Shown piece after piece: positions 1 through 59,664 of a DNA stretch of 59,664 nt. The DNA lies in NCBI RefSeq assembly GCF_000743535.1, contig NZ_AVCJ01000011.1, positions 1-59,664 of the forward strand. Reading direction: 5' to 3'. Origin of the DNA: Arenimonas donghaensis DSM 18148 = HO3-R19. GTDB taxonomy: Bacteria; Pseudomonadota; Gammaproteobacteria; Xanthomonadales; Xanthomonadaceae. The notes beneath the pieces are model-generated. The model worked only from the letters and a program-made list of their open reading frames with translations. It had not been told where the DNA came from and did no database searches. Positions within the stretch are counted from its first letter, which is position 1, and each line of letters opens with the position of its first letter. The position numbers were made by a program, and so were the translations under genes.

Positions 1-415
1 CGCCGAACAGGCGCGCCAGGCCGAGGCCCGGCGCCAGGCCGAACAGCGCCGCCAGGCCGAAGCGCGCCGCAAGGCCGAAGAGGAAGAAGCCGCCCGCCTG
101 GCCGCCGAGCAGCAGGCCACGGCCGCCGCCGCTGCCGCCGCCGCCGCGGCGGCGCCACCACCCAAACGCCTGACCCCGATTCCAGTCAGTACGCCCGAGC
201 CGTCCTATCCCGTCGACGCACTGCGCAGCGGCATCACCGGCGAGGTGCAGGTGGAAATCAGCATCGGCCGGGACGGGCGCGTCACCGACGTACGCGTGCT
301 GCAGTCGCGCCCGCGCGGCACCTTCGAGCGCGAAGTCACCACGACCGTGCGCAGCTGGCGCTTCGAACCCCTGGACGAAGAAGCCAGGCTGGTGCGCAAC
401 TTCGTCTTCAAATAG
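1..415 (+). CDS. TonB-family C-terminal protein (5' truncated)
   Basis: Only the C-terminal part is in the window; the frame is open from base 2 to the TAG at 413-415. It begins with a highly charged, Ala/Glu/Arg-rich, coiled-coil-like stretch (repeats of the form RQAEARR), then an Ala-rich run and a PPPK linker. It ends in a TonB C-terminal fold (PSYPVDALRSGITGEVQV, then a GRVTDVRVLQS-type strand and a final FEREV..VRSWRFEP segment). TonB proteins pass proton-motive energy from the inner membrane to outer-membrane receptors. A TonB/TolA-like periplasmic link or an energy transducer paralogue are both possible. The stop overlaps the end of the convergent gene by 8 bases. Confidence 0.8.
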   Translation, partial: AEQARQAEARRQAEQRRQAEARRKAEEEEAARLAAEQQATAAAAAAAAAAAPPPKRLTPIPVSTPEPSYPVDALRSGITGEVQVEISIGRDGRVTDVRVLQSRPRGTFEREVTTTVRSWRFEPLDEEARLVRNFVFK

Positions 416-809
416 GCCAGAGCGCCAGCACCAGTCCGATCACGGTGAACTGCAGGGTGTGGAAGCCGCCGTTGATCGCGAACAGCTTGAAGCTCCTGCG
501 CTCGAACAGGTAGTTGATGCCGAAGCTGGCGCCGACCCAGCACAGCCCGGCCGAAAAGCCCGCGCCCAGGCCCAGGGCCAGCGGTGGCCGCGGCCCGAGG
601 AACATCGCGAACACGAAGCTGGCGATGAAACACAGCACCAGCGTCGAGCCGAAGATCACGGCCATGTTGCCCTTGGCCAGCTCTTCGTCGCTCAGGCCCA
701 CTTCGCGCTGCCAGGCCTTGCCGAACAGCATCGGCGAATACCACAGGCCGCCAAGCACGAAGCTGGCGACCGTGGCGGCGATGATGGCCCAGATGTTGAT
801 CTCTCCCAT
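408..809 (-). CDS. DUF1761 family membrane protein
   Basis: 133 aa, starting at MGEINIWAII. This ATG has a good ribosome site (GGGGAG, 6 bases upstream), whereas the open frame further upstream lacks one. About four hydrophobic helices are visible. The start matches DUF1761 proteins (INIWAIIAATVASFVLGGLWYSP, where the W-Y-S-P and GK.W motifs are typical). The function of this family is unknown. It lies 74 bases downstream of the AraC gene on the same strand, so the two may be co-transcribed. The 3' end overlaps the convergent TonB-like gene. Confidence 0.8.
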   Translation of the reverse strand: MGEINIWAIIAATVASFVLGGLWYSPMLFGKAWQREVGLSDEELAKGNMAVIFGSTLVLCFIASFVFAMFLGPRPPLALGLGAGFSAGLCWVGASFGINYLFERRSFKLFAINGGFHTLQFTVIGLVLALWPI

Positions 810-883
810 TGCCGTCTCCCCTCGGTAGTGGTTGGTGGTTGCCGCACTGTGCCACCCGCGCGGCGGGGCGTCTTGGAAAAACG

Positions 884-1756
884 TTACCTCACGACCACGG
901 CCTGGCCGTCGGCCCGCGCGTGGCGGATGAACTCCCCCGGGGCGAATCCGCTGAAGGCGCGGAAATCGCGCACCAGGTGTGACTGGTCGAAATAGCCGCA
1001 CTGCAGCGCGAGTTCGGTCCAGGGAACGCGGTCGCGGCCCGCCAGCAGGTCCACTGCGGCGCGGAACCGGTGCACGCGCGCCAGCGCCTTGGCGCCCAGG
1101 CCCACCTCCCGGCGGAACAGGCCGGCCAGGTGTTTGCGGCTGACGCCGGCCTCGTGAGCCAGTGATTCCACCGACACCCGGCCGGCGCGCTGCTCGATGC
1201 GTTCGACCGCCCAGGCCAGCAGCGGGCTGGGCGCGCGCCGCGGATCGAGCCGCGCGGCCAGCCAGTTCTCGACGGTGCTGAAACGTGCCGGCAGCGAGCC
1301 ACAGGCAAGCAGTCGCTCGCGTAGTTCGTTGGCGGGCGCACCGAGCACGTCGGCCAGCGGCAGGATGCGGCCGCCCAGTTCATGCGCATCGGTACCCAGC
1401 CAGGGGCGCGCGCCGGTGGCCCGGAACGCCACCCCGAACAGTGCATTGCCGTGGGGCGCTTCGGTGTCGATCGGGCCCTGGTGCAAGCCCGAGTACCAGA
1501 TGTCGTCGAAGGGGACGCGTTGCTCCGGCGGGCCGGGGTCGATGCGGTACTGCACCGGTCCCAGGTTCACCAGCAGGAAGCTGTCGCCGGAAGGCAGGAT
1601 GCGGTCGCGCTGGTAGCCAGTGTGGCCCTCGCCGTACCAGAGCATCGAGACGATGCCGGCCAGGACCGGCGGCGGCGGGCACCAGGCCACGGTCCAGCGG
1701 CCCAGGGCGTCGTCCTGGTGGTGGACCCGCAGGCGTTGGCGCAGGTCGCCGTCCAT
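884..1756 (-). CDS. AraC-family transcriptional regulator
   Basis: 290 aa. The N-terminal about 170 residues form a sensor domain (DUF6597-like, with PPPVLAGIVSMLWYGEG near the start). The last about 100 residues hold the two AraC helix-turn-helix units (VSVESLAHEAGVSRKHLAGLF, then the second unit with CGYFDQSHLVRDFRAFSGF). I chose the ATG at 1756. The frame stays open upstream to 1861, but that extension is only a translated palindromic repeat. It probably controls itself and the DUF1761 gene downstream, or a distant target; the ligand cannot be read from sequence. Confidence 0.85.
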   Translation of the reverse strand: MDGDLRQRLRVHHQDDALGRWTVAWCPPPPVLAGIVSMLWYGEGHTGYQRDRILPSGDSFLLVNLGPVQYRIDPGPPEQRVPFDDIWYSGLHQGPIDTEAPHGNALFGVAFRATGARPWLGTDAHELGGRILPLADVLGAPANELRERLLACGSLPARFSTVENWLAARLDPRRAPSPLLAWAVERIEQRAGRVSVESLAHEAGVSRKHLAGLFRREVGLGAKALARVHRFRAAVDLLAGRDRVPWTELALQCGYFDQSHLVRDFRAFSGFAPGEFIRHARADGQAVVVR

Positions 1757-1795
1757 GACGGCATCGTGGGCTGGGCGGCGCCAGCCTGCAAGTGA

Positions 1796-1862
1796 TGTGG
1801 GAGGGACTTCAGTCCCGAAGGCTTCTGGCAGCAGAAGCTTCGGGACTGAAGTCCCTCCCACA
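1796..1862. repeat. Dispersed palindromic repeat, family A copy 1
   Basis: Two near-perfect 25-base inverted arms, starting TGTGGGAGGGACTTCAGTCC and ending with its reverse complement, flank a short variable loop. The element fills the gap between the AraC start and the end of the amidohydrolase gene. Four more copies lie at 12232, 12846, 15338 and 15964. The element resembles REP-type extragenic palindromes known in Lysobacteraceae genomes. It could end transcription from neighbouring genes or be mobilised by a RAYT transposase encoded elsewhere (inference). Confidence 0.9.
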
Positions 1863-1871
1863 GCGGTTCGG

Positions 1872-3137
1872 TCAGTTGGTGGTGTAGGCCCGGGGCAGGG
1901 CGCCTTCCGGCGCCAGGTAGCGGTCGCGCAGTTCGGTCTGGCGCGAGCGCATGTTCGCAGCGACGCCGTCGAACCACACCTGCTCGGCCCAGGTGTTCAC
2001 CTCGAGCGGGTCGCCGCTCCAGAGCACCAGGTCGGCGGCCTGGCCGACCGCGATCTGGCCGCGATCGGACAGGCCGAAGGCCCGGGCCGGCACGACGGTC
2101 AGGCCGGCCAGCGCCGCGTCCCAGGGCAGGCCGTGGGCGACCGCGTTGCCGGCCAGCTGGCGCTGCTTGCGGGCGTTGTGGGTGGCATCGCCGCGCTGGC
2201 TGAAACCGACCTTCACGCCCGCCCGATGCAGGCGCGCTGCCGTTTCCAGGCCCGAGGCCAGGCTGTCGAAGCTCGAGGGCAGGTTGGCCAGCGCGTCCAC
2301 CAGCACCACGGCGTCCGCGGCCTTGAGCTCGGCGGCCACGCGCCAGGCTTCGGCGCCGCCGGCGATCACCGGGCGCATGCCGTGTTTTTTCGCGAAGGCC
2401 AGTACCTGCCGGATGTCGGCGGCGCGATCAACCTGGAACACCACCCGGCCACCGGCCAGGTAGCGCGCCAGCGTGGCGCGGCCGGCGCGGGTGAGCAGGT
2501 CGCCGCTGCCGGCGCGGGCTTCGGCCACGGCCTGCTCGAGCAGCATCCACTGGCCGGCGCGGCTGCCGCCCGACAGCACGGACGCGTCGCTGCCCAGGTC
2601 GATGAACAGGCTGCGGCTGCCGGCCAGCGCGGCGTCATACCGACCGTCGAGCCGCACCACGCTGCCCTGGCCGGCGACGAAGCTGCCGCCCGGCAGCGCC
2701 GACGGCGACAGCGTGGTGAAGGTGATGCCTTCGACGCGGTTCACGCCGATGGCGGCCGAGTGCGGATTGAAAGCCACGTCGACGTCGAACTCCGGCCGCC
2801 AGGACGAACCTTCGTGCGGCGGCGTCATCGTGCCCAGCGCGAGGCCGGCGTCGACGGTGGCGGCTTCGCCGGATACTTCCTCGATGCCCAGGCCGCTCAG
2901 GCCGCCGAACAGGCCCGGCGTCAGCGGCCGCCCCTTGGCGTCGATGACGGTGACGCCGGCCGGCGCGGCCAGGTCGGGGCCGATGGCGCGCACCACGCCC
3001 GCCTGCACCAGCACGTCGTGGTCCTTGAGCGTGCCGGCGGCGCCGGCGGTATGCACGGTGGCGTCGCGGATCAGCAGGTTCTGGGCGGAGGCCGGCAGGG
3101 CGGCCGCCATCAGGACGCAAAGAATCAGGCGCTTCAC
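1872..3137 (-). CDS. Amidohydrolase-like secreted protein, metal site degenerate
   Basis: 421 aa with a GTG start that overlaps the stop of the preceding gene (GTGA), so it is translationally coupled to it. A Sec signal peptide (LILCVLMAAALPASAQ) points to the periplasm. The fold is amidohydrolase/imidazolonepropionase-like, including the C-terminal GQIAVGQAADLVLWSGDPL strand. However, the metal-binding HxH of the family is replaced: TPGLFGGLSGLG at residues 73-84 stands where the partner has TPGIIDVHSHLG. The second His position (FHHGVEA in the partner) reads IAGGAEA, and the VHSDSSEG aspartate motif is lost. It is probably a non-catalytic partner or a changed enzyme. Confidence 0.85.
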   Translation of the reverse strand: MKRLILCVLMAAALPASAQNLLIRDATVHTAGAAGTLKDHDVLVQAGVVRAIGPDLAAPAGVTVIDAKGRPLTPGLFGGLSGLGIEEVSGEAATVDAGLALGTMTPPHEGSSWRPEFDVDVAFNPHSAAIGVNRVEGITFTTLSPSALPGGSFVAGQGSVVRLDGRYDAALAGSRSLFIDLGSDASVLSGGSRAGQWMLLEQAVAEARAGSGDLLTRAGRATLARYLAGGRVVFQVDRAADIRQVLAFAKKHGMRPVIAGGAEAWRVAAELKAADAVVLVDALANLPSSFDSLASGLETAARLHRAGVKVGFSQRGDATHNARKQRQLAGNAVAHGLPWDAALAGLTVVPARAFGLSDRGQIAVGQAADLVLWSGDPLEVNTWAEQVWFDGVAANMRSRQTELRDRYLAPEGALPRAYTTN

Positions 3138-4525
3138 GGCGACACCTCCTGGCCCAGCATGAAGTCGGACACCGGCTGGCGCGCCGGGTCGTTGCGGTCG
3201 TAGAGCAAGGCGCCGTCCACGTACACCTGTTCGGCCCTGGCGTAGACCGAGAACGGATTGCCGTTCCACAGCACCACGTCGGCCATCTTGCCTTCGGCCA
3301 GGGTGCCGGTGGCGTCGGCCACGCCAATGGCCTTGGCGGCATTGGCCGTGAGCCAGCGGATGGCGTGTTCGGGCGGCAGGGCCATGCCGGCGCGTTCGCC
3401 GCGGGCCATCGCCTTCGCCGCTTCCTGGTTCAGACGCTGGATGCCTTCGCTCGAATCCGAGTGCACGACGGCGCAGCCGTTTTTCGGCCGGTCCACCAGC
3501 GCGATGTTTTCCTGGATGCCGTCGTAGGCCTCCATTTTGAAGCCCCACCAGTCGGCCCACAGGGCCCCGCAGATGTTTTCTTCGGCCAGGGTGTCGGCCA
3601 GCTTGTAGGCCTCGACGCCGTGGTGGAAGGCGGCGATCTTGAAGTCGAACTCGCGGGCGAGGTCGATCATCAGCGCCATCTCGTCGGCGCGGTAGCAATG
3701 GATGTGCACGCCGATCTCGCCGCGCAGCACGTCGGCCAGGGTGTCCATGCGCAGGTCGCGGGTGGGCGGCTGGCCGTTGCCGTTGGCGGAATTCCTGCGG
3801 CGCTTGCCGTCGTCGGCGTTGGCGGCCTCGTACTTGTCCCAGGCCTCGCGGTACTTCTGCGCCTCGATGAAGGCGGCGCGGTAGCCGGCCAGGTTGCCCA
3901 TGCGGGTCATCGGCGACTGGCCGCGGCCGCCGTAGACACGCTTGGGGTTTTCACCGCAGGCCATCTTCACGCTGTGCGGCGCGTCCGGGAACTTCATCGC
4001 CTGCATCGTGGTGGCCGGCACGTTCTTGAGCACCACGCCGCGGCCGCCGATGAGGTTGGCCGAGCCGGGCAGGATCATCATCGAGGTGACGCCGCCGGCC
4101 AGGGCCGCGGCAAAGCCCGGGTCCTGGGGCCAGACCCCGTGTTCGGCCCAGACCTGGGCCGTGACCGGCGAGGTCATTTCATTGCCGTCGCTGTGCGCGG
4201 TGGCGCCCGGGCTGGGATAGACGCCCAGGTGCGAGTGCACGTCGATGATGCCGGGCGTCACCCATTTGCCGCGACCGTCCACCACGGTGGCGCCGCCGGC
4301 GTCGAGGTCGGTGCCGACCGCGGCGATCCTGCCGTCGCGCATCAGCACGTCGGCATTGTCCAGGCGCTGGCCGTCGCCGGTCAGCACGGTGGCGTCGGTG
4401 ATCAGCACCGGGCCCGAAGCCACGGGCGCGTAGGTGCTGGCGAACGGGCGCTCGGCCGCCGGCGACAGCGCCGGCAGGGCAAGCAGGGCGGTGGCCAGCA
4501 GGCTGGCCCGCAGGTGTGTGTGCAT
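3134..4525 (-). CDS. Secreted metal-dependent amidohydrolase
   Basis: 463 aa starting at MHTHLRASLL, with a strong ribosome site (GGGGGAG) and a signal peptide cut near SPAAE. Conserved amidohydrolase-superfamily residues are seen: H97-S-H99, HIHCYRADE, AFHHGVEAYK and the VHSDSSEG aspartate. It also has the N-terminal ITDATVLTGDG strand and the C-terminal TLAEGKMADVVLWNGNPF strand. It likely hydrolyses a C-N bond in a periplasmic substrate such as a peptide or cyclic amide; the substrate is unknown. It is the first gene of a two-gene operon with the degenerate paralogue, and its promoter region is shared divergently with amn. Confidence 0.9.
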   Translation of the reverse strand: MHTHLRASLLATALLALPALSPAAERPFASTYAPVASGPVLITDATVLTGDGQRLDNADVLMRDGRIAAVGTDLDAGGATVVDGRGKWVTPGIIDVHSHLGVYPSPGATAHSDGNEMTSPVTAQVWAEHGVWPQDPGFAAALAGGVTSMMILPGSANLIGGRGVVLKNVPATTMQAMKFPDAPHSVKMACGENPKRVYGGRGQSPMTRMGNLAGYRAAFIEAQKYREAWDKYEAANADDGKRRRNSANGNGQPPTRDLRMDTLADVLRGEIGVHIHCYRADEMALMIDLAREFDFKIAAFHHGVEAYKLADTLAEENICGALWADWWGFKMEAYDGIQENIALVDRPKNGCAVVHSDSSEGIQRLNQEAAKAMARGERAGMALPPEHAIRWLTANAAKAIGVADATGTLAEGKMADVVLWNGNPFSVYARAEQVYVDGALLYDRNDPARQPVSDFMLGQEVSP

Positions 4526-4665
4526 CCGGTGTCTCCCCCAGTAATCAGGCAACCCTAGCCACGGCGCGCGGGCTTGCCAAGTGCTGGCGGCCGCCATTCA
4601 CGGCCTGCGTGGCAGAATGGCCGGGCAAGACGGATAAAAAGAACAAGACAAGGATAAAAAAAACG

Positions 4666-5442
4666 ATGAAAGACAAGAACGAGATCGTCAGCAACTGGTT
4701 GCCGCGATACACCGGCGTGGCGTTGGAAGACTTCGGCCAGCACATCCTGCTGACCAACTTCGGTGGATACCTGGGCACCTTCTCGCGCCTGACCGGCGCA
4801 CCCATCGTCGGCATCGACCGGCCGATGCCCAGTGCCACCGCCGATGGCATCACCCTGATCAACTTCGGCATGGGCAGCGCCAACGCCGCCACCGTGATGG
4901 ACCTGCTGTCGGCGATCAATCCGCAGGCCTGCCTGTTCCTGGGCAAGTGCGGCGGGCTCAAGCGCAAGAACGAACTGGGCGACCTGATCCTGCCCATCGC
5001 CGCCATCCGCGGCGAAGGCACCAGCAACGATTACCTGCCGCCCGAGGTCCCGGCCCTGCCGGCCTTCGCCCTGCAGCGCGCGGTGTCCACGATGATCCGC
5101 GACCTGGGCCACGACTACTGGACCGGCACCGTCTACACCACCAACCGCCGGGTCTGGGAACACGACGCCGAGTTCAAGGACTACCTGCGCAAGCTGCGCT
5201 GCATGGCTATCGACATGGAAACGGCGACGATCTTCTCGGCCGGCTTCGCCAACTCGATCCCGTCGGGCGCGCTGCTGCTGGTGTCGGACCAGCCGATGGT
5301 GCCCGAAGGCGTCAAGACCGAAGCCTCGGACCGCAAGGTCACCGAGCACTTCGTCGAGCGCCACATCCAGATAGGCATCGAGGCCCTGCGCCTGATCCGC
5401 CGCCACGGCAAGTCGGTCAAGCACCTGCGCTTCGACGAATAG
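4666..5442 (+). CDS. amn: AMP nucleosidase (short form)
   Basis: 258 aa. It splits AMP into adenine and ribose-5-phosphate and so controls adenylate levels in the cytoplasm. The sequence has the nucleoside phosphorylase-like core: LINFGMGSANAATVMDLL, FLGKCGGLK, a GEGTSNDY substrate loop, and the catalytic-site IDMETATIFSAGF motif near residue 180. It lacks the N-terminal regulatory domain of the about 480-aa enterobacterial Amn and matches the compact type. I chose the ATG at 4666, which follows an AAGGA site; the frame further upstream is an artefact. The leader is unusually A-rich. Confidence 0.9.
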   Translation: MKDKNEIVSNWLPRYTGVALEDFGQHILLTNFGGYLGTFSRLTGAPIVGIDRPMPSATADGITLINFGMGSANAATVMDLLSAINPQACLFLGKCGGLKRKNELGDLILPIAAIRGEGTSNDYLPPEVPALPAFALQRAVSTMIRDLGHDYWTGTVYTTNRRVWEHDAEFKDYLRKLRCMAIDMETATIFSAGFANSIPSGALLLVSDQPMVPEGVKTEASDRKVTEHFVERHIQIGIEALRLIRRHGKSVKHLRFDE

Positions 5443-5464
5443 CCCGCCTGCGCGGGCGCCAGCC

Positions 5465-5812
5465 TCAGCGGCGCGTCTGGTCGAGGATGGCTTGCAGGTC
5501 GGCCGGGATAGGCATGGGCCGGGTGGCGCTGACGTTGGCGCCGCCGGTGTTTCCCTCGGGCACCCAGAAGCGTGAAAACAGGGCCGCTGCGACGATGCGG
5601 ACCGTCTGTCCGGCCAGCTCGCGGGCATCCCGTCGCTGCCAGCCTATCGCCAGCATGCCCAGGTGGCTGCGCACGTGCAGGCGGGTGGATCGCTGGCCCA
5701 GGATGTGGGCCCGTTCGAGATGATGGAAGGCAAGGTCCAGGTTTCCCTGCTGCCGCGCTTCGCGGGCAAGGGTCCACTCTGATTCAAAGGCCTGGCGCAG
5801 CACGGCGTGCAT
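5465..5812 (-). CDS. DUF3703 family protein
   Basis: 115 aa, soluble. It matches the DUF3703 pattern: an N-terminal helix (FESEWTLAREARQQGNLDLAF), then HLERAHILGQRSTRLHVRSHLGML, and a conserved tail after PRMPIPADL-like residues. Such small proteins often occur near metal or mercury resistance genes in proteobacteria, but no such genes are near here. The function is unknown. It stands alone between amn (convergent) and a lipoprotein gene. Confidence 0.75.
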   Translation of the reverse strand: MHAVLRQAFESEWTLAREARQQGNLDLAFHHLERAHILGQRSTRLHVRSHLGMLAIGWQRRDARELAGQTVRIVAAALFSRFWVPEGNTGGANVSATRPMPIPADLQAILDQTRR

Positions 5813-5896
5813 GGCGGCAAGCCTAGCGAGGCCTCGCCCTGATACACAATTTCCCCGAGGCCGCCTCGGGAGCCCTCGTCCAGGAGGGCCCGCGGT

Positions 5897-6235
5897 TTAC
5901 CAGTTGAAGACGAAGCCGACGACGTCGGGCTGCGGTTTGGCGTCCGAGAAGCGCACCGTGCATTCGACGATCTGCTTGGCTTCGGAGGTCAGCCCGGGCT
6001 CGATGGTGATGGGCGCGGTCAGGAAGTGCTCGCCGTTGGGAGCCGGCTTCATGCTGGCCCCGAGCGCCTGCAGGTCGAGTTCGTAAATCTTGCCGCCCAG
6101 CCGCGACTCCGCCGCGACCTTGCAGGCCTGCGCCGCCAGTGCATTGCGGTCGTTGCCGCCGGCCCCACCGTCGGAGCCGCCGCCACAGGCAGTCAGGACC
6201 AAGGTCGCGGATGCCGCCACCAGCCAATTGCGCAT
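5897..6235 (-). CDS. Small lipoprotein
   Basis: 112 aa starting at MRNWLVAASATLVLTAC. The lipobox LTAC is followed by a Gly/Ser-rich linker (GGGSDGGAGG), so the mature protein should be lipid-anchored in the envelope. A GGAGG ribosome site lies 7 bases before this ATG; the longer open frame upstream has none. The mature part has two Cys residues (QACKVAA and VECTVRF), which could form a disulphide. No domain recognised. Confidence 0.75.
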   Translation of the reverse strand: MRNWLVAASATLVLTACGGGSDGGAGGNDRNALAAQACKVAAESRLGGKIYELDLQALGASMKPAPNGEHFLTAPITIEPGLTSEAKQIVECTVRFSDAKPQPDVVGFVFNW

Positions 6236-6388
6236 TTCTAACCTCCTGGGTGCTACCACGCCCTTGCCTTGGGGGGACGACCCGGTTGGGCGGGTTTGGT
6301 TGCCGCCCAAAGTTAGCGCAATTGCTCTAACCGTGCCAATAACGCTGTCGGGAAGGCCCGGTAGGCAAAAAACCCCGGCAGGCGTCGG

Positions 6389-7318
6389 TCAGTAGCGCGG
6401 CAGCTTCGGGTCGATTTCGAGCGACCAGGCGTCGATGCCGCCCTCGACGTTGTAGATGTCGTGGAAACCCAGGCCGCGGAAGTATTCGGCCGCCTGGCGG
6501 CTGGAGTTGCCGTGGTGGCACAGGAAGGCCAGCGGCAGGTCCTTGGGCAGGGCCTCGAGGCGTTCGCGGCTGTCTTCGTCCAGCACCTCGTGCGGGTGCG
6601 GGAAGGGCGCGCGGGCGCGGTCCTGGGCCGGGCGCACGTCGATGACGTCGATGGTGCCGGCGATGATGTGGTCGTGCAGCTGCTGCACGCTCATCGGCTT
6701 CACCGCGGGCGGGGCATTGGGGTTGAGGATGGACAGGCCGGCGCCGCGGGCGTCTTCGACCCAGTCGATGCGCAGGCCGCGGGCGCGCGGCACGCTGGCC
6801 AGGTCCAGGTGGATGCGGATGCCGGCGGCCTCGGCCACCACTTCGTGGCCGCTGGCGGGCTTGAGCTCGAAGCGGGCGTTGAAGCGCGGATCCACCGACA
6901 GGTGCAGCACGACGCCGTCCTCGGCGTTGTCCAGCGCGCGAGAGATGGCCTCGGCGGCGGTGGGGGTGATTTCGATCGCCGGCGGGCTGCGGTCGGGCGC
7001 GGCCAGGCCCAGCATCTGGTGCAGTTCGCCGCTGTTGAGCATCTGCTCGATGATGTCGCTGCCGCCCAGCAGTTCGCCGCCGACGTACAGCTGCGGGATG
7101 GTCGGCCACTGGCCGAAGACCTTGATGCCCTCGCGGATCTCGGGATCCGACAGCACGTCGACGTGGCCGAAGCCCGGGGCCAGGCCCTTCAGGATGCCCG
7201 CGGCCTTGGCCGAAAACCCGCATTGCGGGACATCCGGGCTGCCCTTCATGAAGAGCACGACGTGGTTCGCAGCGAGGATGCCTTCGATGCGGGCGCGGGT
7301 ATCGGGGGACAGGGACAT
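6389..7318 (-). CDS. grxD: Grx4-type monothiol glutaredoxin fused to Cys-less A-type-like and rhodanese domains
   Basis: 309 aa. Residues 1-105 are a monothiol glutaredoxin with the CGFS active site at 33-36 and the WPTIPQLYV glutathione-binding loop; such proteins carry and deliver [2Fe-2S] clusters. Residues about 112-200 look like an A-type (IscA/HesB) carrier fold but contain no cysteine, so they cannot hold a cluster in the usual way. Residues about 208-309 are a rhodanese domain with a catalytic-loop Cys267 (CHHGNSSRQA). The three-domain layout is known in xanthomonads. It is likely a cytosolic Fe-S or sulphur-transfer factor. It is a single gene, 153 bases upstream of the lipoprotein gene. 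Confidence 0.85.
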   Translation of the reverse strand: MSLSPDTRARIEGILAANHVVLFMKGSPDVPQCGFSAKAAGILKGLAPGFGHVDVLSDPEIREGIKVFGQWPTIPQLYVGGELLGGSDIIEQMLNSGELHQMLGLAAPDRSPPAIEITPTAAEAISRALDNAEDGVVLHLSVDPRFNARFELKPASGHEVVAEAAGIRIHLDLASVPRARGLRIDWVEDARGAGLSILNPNAPPAVKPMSVQQLHDHIIAGTIDVIDVRPAQDRARAPFPHPHEVLDEDSRERLEALPKDLPLAFLCHHGNSSRQAAEYFRGLGFHDIYNVEGGIDAWSLEIDPKLPRY

Positions 7319-7385
7319 GGGGAACTCCGGGAGTGAACCCCGTAATTGTAACCCGGCGGCCTGAATGACCCGTTTCCGCCCCTCC

Positions 7386-7466
7386 CTGTAGGAGCGCCTT
7401 CAGGCGCGAATCTTTTGCCTTTGCCCTTGGCAAAGAAGGGCTTCGCGCCTGAAGGCGCTCCTACAG
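7386..7466. repeat. Dispersed palindromic repeat, family B
   Basis: A perfect 25-base inverted repeat whose arm begins CTGTAGGAGCGCCTTCAGGC. Nested inside is a second perfect stem, CTTTGCC-ctt-GGCAAAG. The arm sequence differs from family A but has the same architecture and extragenic position. The right arm contains the TAG stop of the SGNH hydrolase gene (7461-7463), so the element defines the end of that protein. Confidence 0.9.
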
Positions 7467-8129
7467 GTCTTTCAGCAGCCGCTCGGCGAAGGGCAGGGCC
7501 AGGGCGGTCCAGTCGGCGTAGGCGCGGGCCGAGGGGTGCAGGCCGTCGTCGGCGATGCGGTCGGGCTGGTTGCCCGGGGACCGGCTGGCCGGGGTGATGT
7601 CCACGAAAACGACGCCGCGGGCGGCGCAGACCGCGGCGGCGGCGGCGTTGTAGGCGTCCAGCTCGGCGGCGATCGCCGCGGTGTCGCGGCCACTGGCCTG
7701 GCCGAAGGGCGTGACGCCCCAGTCCGGGATCGACAGCACCAGCACCCGGTCGGCGCGGCCGCCGGCCAGCTGGATCGCGCGGTCGAGCAGGCCGGCGAAC
7801 TCGCCCTGGTAGTCGTCCACCGGCCGGCCGCGGTACTGGTTGTTGACGCCGATCAGCAGGCTGACGAAATCGAAGCGGCCCAGCGGTTCGGCGGCGTCCA
7901 TCGCGGCCGAAAGCTCGTCGGTGGTCCAGCCGGTGGTCGCGATGATGCGCGGGTCGGCCAGCGTGATGCCGCGTTCGCGCAGCGCCGCGGCCAGCTGCAC
8001 CGGCCAGCGGCCGGCTTCGGGCACCGACTCGCCGATCGTGTAGGAATCGCCCAGCGCCAGGTAATCGAGCGTCGCGGCAGGGTCGGCGGGCGTCGCCAGG
8101 GCCATGGCCAGCAGGACCTCAGGCCACAT
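7461..8129 (-). CDS. SGNH/GDSL-family esterase
   Basis: 222 aa. It contains the four SGNH blocks: LALGDSY with the nucleophile Ser, an oxyanion Gly after IIATTGWTT, GVNNQYRG with Asn, and DGLHPSARAY with the catalytic Asp/His. It should hydrolyse ester or acyl groups; the substrate is unknown. The start ATG at 8129 overlaps the upstream aminotransferase stop by 11 bases, suggesting coupling. The first about 17 residues (VLLAMALATPAD) are mildly hydrophobic and could be a weak signal peptide. Confidence 0.85.
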   Translation of the reverse strand: MWPEVLLAMALATPADPAATLDYLALGDSYTIGESVPEAGRWPVQLAAALRERGITLADPRIIATTGWTTDELSAAMDAAEPLGRFDFVSLLIGVNNQYRGRPVDDYQGEFAGLLDRAIQLAGGRADRVLVLSIPDWGVTPFGQASGRDTAAIAAELDAYNAAAAAVCAARGVVFVDITPASRSPGNQPDRIADDGLHPSARAYADWTALALPFAERLLKDL

Positions 8130-9360
8130 GCCGCTTGCGCCGGCCGGCGCGTGCATCCAGCACCCGGTCGATGCGCGCGAACACCTCGCGCACGGTCGGG
8201 GCTTCGGGCAGCAGCGTGATGCGGAAATGCCGCGAGCCCGGCACGTTGAAGCCGCTGCCCGGCACCACCAGCACGTCCTCGTTCTCCAGCAGCTCCAGGG
8301 CGAAGGCCTGGTCGTCGAAACCCTCGGCCGCCGGGCCCACGACCTGCGGGAAGGCGTACAGCGCGCCCATCGGCGCCACCAGGGCCAGGTGGTCGCTGGC
8401 CTCGCAGCCGTCGATGACGGCCTGGCGCGATTCGAACAGGCGGCCGCCGGGGACGGTGAGCGCACGGATGGTTTCCGGGCCCTGCAATGCCGCCGGCACC
8501 GCGAACTGGCCCGGCACGTTGGCGCACAGGCGCATGGCGCTGAGCAGGTCGAGCGCATGGTGGAAGTCGCCCACGCGCAGCGGGTCGCCCGACAGCACCG
8601 CCCAGCCCACGCGCCAGCCGCAGGCGCGCCAGACCTTCGACAGGCCGCCGAAGCTCAGGCAGGGCACGTCGCCGGCCAGCGGCGCCAGCGCGGTGAACGC
8701 GGCGTCGTCGTAGGTGATGCCGTCGTAGATCTCGTCGGCCATCAGCAGCAGGTCGTGGCGCGCGGCGATGTCCACCAGCCGCTGCAGCAGCGCCGGCGGG
8801 TAGTTGGCGCCGGTCGGGTTGTTCGGGTTGATCACCACCAGCGCGCGCGTGCGCGGGGTCACCAGTTTCTCGATCTCGTCCGGGTCGGGCAGGAAGCCGT
8901 TTTCCGGGGCGCAGCGGTAGTACACCGGCCGGCCCTGGTTGAGGATGGTGGCGGCGCTCCACAGCGGGTAGTCGGGCGAGGGCAGCAGCACTTCGTCGCC
9001 CGGGTTGAGCAGGGCGCGCAGCGACATGTCGATCAGTTCGCTGACGCCATTGCCGACGAACACGCGTTCGGCGCAGGCGTTGGGCGTGCCGCGCCCGCGG
9101 TGGGCGGCGGCCACGACCTCGCGCGCCAGCGGCAGGCCCTGCTGGTGGGTGTAGGCGTCTGATTCGGCCACGTGCGCGGACAGGGCCTGCTGCAGGTGGT
9201 CGGGGGCGCGGAACCCGAAGGCACCGGGATTGCCGATGTTCAGGCGGATCAGCTGCCGGCCCTGGCCCTCGAGTTCGCGGGCGCGGCGGGAAAGTTCGCC
9301 GCGGATGTCGTAGCGGACCTCGCGCAGGCTCTCGCGGGTCGGCAGGGTGCTGTGGGGCAT
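8119..9360 (-). CDS. PLP-dependent class I/II aminotransferase (AlaA-like)
   Basis: 413 aa. It is a fold-type I aminotransferase: NIGNPGAFGF near the N terminus, the cofactor-binding NPNNPTG, DEIYDGITYD, and the Schiff-base lysine in FGGLSKVWRACGWRVGW. The closest type known to me is the alanine/valine aminotransferase AlaA, which interconverts pyruvate and glutamate with alanine and 2-oxoglutarate. Cytosolic. It forms an operon with the SGNH hydrolase through an 11-base overlap. The exact amino-acid substrate is an inference. Confidence 0.88.
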   Translation of the reverse strand: MPHSTLPTRESLREVRYDIRGELSRRARELEGQGRQLIRLNIGNPGAFGFRAPDHLQQALSAHVAESDAYTHQQGLPLAREVVAAAHRGRGTPNACAERVFVGNGVSELIDMSLRALLNPGDEVLLPSPDYPLWSAATILNQGRPVYYRCAPENGFLPDPDEIEKLVTPRTRALVVINPNNPTGANYPPALLQRLVDIAARHDLLLMADEIYDGITYDDAAFTALAPLAGDVPCLSFGGLSKVWRACGWRVGWAVLSGDPLRVGDFHHALDLLSAMRLCANVPGQFAVPAALQGPETIRALTVPGGRLFESRQAVIDGCEASDHLALVAPMGALYAFPQVVGPAAEGFDDQAFALELLENEDVLVVPGSGFNVPGSRHFRITLLPEAPTVREVFARIDRVLDARAGRRKRHVA

Positions 9361-9433
9361 GGTGCAGCGGGCTCGGGCAGGGGGTCTGGGCCCGAGGTTA
9401 ACGGAATCTTGACGTGCTTTCAGCCGGGTCTTT

Positions 9434-9820
9434 TCATCCCGCCCGCGGTGCGCGGCGCAGGGCCAGCACCGCCGCCACGGTGAAGCCGATTTCCCAGACC
9501 AGCGCCCCGGCGAAGAAGCCGGTGAACTCGCCGCTCAGGGTAATGCCCAGCAGCCGGGACGCGGCGATGCCGCCGTTGACCAGGGCCACCGACCACAGGC
9601 CGGGCTCGCGCCAGCCGGGGCGGGCCGCGCAGGCCAGCAGGAAGGCGGCCAGGCCCAGCTCCAGCCCGCCGTAGAAAGCGCGCAGCTCGACCAGGCCGGC
9701 CGGCGTGCCGCTGATGCCGACGCCGCCCAGCACCGCGGCCGGGGCCGCCACGATCGCCATCCCGAAGCCCAGGAAACCCAGGCCGGCCAGCACCAGTACC
9801 CATTTGCCGAACTTGTCCAT
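9434..9820 (-). CDS. DUF4345-like membrane protein
   Basis: 128 aa with four hydrophobic helices (LVLAGLGFLGFGMAIV, LELGLAAFLLA, LVNGGIAASRLLG, ALVWEIGFTVAAVLAL). The pattern fits small DUF4345-type integral membrane proteins of unknown function. A GGAGG site sits just before the ATG at 9820; the longer frame upstream runs into rsgA and is not used. It is divergent from rsgA with about 60 bases between starts. Confidence 0.7.
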   Translation of the reverse strand: MDKFGKWVLVLAGLGFLGFGMAIVAAPAAVLGGVGISGTPAGLVELRAFYGGLELGLAAFLLACAARPGWREPGLWSVALVNGGIAASRLLGITLSGEFTGFFAGALVWEIGFTVAAVLALRRAPRAG

Positions 9821-9881
9821 GCCTCCAGCATGGCCAGCCCCCGGTGAGCGGGACGTGCAGGCCGGCGTATCATCGCGGCCA

Positions 9882-10961
9882 ATGCAGCCCATTCCCGACG
9901 ACCTCGCCCCCCTGCGTGCCCTTGGCTGGCCCGACGACGCCACCGCCCGCGAGGCCCTGGCCGCGGCCGGCGGCCGCCGCCTGGCCCGGGTCGCCAGCCA
10001 GCACCGCACCGCCTACGACGTGGCCACCGGCCCGGACGAGATGCAGATGAAGGTGCAGCCGCCCATGCCCTGGACCCGGCCGCGGTTCCCGCCCGACCAG
10101 CGCGCCGCCGTCGGCGACTGGGTGACGCTGGACGAAAGCGGCAAGACCATCGTCGACCTGCTGCCGCGGCGCTCGGTGCTCAAGCGCGGCGCCGCCGGCG
10201 AGCACCATCGCCAGCAGCTGATCGCCGCCAATGTTGACCATGTCCTGGTGGTGGTCGGGCTGGACCAGGACTTCAATCCGCGCCGCATCGAACGTTACCT
10301 GGTGCTGATCCGCGCCAGCGGCGCCGACCCGGTGCTGGTGCTGACCAAGGCCGACCAGTGCGAAATCGTCGAGGACTGCATCGACCTGCTGGCCGAGGTC
10401 GCCGAGTCCGGCGTGCCCATCCACGCGGTCAATTCCAAGGACCCCGACAGCACGGCCGTGCTGCATGAGTACCTGGGCCCGGGCCGCACCGTGGTGCTGG
10501 TGGGCAGCTCCGGCGCCGGCAAGTCGACGCTGACCAACACCCTGCTGGGCCGCGAGCGCATGAAAACCAATGCCGTGCGCGCCAACGATTCGCGCGGCCG
10601 CCACACCACCACCGCCCGCGTGCTGATGCCGCTGCCGCAGGGCGGCTGCCTGATTGACACGCCGGGCATGCGCGAGGTCAAGCTCAGCGGCGACGAGGAC
10701 GTCGCCGACGCCTTCGAGGACGTCGAAACGCTGGCCGCCAACTGCCGCTTCCGCGACTGCGCCCACGTCAACGAACCCGGCTGCGCCGTGCAGGCCGCCG
10801 TCGAGGACGGCAGCCTGGACGAAGCCCGATACGCCAACTACGCCAAGCTGCGCGACGAGATGGAAGCCGCGGCGACCTCGCAGGCCGAACGCAAGGCCGA
10901 AGCGCGGGTGATGGGCAAGGCGCTCAACAAACGCCTCAAGGACAAGTACGGCCGCAGCTGA
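9882..10961 (+). CDS. rsgA: Ribosome small-subunit-dependent GTPase RsgA
   Basis: 359 aa. RsgA matures the 30S subunit by a GTPase cycle on the decoding site. An OB-like N-terminal domain (AVGDWVTLD) precedes a circularly permuted GTPase: G4 TKAD (155-158) comes before G1 GSSGAGKST (208-216), then G2 around GRHTTT and G3 DTPG. The zinc knuckle C-R-F-R-D-C-A-H-x6-C follows. It is about the length of E. coli RsgA (350). The TGA overlaps the next ATG by one base (TGATG), so it is translationally coupled to the DUF1704 gene. Confidence 0.95.
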   Translation: MQPIPDDLAPLRALGWPDDATAREALAAAGGRRLARVASQHRTAYDVATGPDEMQMKVQPPMPWTRPRFPPDQRAAVGDWVTLDESGKTIVDLLPRRSVLKRGAAGEHHRQQLIAANVDHVLVVVGLDQDFNPRRIERYLVLIRASGADPVLVLTKADQCEIVEDCIDLLAEVAESGVPIHAVNSKDPDSTAVLHEYLGPGRTVVLVGSSGAGKSTLTNTLLGRERMKTNAVRANDSRGRHTTTARVLMPLPQGGCLIDTPGMREVKLSGDEDVADAFEDVETLAANCRFRDCAHVNEPGCAVQAAVEDGSLDEARYANYAKLRDEMEAAATSQAERKAEARVMGKALNKRLKDKYGRS

Positions 10962-12223
10962 TGCCCCTGGACCCGCGCACGCTTGAACACCACGCCGCGC
11001 TCGACGCGCGCCTGGTGAATGCGGTGCGCGGCCTCCGGATGCTGCAGGCGGTGAGCTGGCCGCAGCATGTGCAGCAGGATTTCCTGGCGGCCTGGCGCAG
11101 CGGTCGCAGCGTGCTGCCGCAGGTGCGCTACGAGGTGCCCGAACTGGCCGAGGTGCGCCGCGAGCTGGCGGCGATCGCCGCCGCCGCCGACGGCGACGAA
11201 CCCCTGGGCCTGTACCTGCGGCGCACCGCCGACAGCTGGTCGGTGGCCACCCAGCTGCTCGAAGCCGTCGGCACCGCGGACGTGACCCAGCACTCGGTGC
11301 GCCTGTTCGGCCGCCCCGGCGACCGGCTGCCCGGCGACGGCCCAAGCAACCTCGAGGCCGCCCGCCACTTCATCGAGGTCGCCGACGAACTCGACCAGGA
11401 GCTGCACGGCGCCGAGGCCGACTACGTGCTGTCGGCCGAAACCGTGCAGGGCGAACTGCAGCTTGCGCTCGAACGGTTCTTCACCCACCACACGGTCACG
11501 GTGGAACTGGACCCGGACCTGATCGCCAAGGCCGCCGCCGGGCCCACCCGGATCCGCCTGCGCAGCGGCACCGGCTTCAGCGAATACGACCGCCACCAGC
11601 TGCTCGAACACGAGGCCTTCGTGCACACGCTGACCGGACTCAACGGCCGCGAGCAGCCGCATTTCAAGTCCATGGCACGCAATTCGCCGCGGGTCACCGC
11701 CACCCAGGAAGGCTTGGCGACCTTCGCCGAGCTGGTGACCGGCGCGATCGACATCGAACGGCTCAAGCGCATCAGCCTGCGCATCGTCGCCATCGACATG
11801 GCGATGCAGGGTGCCGATTTCATCGAGGTGTTCCGGTTCTTCCTGGGCGCCGGGCAAACCGAAGCCGACAGCTTCGCCTCCACCCAGCGCGTGTTCCGCG
11901 GCGTGCCCACCACCGGCGGCGTCGCGTTCACCAAGGACACGGTGTACCTGCACGGGCTGCTGAGCGTGCACACCTTCTTCCGCTGGTGCCTGCGCCACCG
12001 CCGCCTGCCGCTGACCCGCCTGCTGTTCGCCGGCAAGATGACCCTGCAGGACGTGTTCGCGCTCGAGCCCATGTTCGAAGCCGGCGCCCTGGCCGAACCC
12101 CTGTACCAGCCGCCCTGGGTCCAGCGCGCCAACGGCCTGGCCGGCATGCTGGCCTTCTCCCTGTTCGCCAACCGCATCCGCCTGGACCGCGTCGAAGCCG
12201 ACGACCTCGTCCTGGGCCTCTAA
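10961..12223 (+). CDS. DUF1704 (QEGLA-motif) putative zinc metallopeptidase
   Basis: 420 aa, soluble. The family-defining QEGLA motif is at 249-253, after an HE-x3-H motif (HEAFVH, 217-222). In the related eukaryotic MATCAP proteins, which remove the C-terminal tyrosine from tubulin, the HExxxH histidines plus a downstream glutamate bind zinc. By analogy H217, H222 and a downstream glutamate such as E250 may do so here (inference). Bacterial members are often annotated 'flavohemoglobin expression-modulating QEGLA motif protein'. The substrate in bacteria is unknown. Coupled to rsgA by a one-base overlap. Confidence 0.85.
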   Translation: MPLDPRTLEHHAALDARLVNAVRGLRMLQAVSWPQHVQQDFLAAWRSGRSVLPQVRYEVPELAEVRRELAAIAAAADGDEPLGLYLRRTADSWSVATQLLEAVGTADVTQHSVRLFGRPGDRLPGDGPSNLEAARHFIEVADELDQELHGAEADYVLSAETVQGELQLALERFFTHHTVTVELDPDLIAKAAAGPTRIRLRSGTGFSEYDRHQLLEHEAFVHTLTGLNGREQPHFKSMARNSPRVTATQEGLATFAELVTGAIDIERLKRISLRIVAIDMAMQGADFIEVFRFFLGAGQTEADSFASTQRVFRGVPTTGGVAFTKDTVYLHGLLSVHTFFRWCLRHRRLPLTRLLFAGKMTLQDVFALEPMFEAGALAEPLYQPPWVQRANGLAGMLAFSLFANRIRLDRVEADDLVLGL

Positions 12224-12231
12224 AAAAAGCC

Positions 12232-12285
12232 CTGTGGGAGGGACTTCAGTCCCGAAGCTTTTCGGGACTAAAGTCCCTCCCACAG
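12232..12285. repeat. Dispersed palindromic repeat, family A copy 2
   Basis: CTGTGGGAGGGACTTCAGTCC and its near-perfect inverted copy (one A-for-G change in the second arm) with a very short loop. It starts 8 bases after the DUF1704 stop, preceded by a run of seven A residues. The stable hairpin may protect or end the rsgA-DUF1704 transcript (inference). Confidence 0.9.
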
Positions 12286-12304
12286 AGCTTGTGACCAGAT
12301 CGAC

Positions 12305-12832
12305 ATGAAACGAACGATTATTCTCCTCGCCGCCTGCCTGCTGCTCCCGGCCTGCGCCAGCATCCCGCTGGGCACGCTGTGGAAACTGCGTGGTTTTGAC
12401 GAAAACACGCTGATACAACTCGAACCCGCCGACCTGCGCACGGCGCTGTCGCTGGCGCCCGACGTGGACGTGCAGCCCGAGAGCGTCAAGCTGTCGCTGG
12501 AACTGGCCCGCGATGCTTCGGAGCCCGAGCGCCACGCCTTCGGCCTGGAACCGGCGACCGGGCCCGGTCCGTTCGACCGCGACCGCCGCTACAGCCTCTG
12601 GCAGCTCGACGCCGCCGGGCGCCAGGCCCTGGCCAGCGTGCAGCGCAGCCTGCGGGCCGCCCAGGCGAACGACAGCAAGGCCTACACGGGTGCCACGTTT
12701 TCGGTGAACTTCCGCCCGGACTTCCAGGGCAAACCGCCCGAGGCCCTGCAGGTCACCGTGCAACTGCTGCTGACCCCGGAAGACGGCTGGCTGCTGCTGC
12801 TCGACGAGGCCAAGCTGCCCATCACCCGCTGA
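12305..12832 (+). CDS. Putative lipoprotein
   Basis: 175 aa. The N-terminal signal MKRTIILLAACLLLPAC has a lipobox LPAC-A and is then cut to give an acylated cysteine. The mature part is about 155 residues of mixed alpha/beta type, with WQLDAAGRQALASVQRSL and a closing TPEDGWLLLLDEAKLPI segment. I do not recognise the family; similar single-copy lipoproteins of unknown role occur in xanthomonads. It is isolated between two palindromic repeats, so probably has its own promoter or depends on read-through. Confidence 0.75.
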   Translation: MKRTIILLAACLLLPACASIPLGTLWKLRGFDENTLIQLEPADLRTALSLAPDVDVQPESVKLSLELARDASEPERHAFGLEPATGPGPFDRDRRYSLWQLDAAGRQALASVQRSLRAAQANDSKAYTGATFSVNFRPDFQGKPPEALQVTVQLLLTPEDGWLLLLDEAKLPITR

Positions 12833-12845
12833 GGCCTTGCCTCCC

Positions 12846-12929
12846 CTGTGGGAGGGACTTCAGTCCCGAAGCGCTTGGCTTCTACCTGGCGTCCGCGCAA
12901 GCATTTCGGGACTGAAGTCCCTCCCACAG
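12846..12929. repeat. Dispersed palindromic repeat, family A copy 3
   Basis: Outer arms CTGTGGGAGGGACTTCAGTCC and complement enclose the longest loop of the family in this window (about 35 bases), which is unrelated to the other copies. Located in the lipoprotein-maeB gap. Confidence 0.9.
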
Positions 12930-13010
12930 TGGGAGTCTGCAGGGTGCCTGTGGGGTCCACGGGGGTCCGGTACAATCGAGGACCCTCGACCCAGGCCCGC
13001 CCAGCCCGCC

Positions 13011-15305
<2,295 letters not shown>

Positions 15306-15337
15306 GCACGCCGCCCCCGTGCCGGAGACGCCCCGTT

Positions 15338-15403
15338 TGTGGGAGGGACTTCAGTCCCGAAGCTTTCCAGCCCGGAAGCTTCGGGACTAAAGTCCCTCCC
15401 ACA
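15338..15403. repeat. Dispersed palindromic repeat, family A copy 4
   Basis: TGTGGGAGGGACTTCAGTCC arm, a loop containing an inner GCTTTCCAG/CCGGAAGC stem, then the inverted arm (one A-for-G change). It is about 33 bases after the maeB stop. Confidence 0.9.
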
Positions 15404-15432
15404 GGGGCGGTTGCCCTTGCCAGGGCGAACCC

Positions 15433-15945
15433 ATGAAGCTGCACTCCGACATCACCGTCAACGGCAGGCTCTACCGCAAGGGCGAGGTGGCGCCCAAGTG
15501 GTTCATCTACCCGTTTTTCCTGTTCCACATGGGCATGTTCGGGCTGTCGGGCTTTTTCATGGCCTACGGCACGGACGATGTCGAGCTCAGCTTCCTGTAC
15601 GCCCACGGCGGCATCGCCATCCTGGTCTACGTGGTCTTTTACCTGGCCATCTTCGGCCTGGACCAGGTGCGCTGGATGTTCATCAATGCCGCCCTGGGGC
15701 TGCTGGGCATCTGGGTGGAGATCGGCTGGATCCTGTCGCTGTTCGGCAAACGCCTGGGCGACTACCCGATGGCGGTGCACGTCACGCCCTTCCTGTACTA
15801 CATCCTCTACACCTTCCTGATCCGGCAGCTGGTGCTGGACGTCTTCCGGGCCCGCGACAAGCCCTCGCGCAAGCGCCTGGTGGAGATGACCTACATCGGC
15901 CTGTCCCTGCTGGTCTACGGCGGCACCTGGCTCGCCACCCGCTGA
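15433..15945 (+). CDS. Conserved integral membrane protein
   Basis: 170 aa with four to five hydrophobic helices (FIYPFFLFHMGMFGLSGFF, GGIAILVYVVFYLAIF, AALGLLGIWVEIGWILSLF, HVTPFLYYILYTFLI, YIGLSLLVYGGTWL). The N terminus (MKLHSDITVNGRLYRKGEV) looks cytosolic. I recognise no characterised family; it has the look of a conserved inner-membrane protein of this bacterial family. Bracketed by two palindromic repeats between maeB and aceE, with no clear partner. Confidence 0.75.
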   Translation: MKLHSDITVNGRLYRKGEVAPKWFIYPFFLFHMGMFGLSGFFMAYGTDDVELSFLYAHGGIAILVYVVFYLAIFGLDQVRWMFINAALGLLGIWVEIGWILSLFGKRLGDYPMAVHVTPFLYYILYTFLIRQLVLDVFRARDKPSRKRLVEMTYIGLSLLVYGGTWLATR

Positions 15946-15963
15946 ACCCCGGGGGCCGCCCCC

Positions 15964-16017
15964 CTGTGGGAGGGACTTCAGTCCCGAACGCCATCGGGAC
16001 TGAAGTCCCTCCCACAG
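15964..16017. repeat. Dispersed palindromic repeat, family A copy 5
   Basis: Two arms of CTGTGGGAGGGACTTCAGTCC type separated by a short loop. Located about 120 bases before aceE, so it may lie in or just upstream of the aceE promoter or leader. Confidence 0.9.
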
Positions 16018-16138
16018 CAAGCGGCGCTGCCCCGGGGCCATACCGGACCGCAGGGCCCAAAGCCACGGCCTGGGCTAAACTTGCCCCCTAACCGATGAAC
16101 AAGGACGGGTCGGCCAAGCCGGCCCCAGGGAAGGACAC

Positions 16139-18823
16139 ATGAACTGGCTCAACGACGCGCTGGAAAACGACCTCGACCCCACCGAAACCCGCGAGTGGAT
16201 CGAATCCATGAAGGCCGTGCTCGACGCCGACGGCCCCGAGCGCGCCCACCACCTGCTGCAGCAGATGGTGTCGCTGACGCGCCGCGCCGGCGCCCATCTG
16301 CCGTTCCAGCCGACCACCGAATACATCAACACCATCCCGCCGCACCTGGAAGCCAAGAGCGACGGCGACGCGGCGATGGAGTGGCGCATCCGCTGCATCA
16401 TCCGCTGGAACGCCATGGCCATGGTGGTGCGCGCCAACCGCAAGCCCGGTGACCTGGGCGGCCACATCGCCAGCTTCGCTTCCGGCGCCACGCTCTACGA
16501 CGTGGGCTTCAACCACTTCTGGCGCGCGCCCAGCGAAGACCACCCGGGCGACCTGCTCTACATCCAGGGCCACAGCTCGCCGGGCATCTACGCCCGCAGC
16601 TTCCTGGAAGGCCGCATCAGCGAAAGCCAGCTCGACCACTTCCGCATGGAAGTCGACGGCAAGGGCATCTCCAGCTACCCGCACCCCTGGCTGATGCCGG
16701 ACTACTGGCAGACCCCGACGGTGTCGATGGGCCTGGGCCCGATCAGCGCCATCTACCAGGCGCGCTTCTTCAAGTACCTCGAGGCCCGCGGCCTGATCGA
16801 ACCCAGCGACCGCAAGGTCTGGTGTTTCCTGGGCGACGGCGAAACCGACGAGCCCGAGAGCCTGGGCGCGATCGGCGTGGCCGGCCGCGAAGGCCTGGAC
16901 AACCTGGTCTTCGTGGTCAACTGCAACCTGCAGCGCCTGGACGGCCCGGTGCGCGGCAACGGCAAGATCATCCAGGAACTGGAAGGCAGCTTCCGCGGCG
17001 CCGGCTGGAACGTGATCAAGCTGGTCTGGGGCAGCTACTGGGACCCGCTGCTGGCCCGCGACACCGACGGCACCCTGCGCAAACTGATGATGGAAACCGT
17101 CGACGGCGAGTACCAGAACTGCAAGGCCTTCGGCGGCGAATACACCCGCGAGAATTTCTTCGGCAAGTACGACGTCACCAAGCAGATGGTGTCGAACCTG
17201 AGCGACACCGACATCGCGCGCCTCAACCGCGGCGGCCACGACCCGCACAAGGTCTACGCCGCCTACGACCGCGCCGTGAAGCACAAGGGCCAGCCCACCG
17301 TCATCCTGGCCAAGACGGTGAAGGGTTACGGCATGGGCACCTGGGGTGAGTCGCTGAACCCGACCCACCAGACCAAGAAGCTCGACGACTCGGGCGTCAA
17401 GGCCTTCCGCGACCGCTTCAATATCCCGGTCAGCGACGACAAGCTTTCCGAGGTGCCGTTCTACCACCCGGGCGAGAAGTCGCCGGAAGTGGAATACCTG
17501 CGCAGCCGCCGCGAGAAGCTGGGAGGTTTCCTGCCGCAGCGCCGCGCCAAGACCAGCAAGAAGCTCGAAGCCCCGAAGCTGGAAGTGTTCGAGCGGCTAC
17601 TCAAGAGCACCGGCGAGCGCGAAAACTCCACCACCATGAGCTTCGTGCAGTGCCTGAACATCGTGCTGCGCGACAAGCAGGTGGGCCCGCGCTGCGTGCC
17701 GATCGTGGCCGACGAAGCCCGCACCTTCGGCATGGAAGGCCTGTTCCGCCAGATCGGCATCTACGCGCCGGAAGGCCAGAAGTACAAGCCGGTCGATGCC
17801 GACCAGCTGATGTACTACCGCGAGGACAAGACCGGCCAGGTGCTGGAAGAGGGCATCACCGAGTGCGGCGCCTTCAGCAGCTGGATGGCCGCGGCGACCA
17901 GCTATTCCTCGTCCGACGTGCCGATGCTGCCGTTCTACATCTACTACAGCATGTTCGGCATGCAGCGCATCGGCGACAGCGCCTGGCAGGCCGCCGACAT
18001 GCGTTCGCGCGGCTTCCTGCTGGGCGCCACCGCCGGCCGCACCACGCTCAACGGCGAAGGCCTGCAGCACGAAGACGGCCACAGCCACCTGCTGGCCGGC
18101 GCTATCCCCAACTGCCGCGCCTACGACCCCACCTTCGGCTTCGAAGTGGCGGTGATCCTGCAGCACGGCATGAAGCGCATGCTCGAAGACCAGGTGGACG
18201 AGTACTACTACCTGACCCTGATGAACGAGGCCTACACCCACCCCGACATGCCCAAGGGCGCCGAGGAAGGCATCCTCAAGGGCATGTACCTGCTGCAGGA
18301 CGCCGGCAAGCCCAAGAAGGGCGAACTGCGCGTACAGCTGCTGGGCAGCGGCACCATCCTGCGCGAAGCCATCGCCGCCGCCGAACTGCTGGACAAGGAC
18401 TTCGGCGTCACCGCCGACATCTGGAGCTGCCCGAGCTTCACCGAGCTGCGCCGCGATGGCTTCGACGTGGAGCGCCACAACCGCTTCCACCCGGAGGCGA
18501 AGTCACCGCGCAAGGCGTACGTGACCGAGTGCCTGGAAGGCAGGCAGGGACCGGCGATTGCAGCGACCGACTACGTTCGGGCGTTTGCCGACCAGATCCG
18601 GGCCTTCGTGCCGATGCACTACACCGTGCTGGGCACCGATGGCTTCGGCCGAAGCGATACCCGGGCGAACCTGCGGCGGTTCTTTGAGGTTGATCGGTAC
18701 TACATTGCCCACGCGGCGATTGCGGCGCTGGCGGCCGAGGGAAAGATGAACGGGAAGGATGTGGCGCGGGCGATTAAGCAGTACAAGATTGATCCCGAGA
18801 AAACGAACCCGGTTTTCATATGA
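16139..18823 (+). CDS. aceE: Pyruvate dehydrogenase E1 component, homodimeric type
   Basis: 894 aa, the usual length for the homodimeric E1. It decarboxylates pyruvate with thiamine diphosphate and acetylates the E2 lipoyl arm. The ThDP/Mg site GDGETDEPES followed about 28 residues later by VVNCNLQRLDGP is intact, as are the E1 signatures GHIASFASGATLYDVGFNHF and EDGHSHLLAGAIPNC. An AAGGA site precedes the ATG. aceF and lpd are not downstream; a low-GC insert follows directly. The last about 90 codons change character (ATT for Ile, GAT for Asp, GGG/GGA for Gly), unlike the rest of the gene. Confidence 0.97.
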   Translation: MNWLNDALENDLDPTETREWIESMKAVLDADGPERAHHLLQQMVSLTRRAGAHLPFQPTTEYINTIPPHLEAKSDGDAAMEWRIRCIIRWNAMAMVVRANRKPGDLGGHIASFASGATLYDVGFNHFWRAPSEDHPGDLLYIQGHSSPGIYARSFLEGRISESQLDHFRMEVDGKGISSYPHPWLMPDYWQTPTVSMGLGPISAIYQARFFKYLEARGLIEPSDRKVWCFLGDGETDEPESLGAIGVAGREGLDNLVFVVNCNLQRLDGPVRGNGKIIQELEGSFRGAGWNVIKLVWGSYWDPLLARDTDGTLRKLMMETVDGEYQNCKAFGGEYTRENFFGKYDVTKQMVSNLSDTDIARLNRGGHDPHKVYAAYDRAVKHKGQPTVILAKTVKGYGMGTWGESLNPTHQTKKLDDSGVKAFRDRFNIPVSDDKLSEVPFYHPGEKSPEVEYLRSRREKLGGFLPQRRAKTSKKLEAPKLEVFERLLKSTGERENSTTMSFVQCLNIVLRDKQVGPRCVPIVADEARTFGMEGLFRQIGIYAPEGQKYKPVDADQLMYYREDKTGQVLEEGITECGAFSSWMAAATSYSSSDVPMLPFYIYYSMFGMQRIGDSAWQAADMRSRGFLLGATAGRTTLNGEGLQHEDGHSHLLAGAIPNCRAYDPTFGFEVAVILQHGMKRMLEDQVDEYYYLTLMNEAYTHPDMPKGAEEGILKGMYLLQDAGKPKKGELRVQLLGSGTILREAIAAAELLDKDFGVTADIWSCPSFTELRRDGFDVERHNRFHPEAKSPRKAYVTECLEGRQGPAIAATDYVRAFADQIRAFVPMHYTVLGTDGFGRSDTRANLRRFFEVDRYYIAHAAIAALAAEGKMNGKDVARAIKQYKIDPEKTNPVFI

Positions 18824-18928
18824 GCCGACAAGCGGTCGCAGAAGAAGCGTTGATCGAGGATTTGATCGCGAAAGAGTGGCGCTAAGTTCTTCTCTTCTAA
18901 CGTGCTGTGAGCGCCCTGGAGAATCGCT

Positions 18929-19849
18929 ATGCCTGAGGCAATCGACAAGGCATTGAAGGCAAAGCGAGAATCGAAGCACGTAGAGTTCAAGCGATCTTTG
19001 GACCCGTCTTCCGCCGGCGAATGGTGTGAGCTAATCAAAGACATTGTTGCGATGAGCAACTCTGGCGGTGGAGTTATTGTTGTTGGTTTGGAGAATAACG
19101 GATCGCCCTCTGGGGCTTCAGTCGACGAAACTGTTTCCCTTGATCATGCGGTCATCGTCGATAAGATTCGGAAGTACACCGGAACTCAATTCGACGGAAT
19201 CGAAATTTACGAGGCGCAGAAGATCGGACGGAAGATCGCGGTCTTTGAGATATCGCCTTCGAAAGTTCCTGTTGTTTTTTCTCATGTTGGAACTTACGAG
19301 ACCGAGCAGAAGAAGCAAAAGAACGCATTTTCTGTGGGGCAGATCTACTTCAGGCATGGCGCTAAAAGCGAGCCTGGAACAAGTGAAGATCTGCGTAATG
19401 CTTTCGACAAGTATGTGGATGCCATTCGTCGCGAGTGGCTAGACGGCGTTAAGAAGGTTGTAAAGGCGCCACCGGGTTCTGCCATCGCTGTATTCGCAGG
19501 CGAGGTTGTGGAGTCCTCTGATAAGTCAGCGACTCCGGTTCGGCTTGTAGATGACCCCAATGCGCCGGGCTATCGATTGATCGATCAAGACAAGACCTAC
19601 CCTTATCGCCAAACTGAACTGATAAGGGTGGTAAATGCGATGCTGCCGCAAGGGGTCGATATTAACTCCCGCGACCTACTGAGTGTGCGGCGTGTGTACA
19701 AAGTGGATGCTGATCTCCGCTACTTTCATAAGCCAAAATTTGGCACGCCTCAATATAGCGATGAGTTTGCAAACTGGTTAGTGCAGCAGCATAAGGTGGA
19801 CAACGCCTTCTTTCAAAATGCGCGAGATAGGATGGCCGGTCAGAATTAG
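18929..19849 (+). CDS. AlbA_2/Schlafen-type putative nucleic-acid-binding protein
   Basis: 306 aa. The N-terminal about 150 residues match the AlbA_2 (Schlafen-like, formerly divergent AAA_4) domain: ESKHVEFKRSLD (14-25), then SNSGGGVIVVGLENNG (43-58), the hallmark S-N-x-x-G-G strand and loop. Such domains bind or cut RNA/DNA in regulators, toxins and defence proteins. The C-terminal half (155-306) is unrecognised. Base composition is clearly lower in GC than the flanks and codon use is relaxed, so it was probably acquired by transfer. GGAG lies 7 bases before the ATG. It converges on the SNF2 helicase gene with 40 bases between stops. Confidence 0.75.
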   Translation: MPEAIDKALKAKRESKHVEFKRSLDPSSAGEWCELIKDIVAMSNSGGGVIVVGLENNGSPSGASVDETVSLDHAVIVDKIRKYTGTQFDGIEIYEAQKIGRKIAVFEISPSKVPVVFSHVGTYETEQKKQKNAFSVGQIYFRHGAKSEPGTSEDLRNAFDKYVDAIRREWLDGVKKVVKAPPGSAIAVFAGEVVESSDKSATPVRLVDDPNAPGYRLIDQDKTYPYRQTELIRVVNAMLPQGVDINSRDLLSVRRVYKVDADLRYFHKPKFGTPQYSDEFANWLVQQHKVDNAFFQNARDRMAGQN

Positions 19850-19889
19850 TGGTGGCGTAGCTCCGTTAGGTTGGACCGTCCGGTTCCAA

Positions 19890-22800
19890 CTACTCCGGCC
19901 GCCATTCACCGCGCTCACGTTTGCCGGATACTATCTTTCCAATCAGGTTGCGCGAGGCTGGGCAATAGAGAGCCCCGACGACGTGGGAACGCAGGCCAAG
20001 AAGTGACTTTGCGTCTGCGTAGATGGCAACTCTCGAGCCGTCGCTAGACGCCACGGCATTTTTTACGGCGCTTCGTCGCCCAGATTCGACCGACAAGAGG
20101 CGAGCGATATCTGTCCATTCGGATTCGAGCGCATTGCCGCGGGTTACCCCGTCCAAGAGATCACGCAGAGGTTTCAGTTGCGGCGGGGAGCCCGCCGTGT
20201 GTTCGAAATGGACTGGTATGCCGAGGAGCTGGCAAGTGCGTAGGTCGTCAGGGTGAAAAGTGCGCGAAGTCCACTGACAAAGCTGAGTCTCGTCTGGCGT
20301 GCAAAACTTGCCAGCCTTCGAGCGAGTCGCCGCCGAAGTCAAAAGCATCCCGCCGCCGATGCTGCTTTGAACAAGATGCTCGCCGATTGCACGTGTTCCG
20401 GTCACGGAACATGTATGAAGCAGCCGCGGTAAAACCCTTCTCGCGGAGACGCCACACGCCTCAAGGATGCCCGCTCGAACGAACGAACCTGAAAGGCCGC
20501 AACGCTCGCCTTCCGACTCGATGAGTATTGCACCAGTTTCCGAACAAGTCGTGAACTCCGAGGTGTGGCCTGTGCGCCCGGATTGTTCAGATCGTGAGAT
20601 CTGATCCTTACGGAACTTCCGTCCGCTCAGCTCGCTGACACCAAGCTCATCAGATAGGCACTCTGCGCCGGAGAACTCGCATCTCTGGAAATGCCGTGGT
20701 TCAGCAAGGCGACCGCTTACATCAGAGCGTCTCATCAGCCCTGACAGTGCGCGAAGTCCGCTCACGGCCGACTGTGCGAGCTCGTCCAATAAAGCCAGCT
20801 TTCCGGACTCCGCGCACCGCGCAGTGTTCATCTCCAATGCTCGACGACCGCTAACCTGGGACTGTACGAGCAGACCGGGCAAAACCATCGCACCAGAAAT
20901 ATCGCACTTCGCCAGGCAGGTCTCGGGCACTCGCCGGCCACTAACGGCGCAGGTGGCGAAAGGGGGCTGGGAGAGCACTGCTTGGTCGCTTGGACGCACG
21001 GTAATCGCGTTAGAGAACGTTCCAGATCCATCTATTGAGTATCTGACAGTCGCGATCGCCTCCCGCCACACTCTTCCGCTGAGACCAACTAGCTCGGCCT
21101 CCACTCTTGGTGTGAAGTCCGCCTCCAGCTTCTTGCGCTTTCGATCTTCGTCCCCTGCTGACTCGAGTTCAAGCCGTCGTCTGTCAAGGTAGAACCTACG
21201 GAACTCTGCGACGCCGGGGTCATTCAGAGCGGCATCAGCAAGTTTCTCGGCTTGAGCGCCAATCTCGGTTGCGGACTCGATGAGTGCAGGGATCGGACTG
21301 AGATCCCCGCCGGGGATGCGGCGCCGGTGTTCGCTCGGATCGCACGCCGCATCCACAAGGCGCTCGTAGCTGTCGTGGGCGACCGTCGCACGTACGCGAA
21401 GGAGCGCTGATCCACTGAAGACCGTATCAACATCCGTAAGCTTGACATCTTCAAGGCATGCGTCAAACGAACTTAGCCATTCGTTCACCAGGTTTGCGAC
21501 GGTCTCGCGGGCATCATGATCTTCATCTTCTATTCTGCAGCAACCGCTGGCGACCACGCGGTCGACAAGGCGACTGAACGCGGCGGACCCTGGCGCATAG
21601 AGGGTGGCTCTTGGATCGCCAGATTCATTAAAGCGTAGGCGATTCAAAGTACGGTCTTCTTCGGCTATCCAGGTACCGTTATCGCTCTGGCTAACTACAG
21701 CACCAAGGCTTCGCAGCGCGGAAATTGTGAAGTCCTCGTGTGTCATCGATCGAACTAGAGGGGGAAACTTTGGTGGCCTTGCCTCAGCACGAGTCCTGGC
21801 GTCATCGGCGGAACCGAGTAGCGAGTTTATGTTCTCTTGTTCAGCTTCAAGCTCGATCCGGGCCCTCTCGATGCTCTCCTCAGTAAGGCGTGTCGCCCGT
21901 TGCGTATCCTTACCCTGGAGCGAGTCCAGGACCAAGGCAAGAATGTGGTCTTCAAGAGACTTGCCCTCGTCGTCCATGCCGGAGGCTTCCAGGAGGGATT
22001 CGATATCGCCGATGGCGTGGGACGCCATTTGCAGCTTCTCAAGCAGTCGGCCAACGATATATTCCTCGAATGTGCCTTGCAGCGTTATGTTGAAGACATT
22101 TACCAGCGCGTGCTCTGATGCGAGGCGTTGAATTCGGCCGATACGTTGCTCAACGATCATCGGATTCCACGGCAGATCGTAGTTCACCAGTACGTTTGCC
22201 GCTTGAAGGTTAACGCCCTCCGATCCGGCTTCTGTCGAGACAATAACGTTCAGTCCCGGCGGCGATTGCCTGAATTCTCTTATGGTCTCAACATTCCGAG
22301 ACGCTGTACTGCCGTTGATTGTCCCGACGCGTATGCCGTTGTTCTCAAGATGCATACGAATCGTTGTCTGAGTCTCGACTCTCGTTGTGAACACGACCAT
22401 CCGCCACCCCGACGGATTAGCAGCCTGCAGTTGGCTTGCAAGCTGTAGTAGTCCACGTAGCTTCGACGTTGGCGGCATAGATCGGGCAAGTGCTTCTACA
22501 TCTGCGCTCAATGCTGGGGGAACAGTCCCGTTCCTGGCCATATTGCGGAGTTGAGCGGATAGGGCATCCGGGCTGCTTGCCAGCGCCTGCAGGATGGATA
22601 TCTGCGCCAGCTTGTTCATGCGCTGGATAGCCGATCCAACCATTGCGATCAGCTTCGACTCGCCCGCTGTCGGCATCACCCGATGCATCTGCACTCGTCG
22701 ATCAGGGAAGTACAGTTTTGCATCGCCACGTCGGACGCGCGACATATACGAGTAGACAATCGATCGGAATTCATCGCGCGCGTCTTCTCTAAGTTGGCGT

Positions 22801-23564
22801 GCTTTGTCACGGCTATCCGCGATGAATCGTCTTGCGAAGACGCCTTCTGTTCCGAAAGGGTTCTTGTGTCCGCGCGCAACGGTAAGTAGATCAACTAGGG
22901 AGTAGATGTCCCAAAGCCGATTATGAATGGGTGTCGCTGTCAGCATCAGAACAAAGCGAAATCTGCGCTGCTCAAGCGCCTTTCGAAATACCTTCGCTAC
23001 CTGAGGCGGTTTTTCTACTCCGTAAAGGTTCCGTAGTTTGTGAGCTTCGTCGAGGACAAGCATCTGGAAGCGGTCGCTGGGCAGTCTCTCTAGGTAAAGT
23101 CGTGCCGAGTTGTACGTTGTTATTACTGCGCTCCCCGGCAGTGGCTCTGCATCTAGCAAATCCTTACCGAGCGCGAGTACGGATTCGATGCCGAACTTCG
23201 TGAGTAGTTCTTCCTGCCACTGTGGGCCAAGAAGCTTCGGGCAGACTATTAGAGTCCTAGCAAGTCTCTGGCGCGACTGCAGTTCGCTCATAACAAGCCC
23301 AGCGCTAATCGTCTTCCCCAAACCGACGTCGTCGGCAAGAAGTGTTACCGGCAACCTCCTACAGAAGGTGATCAGGTTCGATACTTGATGGCTGTAAGGC
23401 TTTACAGACTCTGTCCATCGAGACTCAGACCGCAAGTCGTCCCGCGATTCGATGACGATAGGATCTTCAAGGTCCCACTCTAGTGCGGCGCGATAAACAG
23501 CGAAGCTGTCTTCATCAGTCCTGCGAAGGACCCGGCCAAGAAAACGAATGGGTTCAGTACTCAA
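19890..23564 (-). CDS. SNF2-family (RapA-like) helicase with C-terminal 15-residue repeat domain
   Basis: 1224 aa. It uses a TTG start with an excellent GGGGAGG site 6 bases away. Residues about 50-520 form the two-lobed SNF2 motor: Walker A ADDVGLGKT (77-85), DEAH (172-175), motif III TATPIHN (209-215), STEAGSEGVNLQ and the arginine-finger motif QRIGRIQR. Residues about 520-870 are charged and partly coiled. Residues 872 to about 1125 are tandem 15-mers (separate entry). The last about 100 residues include a CPASRNLIGKIVSGKR end. It should be an ATP-driven DNA/RNA translocase. Its GC content is low like its convergent neighbour, which suggests a defence or mobile-island origin (inference); no nuclease or methylase is adjacent. 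Confidence 0.85.
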   Translation of the reverse strand: MSTEPIRFLGRVLRRTDEDSFAVYRAALEWDLEDPIVIESRDDLRSESRWTESVKPYSHQVSNLITFCRRLPVTLLADDVGLGKTISAGLVMSELQSRQRLARTLIVCPKLLGPQWQEELLTKFGIESVLALGKDLLDAEPLPGSAVITTYNSARLYLERLPSDRFQMLVLDEAHKLRNLYGVEKPPQVAKVFRKALEQRRFRFVLMLTATPIHNRLWDIYSLVDLLTVARGHKNPFGTEGVFARRFIADSRDKARQLREDARDEFRSIVYSYMSRVRRGDAKLYFPDRRVQMHRVMPTAGESKLIAMVGSAIQRMNKLAQISILQALASSPDALSAQLRNMARNGTVPPALSADVEALARSMPPTSKLRGLLQLASQLQAANPSGWRMVVFTTRVETQTTIRMHLENNGIRVGTINGSTASRNVETIREFRQSPPGLNVIVSTEAGSEGVNLQAANVLVNYDLPWNPMIVEQRIGRIQRLASEHALVNVFNITLQGTFEEYIVGRLLEKLQMASHAIGDIESLLEASGMDDEGKSLEDHILALVLDSLQGKDTQRATRLTEESIERARIELEAEQENINSLLGSADDARTRAEARPPKFPPLVRSMTHEDFTISALRSLGAVVSQSDNGTWIAEEDRTLNRLRFNESGDPRATLYAPGSAAFSRLVDRVVASGCCRIEDEDHDARETVANLVNEWLSSFDACLEDVKLTDVDTVFSGSALLRVRATVAHDSYERLVDAACDPSEHRRRIPGGDLSPIPALIESATEIGAQAEKLADAALNDPGVAEFRRFYLDRRRLELESAGDEDRKRKKLEADFTPRVEAELVGLSGRVWREAIATVRYSIDGSGTFSNAITVRPSDQAVLSQPPFATCAVSGRRVPETCLAKCDISGAMVLPGLLVQSQVSGRRALEMNTARCAESGKLALLDELAQSAVSGLRALSGLMRRSDVSGRLAEPRHFQRCEFSGAECLSDELGVSELSGRKFRKDQISRSEQSGRTGHTSEFTTCSETGAILIESEGERCGLSGSFVRAGILEACGVSARRVLPRLLHTCSVTGTRAIGEHLVQSSIGGGMLLTSAATRSKAGKFCTPDETQLCQWTSRTFHPDDLRTCQLLGIPVHFEHTAGSPPQLKPLRDLLDGVTRGNALESEWTDIARLLSVESGRRSAVKNAVASSDGSRVAIYADAKSLLGLRSHVVGALYCPASRNLIGKIVSGKRERGEWRPE
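20190..20951 (-). repeat. Coding tandem repeat: about 17 units of 15 residues (45 bp)
   Basis: Residues 872-1081 of the helicase fall into 14 gap-free units of exactly 15 residues with the pattern [C/S]-x-x-[S/T]-G-[R/A/K]-x-x-L-x-x-x-L-x-x. Examples are CDISGAMVLPGLLVQ, SQVSGRRALEMNTAR, CAESGKLALLDELAQ and SELSGRKFRKDQISR. One 14-residue unit follows (ending in QL), then two more 15-mers starting CQWTSR and CQLLGI. The first position alternates between Cys and Ser. The DNA itself has diverged, so this is old, protein-level repetition. Paired CxxS/T-G knuckles suggest zinc-ribbon-like or cysteine-knuckle packing. Confidence 0.9.
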
Positions 23565-23615
23565 GTCAAACCTCCCCAGGGGATGGGCCTGCCTGCCGGA
23601 TCCGAGTGCGTGAGG

Positions 23616-25499
23616 TTATTTGGCCAGGTTCAATCGGAAGAAACGTGTCAAAGCCAGCGTCGAGCGCACCCGATTCGCCTCCTTTCGCCACCCATGCCCT
23701 TCGTCAGGAAACAGCACGTACTCCACGGTCACATCCCGCTTCTTTAGTGTCTCGACGATTTGCTCCGCCTCCACTACCGGCACGTTGGTGTCGTTGGCCC
23801 CATGCATCACCAACAGCGGCGTGGTCACCCGGTCCAGCTTGTGGATCGGCGACAGGTCGCGCAGTAGCTGCGCCTGGGTTTTCGGGTCGCCGTATTCGTT
23901 GGTTGATATCGCGGCCATCCACGGCTCGCTCTGGGCGAAGAAGGTTTCGAAGTTGACCATGCCGAACAGGTTCACCGCGGCGGCGAAGGTGTCGGGGAAC
24001 TCAGTCACGCCCACCATGGTGGCGTAGCCGCCGTAGCTGCCGCCCATAATGCCCAGGCGGTCCTTGGCGCCGATGCCTTCGCGCACCAGCCAGTCGGCGG
24101 TGGCCTGGATATCCTTGTTGGCGTCGAAGCGGCCGGCCTGGTTGTCCAGGGCCATGAAGGCCTTGCCGAAGCCGGACGAGCCGCGGATGTTGGGCGCGAA
24201 CACGGCGATGCCGCTGGCCAGCAGGGCCTGGTAGTCGCTGCGGAAGGCGGGCACTTCCTGGCCTTCGGGGCCGCCGTGGAAACTCAGCACCACCGGGCCG
24301 GGGGCTTGGAAGTCCTTGGGCAGGTACAGCCAGCCCGACAGCTCCAGGCTGTCGAAGGAGTCGTAGGTGCGCAGCTCCGGCTTCACCAGGGTGTCCAGGT
24401 CCACGCCCGGGTGCGGGCTCCAGGTGAGGCGGGTGTACTCGCCGCTGGCCAGGTCCAGTTGCCACAGGTCGGCCGGCGCCTTGCTGCCGGCCAGCGAAAG
24501 CACGGCGTGGCGGCCGTCGGGCGAGATGTCAGCGGAATACACCAGTTCGGCCGGCGCGGCGGGCAGGGGGCTGCGCTTGCCGTCGGGCAGCGAGATGCGC
24601 TCGATTTCATGGCGGCCCGCCACGTTCCACACCAGCAGGGCGAAGCTGGCGTCGTCGGCCAGCAGGAAGTCGTCGAGCTGGGCGTCGTCGCGTTCGGCCA
24701 GCGTCACTGGCGCCGACACGGTGCCGTCGGCGCCGATGTCCACGCGCCCGAACACCATGTTGTCCCGGCCCAGGTTGTTGCCCAGGTAAACCGTGGCCGC
24801 ATCGGCCCCGAACTGGCCGAACAGTTCGGCATTGCCCTCGTGCGGCGTCAGCAGCACGCGTTCGCCGGTGTCCAGGTTGCGGCGGTAGGCGTTGAGGTTG
24901 CCGCGGGTCACCAACTCCCATTCCAGCGCGTGTTTGCCCTGCAGGTCGGCGATGCCGCCGAAGCCGTTGATCTTGAAGGCCATCGTGGCCTTGCCGGTGT
25001 TCGGGTCCCAGATCCAGGCGTCGGTGGTGGACGGGTTCCGCACATTGCTGCGGAAGTGGTAACGCCCGTCGTCGGCGAAGTCACCCAGGAAGGTATTGGC
25101 CTCGCCGTCGTCGTCCATGGCGACGGTGTCGGTGCCCTTGGTCGTGGTCAGCAGCAGCCGGGCGTTGTAACCGCCGCCCGGCGACACCGCGTAAGCCAGC
25201 CGACCGTCGGGCGACCAGCGCACGCCGTTGGCGGCATCCGGCCCGGCGCTCACCGCCCGCGGGTAACCCCCCTCGACCGGCAGCAGCCAGACCTGCGACA
25301 CGCCGCTGATATTGGTGTGGAAGGCAATCCACTGCCCGTCGGGCGAATACTGCGGCCCTGTGGCGCTGGCCATGCGCGCCATGGCGGTGATGCGGGCTTC
25401 GAGATCGGCATCCTCGGCGGAAGGCGCGTCCTTGGCCAGCCCGGGCAGGGCGGCCAGCAGCAGCGAAGCAGCAAGGGCAACTCGGATCGGCGTGGACAT
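23616..25499 (-). CDS. Secreted S9-family prolyl oligopeptidase-like peptidase
   Basis: 627 aa with an N-terminal signal peptide (LAASLLLAALPGLAKD), so periplasmic or secreted. The first about 370 residues form a beta-propeller with YSPDGQWIAF, WSPDGRLAY and ISPDGRHAVL blades. The last about 250 form the alpha/beta-hydrolase with Ser in GGSYGGYATMV, Asp in MHGANDTNVP and His in DEGHGWRKE. Family members cleave short peptides, often after Pro or Ala, or act as dipeptidyl/acylaminoacyl peptidases. GC content returns to the genome norm within this gene's 3' end, marking the right edge of the insert. Monocistronic. Confidence 0.92.
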   Translation of the reverse strand: MSTPIRVALAASLLLAALPGLAKDAPSAEDADLEARITAMARMASATGPQYSPDGQWIAFHTNISGVSQVWLLPVEGGYPRAVSAGPDAANGVRWSPDGRLAYAVSPGGGYNARLLLTTTKGTDTVAMDDDGEANTFLGDFADDGRYHFRSNVRNPSTTDAWIWDPNTGKATMAFKINGFGGIADLQGKHALEWELVTRGNLNAYRRNLDTGERVLLTPHEGNAELFGQFGADAATVYLGNNLGRDNMVFGRVDIGADGTVSAPVTLAERDDAQLDDFLLADDASFALLVWNVAGRHEIERISLPDGKRSPLPAAPAELVYSADISPDGRHAVLSLAGSKAPADLWQLDLASGEYTRLTWSPHPGVDLDTLVKPELRTYDSFDSLELSGWLYLPKDFQAPGPVVLSFHGGPEGQEVPAFRSDYQALLASGIAVFAPNIRGSSGFGKAFMALDNQAGRFDANKDIQATADWLVREGIGAKDRLGIMGGSYGGYATMVGVTEFPDTFAAAVNLFGMVNFETFFAQSEPWMAAISTNEYGDPKTQAQLLRDLSPIHKLDRVTTPLLVMHGANDTNVPVVEAEQIVETLKKRDVTVEYVLFPDEGHGWRKEANRVRSTLALTRFFRLNLAK

Positions 25500-25644
25500 G
25501 CGTGGCTCCCTCCCCGGAGTGTGAAGGGGCCAACGTATCAGGTGGGCGAAACCGGCCGGGAATTTTTCTCAAGGGCGGGCCTTCGTTGCGCCTCTTTATC
25601 CAAGGGGGCATTCTTTGGCAGCGTCGTCTCTGGAGATGAACTCC

Positions 25645-25863
25645 ATGCGCTATGCCATTGTTATCGAGCGGTCCGGGAACAGCTTCGGTGCCTGGGCCCC
25701 CGACTTGCCTGGATGTGTTGCTCTGGGCGGTTCGGCGGAGGAGGTCCAGCGACGGATGCGCAAAGCCATCGAGATGCATCTTGCTGGTATGCGTGAAGAC
25801 GGGGGCCCCATTCCACCAGCCACTACCGGCGTGGAATATGTGGACGTGGCTGCTTCGCAGTGA
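25645..25863 (+). CDS. Lone HicB-type antitoxin-like protein
   Basis: 72 aa starting MRYAIVIERS. The HicB partial RNase-H-like fold is clear: YAIVIERSGNSFGAWAPDLPGCVALG, then a helix AEEVQRRMRKAIEMHL and GGPIPPATTGVEYVDV. HicB normally neutralises the HicA mRNA interferase and represses the hicAB operon. No HicA is present on either side, and there is no DNA-binding tail. The TGA overlaps the GTG of the next gene (GTGA). An earlier in-frame ATG at 25636 is possible, but the GGAG at 25632 fits the later one. Confidence 0.8.
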   Translation: MRYAIVIERSGNSFGAWAPDLPGCVALGGSAEEVQRRMRKAIEMHLAGMREDGGPIPPATTGVEYVDVAASQ

Positions 25864-26504
25864 GGGCTCTTGTCCTCTTCGTCTTGATGGTGCTTGCAGG
25901 CTGTGCAGCCGATGAGTCTTCATCCGCCAAGCCACTCGTTGGCTGGAAGGAGGCGGAGCGATTCGACTACTGCGAGTCTCCGGATCTGAATGCTGATCTC
26001 GTGGCTCGCTCCGAGGCGGCTGTCGAAAAACGGGATGCCTATTTGCGCGCCTTGATGGCTTCCAAGGCCCGCCTGGCCCGCGAAGGCGCTGCACTGGCCC
26101 GATCACTCCCGGATCCCGCGGCTTGCCGCAATGGCTTTTCTGAAGGCATGCAGCTCTATTGGGAGACCTTGGGCCCAATCTCCGTAACGGTTCGCCGTAG
26201 CATGGCGAAGTCCGTGTCCGATGACCAGACGATCAAGGGCGTGCAGCAGGACCTGGGCCAGCAATGGCATTTCGACGAAACCATTCGTCGTGTACTGGAG
26301 GCCTTGCCCGCAGAAAGCGAAGGTCCGTCGGCACGGTGGGCGAATGCGCTGGCCAATGACCGCATGCGCCGCGTTGCGGAAGGCTCCGCGTACCTGGTCT
26401 CGATGTTCGACGAGCAGTTCGGCGGGGTCGACGTGCGCCGCTTTGGTTATACGACGGCCCAGCAGGCCGAAGAGCTCAAGCAGAGGTATGGGCGCATGCA
26501 TTGA
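25860..26504 (+). CDS. Putative lipoprotein translationally coupled to hicB-like gene
   Basis: 214 aa with a GTG start overlapping the hicB-like stop. N terminus MRALVLFVLMVLAGC gives lipobox LAGC and then a Ser-rich linker, so an envelope lipoprotein. The mature part is mostly helical (ARSEAAVEKRDAYLRALMASKARLAREG and YTTAQQAEELKQRYGRMH), with two Cys residues (DYCESPD, AACRNGF). No family recognised. Being coupled to a HicB-like gene is unusual for a lipoprotein. Confidence 0.65.
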   Translation: MRALVLFVLMVLAGCAADESSSAKPLVGWKEAERFDYCESPDLNADLVARSEAAVEKRDAYLRALMASKARLAREGAALARSLPDPAACRNGFSEGMQLYWETLGPISVTVRRSMAKSVSDDQTIKGVQQDLGQQWHFDETIRRVLEALPAESEGPSARWANALANDRMRRVAEGSAYLVSMFDEQFGGVDVRRFGYTTAQQAEELKQRYGRMH

Positions 26505-26555
26505 CCGGTGAGCCCAGCCTTCCCTGGCTAGGGCCATCCGCCGATCGCCCGGCGC

Positions 26556-28070
26556 TCAGCGCTTTGTCTTCGCCAACGCGTACAGGAACTCCGCGTAGAA
26601 CAGCGCCTGCCGATCAATGCCGGCCACCTTGGGGTCGTTCGACTCAATCAGGTACCACTCGTCCGGCGCGTGCGCCTGGCCGCCCTGGCCGATGCCGACG
26701 AACACGGCCGGCAGCGACACCGGTGGGTCGGTGAAGCGGTAGCCGGGCCAGGAACCGGCCAGTCGCGGGTTCAGCGTGTGCGGCAAGTCGGCGGCGGCCA
26801 GCGTGGTCACCAGGGCGTCGACGATGGCGGCGTCGCCCGGGGTTTCGGTCGGGCCGTAGATGCCGCCGGGCACGATCTGAATGTCCTGGAAGCCGCGCTT
26901 GTCCAGGTGGGCCCGCAGTTTGGCCACCACCTCGTCCGCGCGCATGTCGGGCACCAGCCGGAAATCAATCTTGGCCTCGGCGCGCGACGGCAGCGACGTC
27001 TTGCCACCCGGCCCCATGTAACCGCTGACCAGGCCCTGGATGTTCACCGTCGGCTGCGACGCCAACCGCACGAGGCTGGTTCGGTAGTCTTCGCCACCGA
27101 TCCATCCCTGCACCATCATTTCCTTCTTGGCCGCCGCCTCGGAACCGGGCCGGATGCCTGCCTCGATCATCGCCACCTGTTCCTTCGAAAGGGGCCGCAC
27201 GTGGTCCATCCAGCCGTCGATGGCCGGGGTGTAGCCGTCGTCGGCCACCAGCGTGTCCAGCGCCTTCACCAGGCGCCAGGCCGGGTTCTCCACGGACGCC
27301 GCCATCGAGGAATGGATCTCCATGCCCGGGCCGCGCCCCGACGTGGCGCCATCGGCCACCAGCTGCACTTCCGCTACGCCTTTGGCGCCCAGGAAGATGT
27401 CCACGCCGCCGTCGTCGCCCTGCCAGGCCACCGGCAGGATCACGCCCACCGCCCCGGCCAGGGCCTTGGCGACCTCCGGGTCGCCGGTGATCTGGCCGAA
27501 GTTCTCGGACCCGGTTTCTTCCTCGCCTTCAGCCACCAGCACGATGTTCACCGGCAGCGGCGTGCCGGTCGCCTTGAAGGCGCGGATCGCCGTCAGCAGG
27601 GTTGCTTCCGGTCCCTTCTGGTTGATGGCGCCGCGGGCGATCATCACCGTCTTGCCGTCGCGATCCACCAGCCGGCCTTCAAGCGGCGGTTGGCTCCATT
27701 CGTGCGCTTCGAATTGCTTGACGTCGTACATGAAATAGACGGCCAGCGTCACCGGCGCGCCGGCGTCGAGGCGCCCGAAAACGCCCGGGGCGCCGTCGGT
27801 CGGGATAATGCGCGCGGAATCGAAGCCGGCATCGAGCAGCATGCGCTGCATCAGCTCGGCGCCTTCCTGGCGGTTGAGCTTCTCGGCATTGATGGTGGGC
27901 AGCGCGATCCACTCGCGAAGCCGGCTCAATGCCTGGTCGTGGTCTGCGGCAATGGCTTCGCTGAGCGCGTCCCGCGTGGCGGCCGGCATCAGCGGCGCGG
28001 GTGGGGTTGCGGCAGCGGCCAGGCCGGAAGCGAGGCTCGCCGCCAGTAGCACCAAGGTATGTCTCAGCAT
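26556..28070 (-). CDS. M20-family peptidase-like protein with altered metal ligands
   Basis: 504 aa with a signal peptide (LVLLAASLASGLAAAA). The M20/dipeptidase fold is clear: RGAINQKGPEATLL, VAEGEEETGSENF, a dimerisation domain around SGYMGPGGKTSLPSRAEAKIDFR, and a C-terminal HAPDEWY motif. At the first metal motif, usually GHYDVQP, the protein reads FMYDVKQ (113-119), so Met114 replaces the ligand His. In the RGxxDxKG motif Asn150 stands where the bridging Asp is expected. EGEEE is kept. Either another residue supplies the ligands, one metal is lost, or it is not a peptidase. Confidence 0.85.
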   Translation of the reverse strand: MLRHTLVLLAASLASGLAAAATPPAPLMPAATRDALSEAIAADHDQALSRLREWIALPTINAEKLNRQEGAELMQRMLLDAGFDSARIIPTDGAPGVFGRLDAGAPVTLAVYFMYDVKQFEAHEWSQPPLEGRLVDRDGKTVMIARGAINQKGPEATLLTAIRAFKATGTPLPVNIVLVAEGEEETGSENFGQITGDPEVAKALAGAVGVILPVAWQGDDGGVDIFLGAKGVAEVQLVADGATSGRGPGMEIHSSMAASVENPAWRLVKALDTLVADDGYTPAIDGWMDHVRPLSKEQVAMIEAGIRPGSEAAAKKEMMVQGWIGGEDYRTSLVRLASQPTVNIQGLVSGYMGPGGKTSLPSRAEAKIDFRLVPDMRADEVVAKLRAHLDKRGFQDIQIVPGGIYGPTETPGDAAIVDALVTTLAAADLPHTLNPRLAGSWPGYRFTDPPVSLPAVFVGIGQGGQAHAPDEWYLIESNDPKVAGIDRQALFYAEFLYALAKTKR

Positions 28071-28137
28071 GCTCGAAGCACCTTTCCGAAGGGGTCAGGC
28101 GCCGAGTATGCCGCAGGAACTTTGACGTGTCCGGGCC

Positions 28138-28338
28138 TCAGCAGCGACCGCGACGGTCCCCATGGCCCAGGTGGCCGTCGAGCGCGGAGCGGGGCAGTTC
28201 CATGGTCTTTTTGCCCTTGTGGCAAACCAGCACGGTGTCGCCACCGGCCTTGGCGGAGCCGCCGTAGTAACCGCGGCTGCCATAGCTGCCGCAGGCGGCC
28301 AGGCCCAGGGTGAGCATCAGCACGATGATTATTTTCAT
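28138..28338 (-). CDS. Small lipoprotein with CHK-G..HGD motif
   Basis: 66 aa. MKIIIVLMLTLGLAAC supplies a signal and the lipobox LAAC; a Gly/Tyr/Ser stretch follows. The short mature domain reads VLVCHKGKKTMELPRSALDG then HLGHGDRRGRC, i.e. a C-H-K-G-K motif closed by H-L-x-H-G-D-x-x-G-x-C. The two Cys and several His could bind a metal or form a disulphide loop. Similar small C-H-K...HGD...C domains occur in many proteobacterial lipoproteins; the role is unknown. A GGGGAC-type site precedes the ATG. Confidence 0.75.
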   Translation of the reverse strand: MKIIIVLMLTLGLAACGSYGSRGYYGGSAKAGGDTVLVCHKGKKTMELPRSALDGHLGHGDRRGRC

Positions 28339-28532
28339 GGGGGACTCCGGTGTGGAAGGGGTGCCGCCGGGCCATGTAGCGCCCGCGCGCCTTACGCCCG
28401 CGTGAATCGGGCCGATTCCACCCAATCCAGCTGCAACGATGCTTTCTCCTGGTGCAGGCCTGGAGTCACCTTTTGTTTCCTGATGCCCGCGTAGGCTTCC
28501 GCGTCATCGAAAACGCACGCCAGGAGGACATC

Positions 28533-29504
28533 ATGGGTTTGCTGGTCAACGGCAAATGGCAGGACACGTGGTACGACACCGACGGCAACGAAGGAAAGTT
28601 CAAACGTTCCCGATCGCAGTTCCGCCACTGGGTCACCGCCGACGGCAAGCCGGGGCCCACCGGCGAGGGCGGCTTCAAGGCCGAGCCCGGGCGCTACCAC
28701 CTGTACGTTTCGTTGGCCTGCCCCTGGGCCCATCGCACGCTCATCTTCCGGCGCCTGAAGGGGCTGGAGAAGATGATCGACGTATCGGTCGTGAACTGGG
28801 TCATGGGCGAACAGGGCTGGACCTTCGAAGACGGCCCCGGCGTGGTGCCCGACCGGGTCAACGGCGCGAAGCGGCTGTACGAGGTCTACCTCAAGGCCGA
28901 CCCGGAATACTCCGGCCGCGTCACGGTGCCGGTGCTGTGGGACACGCAGCGCCAGACCATCGTCAGCAACGAGTCGGCCGACATCATCCGCATGTTCAAC
29001 AGCGCCTTCGACGGCGTGGGTGCGACGCCGGGCGACTTCTACCCCGAGGCGCTGCGCGCGCAGATCGACGAGATCAATCAACGCGTCTACGACAAGGTCA
29101 ACAACGGCGTCTACAAGGCCGGCTTCGCCACGCAGCAGGATGCCTACGACGAAGCCGTCAAACCGCTGTTCGAAACCCTCGACTGGCTCGACGCACGCCT
29201 GGGCAAGCACCGCTACCTGGCCGGCGACAGCCTCACCGAAGCCGACTGGCGCCTGTTCACCACCCTGGTCCGCTTCGACCCGGTCTACGTCGGCCACTTC
29301 AAGTGCAACCTGCGCCGCATCGCCGACTACCCGCACCTGTCGGGCTACCTGCGCGAGCTCTACCAAGTACCTGGCGTCGCCGGCACGGTGGACTTCGACC
29401 ACATCAAGGGCCACTACTACCAGAGCCACGACATGATTAATCCCACCCGCATCGTGCCCGCGGGGCCGGTGCTGGATCTGGAGGCGCCGCACGGGCGCGG
29501 TTAG
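28533..29504 (+). CDS. Glutathionyl-hydroquinone reductase (YqjG/Xi-class GST)
   Basis: 323 aa. It reduces glutathionyl-hydroquinones and other benzylic glutathione adducts, using the Cys in the N-terminal thioredoxin fold (LACPWAHRT, about residues 62-70). The TVPVLWD and SNESADIIRMFN glutathione-binding elements and an all-alpha C-terminal domain (ADWRLFTTLVRFDPVYVGHFKCN) are typical of the Xi class. CAGGAGG precedes the ATG. It is followed by a VOC protein on the same strand; both fit electrophile detoxification. Confidence 0.92.
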   Translation: MGLLVNGKWQDTWYDTDGNEGKFKRSRSQFRHWVTADGKPGPTGEGGFKAEPGRYHLYVSLACPWAHRTLIFRRLKGLEKMIDVSVVNWVMGEQGWTFEDGPGVVPDRVNGAKRLYEVYLKADPEYSGRVTVPVLWDTQRQTIVSNESADIIRMFNSAFDGVGATPGDFYPEALRAQIDEINQRVYDKVNNGVYKAGFATQQDAYDEAVKPLFETLDWLDARLGKHRYLAGDSLTEADWRLFTTLVRFDPVYVGHFKCNLRRIADYPHLSGYLRELYQVPGVAGTVDFDHIKGHYYQSHDMINPTRIVPAGPVLDLEAPHGRG

Positions 29505-29584
29505 CCGGCCGCAGGGTCCATCGGCATATTGCCCGGGACCCGGCCAGGCGTACGATGGGCGGTACCCGTGACCAGGAGTCGCCC

Positions 29585-29956
<372 letters not shown>

Positions 29957-29960
29957 GGGC

Positions 29961-30935
29961 TCAGGCCCCGGCGCTCGCCGTCGTTGGCTGGAACAGCGCG
30001 GCCGTGCGCGTCAGTGCGCGTTGGATGTCGGGCACCGGTTCCGTGCACTCCACCAGCGTGGCCGGCAGGGTCACCAGCTGGATCTGCGAGACCAGCGTGT
30101 CCAGGCTTTCGGCGCCGATGCGCAGCAGGCTGTGCGTTGGCGTTTCGGCCTCCAGGATGCCGCACCACAGCGGCAACACCGCTTCGAGTTCGGAAACACT
30201 GCCCGCCAGCCGCAGGGTGGCGCGGCAGGTGAACGGCGCGTAGGCGATGCCACGCTCGAGCCGCTGCGCCACGTCGGGCGGCACGGCGCGGGCGGGGAAG
30301 GCGGCGCCGGTCCGCGGCGTGCCCTGGATGCGGTCGACGCGAAAGCTGCGCCAGTCGTCGCGCCCGGTGTCCCAGGCCACCAGGTACCAGCGTCGCCCGA
30401 AGTTGGCCAGGCGAAGCGGCTGCACCTCGCGCCGACCGGACGTGCCGTCGTGTTTGCGGTAGTCGAACGCCAGGGTCCGGCAGTCGCGGCATGCGGTGGC
30501 CAGGGTCTGCAGCAGTTCGGCCGCCACCAGCGGCGGGCCGGTGCGCAGCGACAGGGTAACGGCGTGCAGCGCCGTGCTCCGCCGGCGCAAACGCGTGGGC
30601 ATCAGCTGGTCGAGCTTGCCGAGCAGGCGCAGCGCGGTGTCTTCGATGCCGCCGACATGCGCCGTGGCCGCGCGCAGGGCCAGCGCCAGCGCCACGGCTT
30701 CGTCATCGTCGAGCACCAGCGGCGGCAGGTCGGCACCGCGGCCCAGCGCATATCCGCCGCCGACGCCGGACGAGGCGTCCACCGGATAACCCAGCTCGCG
30801 CAGGCGGTCGACGTCGCGGCGTATCGTGCGGGTGTCCACGCCCAACTCGTCGGACAGCGCCGTCCCCGACCAGTGCCGCCGCGATTGCAGCAGACTGGCC
30901 AGGCGCAGCAGGCGGGCTGAGGTGGACAACACCAC
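29961..30935 (-). CDS. YafY-type HTH-WYL transcriptional regulator
   Basis: 324 aa with GTG start (a second GTG is the next codon). An N-terminal winged helix (LLRLASLLQSRRHWSGTALSDELGVDTRTIRRDVDRL) is followed by GVGGGYALGRG and a WYL domain (about 135-230, with REVQPLRLANFGRRWYLVAWD) plus the WCX extension. WYL domains bind nucleic-acid or nucleotide-like ligands. The gene is divergent from a GST, and the perfect palindrome GGACAG-aaa-CTGTCC in the gap is the likely operator, so autoregulation and control of the GST are inferred. Confidence 0.88.
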   Translation of the reverse strand: MVLSTSARLLRLASLLQSRRHWSGTALSDELGVDTRTIRRDVDRLRELGYPVDASSGVGGGYALGRGADLPPLVLDDDEAVALALALRAATAHVGGIEDTALRLLGKLDQLMPTRLRRRSTALHAVTLSLRTGPPLVAAELLQTLATACRDCRTLAFDYRKHDGTSGRREVQPLRLANFGRRWYLVAWDTGRDDWRSFRVDRIQGTPRTGAAFPARAVPPDVAQRLERGIAYAPFTCRATLRLAGSVSELEAVLPLWCGILEAETPTHSLLRIGAESLDTLVSQIQLVTLPATLVECTEPVPDIQRALTRTAALFQPTTASAGA

Positions 30936-30948
30936 GCCAGCCTATCGA

Positions 30949-30963
30949 GGACAGAAACTGTCC
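30949..30963. promoter_or_regulatory. Candidate operator of the WYL regulator
   Basis: A perfect 6-base inverted repeat, GGACAG-aaa-CTGTCC, sits in the 73-base gap between the divergent regulator (start 30935) and GST gene (start 31009). It is 14 bases upstream of the regulator start. Palindromes with ACAG..CTGT halves are typical for YafY-type regulators. I see no second copy nearby. Confidence 0.65.
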
Positions 30964-31008
30964 GCAATGCAGGCTAGGCTTTGCCCACCCTCCCACGCAG
31001 GAATCGCC

Positions 31009-31629
31009 ATGACCACGCCCGCCCTCACGCTGCACCACAACCCGAAGTCGCGCTCCGCCGGGGCCCGCGCCCTGCTCGAAGCGCTCGGCGTGGACTACGA
31101 GGTGAAGCTGGTCGACTTCGCCGCGGGCGAAACCCGCACCCCGGAATTCCTGGCGCTCAACCCGCTGGGCAAGCTGCCGACCCTGGTGCACGGCGACGCG
31201 GTCATCACCGAACAGGTCGCCATCACCATCTACCTGGCCGACCGTTTCCCGGCAGCCGGCCTGGCGCCCGCGTTCGACGACCCGCAGCGCGGGCCCTACC
31301 TGCGCTGGCTGGCCTTCTACGGCGCCTGTTTCGAGCCGGCGCTGATGGACCATGCCTTCAAGCGCGAACCCATCGACCCGACCACCTCACCCTATCGCGA
31401 CTACGACACCGTCATCGCCGCCCTCATCGCGCAGCTCGCGCGCGCCGACTACCTGCTGGGCGACACCCTCACCGCCGCGGACATCCTCTGGGGCATCGGC
31501 CTGCGCTGGACCACCGACTTCGGCATCGTGCCCAAGGACCCGGTGATCATGGCCTACGTCGACCGCGTCGGCGCGCATCCGGCCGTCATCCGCGCCGGTG
31601 AACTCGACGCGGCGATGCTGCCGCAGTAA
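31009..31629 (+). CDS. Glutathione S-transferase
   Basis: 206 aa, cytosolic. The N-terminal thioredoxin-like domain (LTLHHNPKSRSAGARALLEALG) has a Ser at the usual catalytic position, then LNPLGKLPTLVHGD and a TEQVAITIYLADRF glutathione-binding motif. The C-terminal helical domain contains YLLGDTLTAADILWG. It conjugates or reduces electrophiles with glutathione. It is divergent from, and probably controlled by, the WYL regulator; a nitroreductase/deiodinase-like gene follows 31 bases downstream, likely in the same operon. Confidence 0.9.
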   Translation: MTTPALTLHHNPKSRSAGARALLEALGVDYEVKLVDFAAGETRTPEFLALNPLGKLPTLVHGDAVITEQVAITIYLADRFPAAGLAPAFDDPQRGPYLRWLAFYGACFEPALMDHAFKREPIDPTTSPYRDYDTVIAALIAQLARADYLLGDTLTAADILWGIGLRWTTDFGIVPKDPVIMAYVDRVGAHPAVIRAGELDAAMLPQ

Positions 31630-31660
31630 AACGGGGGCATCGTCCCGCTACGGAACCGCC

Positions 31661-32329
31661 ATGACCAACGCCGCCTTCGTCCCGCTGCCGCCACCGCCGG
31701 CGATGGACGACGACCAACGCCTCGCGCGCGCCCGCGAGTTCGCCGCGATGCTGGGCAAACGCCGCACCGTGCGCGACTACGCCCCGACGCCGGTGCCGCG
31801 CGAGGTCATCGAAGCCTGCCTGCAGGCGGCCGGCACCGCGCCCAGCGGCGCCAACCAGCAGCCCTGGTCGTTCGTGGCGGTGTCCGACCCGGCGCTCAAG
31901 CAGCGCATCCGCGTCGCCGCCGAAGCCGAGGAGCGCGACTTCTACGAGCGTCGGGCGCCGGACGAATGGCTCGAAGCCCTGGCCCCGCTGGGCACCGACG
32001 ACCACAAACCTTTCCTGGAAACCGCGCCCTGGCTGATCGCGGTGTTCTACGAACGCACCGGCCCGGAGATCGACGGCCGCAAGGCCAAGCGTTATTACCC
32101 GCACGAATCCACCGGCATCGCCTGCGGCATGCTTATCGCCGCCCTGCACAACGCCGGCCTGGCCACGCTGACGCACACGCCCAGCCCCATGGCCTTCCTC
32201 AACGAGCTGCTCGAGCGCCCACGCCACGAAGTGCCCTACCTGCTGCTGGTCGTCGGCCACCCGGCCGACGGCTGCCAGGTGCCGGACATCCGTCGCAAGC
32301 CACTGGACCAGTTCGCCCGTTTCCGCTGA
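31661..32329 (+). CDS. Iodotyrosine-deiodinase-like nitroreductase
   Basis: 222 aa FMN-dependent nitroreductase fold. It resembles mammalian and bacterial iodotyrosine deiodinases (IYD): GTAPSGANQQPWSFVAV, GMLIAALHNAGLATLTHTP, and the closing RKPLDQF. The three IYD substrate-binding residues (human E157, Y161, K182) are all found with identical spacing: E91, Y95, K116 (ERDFY, then 21 residues to K). These grip the zwitterion of halotyrosine, so reductive dehalogenation of halogenated tyrosine or a related phenol is predicted. The gene follows a GST, suggesting a haloaromatic detoxification operon. Confidence 0.85.
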   Translation: MTNAAFVPLPPPPAMDDDQRLARAREFAAMLGKRRTVRDYAPTPVPREVIEACLQAAGTAPSGANQQPWSFVAVSDPALKQRIRVAAEAEERDFYERRAPDEWLEALAPLGTDDHKPFLETAPWLIAVFYERTGPEIDGRKAKRYYPHESTGIACGMLIAALHNAGLATLTHTPSPMAFLNELLERPRHEVPYLLLVVGHPADGCQVPDIRRKPLDQFARFR

Positions 32330-32407
32330 GCCCGGGCCGCCCGGGTCGGCGTGTCACACTTTCCGCCCTGGTTCGTAGGGTTTGTTGACTACCCTGCGAG
32401 CACACCC

Positions 32408-33406
32408 ATGAGCCCCGACATCCTCAACACCCTGATCGAACGCGACCTGCCTGCCGCCCAGGCCGGCGACACCGTGGCTTACGGCCGCCTGGTGGCCGCC
32501 ACCCAGCGCATGGTGGCCAGCGTCGCACTGGCGATCACCCGCGACCTGCAGACCAGCGAAGACATCGCCCAGGAAACCTTCCTCACCGCCTGGCAGCGCC
32601 GCGGCCAGCTGGGCAACCCGCAGAGCTTCCTGCCCTGGCTGCGCCAGGTCGCGCGCAACCGCGCCATCGACCACGTGCGCGCCAGGCGCTACCGGGAAAC
32701 GCCGGTGGATCCGCTCGAACAGCTGGCCGACATCGCCGCCGAGCCCGGGCACGGCCCCGCGGACTCGCATGAGCGCGATCAACAGGCCCAGCTGCTCGCC
32801 GAAGCCCTGGACGAGATTCCGGAAACCAGCCGCGACGTGCTGCTGCTCTATTACCGCGAAGGCGAACGCAGCGCCGACGTCGCCGCCTTGCTGGGAATCA
32901 GCGACGCCGCCGTACGCAAGCGGCTCCAGCGCGGTCGCGACGCGCTGCGCGAACAGCTGCTCAAGCGTCTGTCCGCGGTGGCGCGGGAAAGCGCGCCGGG
33001 CGTGGCCTTCACCGTGGCGGTGGGCGTCGGGCTGGCGGGCTCGGGAAGCGCGAGTGCCGCCGTCGGCACCGGCGCCGCGGCCAAGGCCACCGGCTGGAGC
33101 GTCAAGGCGGCCCTGGGCGTGCTCGGTGCCCTGGCCGCTTCGGTCACGCTGGTGGTCGGCGCGGTCTGGTTTGAAATGCGCCAGCACCTGCGCAAGGCCC
33201 GCAGCGACGCCGAGCGCCAGTCCCTGGTGCACAACGGCATCGTCTACGGCGCGCTGATGGCGACGTACATGGTGGTGTTGTCCTGGGGCAACCATGCGAA
33301 CTGGTCGACGGCGAAGTTCCTGCTGGCCGCCGCCGGATTTTCAGTGGCGATCCTGCTGCTCACCTACGAACGGATTCGCTCGCGCCGTCGCCACCGGACG
33401 AAGTGA
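32408..33406 (+). CDS. ECF sigma factor with C-terminal membrane domain
   Basis: 332 aa. Residues about 13-95 are sigma-70 region 2 (TSEDIAQETFLTAWQRRGQL, SFLPWLRQVARNRAIDHVRAR) and about 125-185 are region 4 (LDEIPETSRDVLLLYYREGE, VAALLGISDAAVRKRLQRGR). Most ECF factors end there. This one continues for about 145 residues with a Gly/Ala-rich stretch and three hydrophobic helices (about 234-254, 277-293, 303-319), so it should be membrane-tethered, perhaps carrying its own anti-sigma-like control. No anti-sigma gene is adjacent. A TGTCACA element at 32352 lies upstream, but the matching -10 element is imperfect. Confidence 0.85.
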   Translation: MSPDILNTLIERDLPAAQAGDTVAYGRLVAATQRMVASVALAITRDLQTSEDIAQETFLTAWQRRGQLGNPQSFLPWLRQVARNRAIDHVRARRYRETPVDPLEQLADIAAEPGHGPADSHERDQQAQLLAEALDEIPETSRDVLLLYYREGERSADVAALLGISDAAVRKRLQRGRDALREQLLKRLSAVARESAPGVAFTVAVGVGLAGSGSASAAVGTGAAAKATGWSVKAALGVLGALAASVTLVVGAVWFEMRQHLRKARSDAERQSLVHNGIVYGALMATYMVVLSWGNHANWSTAKFLLAAAGFSVAILLLTYERIRSRRRHRTK

Positions 33407-33428
33407 GCCCGCAGCCACCCAGGCTGCC

Positions 33429-34271
33429 TCAGCCGGCCTGTTCGTCCTTGAGCCACTGCCGTGGCGACAGTCCGCAGGCCGCGCTGAACGCGCGCGACAG
33501 CGAGGCGGCACTGCCGTAGCCAACCTGTTGCGCGACGCGGTCGAGTTTGTCGCCGCGACGCAGGGCGTCCTGGGCCAGGGTGATGCGGTAGCCGGCCAGG
33601 TAGTTCGAAGGCGGCGTGCCCACGCGTTCGGCGAACACTTCGGCGAAACGACTGCGTGACATGCCGGCGACGGCGGCCAGGCTTTCGAGCGTCCAGGCCG
33701 AAGCCGGCGCTTCGTGCATGGCCGTCAGTGCCTTCGCCAACTGCGGGTGGCCCAGGCCGGCCAGCGGCCCCGACCGGACCTGGCCACTGTCGAGCAGGTA
33801 GCGCAGCAGCAGCACCAGCACGGCTTCGAACAGCCGGTCCACCAGGACCTGGCGGCCACAGCGCTGGGCGAACGCCTCGTCGAACAGCAGGTCCAGCAGC
33901 GGCGGTGCCTGGGGCAGGGCCGAGAGCGGCAGTGCCACGAAGGCGGGCAGGGCGCGCGTGATCGGATTGGCCGCGCCACCGCTGAAGTCGAGGTTGGCGC
34001 AGGCCATGTCGGCGCCGGTCGTGGCGTCGGCGATGAATCGATGCGCCAGCGGACGCGGGTAGAACAGCAGGCTGGGTTGTTCGACACGAAGCTCCTCGCC
34101 TTCGTGCCGCACCGTCAGCGGACCGCGACGCACCAGGTGCAGCTGGCCGAGGCCGATGTCGTCGAAGTCGTTGATGCCGCACAGCGGCCCGCTGTGGAAC
34201 ATGCGCGCGCTGACGCTGAAGCGCTGCAGCAGGCCCTGGAGGCGGTCGACGGGCGCGGACGGGGTCGGCAT
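33429..34271 (-). CDS. AraC-family regulator, cupin-sensor type
   Basis: 280 aa. The N-terminal half is a cupin_6-type sensor (LGQLHLVRRGPLTVRHEGE, PSLLFYPRPLAHRF). The C-terminal half has two HTH motifs (LESLAAVAGMSRSRFAEVFAERVG and LDRVAQQVGYGSAASLSRAFSAACG). It lies 7 bases downstream of the class A beta-lactamase stop on the same strand, so the two are probably co-transcribed. AraC members with this sensor often control oxidoreductases. Regulation of the beta-lactamase would be unusual, as AmpR (LysR type) is the norm in this bacterial group. Confidence 0.87.
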   Translation of the reverse strand: MPTPSAPVDRLQGLLQRFSVSARMFHSGPLCGINDFDDIGLGQLHLVRRGPLTVRHEGEELRVEQPSLLFYPRPLAHRFIADATTGADMACANLDFSGGAANPITRALPAFVALPLSALPQAPPLLDLLFDEAFAQRCGRQVLVDRLFEAVLVLLLRYLLDSGQVRSGPLAGLGHPQLAKALTAMHEAPASAWTLESLAAVAGMSRSRFAEVFAERVGTPPSNYLAGYRITLAQDALRRGDKLDRVAQQVGYGSAASLSRAFSAACGLSPRQWLKDEQAG

Positions 34272-34278
34272 GGGGGAT

Positions 34279-35163
34279 TCAGGCCGGCGCGAGCGCCCAG
34301 TCGCCGACGATGTGGCCGACGTCGGCCAGCACCGTGTCGCGTTCGGCCGGCGTGCCGCTGGACTCGGCGTAATACGCCGCCACCAGGATCGGCGCGCGGT
34401 CGCCCGGCGGCCACAGGATGCCGATGTCGTTGGAGTTGCCGACGTTGTTGGTGCCGGTCTTGTCGCCGACCCGCCAGCCGGGCAGTCGCGCCCGCAGGCG
34501 CTTGTCGCCGGTCTGGTTGGCGAGCGCCCAGCCGGTCAAGCGCGAGCGCGAGGCGTCCGACAGCACGTCGCCCAGCAGCAGCTTGTGCAGGGTCGCCACC
34601 ATGGCCGCGGGCGTGGTGGTGTCGCGCGGGTCACCGGGCGTGGCTTCGTTGAGCGCGGGCTCGTTGCGATCCAGGCGCGTCACCTCGTCGCCGATGGCGC
34701 GCAGCCAGGCGGTGAGTCCGGCCGGGCCACCGTGTTCGGCCAGCAGGAGATTGGCGGCGGTGTTGTCGCTGATGGTCATCGTGGCCTCGCACAACGCGTC
34801 CACCGCAAGGCCGGCGGCGCCGTCGTGCTTTTCAACCACGGGCGACCAGCTGACCAGGTCGTCCGGCGTCCAGGTCAGCCGCCGGTCCAGGCGCTCGCGG
34901 CCGGCATCCACCGCGGCCAGCACCTGCGCGGCCAGCGGCAACTTGAAGGTGCTGCACATCGCAAAACGTTCCCCGCCACGCTGCCCGAGCGTGCGCCCCG
35001 TGCCGGTATCGAGCGCGAACACGCCGAGGCGGCCGCCGTGGCGGCCCTCCAGCGCGCGCAGGGCGTCGCCGGCATCCGCGGGCGAGCGCGCCCAGGCACG
35101 CCGGGTGGCGAACAGGGGCAGGGACAGCAGGGCGGTTTGCAGCAGGGCGCGACGACTGGGCAT
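34279..35163 (-). CDS. Class A beta-lactamase
   Basis: 294 aa. All active-site motifs are complete: S71-T-F-K74, S132-D-N134, E168-x-x-L-N (NEPALNEATPGD) and K235-T-G. It hydrolyses beta-lactam antibiotics in the periplasm. The N terminus (PSRRALLQTALLSLPLFAT) is short and has a twin arginine, suggesting Tat export like xanthomonad BlaA/L2 enzymes. C70 just before the nucleophile is shared with CTX-M and carbapenemases; the partner C238 of carbapenemases is absent. The spectrum cannot be read with certainty. It is followed by an AraC regulator; no ampR is next to it. Confidence 0.93.
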   Translation of the reverse strand: MPSRRALLQTALLSLPLFATRRAWARSPADAGDALRALEGRHGGRLGVFALDTGTGRTLGQRGGERFAMCSTFKLPLAAQVLAAVDAGRERLDRRLTWTPDDLVSWSPVVEKHDGAAGLAVDALCEATMTISDNTAANLLLAEHGGPAGLTAWLRAIGDEVTRLDRNEPALNEATPGDPRDTTTPAAMVATLHKLLLGDVLSDASRSRLTGWALANQTGDKRLRARLPGWRVGDKTGTNNVGNSNDIGILWPPGDRAPILVAAYYAESSGTPAERDTVLADVGHIVGDWALAPA

Positions 35164-35268
35164 TTCGGACGATCCGTTAAGAAATGGGGACGATTCGTAG
35201 CTTCACCGCCGATCTTGCCCGCGATAGTAGCCGGGCGCAATTGGCGCTGACCTCCGATGGAGAACCCC

Positions 35269-35814
35269 ATGTCCCGTATTCCCCTGCAAACCGCCGACAC
35301 CGCGCCCGCCGCCAGCCAGGCCCTGCTGGGCCAGGTGCAAGCCGCCTTCGGCGCCACCCCGAACATGTTCCGCGCGGTCGCCAATTCGCCGGCGGCCCTG
35401 GCCTCGATGTGGGGGAGCTTCGGCGCCCTGGGCAAGGGCAGCCTGCCGGCGCGGCTGACCGAACAGGTGGCCGTCGCCATCGCCGACCGCAACCGCTGCG
35501 AATACTGCCTGGCCGCGCACACCCTGCTGGGCAAGAACGCCGGTGCCAGCGAACACGAGATGGCCGACGCCCAGGCCGGCCGCAGCGCCGACCCGGCCAC
35601 GGCCGCCGCGCTGGCGTTCGCGCTGAAGGTGGTGGACCGCCGCGCCGACATCACCGATGCCGACATCACCGCCCTGCGCAACGCCGGTTTCACGGACGAA
35701 GGCATCGTCGAACTGATGGCGCATGTCGCGCTCAATCTGTTCACCAACTACGTCAACATCGCCTTCGACGTGCCGGTGGACTTCCCGGCGGTGAAGCTGC
35801 GCCAGGCGGCCTAA
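35269..35814 (+). CDS. Carboxymuconolactone decarboxylase/AhpD-like peroxidase-family protein
   Basis: 181 aa, all-helical. The AhpD-type redox motif C-E-Y-C-L-A-A-H is present (about residues 79-86), as in alkylhydroperoxidase-like CMD proteins. The motif ALASMWGSFGAL and the C-terminal LMAHVALNLFTNYVN are typical of this family. It is a likely peroxide- or quinone-stress reductase. I chose the ATG at 35269 because GGAG lies 6 bases upstream; an earlier in-frame ATG at 35257 has no such site. It is divergent from the beta-lactamase gene with about 105 bases between starts. Confidence 0.88.
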   Translation: MSRIPLQTADTAPAASQALLGQVQAAFGATPNMFRAVANSPAALASMWGSFGALGKGSLPARLTEQVAVAIADRNRCEYCLAAHTLLGKNAGASEHEMADAQAGRSADPATAAALAFALKVVDRRADITDADITALRNAGFTDEGIVELMAHVALNLFTNYVNIAFDVPVDFPAVKLRQAA

Positions 35815-36056
35815 GCAGCTCGCGGCGGCGGCTTCTTCGCCCGGCAAGCGAACGAAGCCGTCGCCGTACGCCATGGCGGACGCCCGCGGCCATCGCTGAA
35901 CCGCCCGTACCCGGCCGGCTTGCCGAGCCATGACACGCGGCGCCATGCTGGCCCACCGGGGACGACGCCTCTGTTTCCCCGATCCAACGCGCACGGCGAG
36001 CTGATGCCCGAACAATCGATCACTTGGCCCGGCTCCCTCCGGGCCGGACCCTGCCC

Positions 36057-37526
36057 ATGACCGGCCTGCCCACCCTGGCCTGGCAGCACCGCTATGCCGA
36101 ACTGCCGGCGGCGTTCCGGCAAGCGGTCATGCCCACGCCGGTGGCGGCGCCGCGGCTGCTGGCCTGGAACCGGCCGTTGGCGCAGGCCCTTGGCCTGGAT
36201 CCGGCGCTGGAGGCGGTGGCCGCACGGATTTTTTCCGGCAACGAGGTGCCCGAGGGCGCCCGGCCCATTGCGCTGGCCTACGCCGGGCACCAGTTCGGCC
36301 ACTTCGTGCCGCAGCTGGGCGACGGCCGCGCCATCCTGCTGGGTGAAGTGCTGGCCCCGGACGGCCGGCGTTTCGACATCCAGCTCAAGGGCGCCGGGCC
36401 GACGCCGTATTCGCGGCGTGGCGATGGCCGCGCCGCCATCGGACCGGTGCTGCGCGAATACCTGGTCAGCGAAGCCATGCATGCGCTGGGCGTTTCGACG
36501 ACGCGGGCGTTGGCGGCGGTCGCCACCGGCGAGCACGTCGTGCGCGACCAGGTCCTGCCGGGGGCGGTGCTGACCCGTGTCGCCGCCAGCCACGTGCGCG
36601 TCGGCACCTTCCAGTTTTTCGCGGCCCGCGGCGACGAGGCCTGCGTGCGCCTGCTCGCCGACCACGTCATCGCCCGGCACTACCCGGAACTGGCCGACGC
36701 CGACGACCGCTACCTGGCGCTGCTGCGCGCCATCGCCGGGCGCCAGGCGGCGCTGGTGGCGTCCTGGCTGCAGGTGGGTTTCATCCATGGCGTGATGAAC
36801 ACCGACAACATGGCCGTGTCCGGCGAAACCATCGATTACGGCCCCTGCGCCTTCCTCGATGCCTACGACCCGGCCAAGGTCTTCAGCTCGATCGACCGGC
36901 ACGGTCGCTACGCCTATTCGAACCAACCGCCGATCGCGCAGTGGAACCTGGCCCGCCTGGCCGAATGCCTGCTGCCGCTGTTCGACCGCCAGGGCGACGA
37001 AGGCGTGGCCGATGCCCGCGCCGCCGTCGAAGATTTCGCGGGCGTGTTCGGCGAACAGTGGCTGGCGGGTTTTGTTCGCAAGCTGGGGCTGCAATCGCAA
37101 GACGCCGGGGACGAATCGCTGGTGCGCGATTTCCTGGCGGCACTCGAGGCCGTGCAGGCCGACTTCACCCTGGCCTTCCGCGCCCTGGCAGTGGCCGCCG
37201 GCGATCCGGGCTTCGAGGAACTGCCCGCGTTGCCGAAAACGCCGGCCATGGATGCCTGGCTGCAGCGCTGGCAGGCACGCTGCGCCCGTGAGCCGGTCGG
37301 CGTGGAGGAACGCATCGCGCGGCTGAGGGCCGCCAATCCCGCGGTCATTCCGCGCAACCACCGGGTCGAAGCCGCCCTGGCGGCCGCGGCTGCCGGCGAC
37401 CTGGCGCCGTTCGAAGCCCTGCTCGCGGCCGTGCGCAGGCCGTTCGACGATGCGCCGGCGCAGCGCGGCTACATGGCCGCGCCGGCCGCGGGCGAGCAGG
37501 TGCTGCAGACCTTCTGCGGCACCTGA
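36057..37526 (+). CDS. selO: Protein adenylyltransferase SelO (YdiU)
   Basis: 489 aa, the usual length. SelO is a pseudokinase that transfers AMP from ATP to protein Ser/Thr/Tyr and is linked to redox stress. The inverted-nucleotide-binding pocket is visible: FDIQLKGAGPTPYSRRGDGRA, LREYLVSEAMHALGVSTTRAL, and the metal/catalytic GVMNTDNMAVSGETIDYGPC. The C terminus ends in TFCGT, where the Cys takes the place of the eukaryotic selenocysteine. The 242-base gap before it shows nothing convincing. The stop is 7 bases from the convergent universal stress gene. Confidence 0.95.
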   Translation: MTGLPTLAWQHRYAELPAAFRQAVMPTPVAAPRLLAWNRPLAQALGLDPALEAVAARIFSGNEVPEGARPIALAYAGHQFGHFVPQLGDGRAILLGEVLAPDGRRFDIQLKGAGPTPYSRRGDGRAAIGPVLREYLVSEAMHALGVSTTRALAAVATGEHVVRDQVLPGAVLTRVAASHVRVGTFQFFAARGDEACVRLLADHVIARHYPELADADDRYLALLRAIAGRQAALVASWLQVGFIHGVMNTDNMAVSGETIDYGPCAFLDAYDPAKVFSSIDRHGRYAYSNQPPIAQWNLARLAECLLPLFDRQGDEGVADARAAVEDFAGVFGEQWLAGFVRKLGLQSQDAGDESLVRDFLAALEAVQADFTLAFRALAVAAGDPGFEELPALPKTPAMDAWLQRWQARCAREPVGVEERIARLRAANPAVIPRNHRVEAALAAAAAGDLAPFEALLAAVRRPFDDAPAQRGYMAAPAAGEQVLQTFCGT

Positions 37527-37533
37527 CCCGGGA

Positions 37534-37956
37534 TCAGCGGACGATCAACACCGGCACGGTGCTCTGCGAGAGCACCTTGGCCGCCACCGAGCCCAGCAGG
37601 GCGCTGGCCAGCGCGGTGCGGCCATGCGAGCCCATCACGACCAGGTCGAACTTGCCGCCCTTGGCAGCCTTGGCGATGGCCGGGCCGGCATCGTCAACGA
37701 CCAGCTTCTCGCTGAAGGCGAGCTTGGCGCGCTTGAGCGCCGTGCGCGCCGACTTCATGGCGTGGTCGTGGTTTTCCTGGTGGTAACGGCGCGTGCCCTC
37801 GGTGCCCAGCTCGGCGGCGACGCGGCGCATCAGCGGCACGTCGGCGTGCATCAGCACCAGGGTCGGCGGCTTGCCCATGGCCTTGGCCAGGCCGATGGCG
37901 GATTTCACGGCCAGGCCCGAGGCCTTGCTGCCGTCGATGGCGATCAGGATCTTCAT
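37534..37956 (-). CDS. Universal stress protein (UspA family)
   Basis: 140 aa, single Usp domain. MKILIAIDGSKASGLAVKSA begins the fold, and the ATP-binding G-x2-G-x9-G-S motif appears as GSHGRTALASALLGSVA, ending VPVLIVR. This is the ATP-binding subclass. The role is survival under starvation or redox stress, through an unknown partner. Single gene, tail to tail with selO. Confidence 0.92.
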   Translation of the reverse strand: MKILIAIDGSKASGLAVKSAIGLAKAMGKPPTLVLMHADVPLMRRVAAELGTEGTRRYHQENHDHAMKSARTALKRAKLAFSEKLVVDDAGPAIAKAAKGGKFDLVVMGSHGRTALASALLGSVAAKVLSQSTVPVLIVR

Positions 37957-38033
37957 GGCGGGTGACTCCGTTGGGGTCTGCCCACCATCTTACGCCGCGG
38001 GCCGCGTCGATGCGGTCTTCGCGGAGGGGCGGG

Positions 38034-39095
38034 TCAGTCGTCCTCGGGACTGCGCTGCGAACGCCCGGCGACCAGGCGCAGCCGGCGCTCGCCGGGGCGG
38101 GCCAGGCCGCCGTCGAAGCTGACGCGGTCGCGGCCGGCATCCTTGGCCTGGTACAGCGCCGAATCGGCACGCGCCAGCCATCGCGGCCAGTCGTCGTCGG
38201 GCTCGAGCATCGCGGCGCCGATGGACGTGGTGATGCGCAACTGGTCGACCAGGGGTTCGGCCTGGACGGCGTCACGCACTTTTTCCAGGGCGACGCGTGC
38301 ACCGCTGTGGTCGGTGCCGGGCAGGAGCAGGACGAACTCCTCGCCACCAAGCCGGAACACGCGGTCGCGCTTGCGGATGCAGGCCTGCACGCGGTCGGCG
38401 AAACCCTTGATGGCACGATCGCCTGCGTCGTGGCCGTAGCGGTCGTTGACCTGCTTGAAATGGTCCAGGTCGAGCACGGCCACCGTCGCCGGCTCGCCGC
38501 GTGCCAGGTGTCCCTTGAGGGCATCGGCCAGTTCGATTTCCATGCTCCTGCGGTTGCCGATGCCGGTCAGCGGATCCCGGATCACCAGGCTTTCGAGCAG
38601 CGTGCGCTGGACTTCGGTCAGGCTGGCGAAGATGAAGGCGAACAGCATCACCAGTACGGAGGCGACCGCGAACGTCGCCATCGCGGCGGGCTGTGCAAAC
38701 GAGGTCATGCCCAGGGCGGTGGCAATCAACACCGTGCTGCACCCGGTGGCGAGCAGGCGCGGTGCCAGCATGAAATTGGCCATCACCACCACGAAGACCC
38801 AAGGCGTGACCGAAGGCCCCAGTACGACAATGAGGGCTGCGTAGAAGGTGCACACCATGACGACGATGATGCTGCCGGCCACGGCGCTCTCGCGGGTTCG
38901 CCAGGCATGGCCGGCGCAGGCGGCGATGCCCAGCATCATCACCACTTCCAGCGCGACGGCTAGCCATTGGCCATTGAGGGCGCGCATGACCGCGAACGGC
39001 GTGATGCCCACGACCGTCAGCGCCGCGAACAGCAGGATCATGGCGATCCTGACGTCGGCACCGAGTCGGTTGTCGAGGGCGAATGGGTGTTTCAT
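38034..39095 (-). CDS. Membrane-bound diguanylate cyclase (GGDEF)
   Basis: 353 aa. Five to six N-terminal hydrophobic helices (about 17-190, e.g. [21 protein letters not shown] and [17 protein letters not shown]) form a membrane sensor. They are followed by a GGDEF domain with [29 protein letters not shown] and an intact active site GGEEF. It makes c-di-GMP from two GTP. The inhibitory RxxD lies at about four residues before GGEEF as R-K-R-D, so product inhibition is plausible. Monocistronic. Confidence 0.92.
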
Positions 39096-39229
39096 GGGCG
39101 GACTGTGCGCCCGCAGGCCACCTGGAAATGCGACCTGATGCCGGAAACCAGAAGCCTGCTGCGGCGCAGCAGCCGCCTTTTTCACCAAATTGTGCGCTAC
39201 GTCCCCTTCGGCCGGTTGCCGGCCCGGGT

Positions 39230-40926
<1,697 letters not shown>

Positions 40927-41034
40927 GGAGGGCGGGGCGTGGGGCGGGTGCCCATGGTAGCGGCATCGCGGTCGTCCACGGACCATGAACATCCGGCGGG
41001 CTAGGGTGGCCTGGCATCCCCACGGAGTTTCCCC

Positions 41035-41586
41035 ATGATCCGACTGCTCGGCCTCTCAGGCAGCCTTCGCGCCGACTCCTACAACACCGCGCTGCTGGAG
41101 GCGGCCCGCGAGCTGCTGCCCGAAGGCGTCGATCTTGAAGTAGCCACGCCGCATGGCATCCCGCTCTACGACGGCGACCTGGAAGAAAAGCAGGGCGTCC
41201 CCGCGGCCGCCGAAGCGCTCAAGGACAAGGTCGCCGCCTGCGATGGCCTCATCCTGTGCACGCCCGAGTACAACCACTCGATCCCGGGCGTGCTCAAGAA
41301 CACCATCGACTGGCTGTCGCGTCCCGGCAAGGACCAGGCGCGTGTCTTCGGCGGCCGGCCGGTCGCGCTGCTGGGCGCCTCGCCCGGCGGGTTTGGCACC
41401 GTGCTGGCGCAGAACGCCTGGCTGCCGGTGTTCCGCATTCTGGGCCTGCGCTACTGGAGCGGCATGGAGCTGATGGTGTCGGGCGCGCACAAGGTCTTCG
41501 ACGACCAGGGCCGGCTCCAGGACGAGAAGGTGCGCGACCTGTTGGGCAAGCACCTGGCCGGCTTCACCGACTTCGTCCGCGGCTAG
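41035..41586 (+). CDS. NADPH-dependent FMN reductase/quinone reductase
   Basis: 183 aa flavodoxin-like fold. The FMN phosphate loop is [15 protein letters not shown], then [22 protein letters not shown] and [13 protein letters not shown], all typical of the ChrR/YieF/ArsH-like NADPH:FMN or quinone (chromate) reductases. Cytosolic tetramer or dimer expected. Its TAG stop overlaps the TAG stop of the convergent MFS gene within CTAG. Confidence 0.92.
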
Positions 41587-42899
41587 GGGTCCTGCACTTC
41601 GGGCAGCCGCAGGCACAGGAAGGCGCCGGCCAGGCCCATGCCGGCCAGCACCGCCAGCGCCGCCGGCACCGAGGCGGTGCCGATCGCGCCGGTCACCGCG
41701 CCGGTGGCCAGCAGCAGGACACCCATGGCGGTATTGCTGACCGCCACGTAGTCGGTGCGCTTGTTGCCGCCGGCCAGGTCCACCAGGTAGGTCTTGCGTC
41801 CCAGGCGCACGCCGTCGTGGGCCATGCCGAGCAAGAAGAACAGGGCTACCAGCGTCCAGCCGCCGGCCGGGGAGTCCGCCAGCCACGCATCGCAGGCGAT
41901 CGCGGCCAGCGCCACCGCGCTGGCCAGGCAGCCGGCGACGATCAGGGTGCGGCGGCTCGACGCGTCGGCGAACCGCCCCCAGAAGGGCCCGGAAAGCAGC
42001 GATGCCGTGCCCGCGGCCAGCAGGAACATCGGCAGGCCGCTCCATCCGCCGGCGCCGTGTTCGCGCGCAAGCAGCACGATGAAGGGCGCACTCAGCGCCG
42101 ACACCAGCAGCAGGGCGCGCGCCAGCACGAACCGGCCGAAATCACGGTCGTCGCGAAGCAGCCGCATCCTGCCCAAGGCTTCGCCGATGCCGTTGGCGCC
42201 CCCTTCGGTGCTGCCCGGCGCTTCGCGGATGCCCGAATAAACAAGCGCCGCCAGCAGCCAGCAGGCCGCGGCTGCAAAAAGCAGTGCCGCCAGGAGCGTC
42301 CGGTCGACGTCGGTCATCCACCCCATCAGCCCGCCGGCGACGACCAGGCTGATCGCCCCGGAAAGGCTCGCGGCGTAGCCACCCAGGCGGCCACGTCGGG
42401 TCCGGGGCACGGTCTTGCCGATGACGTCCTTGCTGGCGACGGAATTGATGCCGCGTGCGACGCTGAAACAGGCCAGCAGGCCAAGCAGCACCGCGCCGGC
42501 CGGGGCCCCCTGCAGCCAGAAGACCGACGCGGCCATGGCCAGGACCGCCGCCGCCTGCAGCCCGGCGCCCAGCAGCCAGGCCGGCTTGCGCAGCGGCAAA
42601 GCCCGGATGCGCGCGGCGATGAAAAGCTGGGGCAACATCGAACCCGATTCGCGGATCGGCACCAGCAGGCCGACCATCCAGGCCGGCGCGCCCAGGGCGC
42701 CCAGCGTCCAGGGCAGGGTGGTCTTGGGGCTGGCCAGTGCGTCGCCCAGCTTGGTCAGGGTCATCGCGCCCAGCTGGCGCAGGAAGTTGCCGGGAACCGA
42801 GGTGCAGGCGCTCTCCGGGATGTCCTTGCAGACCCGGCCGTCCTCGTCGCCGACCAGTGCGTCGTAGACGGCGTCGAGGCGGTCGCGTCCCATGCTCAC
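41583..42899 (-). CDS. Major facilitator superfamily transporter
   Basis: 438 aa with about twelve hydrophobic segments after a roughly 45-residue soluble N terminus. The first transmembrane region sits near LASPKTTLPWTLGALGAPAWMVGLLVP; loop 2-3 reads FIAARIRALPLRK, and a central cytosolic loop is AEGGANGIGEALGRMRLLRDD-like. It is a drug or metabolite exporter of unknown substrate. The GTG at 42899 overlaps the stop of the DUF3297 gene (GTGA); an ATG two codons later is the alternative. Confidence 0.85.
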   Translation of the reverse strand: MSMGRDRLDAVYDALVGDEDGRVCKDIPESACTSVPGNFLRQLGAMTLTKLGDALASPKTTLPWTLGALGAPAWMVGLLVPIRESGSMLPQLFIAARIRALPLRKPAWLLGAGLQAAAVLAMAASVFWLQGAPAGAVLLGLLACFSVARGINSVASKDVIGKTVPRTRRGRLGGYAASLSGAISLVVAGGLMGWMTDVDRTLLAALLFAAAACWLLAALVYSGIREAPGSTEGGANGIGEALGRMRLLRDDRDFGRFVLARALLLVSALSAPFIVLLAREHGAGGWSGLPMFLLAAGTASLLSGPFWGRFADASSRRTLIVAGCLASAVALAAIACDAWLADSPAGGWTLVALFFLLGMAHDGVRLGRKTYLVDLAGGNKRTDYVAVSNTAMGVLLLATGAVTGAIGTASVPAALAVLAGMGLAGAFLCLRLPEVQDP

Positions 42900-43147
42900 G
42901 CCGGCGGCGCGGCGTCCAGGAACCAGACTTCGACCTTGCCCGAGGCTTTCATGGTCATCGCATTGCCCTTGCGGTCGAGCGACTTGCCCACCGGCAGCCG
43001 CACCCAGCCCTCGGACACGCAGTACTCCTCGACGTTGTGGCGCTCGACGCCGTTGAAGCGCACGCCGATGCCGCGATCGAGCAGGGCGCCATCGTAGAAG
43101 GGGCTGCGTGGATTGACGCAGAGGCGGTCGGGCGGGCTGTCGCTCAT
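42896..43147 (-). CDS. DUF3297 family protein
   Basis: 83 aa starting MSDSPPDRLCVNP. The family pattern is strong: PRSPFYDGALLDRGIGVRFNG, VEEYCVSEGWVRLPVGKSLDR, KVEVWFLD. The small soluble domain has no known function. An ATG two codons earlier (43153) is also possible. Coupled by GTGA to the MFS gene, a pairing without obvious meaning. Confidence 0.85.
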   Translation of the reverse strand: MSDSPPDRLCVNPRSPFYDGALLDRGIGVRFNGVERHNVEEYCVSEGWVRLPVGKSLDRKGNAMTMKASGKVEVWFLDAAPPA

Positions 43148-43233
43148 GGGCATGTCCTGTTGGAAAAGCCGGCAGTTTACCCGCAGGTCCCCCGGGTGTT
43201 TAATGCGGATACCGCAGGATCGAGGGTCATGCG

Positions 43234-43464
43234 ATGGGCAGCAATGGCTTGCCGGACATTCCCTTCACCTCGCTGGCCTTGGAGCCGATCGAAGGTGAAT
43301 CCACCGCGCCGGTCACCGGGCGTGCGCGGTTCAACCCCAATACACGCGATGGCGGCGACCGCCGTTGCGGCGAGGATCGCCGCGAAAAGGTCCGCTACCA
43401 GGGCGAGCGCCGCAAGGGCGATCGCCGGCCGCTCAAGCGGGGCTGGGAATACAGCAGTCTCTGA
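43234..43464 (+). CDS. Small hypothetical protein rich in DRR motifs
   Basis: 76 aa, strongly basic. The middle reads GGDRRCGEDRREKVRYQGER then RKGDRRP, i.e. three D-R-R motifs spaced 6 and about 16 residues apart, similar to short Arg-rich tracts seen in several gamma-proteobacterial small proteins. No fold assigned; possibly disordered or nucleic-acid binding. It ends just before the sigma54 control region of the next gene. Confidence 0.55.
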   Translation: MGSNGLPDIPFTSLALEPIEGESTAPVTGRARFNPNTRDGGDRRCGEDRREKVRYQGERRKGDRRPLKRGWEYSSL

Positions 43465-43496
43465 GTTCCCGCCGGCCCCGGCCGGCCTTGGAGGGT

Positions 43497-43539
43497 TGCA
43501 AAGTGCATGCTGCCTTGAGCAGTATTCATGCAATTTGCA
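43497..43539. promoter_or_regulatory. Two TGCA-N3-TGCA enhancer-like sites upstream of the sigma54 promoter
   Basis: TGCA-aag-TGCA at 43497-43507 and TGCA-att-TGCA at 43529-43539, with centres 32 bases apart (about three helical turns). They lie about 55-100 bases upstream of the -24 element. The same palindrome occurs at 48876 upstream of a second sigma54 promoter. This fits upstream activating sites for the NtrC-type regulator encoded next (inference). Confidence 0.65.
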
Positions 43540-43592
43540 CTAATTTCCAAGGTATCGTTCGATAAATCCTCTTATTTTCAATGCCTTGAAAT

Positions 43593-43609
43593 CTGGCATG
43601 ACCCTTGCT
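43593..43609 (+). promoter_or_regulatory. Sigma54 (RpoN) promoter of the response regulator operon
   Basis: CTGGCATG-ACCC-TTGCT matches the -24/-12 consensus (YTGGCACG-N4-TTGCW) with a single change (T for C in GGCAC). The GG and GC elements have the correct spacing. Start of transcription is expected near 43620, just before the ribosome site of the GTG-started regulator gene. Confidence 0.8.
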
Positions 43610-43639
43610 GCCAGTTTTTCAGTTTCTTTGGAGTAAATC

Positions 43640-45004
43640 GTGAGCACTCCCCCCTCCGTCCCCCAGGGGCGGATCCTGGCCATCGACGATGACACCGGGC
43701 TGCTGCAGAACTTCAGCATGTGCCTGGAAGACGCCGGCTATCGCGTCAACACCGCGACGCGCCTGGCCGAAGGCCTCAAGCTCGCGGCCAGCCAGCCGTT
43801 CCATGTCTGCCTGCTGGACCGGGACATCGCCGGTGAATCCGGGCTCGAGGCGCTGCCGCGCCTGCGCGAGCTGGCGCCGGGGCTTCGCGTGATCATGGTC
43901 ACGGCGCATTCGCAGGTGGAAGACGCCGTGCGCGCGATGGCCGAAGGGGCGGCCGACTACCTGGTCAAACCCTGCTCGCCGGCGCAGCTTCGCATCGCCG
44001 TCGCCCGCCAGCTCGATACCCTGGACCTGCTCAGCCGCCTGGACACGCTCGAACGCCAGCAGCCGCCGCAGGAGGCCGCCCTGGAATCGAAGAGCCCGGC
44101 CATGGCGGAAGTGCTGGCCGTCGCGCGGCAGGTGGCGCGCACCGACGCCAACGTCTTGCTGCTGGGCGAGTCCGGTACCGGCAAGGGCGTGATGGCCAAT
44201 GCCATCCACGGCTGGAGCCAGCGCGCGGCGCGACCCATCGCCACCGTCAATTGCCCGTCGCTGTCGGCCGAATTGCTCGAGAGCGAACTCTTCGGCCATG
44301 CCAAGGGCTCGTTCACCGGCGCCACCCAAAGCACCCAGGGCCGGGTCAGCCACGCCGATGGCGGCACCCTGTTCCTGGACGAAGTCGGCGACTTCCCGCT
44401 GGCGCTGCAGCCCAAGCTGCTGCGTTTCGTCCAGGACAAGGAGTTCGAGCGCATCGGCGAGCCCGATACCCGGCGCGCCGACGTGCGCATCGTCTCGGCC
44501 ACCAACCGCGACCTCGAGGCGATGGTGCGCGACAACAGCTTCCGGCTCGACCTGCTATATCGCCTGAACGTCATCAGCCTGGTGCTGCCGCCGCTGCGCG
44601 ACCGCCGCGAAGACCTGGCCGACCTCGCCAACGGTTTCGTGCGCCGCTATGCCGACAGCTACCACCTGCCGGCCCGGCGCCTGTCGGGCAAGGCGCTGGC
44701 GCGCATGCAGGCCTACCCGTGGCCGGGCAACGTGCGCGAGCTGCAGAACGTGATCGAGCGCGCGGTGATCCTGTGCACCGGCGAAGACATCGGCCCCGAA
44801 CACCTGGCCCTGGGCGGCGAACCCGCGACGGCCGGGACGACCGGCAGCGGCATCGCCGTCGGCGCGCCCGTGTCGATAGAAACCCTGGAGCGCGCCCACA
44901 TCGAAGCCGTTGTCGCCGCCTCCGAAACCCTGGAAGCCGCCGCCCGCACCCTGGGCATCGACGGCTCGACCCTTTATCGCAAGCGCAAGGCCTACGGGCT
45001 TTGA
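43640..45004 (+). CDS. Sigma54-dependent response regulator (NtrC family, AlgB-like)
   Basis: 454 aa with GTG start after TTTGGAG. Receiver domain 10-125 with ILAIDDD acid pocket and phospho-acceptor D60. AAA+ domain about 145-375 with GESGTGKG Walker A, sigma54-contact loop GSFTGA (GAFTGA with Ala to Ser), and FLDEVGDFP Walker B. Fis-type HTH at the end (EAAARTLGIDGSTLYRKRKA), most like AlgB. It activates RNA polymerase-sigma54. It is first in an operon with tspO and two histidine kinases and seems to drive its own sigma54 promoter. Its target also appears to be the lipoprotein gene at 49059. Confidence 0.92.
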   Translation: MSTPPSVPQGRILAIDDDTGLLQNFSMCLEDAGYRVNTATRLAEGLKLAASQPFHVCLLDRDIAGESGLEALPRLRELAPGLRVIMVTAHSQVEDAVRAMAEGAADYLVKPCSPAQLRIAVARQLDTLDLLSRLDTLERQQPPQEAALESKSPAMAEVLAVARQVARTDANVLLLGESGTGKGVMANAIHGWSQRAARPIATVNCPSLSAELLESELFGHAKGSFTGATQSTQGRVSHADGGTLFLDEVGDFPLALQPKLLRFVQDKEFERIGEPDTRRADVRIVSATNRDLEAMVRDNSFRLDLLYRLNVISLVLPPLRDRREDLADLANGFVRRYADSYHLPARRLSGKALARMQAYPWPGNVRELQNVIERAVILCTGEDIGPEHLALGGEPATAGTTGSGIAVGAPVSIETLERAHIEAVVAASETLEAAARTLGIDGSTLYRKRKAYGL

Positions 45005-45029
45005 GCCATGACCACGGAGTAACCGGCTA

Positions 45030-45575
45030 GTGCGTTACCAACCGCCACCGCGTCCAAGTACAAGTCCGGTCAACCCTGGCCCGCCGTTGTGGCCGGTCAG
45101 TGGCCGCGATGCCGCCGCGCTGGTCGCCTGGGTGGTCATCGTGGTGGCGGCCGGTGCCTCCGTCGGCGTGCTGTTCCCGCCGGGTGATTGGTACCAGGGC
45201 CTGGCGAAACCCTCCTGGAACCCGCCTTCCTGGCTGTTCGGACCGGTGTGGACGACGCTCTACATCCTGCTCGGCGTCGGTGCCTGGCTGGTGCGTCGCG
45301 AGCCGGGAGCCGCCGCCGACGCGGAGCGGCCCGGGGCCTGGCTTGCCTTCGCGCTCATGGCGGTGCTCAACCTGGCCTGGACCCCGCTGTTCTTCGGCCT
45401 GGAGTCGCCGGCGCTGGCCTTCGTCGACATTTCATTGCTGTGGGGCGTACTGGTGTGGATGACCCTGCGCTTCGGCCGCGTGCGCCCCATGGCCGGCTAC
45501 CTGCAGATGCCGATGATCCTGTGGGTGAGTTTCGCGTTGGTGCTCAACGGCACCATCTGGCTGATCAATACCTGA
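45030..45575 (+). CDS. tspO: TspO/MBR family protein
   Basis: 181 aa with GTG start 25 bases after the regulator stop. Five membrane helices, and the TspO signature: [46 protein letters not shown]. TspO binds porphyrins and acts in tetrapyrrole, light or stress signalling. About 25 extra residues precede helix 1. Being inside a two-component operon suggests it contributes to the input signal (inference). Confidence 0.92.
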
Positions 45576-45624
45576 GCCGCCATCCGGCCACACCGCCGGG
45601 GCTGCCCGGCACCAGGGGACATCC

Positions 45625-47784
45625 ATGCCGCACCGCCGCAACCGATTCCGACACCGCATCTACACGGGGCTGATGCTGTTCGCCGTGCTCGTGCTGGCGG
45701 GCTCGTCCTTCCTCTCGCTCAGGGTCACCAACGAGCTGCAGAACAGCGTCGAAGGCGCCAGCCGGACCCAGGAGCTGCTCAGCCAGATCGAACGCTACTG
45801 GGGCCTGATGGGCGACACGGACGCCTACCACCTGCGCTACGTGATGACCCGGGACGATGTCTTCCTCACGAATTACCGCGAGGCCGTGGTCGAGCTCAAC
45901 GATGCACTCAACAAGTTGAACGAACTCATCGCCGACGACCCCGAGCAGCGAAAGAACTTCCAGGCCCTGGAGACCTTGCACCAGAAGCGGCTCGATTATG
46001 TCGCGCAGTCGCAGGAAATGGTCGGCTGGGTCCGCGAGGGTCGCCCGGGGGCGCAGCAGCGCATGCAGCAGCGCATCAATGCCGGCGTGGGTCCGGCCAA
46101 CCTGGCGGCGCTGCGTGCCCAGGTCGACGTGATGGGCGAGCTGGAGGCCGCGACGCTGGCCAAGCGCAGCAAGCAGCGCAACGACATGATCAACCAGAAC
46201 TGGGCGACGGTGCTGGTGGCCAATGCGCTGGCGCTGGTGGCGGGCCTGGTCGGTTACCTGTCGGCCCGGCGCATGGAGCGGCAGGCCCAGGAGGCCTACC
46301 GCATGGAATTGCGCGCCGAACAGGCGCGGCAGTCCAGCCAGGACAAGTCGGTGTTCCTGGCCAGCATGAGCCACGAGATCCGCACGCCGATGAACGCCAT
46401 CTTCGGCTTCACCAACCTGCTGGGCGAAACCCCGCTCGACCCGCGCCAGGCCAATTACGTCGACTCGATCCGCAAGTCCGGGCAGGCGCTGCTGTCGCTG
46501 ATCAACGACGTGCTGGACCTGTCGAAGATGGAGGCGGGCAAGCTCGAGCTGCGCGAGGAAGCCACCGACCTGCGCGAGATCGTCGACCAGACCCTGACGA
46601 TGTTCCAGCAGACCTGCGCCGACAAGGGCATCAGCCTGCGCGCCGATTTCGACGGCCGCGCCGAACTGCCGGTGACGGTGGATCCGGTGCGCCTGCGCCA
46701 GGTGCTCATCAACCTGGTGTCGAACGCGGTGAAATACACCGAGACCGGCGGCGTCGTCGTGCGCGTGGCCTGCCACCCGGGCAAGGTGGACGGCCGCTGC
46801 GACCTGGCGATCGAGGTGGTCGACAGCGGCACCGGCATTCCGGCGCACCAGCTGGGCCTGATCTTCGAGCCGTTCGAGCAGGGCGACAGCATGGACGGCA
46901 AGAGCCGCGAAGGCACCGGCCTGGGCCTGAGCATCGTGCGTCGCCTGGCCGAACTGATGGGCGGCGAGCTCACCGCCGAAAGCACCGTCGGCGAAGGCTC
47001 GCTGTTCCGCATCACGGTGCCCGATCGCGTACTCAGCGCGGAATCGGTCAGCCAGCAGCCCGAACGCAAGCACCGCGTCGACTTCGACCTGCTGCCGCCG
47101 CTGAAGGTGCTGGTGGTCGACGACGTGGCCTGGAACCGCGACCTGGCCGCCGCCTACCTGGACCGTTCGCACCACCGGGTGGTGCAGGCCGGCGACGGCC
47201 TGGCGGCGCTGGAACAGCTCAAGGTCAAGGGTGCCGACGTGGTGCTGATGGACCTGCGCATGCCGCGGCTTTCCGGCGAACAGGCCCTGCAGCGCATCCG
47301 CGCCAATCCCAAGTGGCGCGACATCCCCGTGGTGGCGCTGACGGCTTCGAGCATGAACGAGGACGAGCACTGGGTGCGCGCCCGCTTCGACGGCTACGTG
47401 CGAAAGCCCTACTCCAAGGCCGACCTGTTCGAGGCGCTGGCGCTGCATTTCCCGCCCCGGCGGGAACAGAAGGAGAAGGACTCGCCCGTGGGCAAGCCCG
47501 ATGTCCAGGCCGCGCGCGATCCCGGCCCGCGCCAGCACGACGGCGAAGCGCTGGCCGAACTCAATGCCCTGCGCGCCTCTCTTCCCGCGATGCGCGGCCA
47601 CCTGCGCGTGCGCGAGGTGGCGGCCGCCGCCGGGCATCTCGCGGGACTGGCGAGCCGTCTCGACTGGCCGGCGCTGAAGGAGTACGCCGCCGACCTGAAG
47701 GAGGCCGTGGACGCCTTCGACGTTTCCAGCATGCGCCTGCTGCTGGCGAACTGCCCGAACCCGGAGGAGGCCGGCAATGAATGA
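45625..47784 (+). CDS. Hybrid sensor histidine kinase/response regulator
   Basis: 719 aa. Two transmembrane helices (13-33 and about 193-212) bracket a roughly 160-residue periplasmic helical sensor of CHASE3-like type ([19 protein letters not shown]-like heptads). Then HisKA with H250 ([11 protein letters not shown]), HATPase_c ([31 protein letters not shown]), a receiver domain with VVLMDLRMP aspartate, and a C-terminal tail of about 100 residues resembling a helical Hpt-like bundle without an obvious His motif. It probably feeds the sigma54 regulator upstream. Its stop overlaps the next gene by 8 bases. Confidence 0.9.
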
Positions 47785-48856
47785 CCAGAACACTGCCCTG
47801 GTGATGGTGGTCGACGACCAGGAAGCGAACGTCAGCGCCGTCGGTGGCCTGCTGGCCCGCGACGGATTCGACGTGGCGCCCTGCCTGAGCGGCAAGGAAG
47901 CCCTGGCCAGCATCGCCGCCGACCTGCCCGACCTGGTGCTGCTGGACATGCGCATGCCGGGGATGGACGGCTTCGAGGTGCTCGAGGCCCTGCAGGGCGA
48001 CGAGGCGACCCGGGAGATCCCGGTCATCTTCCTCACCGCCGACCACGAGCGCGACTCGCTGGTGCGGGCGTTCTCCGCCGGCGCCGTGGACTACGTCACC
48101 AAGCCCTTCGTTCCCGAGGAACTGCTCTCGCGCGTGCGCGCGCACACCGCGCTGAAGATGGCGCGCGACCACATGCAGCAGCTGGCCCAGGAGCGCCAGG
48201 AAAGCCTGGAACTGATCGCCCACGACCTGCGCAACCACTTCACCAACGTGATCTTCTCGGCCGACATGCTGGCCAGCCGCGGCCAGGACGAATCCGTCGC
48301 CAAGCTGGTCGAATCCATCCGCGGCGCGGCCGACACCGGCCTGCTGTTCCTGCAGGCGGTGCTGGACCAGGCTGCCGGCGAAGCCCGGGGCGAGGCGGTC
48401 GAGCCGCTGCCCGCCGCCCAGGTGGTGCGGGACGCCGTGGACGCCTACGCCGAACGCGCCCAGGCCAAGGACATGCGCCTGGACCTGCAGCTCGAAGGCG
48501 GCCTGCTCGTGCGTGGCCAGCGCCTGGCCCTGTGCCACGTGCTGCAGAACCTGGTCTCGAACGCCATCAAGTACGCGCCCGCGGGCAGCGTCGTCACGGT
48601 CAAGGCGATCGCGCACAAGGACCGGGTGCGGCTGCTGGTGATCGACCAGGGCCCGGGCATTCCGGAAAAGGAGCAGGGCGATCTTTTCCGGCGTTTCGCC
48701 AAGCTCTCGAGCCAGCCGACCGGCGGCGAGAGTTCGACCGGGCTCGGGCTTTCGCTGGCCAAGCAGAAGGCGCGCGCGATGGGGGGCGACCTCTGGTACG
48801 ACCCGGCGCCGACCGGCGGCGCCTGTTTCACCCTGGAACTGCCGGGCGTCGCGTAA
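47777..48856 (+). CDS. Receiver-histidine kinase (REC-HisKA-HATPase)
   Basis: 359 aa, cytosolic, with no membrane helix. Receiver domain 8-125 with D57 ([13 protein letters not shown]) and VTKPF; a kinase follows with H149 ([14 protein letters not shown]) and HATPase_c ([38 protein letters not shown]). A receiver at the front of a kinase suggests it takes phosphate from the hybrid kinase encoded just before and relays it. Translationally coupled by an 8-base overlap (ATG inside the previous gene's end). Confidence 0.9.
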
Positions 48857-48875
48857 GCGACCGGCAGGGCGGGCC

Positions 48876-48907
48876 TGCAAGCTGCAGGTGCGCCCGTGCA
48901 TATCGCA
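48876..48907. promoter_or_regulatory. TGCA-N3-TGCA enhancer-like sites before the lipoprotein gene
   Basis: TGCA-agc-TGCA at 48876-48886 is a perfect copy of the palindrome found upstream of the sigma54 regulator. A second, one-mismatch copy, TGCA-tat-CGCA, is at 48897-48907. Centres are 21 bases apart (two helical turns). They lie about 60-90 bases upstream of a sigma54 promoter. Confidence 0.65.
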
Positions 48908-48961
48908 AGGCCGCAGCCACCGAAGCTTGCGTAAGTCCTTGTTCCTGCGTTGCCTGCCCCG

Positions 48962-48978
48962 TTGGCACGGCCCTTGCT
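48962..48978 (+). promoter_or_regulatory. Sigma54 (RpoN) promoter of the acidic lipoprotein gene
   Basis: TTGGCACG-GCCC-TTGCT is a perfect match to the RpoN consensus TTGGCACG-N4-TTGCW. Expected start of transcription is near 48990, giving a roughly 70-base leader to the ATG at 49059. Confidence 0.85.
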
Positions 48979-49058
48979 CCCTAGTCCATGACGGTGTCGT
49001 CGCTGCCAGTCCAACGGCCGCGGCGGCTTCGCAATATTCCCCACCATGGAGCTATCGC

Positions 49059-49469
49059 ATGAACAAGTTCACCCGCACTGCCCTGCCGCTGGCGATCGTG
49101 ATGGCCCTCGCGGCCTGCCAGGAAACCCCGCAGGAAACCGCCGAGGACGTTGCCGAGGCCCGCGTCGAGGCGGCCGAAGACCTCCAGGACGCGCGCGCCG
49201 ATTACGTCGAGGCCGACTCCATGGACGACGCCATCGACGAGCGCGAGGACCTGGAGCTCACCGCTGCCGAAGGCGCCTACGAGGTGGCCAAGGAACAGTG
49301 CGACGCGATGACCGGCGACGCCAAGGACGCGTGCATGGACGAGGCCGAGGCCACGTACGACGCCGCCAAGGAAGCCGCCAAGCAGCGCCAGGAATCCGCC
49401 GAGCAGGCACTGGATTCGGCCGAAGAGATGGCTGACGACTTCGAAGACGCCATCGACGACGAGTACTGA
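49059..49469 (+). CDS. Acidic, alanine-rich lipoprotein
   Basis: 136 aa. MNKFTRTALPLAIVMALAAC has lipobox LAAC. The mature protein is almost all helix-forming and strongly acidic (ETAEDVAEARVEAAEDLQDA, EEMADDFEDAIDDEY), with a central two-Cys segment (KEQCDAMTGDAKDACMDEAE). It is likely a long coiled-coil lipoprotein of the envelope. It sits directly behind a sigma54 promoter and TGCA-N3-TGCA sites, so is expected to be a target of the regulator at 43640. Confidence 0.8.
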   Translation: MNKFTRTALPLAIVMALAACQETPQETAEDVAEARVEAAEDLQDARADYVEADSMDDAIDEREDLELTAAEGAYEVAKEQCDAMTGDAKDACMDEAEATYDAAKEAAKQRQESAEQALDSAEEMADDFEDAIDDEY

Positions 49470-49525
49470 GTCCCCCCCTCGGTATTCGGTTCCACCCTAG
49501 GGAAGACACGTCCAAGGAGGACACA

Positions 49526-49966
49526 ATGAACAAGACTACCGCTACCCTCAACCACCTGGTCGAAGCCCTCAACGACGGCATCGAGTTCCACGAGCACGCC
49601 GCCAGGGAGACCGGCCAGCCGGCCTACCGCGACCTGTTCCTGAACCTGGCGCGGGTCAAGAAGGCCATCGCCGCCGACCTCAAGGCCGAAGTGGCCAAGC
49701 AGGGCGCCGAGCCGGACAACGACGGCACCTGGCTGGGTGGCATTCGCGAGGGTTATGCCCAGCTGAAGTCGAAGATGGTCAAGGACGCCGATGCGGCCTG
49801 GATCGCCTCGATCGAAGAGCAGGAAGATCGCGTACTCGAAGCCTTCCGCGACGCCCTCGAGGGCAACCAGCCCCCGAAGGTGCGCGAGCTGGCCGCGCGT
49901 TACCTGCCGGAAGTGAAGCAGATGCACGACCAGATGCGTGACCTCAAGCGCGCCAAGGCGGCCTAA
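49526..49966 (+). CDS. PA2169-family four-helix-bundle protein (DUF2383)
   Basis: 146 aa. It starts NKTTATLNHLVEALNDGIEFHEHAARE and shows the ferritin-like DUF2383 helices (NDGIEFHEHAA, YRDLFLNLARVKKAIAADL, QEDRVLEAFRDAL, LPEVKQMHDQMRDLK). Such proteins are stress- or stationary-phase-induced and of unknown role; some carry metal-binding E..H residues, and E20, H22 and H24 are visible here. AAGGAGG precedes the ATG. It lies 56 bases after the lipoprotein gene and probably shares its transcript. Confidence 0.85.
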   Translation: MNKTTATLNHLVEALNDGIEFHEHAARETGQPAYRDLFLNLARVKKAIAADLKAEVAKQGAEPDNDGTWLGGIREGYAQLKSKMVKDADAAWIASIEEQEDRVLEAFRDALEGNQPPKVRELAARYLPEVKQMHDQMRDLKRAKAA

Positions 49967-50169
49967 AGACCGTCGGCCCTGCCGCGGTTCCCGGTGTGCT
50001 GGCCGGGGCCGCGGCGGGCCTTTGAGGGTCGGGACAGGCCCGGTTGCGAAAAAAACCCGTGTTTTTGCCGGTTTTGGGCTTGGCGGGGACAGGAAACTGC
50101 CCTACATTCGTCAGGCCGGGGAAAGCCCAGGCACCCCAATTACCCATCCAGAATCACGGGAACAAAAAA

Positions 50170-50550
50170 ATGGCTACCAAGAAAGCTGCGAAGAAGAAGG
50201 CTGCCCCGAAGGCTGCTACCAAGCCGGCCGCGCCGAAGCCGATCAAGGAAGCGCTGACCAAGTCCGGTCTGGTGTCGCACATCGCCGACAACACCGGCCT
50301 GGCCTCGAAGGACGTGCGCGCCGTTCTGGCCGCGCTCGAGAACGCCGTGCACGGCTCGGTTTCGAAGAAGGGCGCTGGCAGCTTCACCATGCCGGGCCTG
50401 TTCAAGATCACCTCGGTCAACGTGCCGGCCAAGCCCAAGCGCAAGGGCATCAACCCGTTCACCAAGGAAGAGCAGTGGTTCGCCGCCAAGCCGGCCACCG
50501 TCAAGGTGAAGATCCGTCCGCTCAAGAAGCTGAAGGATTCCGCGGCCTGA
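50170..50550 (+). CDS. HU-family DNA-binding protein with Lys/Ala-rich N-terminal tail
   Basis: 126 aa. Residues 1-25 are a histone-H1-like tail (ATKKAAKKKAAPKAATKPAA). The HU/IHF fold follows (KEALTKSGLVSHIADNTGLA, SVSKKGAGSFTMPGLFKIT, then the DNA-gripping arm KPKRKGINPFTKEEQWFAAK with the N-P-x-T/F tip). It binds and bends DNA and may compact the nucleoid. The ribosome site is weak (GGGAA followed by a run of A). A strong terminator follows, so it ends a transcript. Confidence 0.9.
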   Translation: MATKKAAKKKAAPKAATKPAAPKPIKEALTKSGLVSHIADNTGLASKDVRAVLAALENAVHGSVSKKGAGSFTMPGLFKITSVNVPAKPKRKGINPFTKEEQWFAAKPATVKVKIRPLKKLKDSAA

Positions 50551-50594
50551 GGCCCGGATTCGCGACGCGGTAACGCGCGCGAAAGCAGAATCAG

Positions 50595-50630
50595 CGGGGT
50601 GGGTGCGCAAGCACCCGCCCCGTTTTTATT
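50595..50630 (+). terminator. Rho-independent terminator after the HU gene
   Basis: A 12-base-pair stem (CGGGGTGGGTGC / GCACCCGCCCCG, one G-T pair) is closed by a GCAA tetraloop and followed by TTTTTATTT. It lies 45 bases after the HU stop and directly before the next ribosome site. Confidence 0.9.
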
Positions 50631-50643
50631 TCAGGAGATCCCC

Positions 50644-51678
50644 ATGGAATACCGCTACCTCGGCCGCTCCGGCTTCCGTGTCCCCGTGCTTTCCTTCGGC
50701 ACCGGCACCTTCGGCGGCGAAGGTGAATTCTTCAAGGCCTGGGGCGCCACCGACGTGGCGCAGGCAAGGCGGCTGGTGGACATCTGCCTGGAGGCTGGCG
50801 CGGCGATGTTCGACAGCGCCGACATCTATTCCAAGGGGGCGGCCGAATCAATCCTGGGCGAGGCCATCAAGCACCGCCCGCGCGAGGACATCATCCTTTC
50901 CACCAAGGCGACGTTCCGTTTCGGCCCGGGCGAGAACCAGGTGGGCTCCTCGCGCCACCACCTGCTGCGCTCGGTGGACGCGTCGCTCAAGCGCCTGGGC
51001 ACCGACTACATCGACATCTTCCAGCTCCATGGTCAGGACACCCGCACGCCGGTCGAGGAGGTGCTGTCCACGCTCGACGCGCTGGTTCAGGCGGGCAAGG
51101 TCCGCTACGTCGGTGTCTCCAATTTCAGCGGCTGGCACCTGATGAAGTCCCTGGCCGCCGCCGACCGCCACGGCTGGCCGCGCTACGTGGCGCAGCAAAC
51201 CTACTACTCGCTGGTGGGACGGGACTACGAGTGGGAGCTGATGCCGCTGGCCGCCGACCAGGGCCTGGGCGCCATCGTCTGGAGCCCGCTGGGCTGGGGC
51301 CGCCTGACCGGCAAGATCCGTCGCGGCCAGCCGTTGCCGGAAAACAGCCGCCTGCAGTCCAAGGCCGCCGCCGACGGTGGCCCGCAGGTCGAACAGGACT
51401 ACCTCTACCAGGTCGTCGACGCGCTGGACGAAGTCGCCGCGGAAACCGGCAAGACGGTGCCGCAGGTGGCGCTGAACTGGGTGCTGCAGCGCCCGACCGT
51501 CAGCAGCGTGATCGTGGGGGCGCGGAACGAGGAACAGCTGCGGCAGAACCTGGGCGCCGTTGGCTGGAACCTGACGCCCGCGCAGGTCGCCCGCCTGGAC
51601 GCCGCCAGCGAACGGCCCCGGCCCTATCCGTTCTGGCACCAGGCCAGCTTCAGCTACCGGAATCCGACGCCGGTCTGA
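50644..51678 (+). CDS. Aldo/keto reductase
   Basis: 344 aa TIM barrel. The catalytic tetrad is visible: Asp and Tyr in FDSADIYSKGAAE, Lys in ILSTKATF, His in DIFQLHGQD. The NADPH site is seen in PLGWGRLTGK and VIVGARNEEQL. Similar to YajO/Gfo-type reductases acting on aldehydes or sugars. GGAG lies before the ATG. The 3' end overlaps the convergent acetyltransferase gene by 25 bases. Confidence 0.92.
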   Translation: MEYRYLGRSGFRVPVLSFGTGTFGGEGEFFKAWGATDVAQARRLVDICLEAGAAMFDSADIYSKGAAESILGEAIKHRPREDIILSTKATFRFGPGENQVGSSRHHLLRSVDASLKRLGTDYIDIFQLHGQDTRTPVEEVLSTLDALVQAGKVRYVGVSNFSGWHLMKSLAAADRHGWPRYVAQQTYYSLVGRDYEWELMPLAADQGLGAIVWSPLGWGRLTGKIRRGQPLPENSRLQSKAAADGGPQVEQDYLYQVVDALDEVAAETGKTVPQVALNWVLQRPTVSSVIVGARNEEQLRQNLGAVGWNLTPAQVARLDAASERPRPYPFWHQASFSYRNPTPV

Positions 51679-52196
51679 CTGGCGGCGGGTTTGTCGATGG
51701 CATAAACCAGCAGCATCTCGCCGCCCAGGCTGCGGGGTTCGTCCGGTTGCATGCCCAAGGATTCGAGCAGGCGCCGGGAGGCGGCGTTCGCTTCGGTGAC
51801 GATGGCCAGGATGCGTGGCATGGCCAGGGTTCCAAAGCCAAAGGCTAGGCACAGGCTGGCGGCTTCCCGGGCCAGGCCCTGGCCCCGGAATGCCGGCAGG
51901 AAGGCATAGCCCAGGTCTGGTGCCGGCAGGGTGTCGCGCTGGATCAGGCCGCACATGCCGGCCAGTTCGCCGCTGGCCTTGAGTTCGACGCCCCACAGGC
52001 CGAAACCATGGCGCGCGTAGCTGGCGATCGGGCCGGTAGCCAGGTAGTCCCGGGCCTGGTCCAGGTCGCGCACGCCGCGGTCGCCGATGTAGGCGTGGAA
52101 GTCCGGATCGTTGAGCTGGGCGAGTGCGAAGGCGGCGTCATCCTCGCGCAGTTCGCGAAGGCGCAGGCGGGGTGTCTCGGGGAGCGTGGCGGGCAT
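51654..52196 (-). CDS. GNAT N-acetyltransferase (RimJ/RimL type)
   Basis: 180 aa. Starts TLPETPRLRLRELREDDAAF, typical of the RimJ-like class, with LGYAFLPAFRGQGLAREAA as the acetyl-CoA P-loop (R-G-Q-G-L-A) and EANAASRRLLESLGM near the end. It transfers acetyl groups to a protein N terminus or small molecule; the target is unknown. Confidence 0.88.
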   Translation of the reverse strand: MPATLPETPRLRLRELREDDAAFALAQLNDPDFHAYIGDRGVRDLDQARDYLATGPIASYARHGFGLWGVELKASGELAGMCGLIQRDTLPAPDLGYAFLPAFRGQGLAREAASLCLAFGFGTLAMPRILAIVTEANAASRRLLESLGMQPDEPRSLGGEMLLVYAIDKPAASQTGVGFR

Positions 52197-52260
52197 GGGG
52201 CGATCCGGGGAGGGACCGCCCGATTATCGCCCGGCCGGCCCGCGGCCGGCAGTGGGGGGG

Positions 52261-52560
52261 TCAGGGCGTGGCCAGGGTGACCTGCTGCATGTCGTCGTGC
52301 ATCGCGACCAGGCGCTGCACCTGCGGCATGTGCGCCTTGCGCGCCTGCTGCTCCATGCCCAGCGACTTGCTGTCGAAGCGCACGTTCTCGCGGATGACGA
52401 TCTTGAAGCTCACCGTGGCCGACGCCGACACCCGGGCGCCGTCGCTGCTGACGGCGAGTTCGCCCTGGGCGAAGGCGGGCTGGGCCATGGCCATCGCCAG
52501 CACGGCGCAAGCCGAGAGGCGGATCAGACGTGCGGAATTGGCGAGGCGCTTGGCGTTCAT
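52261..52560 (-). CDS. Small secreted hypothetical protein
   Basis: 99 aa. A signal peptide (LSACAVLAMAMAQPAFAQG) with cleavage after AFA-Q gives about 67 mature residues: a beta-rich start (ELAVSSDGARVSASATVSFK) and a helical end (KAHMPQVQRLVAMHDDMQQ). No family recognised. The 232-base region upstream holds no other gene; I see no strong promoter in it. Confidence 0.6.
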   Translation of the reverse strand: MNAKRLANSARLIRLSACAVLAMAMAQPAFAQGELAVSSDGARVSASATVSFKIVIRENVRFDSKSLGMEQQARKAHMPQVQRLVAMHDDMQQVTLATP

Positions 52561-52792
52561 CGTAGTGCTCCTTGGGGAGGAGCGAAGCCGGGGAGGGTCT
52601 TCGCTGTCCTTGGAGAGCAGTCTAGGAAGCGGCCTAAGTGTTTGATGCGTAACGGGTCACACTTGCCCACTGTGGGATTTCGCGCACACTTCCCGCGCAA
52701 ACCCGGCGCTCGGACACGCTTTGCCTGCGCTCATCGTCACAGTTCGCATTCAAACCGTGACGCGCGCCTAGGTAAGGGCGGAAGAAAAAAAA

Positions 52793-54553
52793 TCAGTTCG
52801 CGGCGACGGTGGTCGTGTCGGCCTCGAGGCCATGGGTGCGCACGCGGTCGCGGCCGGCGTGCTTGGCCTGGTAGAGCGCGTCGTCGGCCCGGCTGAGCAG
52901 GGTCAGGAAGTCATAGCCGCTTGCGCGCGTACCTGAAACGCCGAAGCTGGCGGTCACGGCGAAGGCGTGGCCGGTCGACGTCGTATCGATCGCGGCGATG
53001 CGCTTGCGGCAGGCCTGCGCCAGCGCCACGGAGGAGGGCAGGTCGCAGCCCACCAGCAGGAAGGCGAACTCTTCGCCGCCCAGGCGGCCGAAGCGGTCGT
53101 TCTTGCGGCAGATGTCCGAACAGACCTTGGCCACCTCTTGCAGCACCCAGTCACCGGTCGCGTGGCCAAAACGATCGTTGATGGACTTGAATTCGTCGAG
53201 GTCGAACATGACCAGACCGACTTCCTCGCCGTCCTTGCTGCAATACGCCAGCGCCTGCTCGGCGCGACGACTGAAGTCCATGCGGTTGGAGACGCCGGTG
53301 AGCGCATCGGTTTCGGCCAGGCGCTGGAACTTCACCTGCGAGCGTTTGGTGCGCCAAGCCCAGAAGGCAATGGTGCCGAGCAGCACCGCCAGCAGTGCGA
53401 TGGCGAGCTGCGTGTTGCGGGTGGCCAGCGCCGAAGCCTCTTCGCGCAGCTGCAGGACCTGGTTCTCGCGATTCAACAGCTCGATGGTCTGGTTCTTCTC
53501 GCGCGTCTCGCCCAGCACCTGCTCGTACACCAGGGCCCTGGCCTTGACCTCATTGAGATAAGCGCTATTGGCGTCGAAATAATTGATGTGGTGTGCGAGC
53601 GCGGCCGCGTTGTTGCCACGCTGCAGGGCGCTCTCGTACAGGACGCGATGGGCGGTGACCAACGGCGCCGAGCTCGCCATCGCCGTTGCATGCCGCATGA
53701 CGCCCCGGGCGAAGCGGTCCGCGGCCTCGTAGTCACCCGCCGCCAGGTAAGCCTCCGCCAGCGTGGCATAGACCTCGCCGATGACCCGGGGATACTTGGT
53801 CGCTTCCACTTCGTCCAGGTGCTGGCTCAGGAGCACGATGGCACCGTTGCGATCGCCACGGTCGGCCATCAGGCGCGCATGGTAGGCGCGCACGTAATTC
53901 GCGAACAACGGCTCACCCGCGCCCACGCACTCGTCGATGATCGTGCGGACCTCGGTTTCCCGGCCCGAAAGCTGGCCCATGTTGTAGAAGGCCTCCATGC
54001 GCAAGGCGCCGGCGAAACAACTCGTCCTGGCGCTGGGCGAATCGGCCAGCATCAGGTCGGCATAGCGGATTCCCTGTTCATACTGGCCGACGTGGTTGCT
54101 TATCGAGCCCGCCGCGGCCCAGGCGTGGTGGCGAATCTCCGGATCGCCGACCTCGTCGACCAGCCCGATCATCTGGTTCAGGTACCGCAGCCCCTCGGAA
54201 AAATCCCGGGTCGCGGCATAGGAATTGACGATCAGCGAGCCCGCCTGGACCTTGGTTTCAATGTCCGTGCTGTTCTCGAACAGCGTCTTGGCGGCTTCGA
54301 TGCCGAGATCAAACCTGCCGCTGAAGGAAAGCTGGTAGGCCTTGAGGTATTCGAGCTTCTGCCGCTGGCGATCACTCGCAGCCTTGATGCTGGCGTTGAG
54401 CTGCCCGACGAGCTCGTTGAATTGTTCCGGGTCGGCACTTCGCACCAACTCCGCCCGCTCCAGCATCGCTTCAAATGCCGGAGATGCAGCCAAAGGCGGC
54501 GGCGCCAGGAATAGCGCCACCGCCAGGGCAAATGGAATCGCCTTTGCCTGCAT
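52793..54553 (-). CDS. TPR-type periplasmic sensor, membrane-anchored diguanylate cyclase
   Basis: 586 aa. Signal sequence, then about 330 residues of TPR-like helix pairs (e.g. GEVYATLAEAYLAAGDYEAADRF-type units) in the periplasm. A coiled coil (LNRENQVLQLREEASALA), one TM helix (LAIALLAVLLGTIAFWAW) and a GGDEF domain follow, with DALTGVSNRMDF, DLDEFKSINDRFGHATGD and intact GGEEF. It makes c-di-GMP. It starts 14 bases after the borosin precursor stop, so it looks like the last gene of that operon; this link could mean that peptide production and c-di-GMP signalling are tied. Confidence 0.9.
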   Translation of the reverse strand: MQAKAIPFALAVALFLAPPPLAASPAFEAMLERAELVRSADPEQFNELVGQLNASIKAASDRQRQKLEYLKAYQLSFSGRFDLGIEAAKTLFENSTDIETKVQAGSLIVNSYAATRDFSEGLRYLNQMIGLVDEVGDPEIRHHAWAAAGSISNHVGQYEQGIRYADLMLADSPSARTSCFAGALRMEAFYNMGQLSGRETEVRTIIDECVGAGEPLFANYVRAYHARLMADRGDRNGAIVLLSQHLDEVEATKYPRVIGEVYATLAEAYLAAGDYEAADRFARGVMRHATAMASSAPLVTAHRVLYESALQRGNNAAALAHHINYFDANSAYLNEVKARALVYEQVLGETREKNQTIELLNRENQVLQLREEASALATRNTQLAIALLAVLLGTIAFWAWRTKRSQVKFQRLAETDALTGVSNRMDFSRRAEQALAYCSKDGEEVGLVMFDLDEFKSINDRFGHATGDWVLQEVAKVCSDICRKNDRFGRLGGEEFAFLLVGCDLPSSVALAQACRKRIAAIDTTSTGHAFAVTASFGVSGTRASGYDFLTLLSRADDALYQAKHAGRDRVRTHGLEADTTTVAAN

Positions 54554-54567
54554 CAGGTCACCGGGGA

Positions 54568-54867
54568 TCAGTGCAGGCCGTTGCGGGTGGCCGATTCCTT
54601 CTTTTCGTCGTCGTCGGGCGAATTGCTGTCCTCGTCCTCGGAATCCTTCTGGTTGTCATCGCCTTCCGCCGGGAACAGCATGCAGAGCATCTTGGGACGG
54701 CCGCCGAGCAGGTCGCCCAGCGCGCCCGAGTCGCGGCTCATGAGGGCCTGGCGCACTTCGTCGTCCACCGCCAGCGAGGCGACTTCGGTTTCATAGCCGA
54801 TGCTGTCGCCGGCGGCAGGCTGCGGGGTGCTTCCAAGACGCTCAAGGAACTCAATGACATTGGACAT
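54568..54867 (-). CDS. Split-borosin precursor peptide (SonA-like) with acidic tail
   Basis: 99 aa. It aligns without gaps to the N-terminal borosin-binding domain of Shewanella SonA as I remember it: FLERLG at 7-12 (SonA FFTQLG), DDEVRQALMSRDSGALGDLL at 35-54 (SonA TDEQINAVMTGDMEKLKTLS). The core should therefore start near residue 57; K59-M-L-C-M-L-F65 is the hydrophobic stretch where SonA is N-methylated (63 and 65). P66 cannot be methylated. Unlike SonA, about 30 highly acidic residues follow (EDEDSNSPDDDEKK). GGAGAG precedes the ATG. It lies 15 bases after the methyltransferase gene. Confidence 0.78.
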   Translation of the reverse strand: MSNVIEFLERLGSTPQPAAGDSIGYETEVASLAVDDEVRQALMSRDSGALGDLLGGRPKMLCMLFPAEGDDNQKDSEDEDSNSPDDDEKKESATRNGLH

Positions 54868-54882
54868 GGTTTTCTCTCCGTT

Positions 54883-55701
54883 CTATGGGATTACCGGGGT
54901 TGCATCGTCACGCTTTGCGGCCTCGTCCAGCGCACGCAGCCGGGCCAGCATCGCTTCATTGGGCTGCAGCGGCCTGGCCGGCGGCAGCACGAGGGTGGTT
55001 TGTGCCTCCACCCGGGCGTCGGGCACGTCGCGCAGCATCAGCGTTTCGATGCGCGGTTCGTGGATCGGCAGGGTAGCGGCTTCGTACAACATGCATGGGT
55101 GGTCCAACGGATAGTCCTCCGCCAGCAGGTCAACCAGCAATTGCCGGTAGGCCCTGGGGGTGGAGAACCTGGCCAGGCTCCGGTCGCCGGCCAGTCCGGC
55201 CTGCCAGATGACCAGGCAGGCGCTGGGGTCGATCTTGCGGCGGTAGAACATCATCTGGCTTGCCTCCAGGTGCAGGCAGCCGGTGACGCCCGGGTCGATG
55301 CCCAGGTCTGCGTAGAGGCAGTCCTCGGCGGACACGCCGGGCTCCATCAGGGCCGGGAAACCTTCCTGGCGCGCCTGTGCGATTGCACGGTGCGGCGCCT
55401 GGGCGAACACGCCCGGGTGGCCGTAGAAGGCGCCGCAGACCCGCCGGCCCGCGCGCACTTCAGCCAGCATCGCCTCGACCATTTCCCGGTAGGTGTCGGT
55501 CCGTGGCTTGCCCTCCTGGTAGTAGGGCTGGAGGCTGCGCACGTCGGGATGCATTTCCTGCACCCACAGTTCGACCAAGGGGTCGGAGACGCCCACGAAG
55601 ACGACGTCCGCCTGTTCGATGTGGTTTCGCGAACGTGGTCCGAGATGCGCGCCCAAGGTCATGCCCAGGCCTACGCACGCCAGACTTCCCTGCTTTTCCA
55701 T
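54883..55701 (-). CDS. Split-borosin alpha-N-methyltransferase (SonM-like)
   Basis: 272 aa, tetrapyrrole-methylase fold. It methylates backbone amides of the precursor with S-adenosylmethionine. It shares with SonM: ACVGLGMTLGAHL, DTYREMVEAML, YGHPGVFA, MEPGVSAEDCLYADLGIDPG, YPLDH and LPIHEPRIE. Residues Y61, R67, Y71 and Y93 match OphMA Y66, R72, Y76 and Y98 with identical spacing (6, 4, 22). Like SonM it has no fused substrate tail, so the precursor is separate (next gene, 15 bases away). The start ATG follows a GGGGG site. Confidence 0.9.
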   Translation of the reverse strand: MEKQGSLACVGLGMTLGAHLGPRSRNHIEQADVVFVGVSDPLVELWVQEMHPDVRSLQPYYQEGKPRTDTYREMVEAMLAEVRAGRRVCGAFYGHPGVFAQAPHRAIAQARQEGFPALMEPGVSAEDCLYADLGIDPGVTGCLHLEASQMMFYRRKIDPSACLVIWQAGLAGDRSLARFSTPRAYRQLLVDLLAEDYPLDHPCMLYEAATLPIHEPRIETLMLRDVPDARVEAQTTLVLPPARPLQPNEAMLARLRALDEAAKRDDATPVIP

Positions 55702-55736
55702 GGTCCCCCGATGTTCCGTGGAATACCCACCGGAGG

Positions 55737-56279
55737 TTAGCTGAACGGACCTGCCTTGTCGCGCCTTGCGGCCTGCCAGGTTTCGCGGGTGAGCGTCCAT
55801 CGGATCGGGTGCGGCGGCGCGCCTGCGGGCGCGGGCTTGAAACCCAGTCGCCGCATCAGGCCGCTCGCCGCTGCATGCCCCTCGGCGTGGCGGGTATAGA
55901 GGCGATGCAGGTCCAGGGTCTCGAATGCGTAGCGCGCCACCAGGGCAATCGCCTGCGTTGCATGGCCCTGGCCCTGGTGCGCCGGCGGCAGCAGCACGCC
56001 GACCTCGGCACCGCGGGCTTCGTCCAGGACCAGGCCCAATAACCCGAAGCCAGCACCCGCATGCTTGTCCGCCAGGATCCAGGTCATGCGCCGCATCCCG
56101 CTGCGCGGCGCCTGTCGCTCGCGCGCGAACGCGCGCATCGCTTCGGTGGTGTCCAGCGCGGGCATGGCGCGGCCCATGGTCTCGCCATCGCCGTACAGGG
56201 CCACGTAAAGCGGCTGGTCCTGGTCGCCGATCGGCCGCAGCAGCAGCGGGTCGCCAGCCAGGGTCGGCAACTCAGGCAC
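55737..56279 (-). CDS. GNAT acetyltransferase in the borosin operon
   Basis: 180 aa with a GTG start that lies 8 bases inside the protease gene. RimJ-like: LAGDPLLLRPIGDQDQ start, acetyl-CoA loop VGVLLPPAHQGQGHATQAI, and YTRHAEGHAAASGLMRRLGF. It could acetylate the N terminus or a side chain of the released peptide, or give self-protection; this is inference from location only. A shorter start is possible but would lose the first strand. Confidence 0.8.
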   Translation of the reverse strand: MPELPTLAGDPLLLRPIGDQDQPLYVALYGDGETMGRAMPALDTTEAMRAFARERQAPRSGMRRMTWILADKHAGAGFGLLGLVLDEARGAEVGVLLPPAHQGQGHATQAIALVARYAFETLDLHRLYTRHAEGHAAASGLMRRLGFKPAPAGAPPHPIRWTLTRETWQAARRDKAGPFS

Positions 56280-57522
56280 GCAGGGACGCCAGGCGGACCG
56301 TGCCCGATGCGCCGGCCAGGCCGCGGTCGAAAACGGCATAACGGCCGGCGAACAGCGGCAGGCCGAGGATGGATTGGCCGCCAAAATGTGGCAGCGCCGA
56401 AGAAAGCAGGCAGAGCGTGCGCCCGGGGCCGAGTGCGTTGCGGGGCCAGTAGTGCGATGCCGGCACGCGAACCTCGGTGGTGCCCCCGTCGGGTGCCTCG
56501 AAGCCAAAATGCAGGTCGGGCCAATCCACCGCATCCACGGCGTGCCAGGCAAGACCGTTGCCTTCGCCCAGGGCTTGCCGCGATTGTTCGACGAGTGCGG
56601 GCAGACGCGCATCCCGGGCTGCGAGCGTCTCGATGACGGCGGCGTAGGTGCCGGCGTCGAGCACGAGGAAGGAGCAACCCGTGTCGAGCAGGGCGTTGCT
56701 GCCCATCGCGGCCACCCGTGACGCGTCCAGCGGCGGCACCGGGAAGGGGTCGTTGCCGCCGACGCGCACCGTGCGCAGGTTCGCGTTGTAATAAAGGTCG
56801 TGCACGATGCGGATGTCCTGGAAGGCGCCGCGATACAGATGCTGCTGTTCGCTGCCGCCGCCCAGGACGAGCGCGCCGCGGTTGAGTGGGTCTGCTTCGA
56901 GCATCGCGACCGAAGGCTTGTCATGGACCACGTGCGCGACCGCCCGGCCGATCGCCAGGGCGAACAGGTTGCGGACCACGCCTTCTTCCTCCAGCGCGGT
57001 GAAGGCGGGTTGCAGGTGGGTGCGGGGCTGGTGGTGCAGGAAGTCCTGGAAGCGGTCCAGGTCCAGGGCATGGCCACGTTCGTAGGGCCAGGGCCAGCTG
57101 AGCGCCGGGGCATGCCCCTGTTGAGCCAGCAGCGGCGAGACGTCCCAGGCCGGGTCCAGGTTGCGGTACGCCAGGCCCCACAGGCCATCGGCGCCCTGGA
57201 ACAGCACGTCGTCGGTTTCGCAGCAGGCGAACAGCGCGTCGTCGATGGCGCGGGCGTGGTGGCCGTGGCCGAAGGCCAGGCGCGAGCGCAGCACCGGACC
57301 GGCCCAGGCACCGCCGCCGTAGCGGATCTCCTGCACCCAGGGCGTCGCCGACAGCTGGCGATCACGCTGCGCCCGGTAGGCATGGGGCCGCACCACCAGC
57401 GTGCTGCTGCCGGTGTCGAGGATCAGCTGGGCGGGATCCGCGTGTTCCCCGAACCGTGCGGTGGCCGTATATCCACCCCGGGCATGGGCGAGGGTGGTCG
57501 GGATTTCGAGGGCGGCGGGCAT
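56272..57522 (-). CDS. Pepsin-like (A1 family) aspartic protease, cytosolic
   Basis: 416 aa, bilobed pepsin fold. First catalytic motif D36-T-G-S-S-T-L, with the hydrophobic-Gly partner ADGLWGLAY (111-119); second motif D280-T-G-C-S-F-L, with its partner SILGLPLFAGRYAVFDR (384-400). Y68 is a candidate flap tyrosine. Pepsin LTLGG..L..G matches ALVLGGGSEQQHLYRGAF. There is no signal peptide or propeptide, as in the few known bacterial pepsins (shewasin type), so it should act in the cytosol. It begins the borosin operon and is a candidate to cut the leader or acidic tail from the precursor. Confidence 0.88.
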   Translation of the reverse strand: MPAALEIPTTLAHARGGYTATARFGEHADPAQLILDTGSSTLVVRPHAYRAQRDRQLSATPWVQEIRYGGGAWAGPVLRSRLAFGHGHHARAIDDALFACCETDDVLFQGADGLWGLAYRNLDPAWDVSPLLAQQGHAPALSWPWPYERGHALDLDRFQDFLHHQPRTHLQPAFTALEEEGVVRNLFALAIGRAVAHVVHDKPSVAMLEADPLNRGALVLGGGSEQQHLYRGAFQDIRIVHDLYYNANLRTVRVGGNDPFPVPPLDASRVAAMGSNALLDTGCSFLVLDAGTYAAVIETLAARDARLPALVEQSRQALGEGNGLAWHAVDAVDWPDLHFGFEAPDGGTTEVRVPASHYWPRNALGPGRTLCLLSSALPHFGGQSILGLPLFAGRYAVFDRGLAGASGTVRLASLRA

Positions 57523-57690
57523 GTCCCAAGCATAGGACAGCTCGCCGCCGGCGCCCGGCTTTTCTTGCCGGATCCGGGGTTTGCGGCGGGTTTCGGGGGG
57601 GGGCGGCGAAGGCGCCGGGACCGCCGGCAATTGCGCCGGGCCGGCTTTGGTTGCAGTGTTCCGGGCAAGCCCGCCCGACGCGCCGACCCC

Positions 57691-59301
57691 GTGAGCACCG
57701 ATACCGAGATCCTCAGCCGCCTGGAAACCCTCAACGCCATCGGCGTGGCCCTGTCGCACGAACGCGACCTGGCGACGCTGCTTGAGCGCATCCTGGAGGC
57801 CGCCCGCGACTTTGCCGACGCCGACGGCGGCACGCTGTACCTGGTCGAAGACCGCGCGCTGCGCTTCGAAGTCCTGCGCAACGACTCGCTCGGCTACTTC
57901 ATGGGCGGCCGCCACGGCAAACCCATCCACTTCCCGCCGATCCCCCTGCACCGGGAGGACGGCAGCCGCAACGACTCGATGGTGGTGGTGCACTGCGCGC
58001 TGTCGGGCCAGACCATCAACATCGCCGATGCCTACGCGGCCGAGGGTTACGACTTCAGCGGCACCCGCGCCTTCGACGCCAAGACCGGGTATCGCTCGCA
58101 GTCCTTCCTGACCGTGCCGATGAAGGACCACGACGGCCACGTCATCGGCGTGCTGCAGCTGATCAACGCCAAGGCCGCCGACGGCAGCATCCAGGTATTC
58201 GCGCCCGCGATTGAGCAGCTGGTGGAGTCGCTGGCCTCGCAGGCGGCGATCGCCCTGAACAACCGGCGGCTGATCGACCAGCTCGAGGACCTGTTCGAGG
58301 CGCTGATCAAGCTGATCAACACCGCCATCGACGAAAAATCGCCCTACACCGGCGGCCACTGCGAACGCGTGCCGGCGCTGACCACGCTGCTGGCCGACGC
58401 CGTGGCGCGCACGAAGACCGGCCCGCTGGCCGGCTTCGACATGTCCGAGGCCGATCGCTACGAGCTCAAGATCGCCGGCCTGCTGCACGACTGCGGCAAG
58501 ATCACCACGCCGGTGCACGTGGTGGACAAGGCCACCAAGCTGCAAACCCTGTTCGACCGCATCGAACTGGTCGACACCCGCTTCGAGGTGCTCAGGCGCG
58601 ATGCCGAGATCGCGATGCTCAGGGGCGAACTGGACCAGGCCGGCTACGAGGCTCGGCTGGCCCAGCTTGACGCCGACCGCGAGGCGATCCGCCAGGCCAA
58701 TACCGGCGGCGAGTTCATGAGCGACGAAAAAATCGCCGCTATCGAGCGCATCGCCGCGCATGCCTGGCGCGGGCCCGACGGCCGGGAGCAGCCCTTCCTG
58801 TCACCCGACGAGCTGGAAAACCTGTGCATCCGCCGCGGCACGCTCAACAACGCCGAGCGCGAGATCATCAACCACCACATCACCATGACCATCCGCCTGC
58901 TCGAGGCGCTGCCCTGGCCCAAGCACCTGGTCAACGTGCCCGAGTACGCCGGTGGCCACCACGAGCGCATGGACGGCAAGGGTTATCCGCGCGGCCTGAC
59001 CCGCGAGCAGATGAGCGTGCAGGCGCGGGTGATGGGCATCGCCGACATCTTCGAGGCCCTGACCGCCAGCGACCGGCCCTACAAGCCCGGCAAGACGCTC
59101 AGCGAATCGCTGACCATCCTGGGGCGCATGAAACTGGACCACCACGTGGATCCGGACCTGTTCGACGTCTTCCTGCGCGAGCGCGTGTACCTCGAGTACG
59201 CCGAACGTTTCCTGCCGGCCGAGCAGATCGACCAGATCGACTGGAGCAAGATTCCCGGCGTTTCGCCCGAGCTCGCCGCCGAGCTTTCGCGCCCGGCCTG
59301 A
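57691..59301 (+). CDS. GAF-HD-GYP cyclic-di-GMP phosphodiesterase
   Basis: 536 aa with GTG start. GAF sensor about 20-180 (DADGGTLYLVEDRALRFEV, FLTVPMKDHDGHVIGVLQLINA), then an HD-GYP domain with H266-D267-CGK, HHITMT, the HHERMDGKGYPRGL signature (about 422-435) and DIFEALTA. It degrades c-di-GMP to pGpG/GMP. An insert of about 100 residues, partly coiled-coil, separates the HD motif from the rest. Divergent from the protease operon, with 168 bases between starts. Confidence 0.92.
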   Translation: MSTDTEILSRLETLNAIGVALSHERDLATLLERILEAARDFADADGGTLYLVEDRALRFEVLRNDSLGYFMGGRHGKPIHFPPIPLHREDGSRNDSMVVVHCALSGQTINIADAYAAEGYDFSGTRAFDAKTGYRSQSFLTVPMKDHDGHVIGVLQLINAKAADGSIQVFAPAIEQLVESLASQAAIALNNRRLIDQLEDLFEALIKLINTAIDEKSPYTGGHCERVPALTTLLADAVARTKTGPLAGFDMSEADRYELKIAGLLHDCGKITTPVHVVDKATKLQTLFDRIELVDTRFEVLRRDAEIAMLRGELDQAGYEARLAQLDADREAIRQANTGGEFMSDEKIAAIERIAAHAWRGPDGREQPFLSPDELENLCIRRGTLNNAEREIINHHITMTIRLLEALPWPKHLVNVPEYAGGHHERMDGKGYPRGLTREQMSVQARVMGIADIFEALTASDRPYKPGKTLSESLTILGRMKLDHHVDPDLFDVFLRERVYLEYAERFLPAEQIDQIDWSKIPGVSPELAAELSRPA

Positions 59302-59311
59302 CGCGCGAATC

Positions 59312-59342
59312 GGGTCCCGGGCCCGACGCGGGCCCGGGACCC
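59312..59342. terminator. GC-only hairpin between convergent genes
   Basis: A perfect 14-base-pair stem (GGGTCCCGGGCCCG / CGGGCCCGGGACCC) with a 3-base loop ACG lies 10 bases after the HD-GYP stop and 14 bases before the end of the convergent gene. No T-run on either strand, so it may act as a stability or pause element rather than a classic terminator. Confidence 0.6.
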
Positions 59343-59356
59343 CGGCTGCGGGTCGC

Positions 59357-59664
59357 TTATTCCTTGCCGGCGCGGGCGCGGGCCGAAACGTCGGCATCGG
59401 CGTTGGCCGACGCCCGGGCGCCGTCGCGCGACGCCGATGCGTCGGCGTTGGCACCGGCGCTGGCATCGGCGTCACCGCCGGCGAAGACGTCGCCGCGACC
59501 CGCCTCGTCGTCCGACGGCTCGCCCGATTCCTCCGGACTACCCGAACCATCTTCGGTCGGGCCCGCGGCCCGGGACGGCGACCCGGCGTCGCGACCCAGG
59601 CGGCCCTGGGCGGCACCGGCGAGGGTGCCCAGCGCGTCGCCACCCGCCTGCGCCGGCGGCAGCG
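59357..59664 (-). CDS. Low-complexity protein, C-terminal part (start outside window)
   Basis: About 102 residues before the TAA at 59357. It begins LPPAQAGGDALGTLAGAAQG, then a Ser/Glu/Asp/Pro-rich linker (EDGSGSPEESGEPSDDEAG) and an Ala/Asp/Ser repeat-like end (ADASAGANADASASRDGARA, then ASANADADVSARARAGKE). The period of A-N-A-D-A or similar is about 6-8 residues. Likely surface-exposed or disordered; the N terminus that could identify it lies beyond the window. Confidence 0.6.
   Translation of the reverse strand, partial: LPPAQAGGDALGTLAGAAQGRLGRDAGSPSRAAGPTEDGSGSPEESGEPSDDEAGRGDVFAGGDADASAGANADASASRDGARASANADADVSARARAGKE

Follow-up and report, generated by a model that had tools for sequence, protein, structure and literature searches.

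The 59,664-nucleotide stretch of Arenimonas donghaensis DNA analysed here (the window) carries, at 52793..57522, an operon of five minus-strand genes (Table 1). A preliminary description had reported these genes as tightly packed, and all five are indeed present, separated by three intergenic gaps of 35, 15 and 14 bases and, if the GTG start of the GNAT gene is used, by one 8-base overlap with the stop of the A1 protease gene; the alternative start is a TTG at 56270. The arrangement is real and more than a product of chance, since the same gene set and order is found again in Shewanella.

Table 1. Genes of the operon and the evidence on which each assignment rests
Feature	Position in the window	Strand	Evidence
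A1 (pepsin-type) aspartic protease, 416 aa	56272..57522	-	Pfam Asp, PDB matches, both D-T-G motifs, position as in shewasin loci
GNAT acetyltransferase (Acetyltransf_3)	55737..56279	-	Pfam; start GTG 56279 or TTG 56270
Predicted split-borosin α-N-methyltransferase, 272 aa, SonM homologue	54883..55701	-	PDB SonM 7ltc; invariant Y61/R67/Y71/Y93
Putative borosin precursor, 99 aa	54568..54867	-	Iterative HMM and profile reaching SonA
TPR-TM-GGDEF protein, 586 aa	52793..54553	-	Pfam GGDEF; motif and TM reading; linkage to methyltransferase

The methyltransferase and its precursor

The earlier proposal of a SonM-like methyltransferase retaining Y61, R67, Y71 and Y93 holds. Searches against the PDB returned SonM (E 2.6e-73, 250 bits; about 48% identity) and the OphMA entries (E about 1e-46 to 1e-47), and the Pfam TP_methylase model scored 73.7 bits (cut-off 27.8). 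The four residues are invariant among 28 aligned methyltransferases, and their 6/4/22 spacing is that of the active-site residues Y73/R79/Y83/Y105 of KchMA (PMC11395268); SonM has Y58/R67/Y71/Y93, its loop being 3 residues longer. A tetrapyrrole enzyme was considered and rejected, as the NCBIfam porphyrin and YabN models fell far under their cut-offs, against the high score with SonM.

Beside this stand-alone enzyme, the separate precursor comprises a borosin binding domain (approximately residues 1-56), a presumed core around RPKMLCMLF, a PAE motif and an acidic tail. As a single-sequence query it found no match, and no Pfam family scored above cut-off. A profile of 18 window-class precursors, with no SonA-class rows, retrieved the SonA chains as its sole matches under E 1 (best E 7.4e-7), with the family N-terminus aligned to SonA 1-56, in the register that the preliminary description had proposed. 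Iterative HMM searches recovered a precursor relative at 50 of 53 loci, the match at L067 being weak (E 1.8e-3), and several loci encode two to five precursors. The cores are hydrophobic and lie right behind the leader; judged by eye, they seem to be repeated in L060, L091, L108 and L155. The sequences of both partners support the assignment of the window operon to the split (type IV) borosins, and its product is very probably a small backbone-methylated peptide.

The type IV pair of Shewanella oneidensis, SonM-SonA, likewise consists of a methyltransferase with these catalytic residues and a separate precursor with the binding domain, encoded by adjacent genes. Moreover, in the genome that matches SonA 1-58 at 100%, the stop of SonA is also the point at which a TPR-TM-GGDEF frame begins, just as the precursor gene is followed by such a gene in the window. 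The window differs in the longer acidic tail, the Cys-containing core and the PAE motif of its precursor, and in possessing the A1 protease and GNAT in addition. The fungal borosins (OphMA, omphalotin) share the homologous methyltransferase, but their precursor is fused to the enzyme and cyclisation is performed by a prolyl oligopeptidase (PMC12235650).

The TPR-TM-GGDEF protein as a conserved partner

The preliminary description had given the TPR-TM-GGDEF protein no role, yet no other partner of the family is as conserved. In the window it has an N-terminal signal or anchor (approximately residues 5-23), a TPR-like domain with C179 and C209, a TM segment (approximately 381-400) and a GGEEF motif at 492 preceded by RxxD. 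Pfam GGDEF scored 141.5 bits (cut-off 23.8), with TPR models only below cut-off; the intact GGEEF and the membrane topology mark it as a predicted diguanylate cyclase. Among its 41 matches in the window's own genome, the TPR half was covered by the protein itself alone. The TPR family amounts to 200 distinct frames, in which the two cysteines are present in 200 and 199, respectively, and 182 of the 184 frames having a GGDEF-type motif show GGEEF.

Of 109 fully covered loci counted without duplicates, 107 (all but L060 and L083) have a TPR-TM-GGDEF gene on the strand of the methyltransferase gene and no more than 6 kb from it, and a TPR-family frame was present at all 27 SonM-type Shewanella loci examined. 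At four loci (L075, L077, L081, L082) the methyltransferase is fused behind TPR-TM-GGDEF as one polypeptide. Across 100 related genomes, 48 encode both the methyltransferase and the TPR family, 2 the methyltransferase only, 4 the TPR family only and 46 neither (Fisher p 3e-21, without correction for kinship). The cyclase is missing at most of the divergent methyltransferase loci outside the window's clade. In well over a hundred species the methyltransferase-precursor operon is tied to a putative membrane sensor equipped to synthesise the second messenger c-di-GMP.

Two further observations connect the precursor with the TPR half in particular. Firstly, core distance correlates with TPR distance when methyltransferase, leader and GGDEF are controlled for (partial r 0.35, a value reached in none of 500 permutations), as against partial r values of 0.08 with GGDEF, -0.10 with the methyltransferase and 0.00 with the leader. 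The distal tail also covaries somewhat with the TPR half (0.19), and part of the core-TPR signal may arise from TPR distance tracking kinship best. Secondly, extra precursor genes tend to come with extra genes for the putative receptor: among 123 non-duplicate loci, two or more precursors occur in 8 of the 15 with at least two TPR-family frames, versus 8 of the 108 others (Fisher p 5e-5), with 7 of those 15 having fewer than two precursors; and L113, L115, L118 and L126 show a precursor-receptor-precursor-receptor order behind one methyltransferase. Both observations would fit a peptide receptor whose TPR domain may bind the core.

The pepsin-type protease, the acetyltransferase and other neighbours

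The protease contains two D-T-G motifs (D36 and D280), scores 39.8 bits with Pfam Asp (cut-off 19.9) and matches BACE1/2 in the PDB (best E 2.7e-7), which places it in peptidase family A1. It resembles shewasins A and D in its two D-[T/S]-G motifs, in the lack of an apparent signal peptide and in genomic position; what is known of the biochemistry comes from the shewasins alone. An Ala follows the second catalytic motif in 6 of 7 bacterial homologues (PMC2761423), whereas the window protein has DTGC. That Ala is a trait of a subgroup rather than a definition of the family, and Val is common in Shewanella: across 35 loci of this genus with 36 A1 frames, 21 frames have Ala in this place and 12 have Val.

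The preliminary description knew of no other split borosin coupled to a pepsin-type protease and an acetyltransferase. The gene set is not a one-off: the loci of shewasins A and D are built in the same way. From 129 Shewanella genomes we recovered 36 Pfam-detected A1 genes, 35 of which lie 0.6-2.1 kb upstream of a SonM-like methyltransferase; 34 of the 35 loci keep the A1-GNAT-methyltransferase order, 32 of these with the cyclase behind. By the coordinates published in Table 1 of PMC2761423, the shewasin A and D genes are themselves among these loci (L307 and L290), each reading A1-GNAT-methyltransferase-precursor-TPR-GGDEF. The same A1-GNAT-methyltransferase order is found in the window's relatives, so that the linkage is kept in both Lysobacterales and Shewanella. 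Among 100 relatives, all 15 genomes with a Pfam A1 gene carry the methyltransferase, with 4 of the 15 A1 genes not adjoining it.

A same-strand A1 gene is present at only 16 of the 109 full-context loci. A GNAT match on the same strand and at most 2.5 kb from the methyltransferase is present at no fewer than 46 (36 upstream, 10 downstream), a lower bound given that the window GNAT (Acetyltransf_3, 76.0 bits, cut-off 25.4) was the sole query; hence neither gene is a general requirement. Methyltransferase, precursor and TPR-GGDEF would form the core of the system, with A1 and GNAT as an add-on module of the window's relatives and of Shewanella, where its protease is shewasin. The preliminary description had counted pepsin and GNAT as pathway members. 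Linkage supports this for both, and a precursor motif does so for the pepsin, weakly once kinship is controlled: P-A-[E/D] stands behind the core at 44 of 48 pepsin loci versus 16 of 121 others, and tree correction weakened the association to non-significance (median p 0.125 per locus, 0.06 per genome). In three genomes (G022, G068, G070) with A1 elsewhere, the precursor still has the motif.

Among 45 representative loci, with clusters judged by eye, the frames found in more than 8 loci belonged to the methyltransferase, cyclase, precursor, GNAT or A1, or were shadow frames overlapping these. One neighbour cluster (4 of 45 loci) resembles, by eye, an ABC exporter. A GAF-HD-GYP gene that runs divergently to the operon was also weighed as a partner and rejected, its long matches being confined to close relatives of the window.

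A possible peptide-to-c-di-GMP route and its alternatives

We favour, as reasonably probable, the reading that a split borosin is sensed by a TPR receptor in the periplasm whose output is c-di-GMP, and that a shewasin-type protease and GNAT mature the peptide. The steps would be: 1) The cytoplasmic methyltransferase binds the binding domain of the precursor and N-methylates the backbone of the hydrophobic core that follows this domain, a step for which homology argues strongly. 2) The A1 protease may recognise P-A-[E/D] and release or trim the core, and GNAT may cap the product or an intermediate by acetylating its amine. 3) The small methylated peptide would leave the cytoplasm by passive permeation, favoured by backbone N-methylation; this is proposed because no dedicated exporter gene was seen as conserved around these loci. 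4) The peptide would bind the periplasmic TPR domain and change the c-di-GMP output of GGDEF, as suggested by the linkage and fusion of genes, by their duplication in pairs and by the covariation of core and TPR half. The pH optimum of shewasins near 4 (PMC4814920) is odd for a cytoplasmic maturase and speaks against step 2.

In Gram-positive bacteria, RRNPP-type receptors perform TPR-based quorum sensing, with cytoplasmic helix-turn-helix or phosphatase proteins bearing TPRs. The likeness is that a TPR domain would recognise a ribosomal peptide whose gene lies next to its own; in the window, Pfam detects neither helix-turn-helix nor phosphatase in the protein, GGDEF being present instead, the TPR domain is predicted to be periplasmic and membrane-anchored, and the peptide would be backbone-methylated.

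Alternatively, the operon might make a conventional secreted N-methylated natural product, for defence or metal handling, with TPR-GGDEF tuning production or surface state and binding no peptide. Omphalotin and other fungal borosins are bioactive, several loci have multiple precursors, and the 93 of 109 loci lacking a same-strand A1 suggest that the product may vary. We consider this unlikely, as the 45-locus survey, judged by eye, shows no additional family in more than 8 loci, and the cyclase remains linked to the methyltransferase even where gene order has changed or the two are fused, duplicates with the precursor and covaries with the core through its TPR half.

Quite improbable, in our view, is that the binding-domain protein is a regulatory adaptor instead of a precursor, whose binding to the methyltransferase or tail methylation reports SAM or stress and controls the membrane cyclase. 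The four fused polypeptides would fit such an adaptor, as would the statement of Miller et al. (2021) that no type IV pathway had by then been linked to its end product. Against it, two residues in the core of SonA become methylated (PMC8429565). Hydrophobic, at times repeat-like cores directly behind the leader and the joining of A1 and GNAT to the operon in many species also argue for a precursor. A bacterial borosin product has reportedly been described since, which likewise counts against an adaptor. That pepsin and GNAT are mere passengers, unrelated genes in an inherited block, is about as improbable: the tree-corrected A1-motif association is not significant and synteny alone would keep neighbours within one genus, but their order is kept in both the window's relatives and Shewanella, GNAT lies upstream of the methyltransferase at some loci and downstream at others, and the precursor motif persists where A1 lies elsewhere.

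Returning to the receptor reading, if true it would add a route by which a peptide controls c-di-GMP, the signal being drug-like and resistant to proteases. More tentatively still, split borosins could be a new class of intercellular signal, a ribosomal, backbone-methylated, membrane-permeant, exporter-free pheromone perceived by a periplasmic two-Cys TPR receptor that writes c-di-GMP. Shewasin-group pepsins would then be the maturation proteases, precursor-receptor pairs would multiply behind one methyltransferase, and the TPR-GGDEF proteins of some relatives, which lack methyltransferase or precursor, would be solo receptors listening in on neighbours. A literature search whose reach excluded key borosin-mining studies returned no paper joining a borosin with a diguanylate cyclase or with shewasin.

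The linkage to this operon suggests what such peptides and pepsins may be for. Miller et al. (2021) described SonM-SonA with neither an end product nor a function assigned; the cyclase linked to it points to c-di-GMP, biofilm and motility as readouts of a SonM-SonA deletion, and so makes the question of function testable. The function of bacterial pepsins was still an open question in 2016 (PMC4814920), and the operon names candidate substrates for them two genes away. Among five class-wide genomes with A1, three were without a methyltransferase at E 1e-20, so that some bacterial pepsins have other settings.

Operon layout, methyltransferase and precursor

Arenimonas donghaensis has a genome of 2.98 Mb, and the window lies on its contig C11. 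The five operon genes (see table) are separated by an 8-base overlap with a GTG start and then by gaps of 35, 15 and 14 bases; four are backed by Pfam, and the precursor is detectable by a profile instead. The divergent gene beside the operon gave long matches confined to close relatives of the window in the two locus sets compared, and hence its adjacency is probably genus synteny.

Coordinates of the operon and of associated features
Feature	Source	Position	Strand	Remarks
Operon	window	52793-57522	-	consecutive: A1 protease, GNAT, methyltransferase, precursor, TPR-TM-GGDEF
Small protein, 99 aa	window	52261-52560	-	downstream of operon; signal-like N-terminus; no Pfam family above cut-off; kept at several same-genus loci
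GAF-HD-GYP-like protein	window	57685-59301	+	Pfam HD_5, GAF; another c-di-GMP-type enzyme
Precursor	locus L060	6998-7333		repeated YFC-type core-like stretches; locus without cyclase

Of the 272 residues of the methyltransferase (METHYLTRANSFERASE), 252 align with SonM (E 2.6e-73), and there is a match to OphMA as well. Y61, R67, Y71, Y93, F99 and W166 are invariant across 28 aligned relatives; the SonM literature reports reduced activity or SAM affinity for SonM mutants at Y58, R67, Y71 and Y93, and describes SonM F99/W166 as forming the bottom lock.

Scanning of 148 loci, including some repeats of one place fetched twice, recovered 122 precursors with a clear start (115 distinct) from 112 loci, the 99-residue protein of the window among them. 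A profile of 18 window-class precursors, built without any SonA-class row, retrieved SonA chains at E 7e-7 and no other match below 1. The shared architecture comprises the leader (the borosin binding domain), a short hydrophobic stretch, often with cysteine, as the presumed core and, in many cases, a P-A-[E/D] motif and an acidic tail; the broader pattern P[AGDV][EDKH] occurs within the first 30 residues of 111 of the 160 distinct long tails. The precursors of Povalibacter and of a Steroidobacter relative carry long, lysine-rich, histone-like C-terminal tails that are not acidic.

The TPR-GGDEF cyclase as a conserved partner

We assembled 53 regions out of 100 related genomes and, of 553 loci confirmed in GTDB genomes, the 80 best named ones; removal of duplicates left 123 loci, of which 109 include 3.5 kb of upstream and 4 kb of downstream sequence. 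In 107 of the 109, a TPR-GGDEF match spanning 380 residues or more is found on the strand of the methyltransferase and no further than 6 kb from it; L060 and L083 have none. Of those 80 named loci, 79 yielded a precursor and 79 a cyclase, the remaining contig stopping at the methyltransferase. Gene order varies by clade (methyltransferase-precursor-cyclase or precursor-cyclase-methyltransferase), and at four loci (L075, L077, L081, L082) cyclase and methyltransferase are fused in one open frame. As for divergent methyltransferase loci elsewhere in the class, such a cyclase is present at L206 and was not found at L207-L213.

The association extends to the known SonM-SonA pair. One Shewanella genome, G533, matches SonA residues 1-58 at 100%, and its SonM agrees with the residues shown for the PDB chain; SonA is followed by a 596-residue TPR-TM-GGDEF frame, which begins, with TTG, immediately behind the SonA stop. 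As the locus tags are SO1478 for SonM and SO1479 for SonA, the S. oneidensis cyclase should be SO1480. The cyclase follows the precursor in all 20 SonM-type loci of one set (one copy, at L337, is cut by the contig end), and a TPR-family frame is present in all 27 when seven more loci are added.

The cyclase of the window is not a generic one; it has 41 matches in its own genome, and the other 40 start at residue 351 or later, which is the GGDEF end. A search with the TPR part alone, cut at about 1e-19, was positive in 52 of the 100 related genomes, including 48 of the 50 that retain a true methyltransferase after five weaker matches were dropped (Fisher p 3e-21, kinship uncorrected). Of the other two, G048 gave no strong match, and G088 a fragmentary one (8e-15) at the end of a contig. 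In four genomes (G026, G064, G093, G098; the G064 contig spans just 5.7 kb) the putative receptor is present with no methyltransferase nearby, and no precursor was found except for one weak match at L363 (E 0.02) to an unlikely frame. TPR-GGDEF members at L361-L364, in genomes lacking the methyltransferase and with no convincing precursor nearby, are possible solo receptors. Two loci, L365 and L368, hold a precursor and TPR-GGDEF without a local methyltransferase; their genomes encode one elsewhere, and action in trans is possible.

Across 200 distinct TPR-family frames, two cysteines (C179 and C209 of the window protein) are kept in 200 and 199, respectively. A GGDEF-type motif is present in 184 (GGEEF in 182), the other 16 being cut or degenerate; these 184 include 140 with RxxD before the motif, 181 with a TM segment and 177 with a hydrophobic N-terminus.

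Paired duplication, covariation and a proposed pathway

At L113, L115, L118 and L126, two successive pairs of precursor and putative receptor, each in that order, stand behind a single methyltransferase. At least two TPR-family frames occur in 15 of the 123 non-duplicate loci, and at least two precursors in 8 of these 15 versus 8 of the 108 others (Fisher p 5e-5, kinship uncorrected). L102 and L119 each show five precursor matches around one methyltransferase, with at least two TPR-family frames.

Pairwise distances were compared over 127 loci that each hold a single precursor and a single TPR-GGDEF. The correlation between core and TPR distances is r 0.66; after controlling for methyltransferase, leader and GGDEF the partial correlation is 0.354, reached in none of 500 permutations, and those of the core with GGDEF, methyltransferase and leader are 0.079, -0.101 and -0.002. 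In rank and quadratic forms, in 106 long-tail loci, and in the 77 of these left after removing Shewanella, Thalassomonas and Neiella, the core-TPR value is 0.27-0.41 and the core-methyltransferase value goes to -0.26. A distal-tail control (71 loci) gave 0.19 versus 0.37 for the core. This is the pattern that a receptor for the core would be expected to give, the controls removing kinship only partly.

The operon enzymes are individually of known kinds. Parts, linkage, fusion, paired duplication and covariation can all be read from the sequences; in the pathway we propose, the core would be methylated, the product trimmed by the A1 protease and acetylated, and the peptide would pass the membrane without an exporter and bind the TPR domain, thereby changing c-di-GMP. 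A literature search, with the field's main mining papers outside its scope, did not find split borosins joined with a dedicated TPR cyclase or with shewasins.

A1 pepsins and the precursor motif

Pfam A1 matches occur in 15 of the 100 related genomes, all 15 with the methyltransferase; the two are close in 11 (in one of these, G097, on opposite strands) and apart in G022, G068, G070 and G091. Two further A1 genes missed by Pfam were found by tblastn (G011, G018). Of 129 Shewanella genomes, Pfam detects A1 in 36, and 112 carry the methyltransferase; 35 of the 36 A1 matches share contig and strand with a methyltransferase and are located 566 to 2103 bases upstream of it (match to match), and in the remaining genome, G556, A1-GNAT stands at a contig end. 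We examined 35 Shewanella A1 loci, including L298, detected by tblastn only, and leaving out G585 and G595. The order A1-GNAT-methyltransferase-cyclase holds in 32; two have a GGDEF match upstream of A1 (L345, and L347, on a contig that stops shortly beyond the precursor), and the last, L306, is at a contig end. Coordinates published for Sama_0787 (shewasin A), Sden_0804 (shewasin D), Shew_2996 and Ssed_3567 (PMC2761423) coincide with the A1 matches of G477, G492, G520 and G550, each adjoining a methyltransferase; full gene sets are seen at L307 and L290. The words operon, neighbour and methyltransferase were looked for in two pepsin papers and not found. Class-wide, A1 occurs in 5 of 369 genomes, three of which (G102, G161, G433) lack a methyltransferase at E 1e-20 and count against the link as a universal rule.

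The protease also accompanies P-A-[E/D]. In the 169 of 187 non-duplicate loci that qualify (precursor plus 2 kb upstream), the motif occurs no more than 28 residues past the leader in 44 of 48 A1 loci and in 16 of the 121 remaining ones (Fisher p 2e-22). Three of these 16 (L040, L049, L069) belong to genomes with A1 elsewhere, six (L033, L036, L037, L039, L045, L054) are exceptions in genomes without any Pfam A1 match, and a few of the 16 matches fall outside the core as judged by eye. In a tree test of 170 rows with a stricter motif, 3-6 supported independent pairs agreed, none (rarely one) opposed and 2-5 tied, with a median p of 0.125 per locus and 0.06 with A1 counted per genome; the link between protease and motif is suggestive, not proven. 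At L299 the methyltransferase and two precursors, neither with the motif, remain beside short remnants of A1 and cyclase, and the locus reads as a decaying operon.
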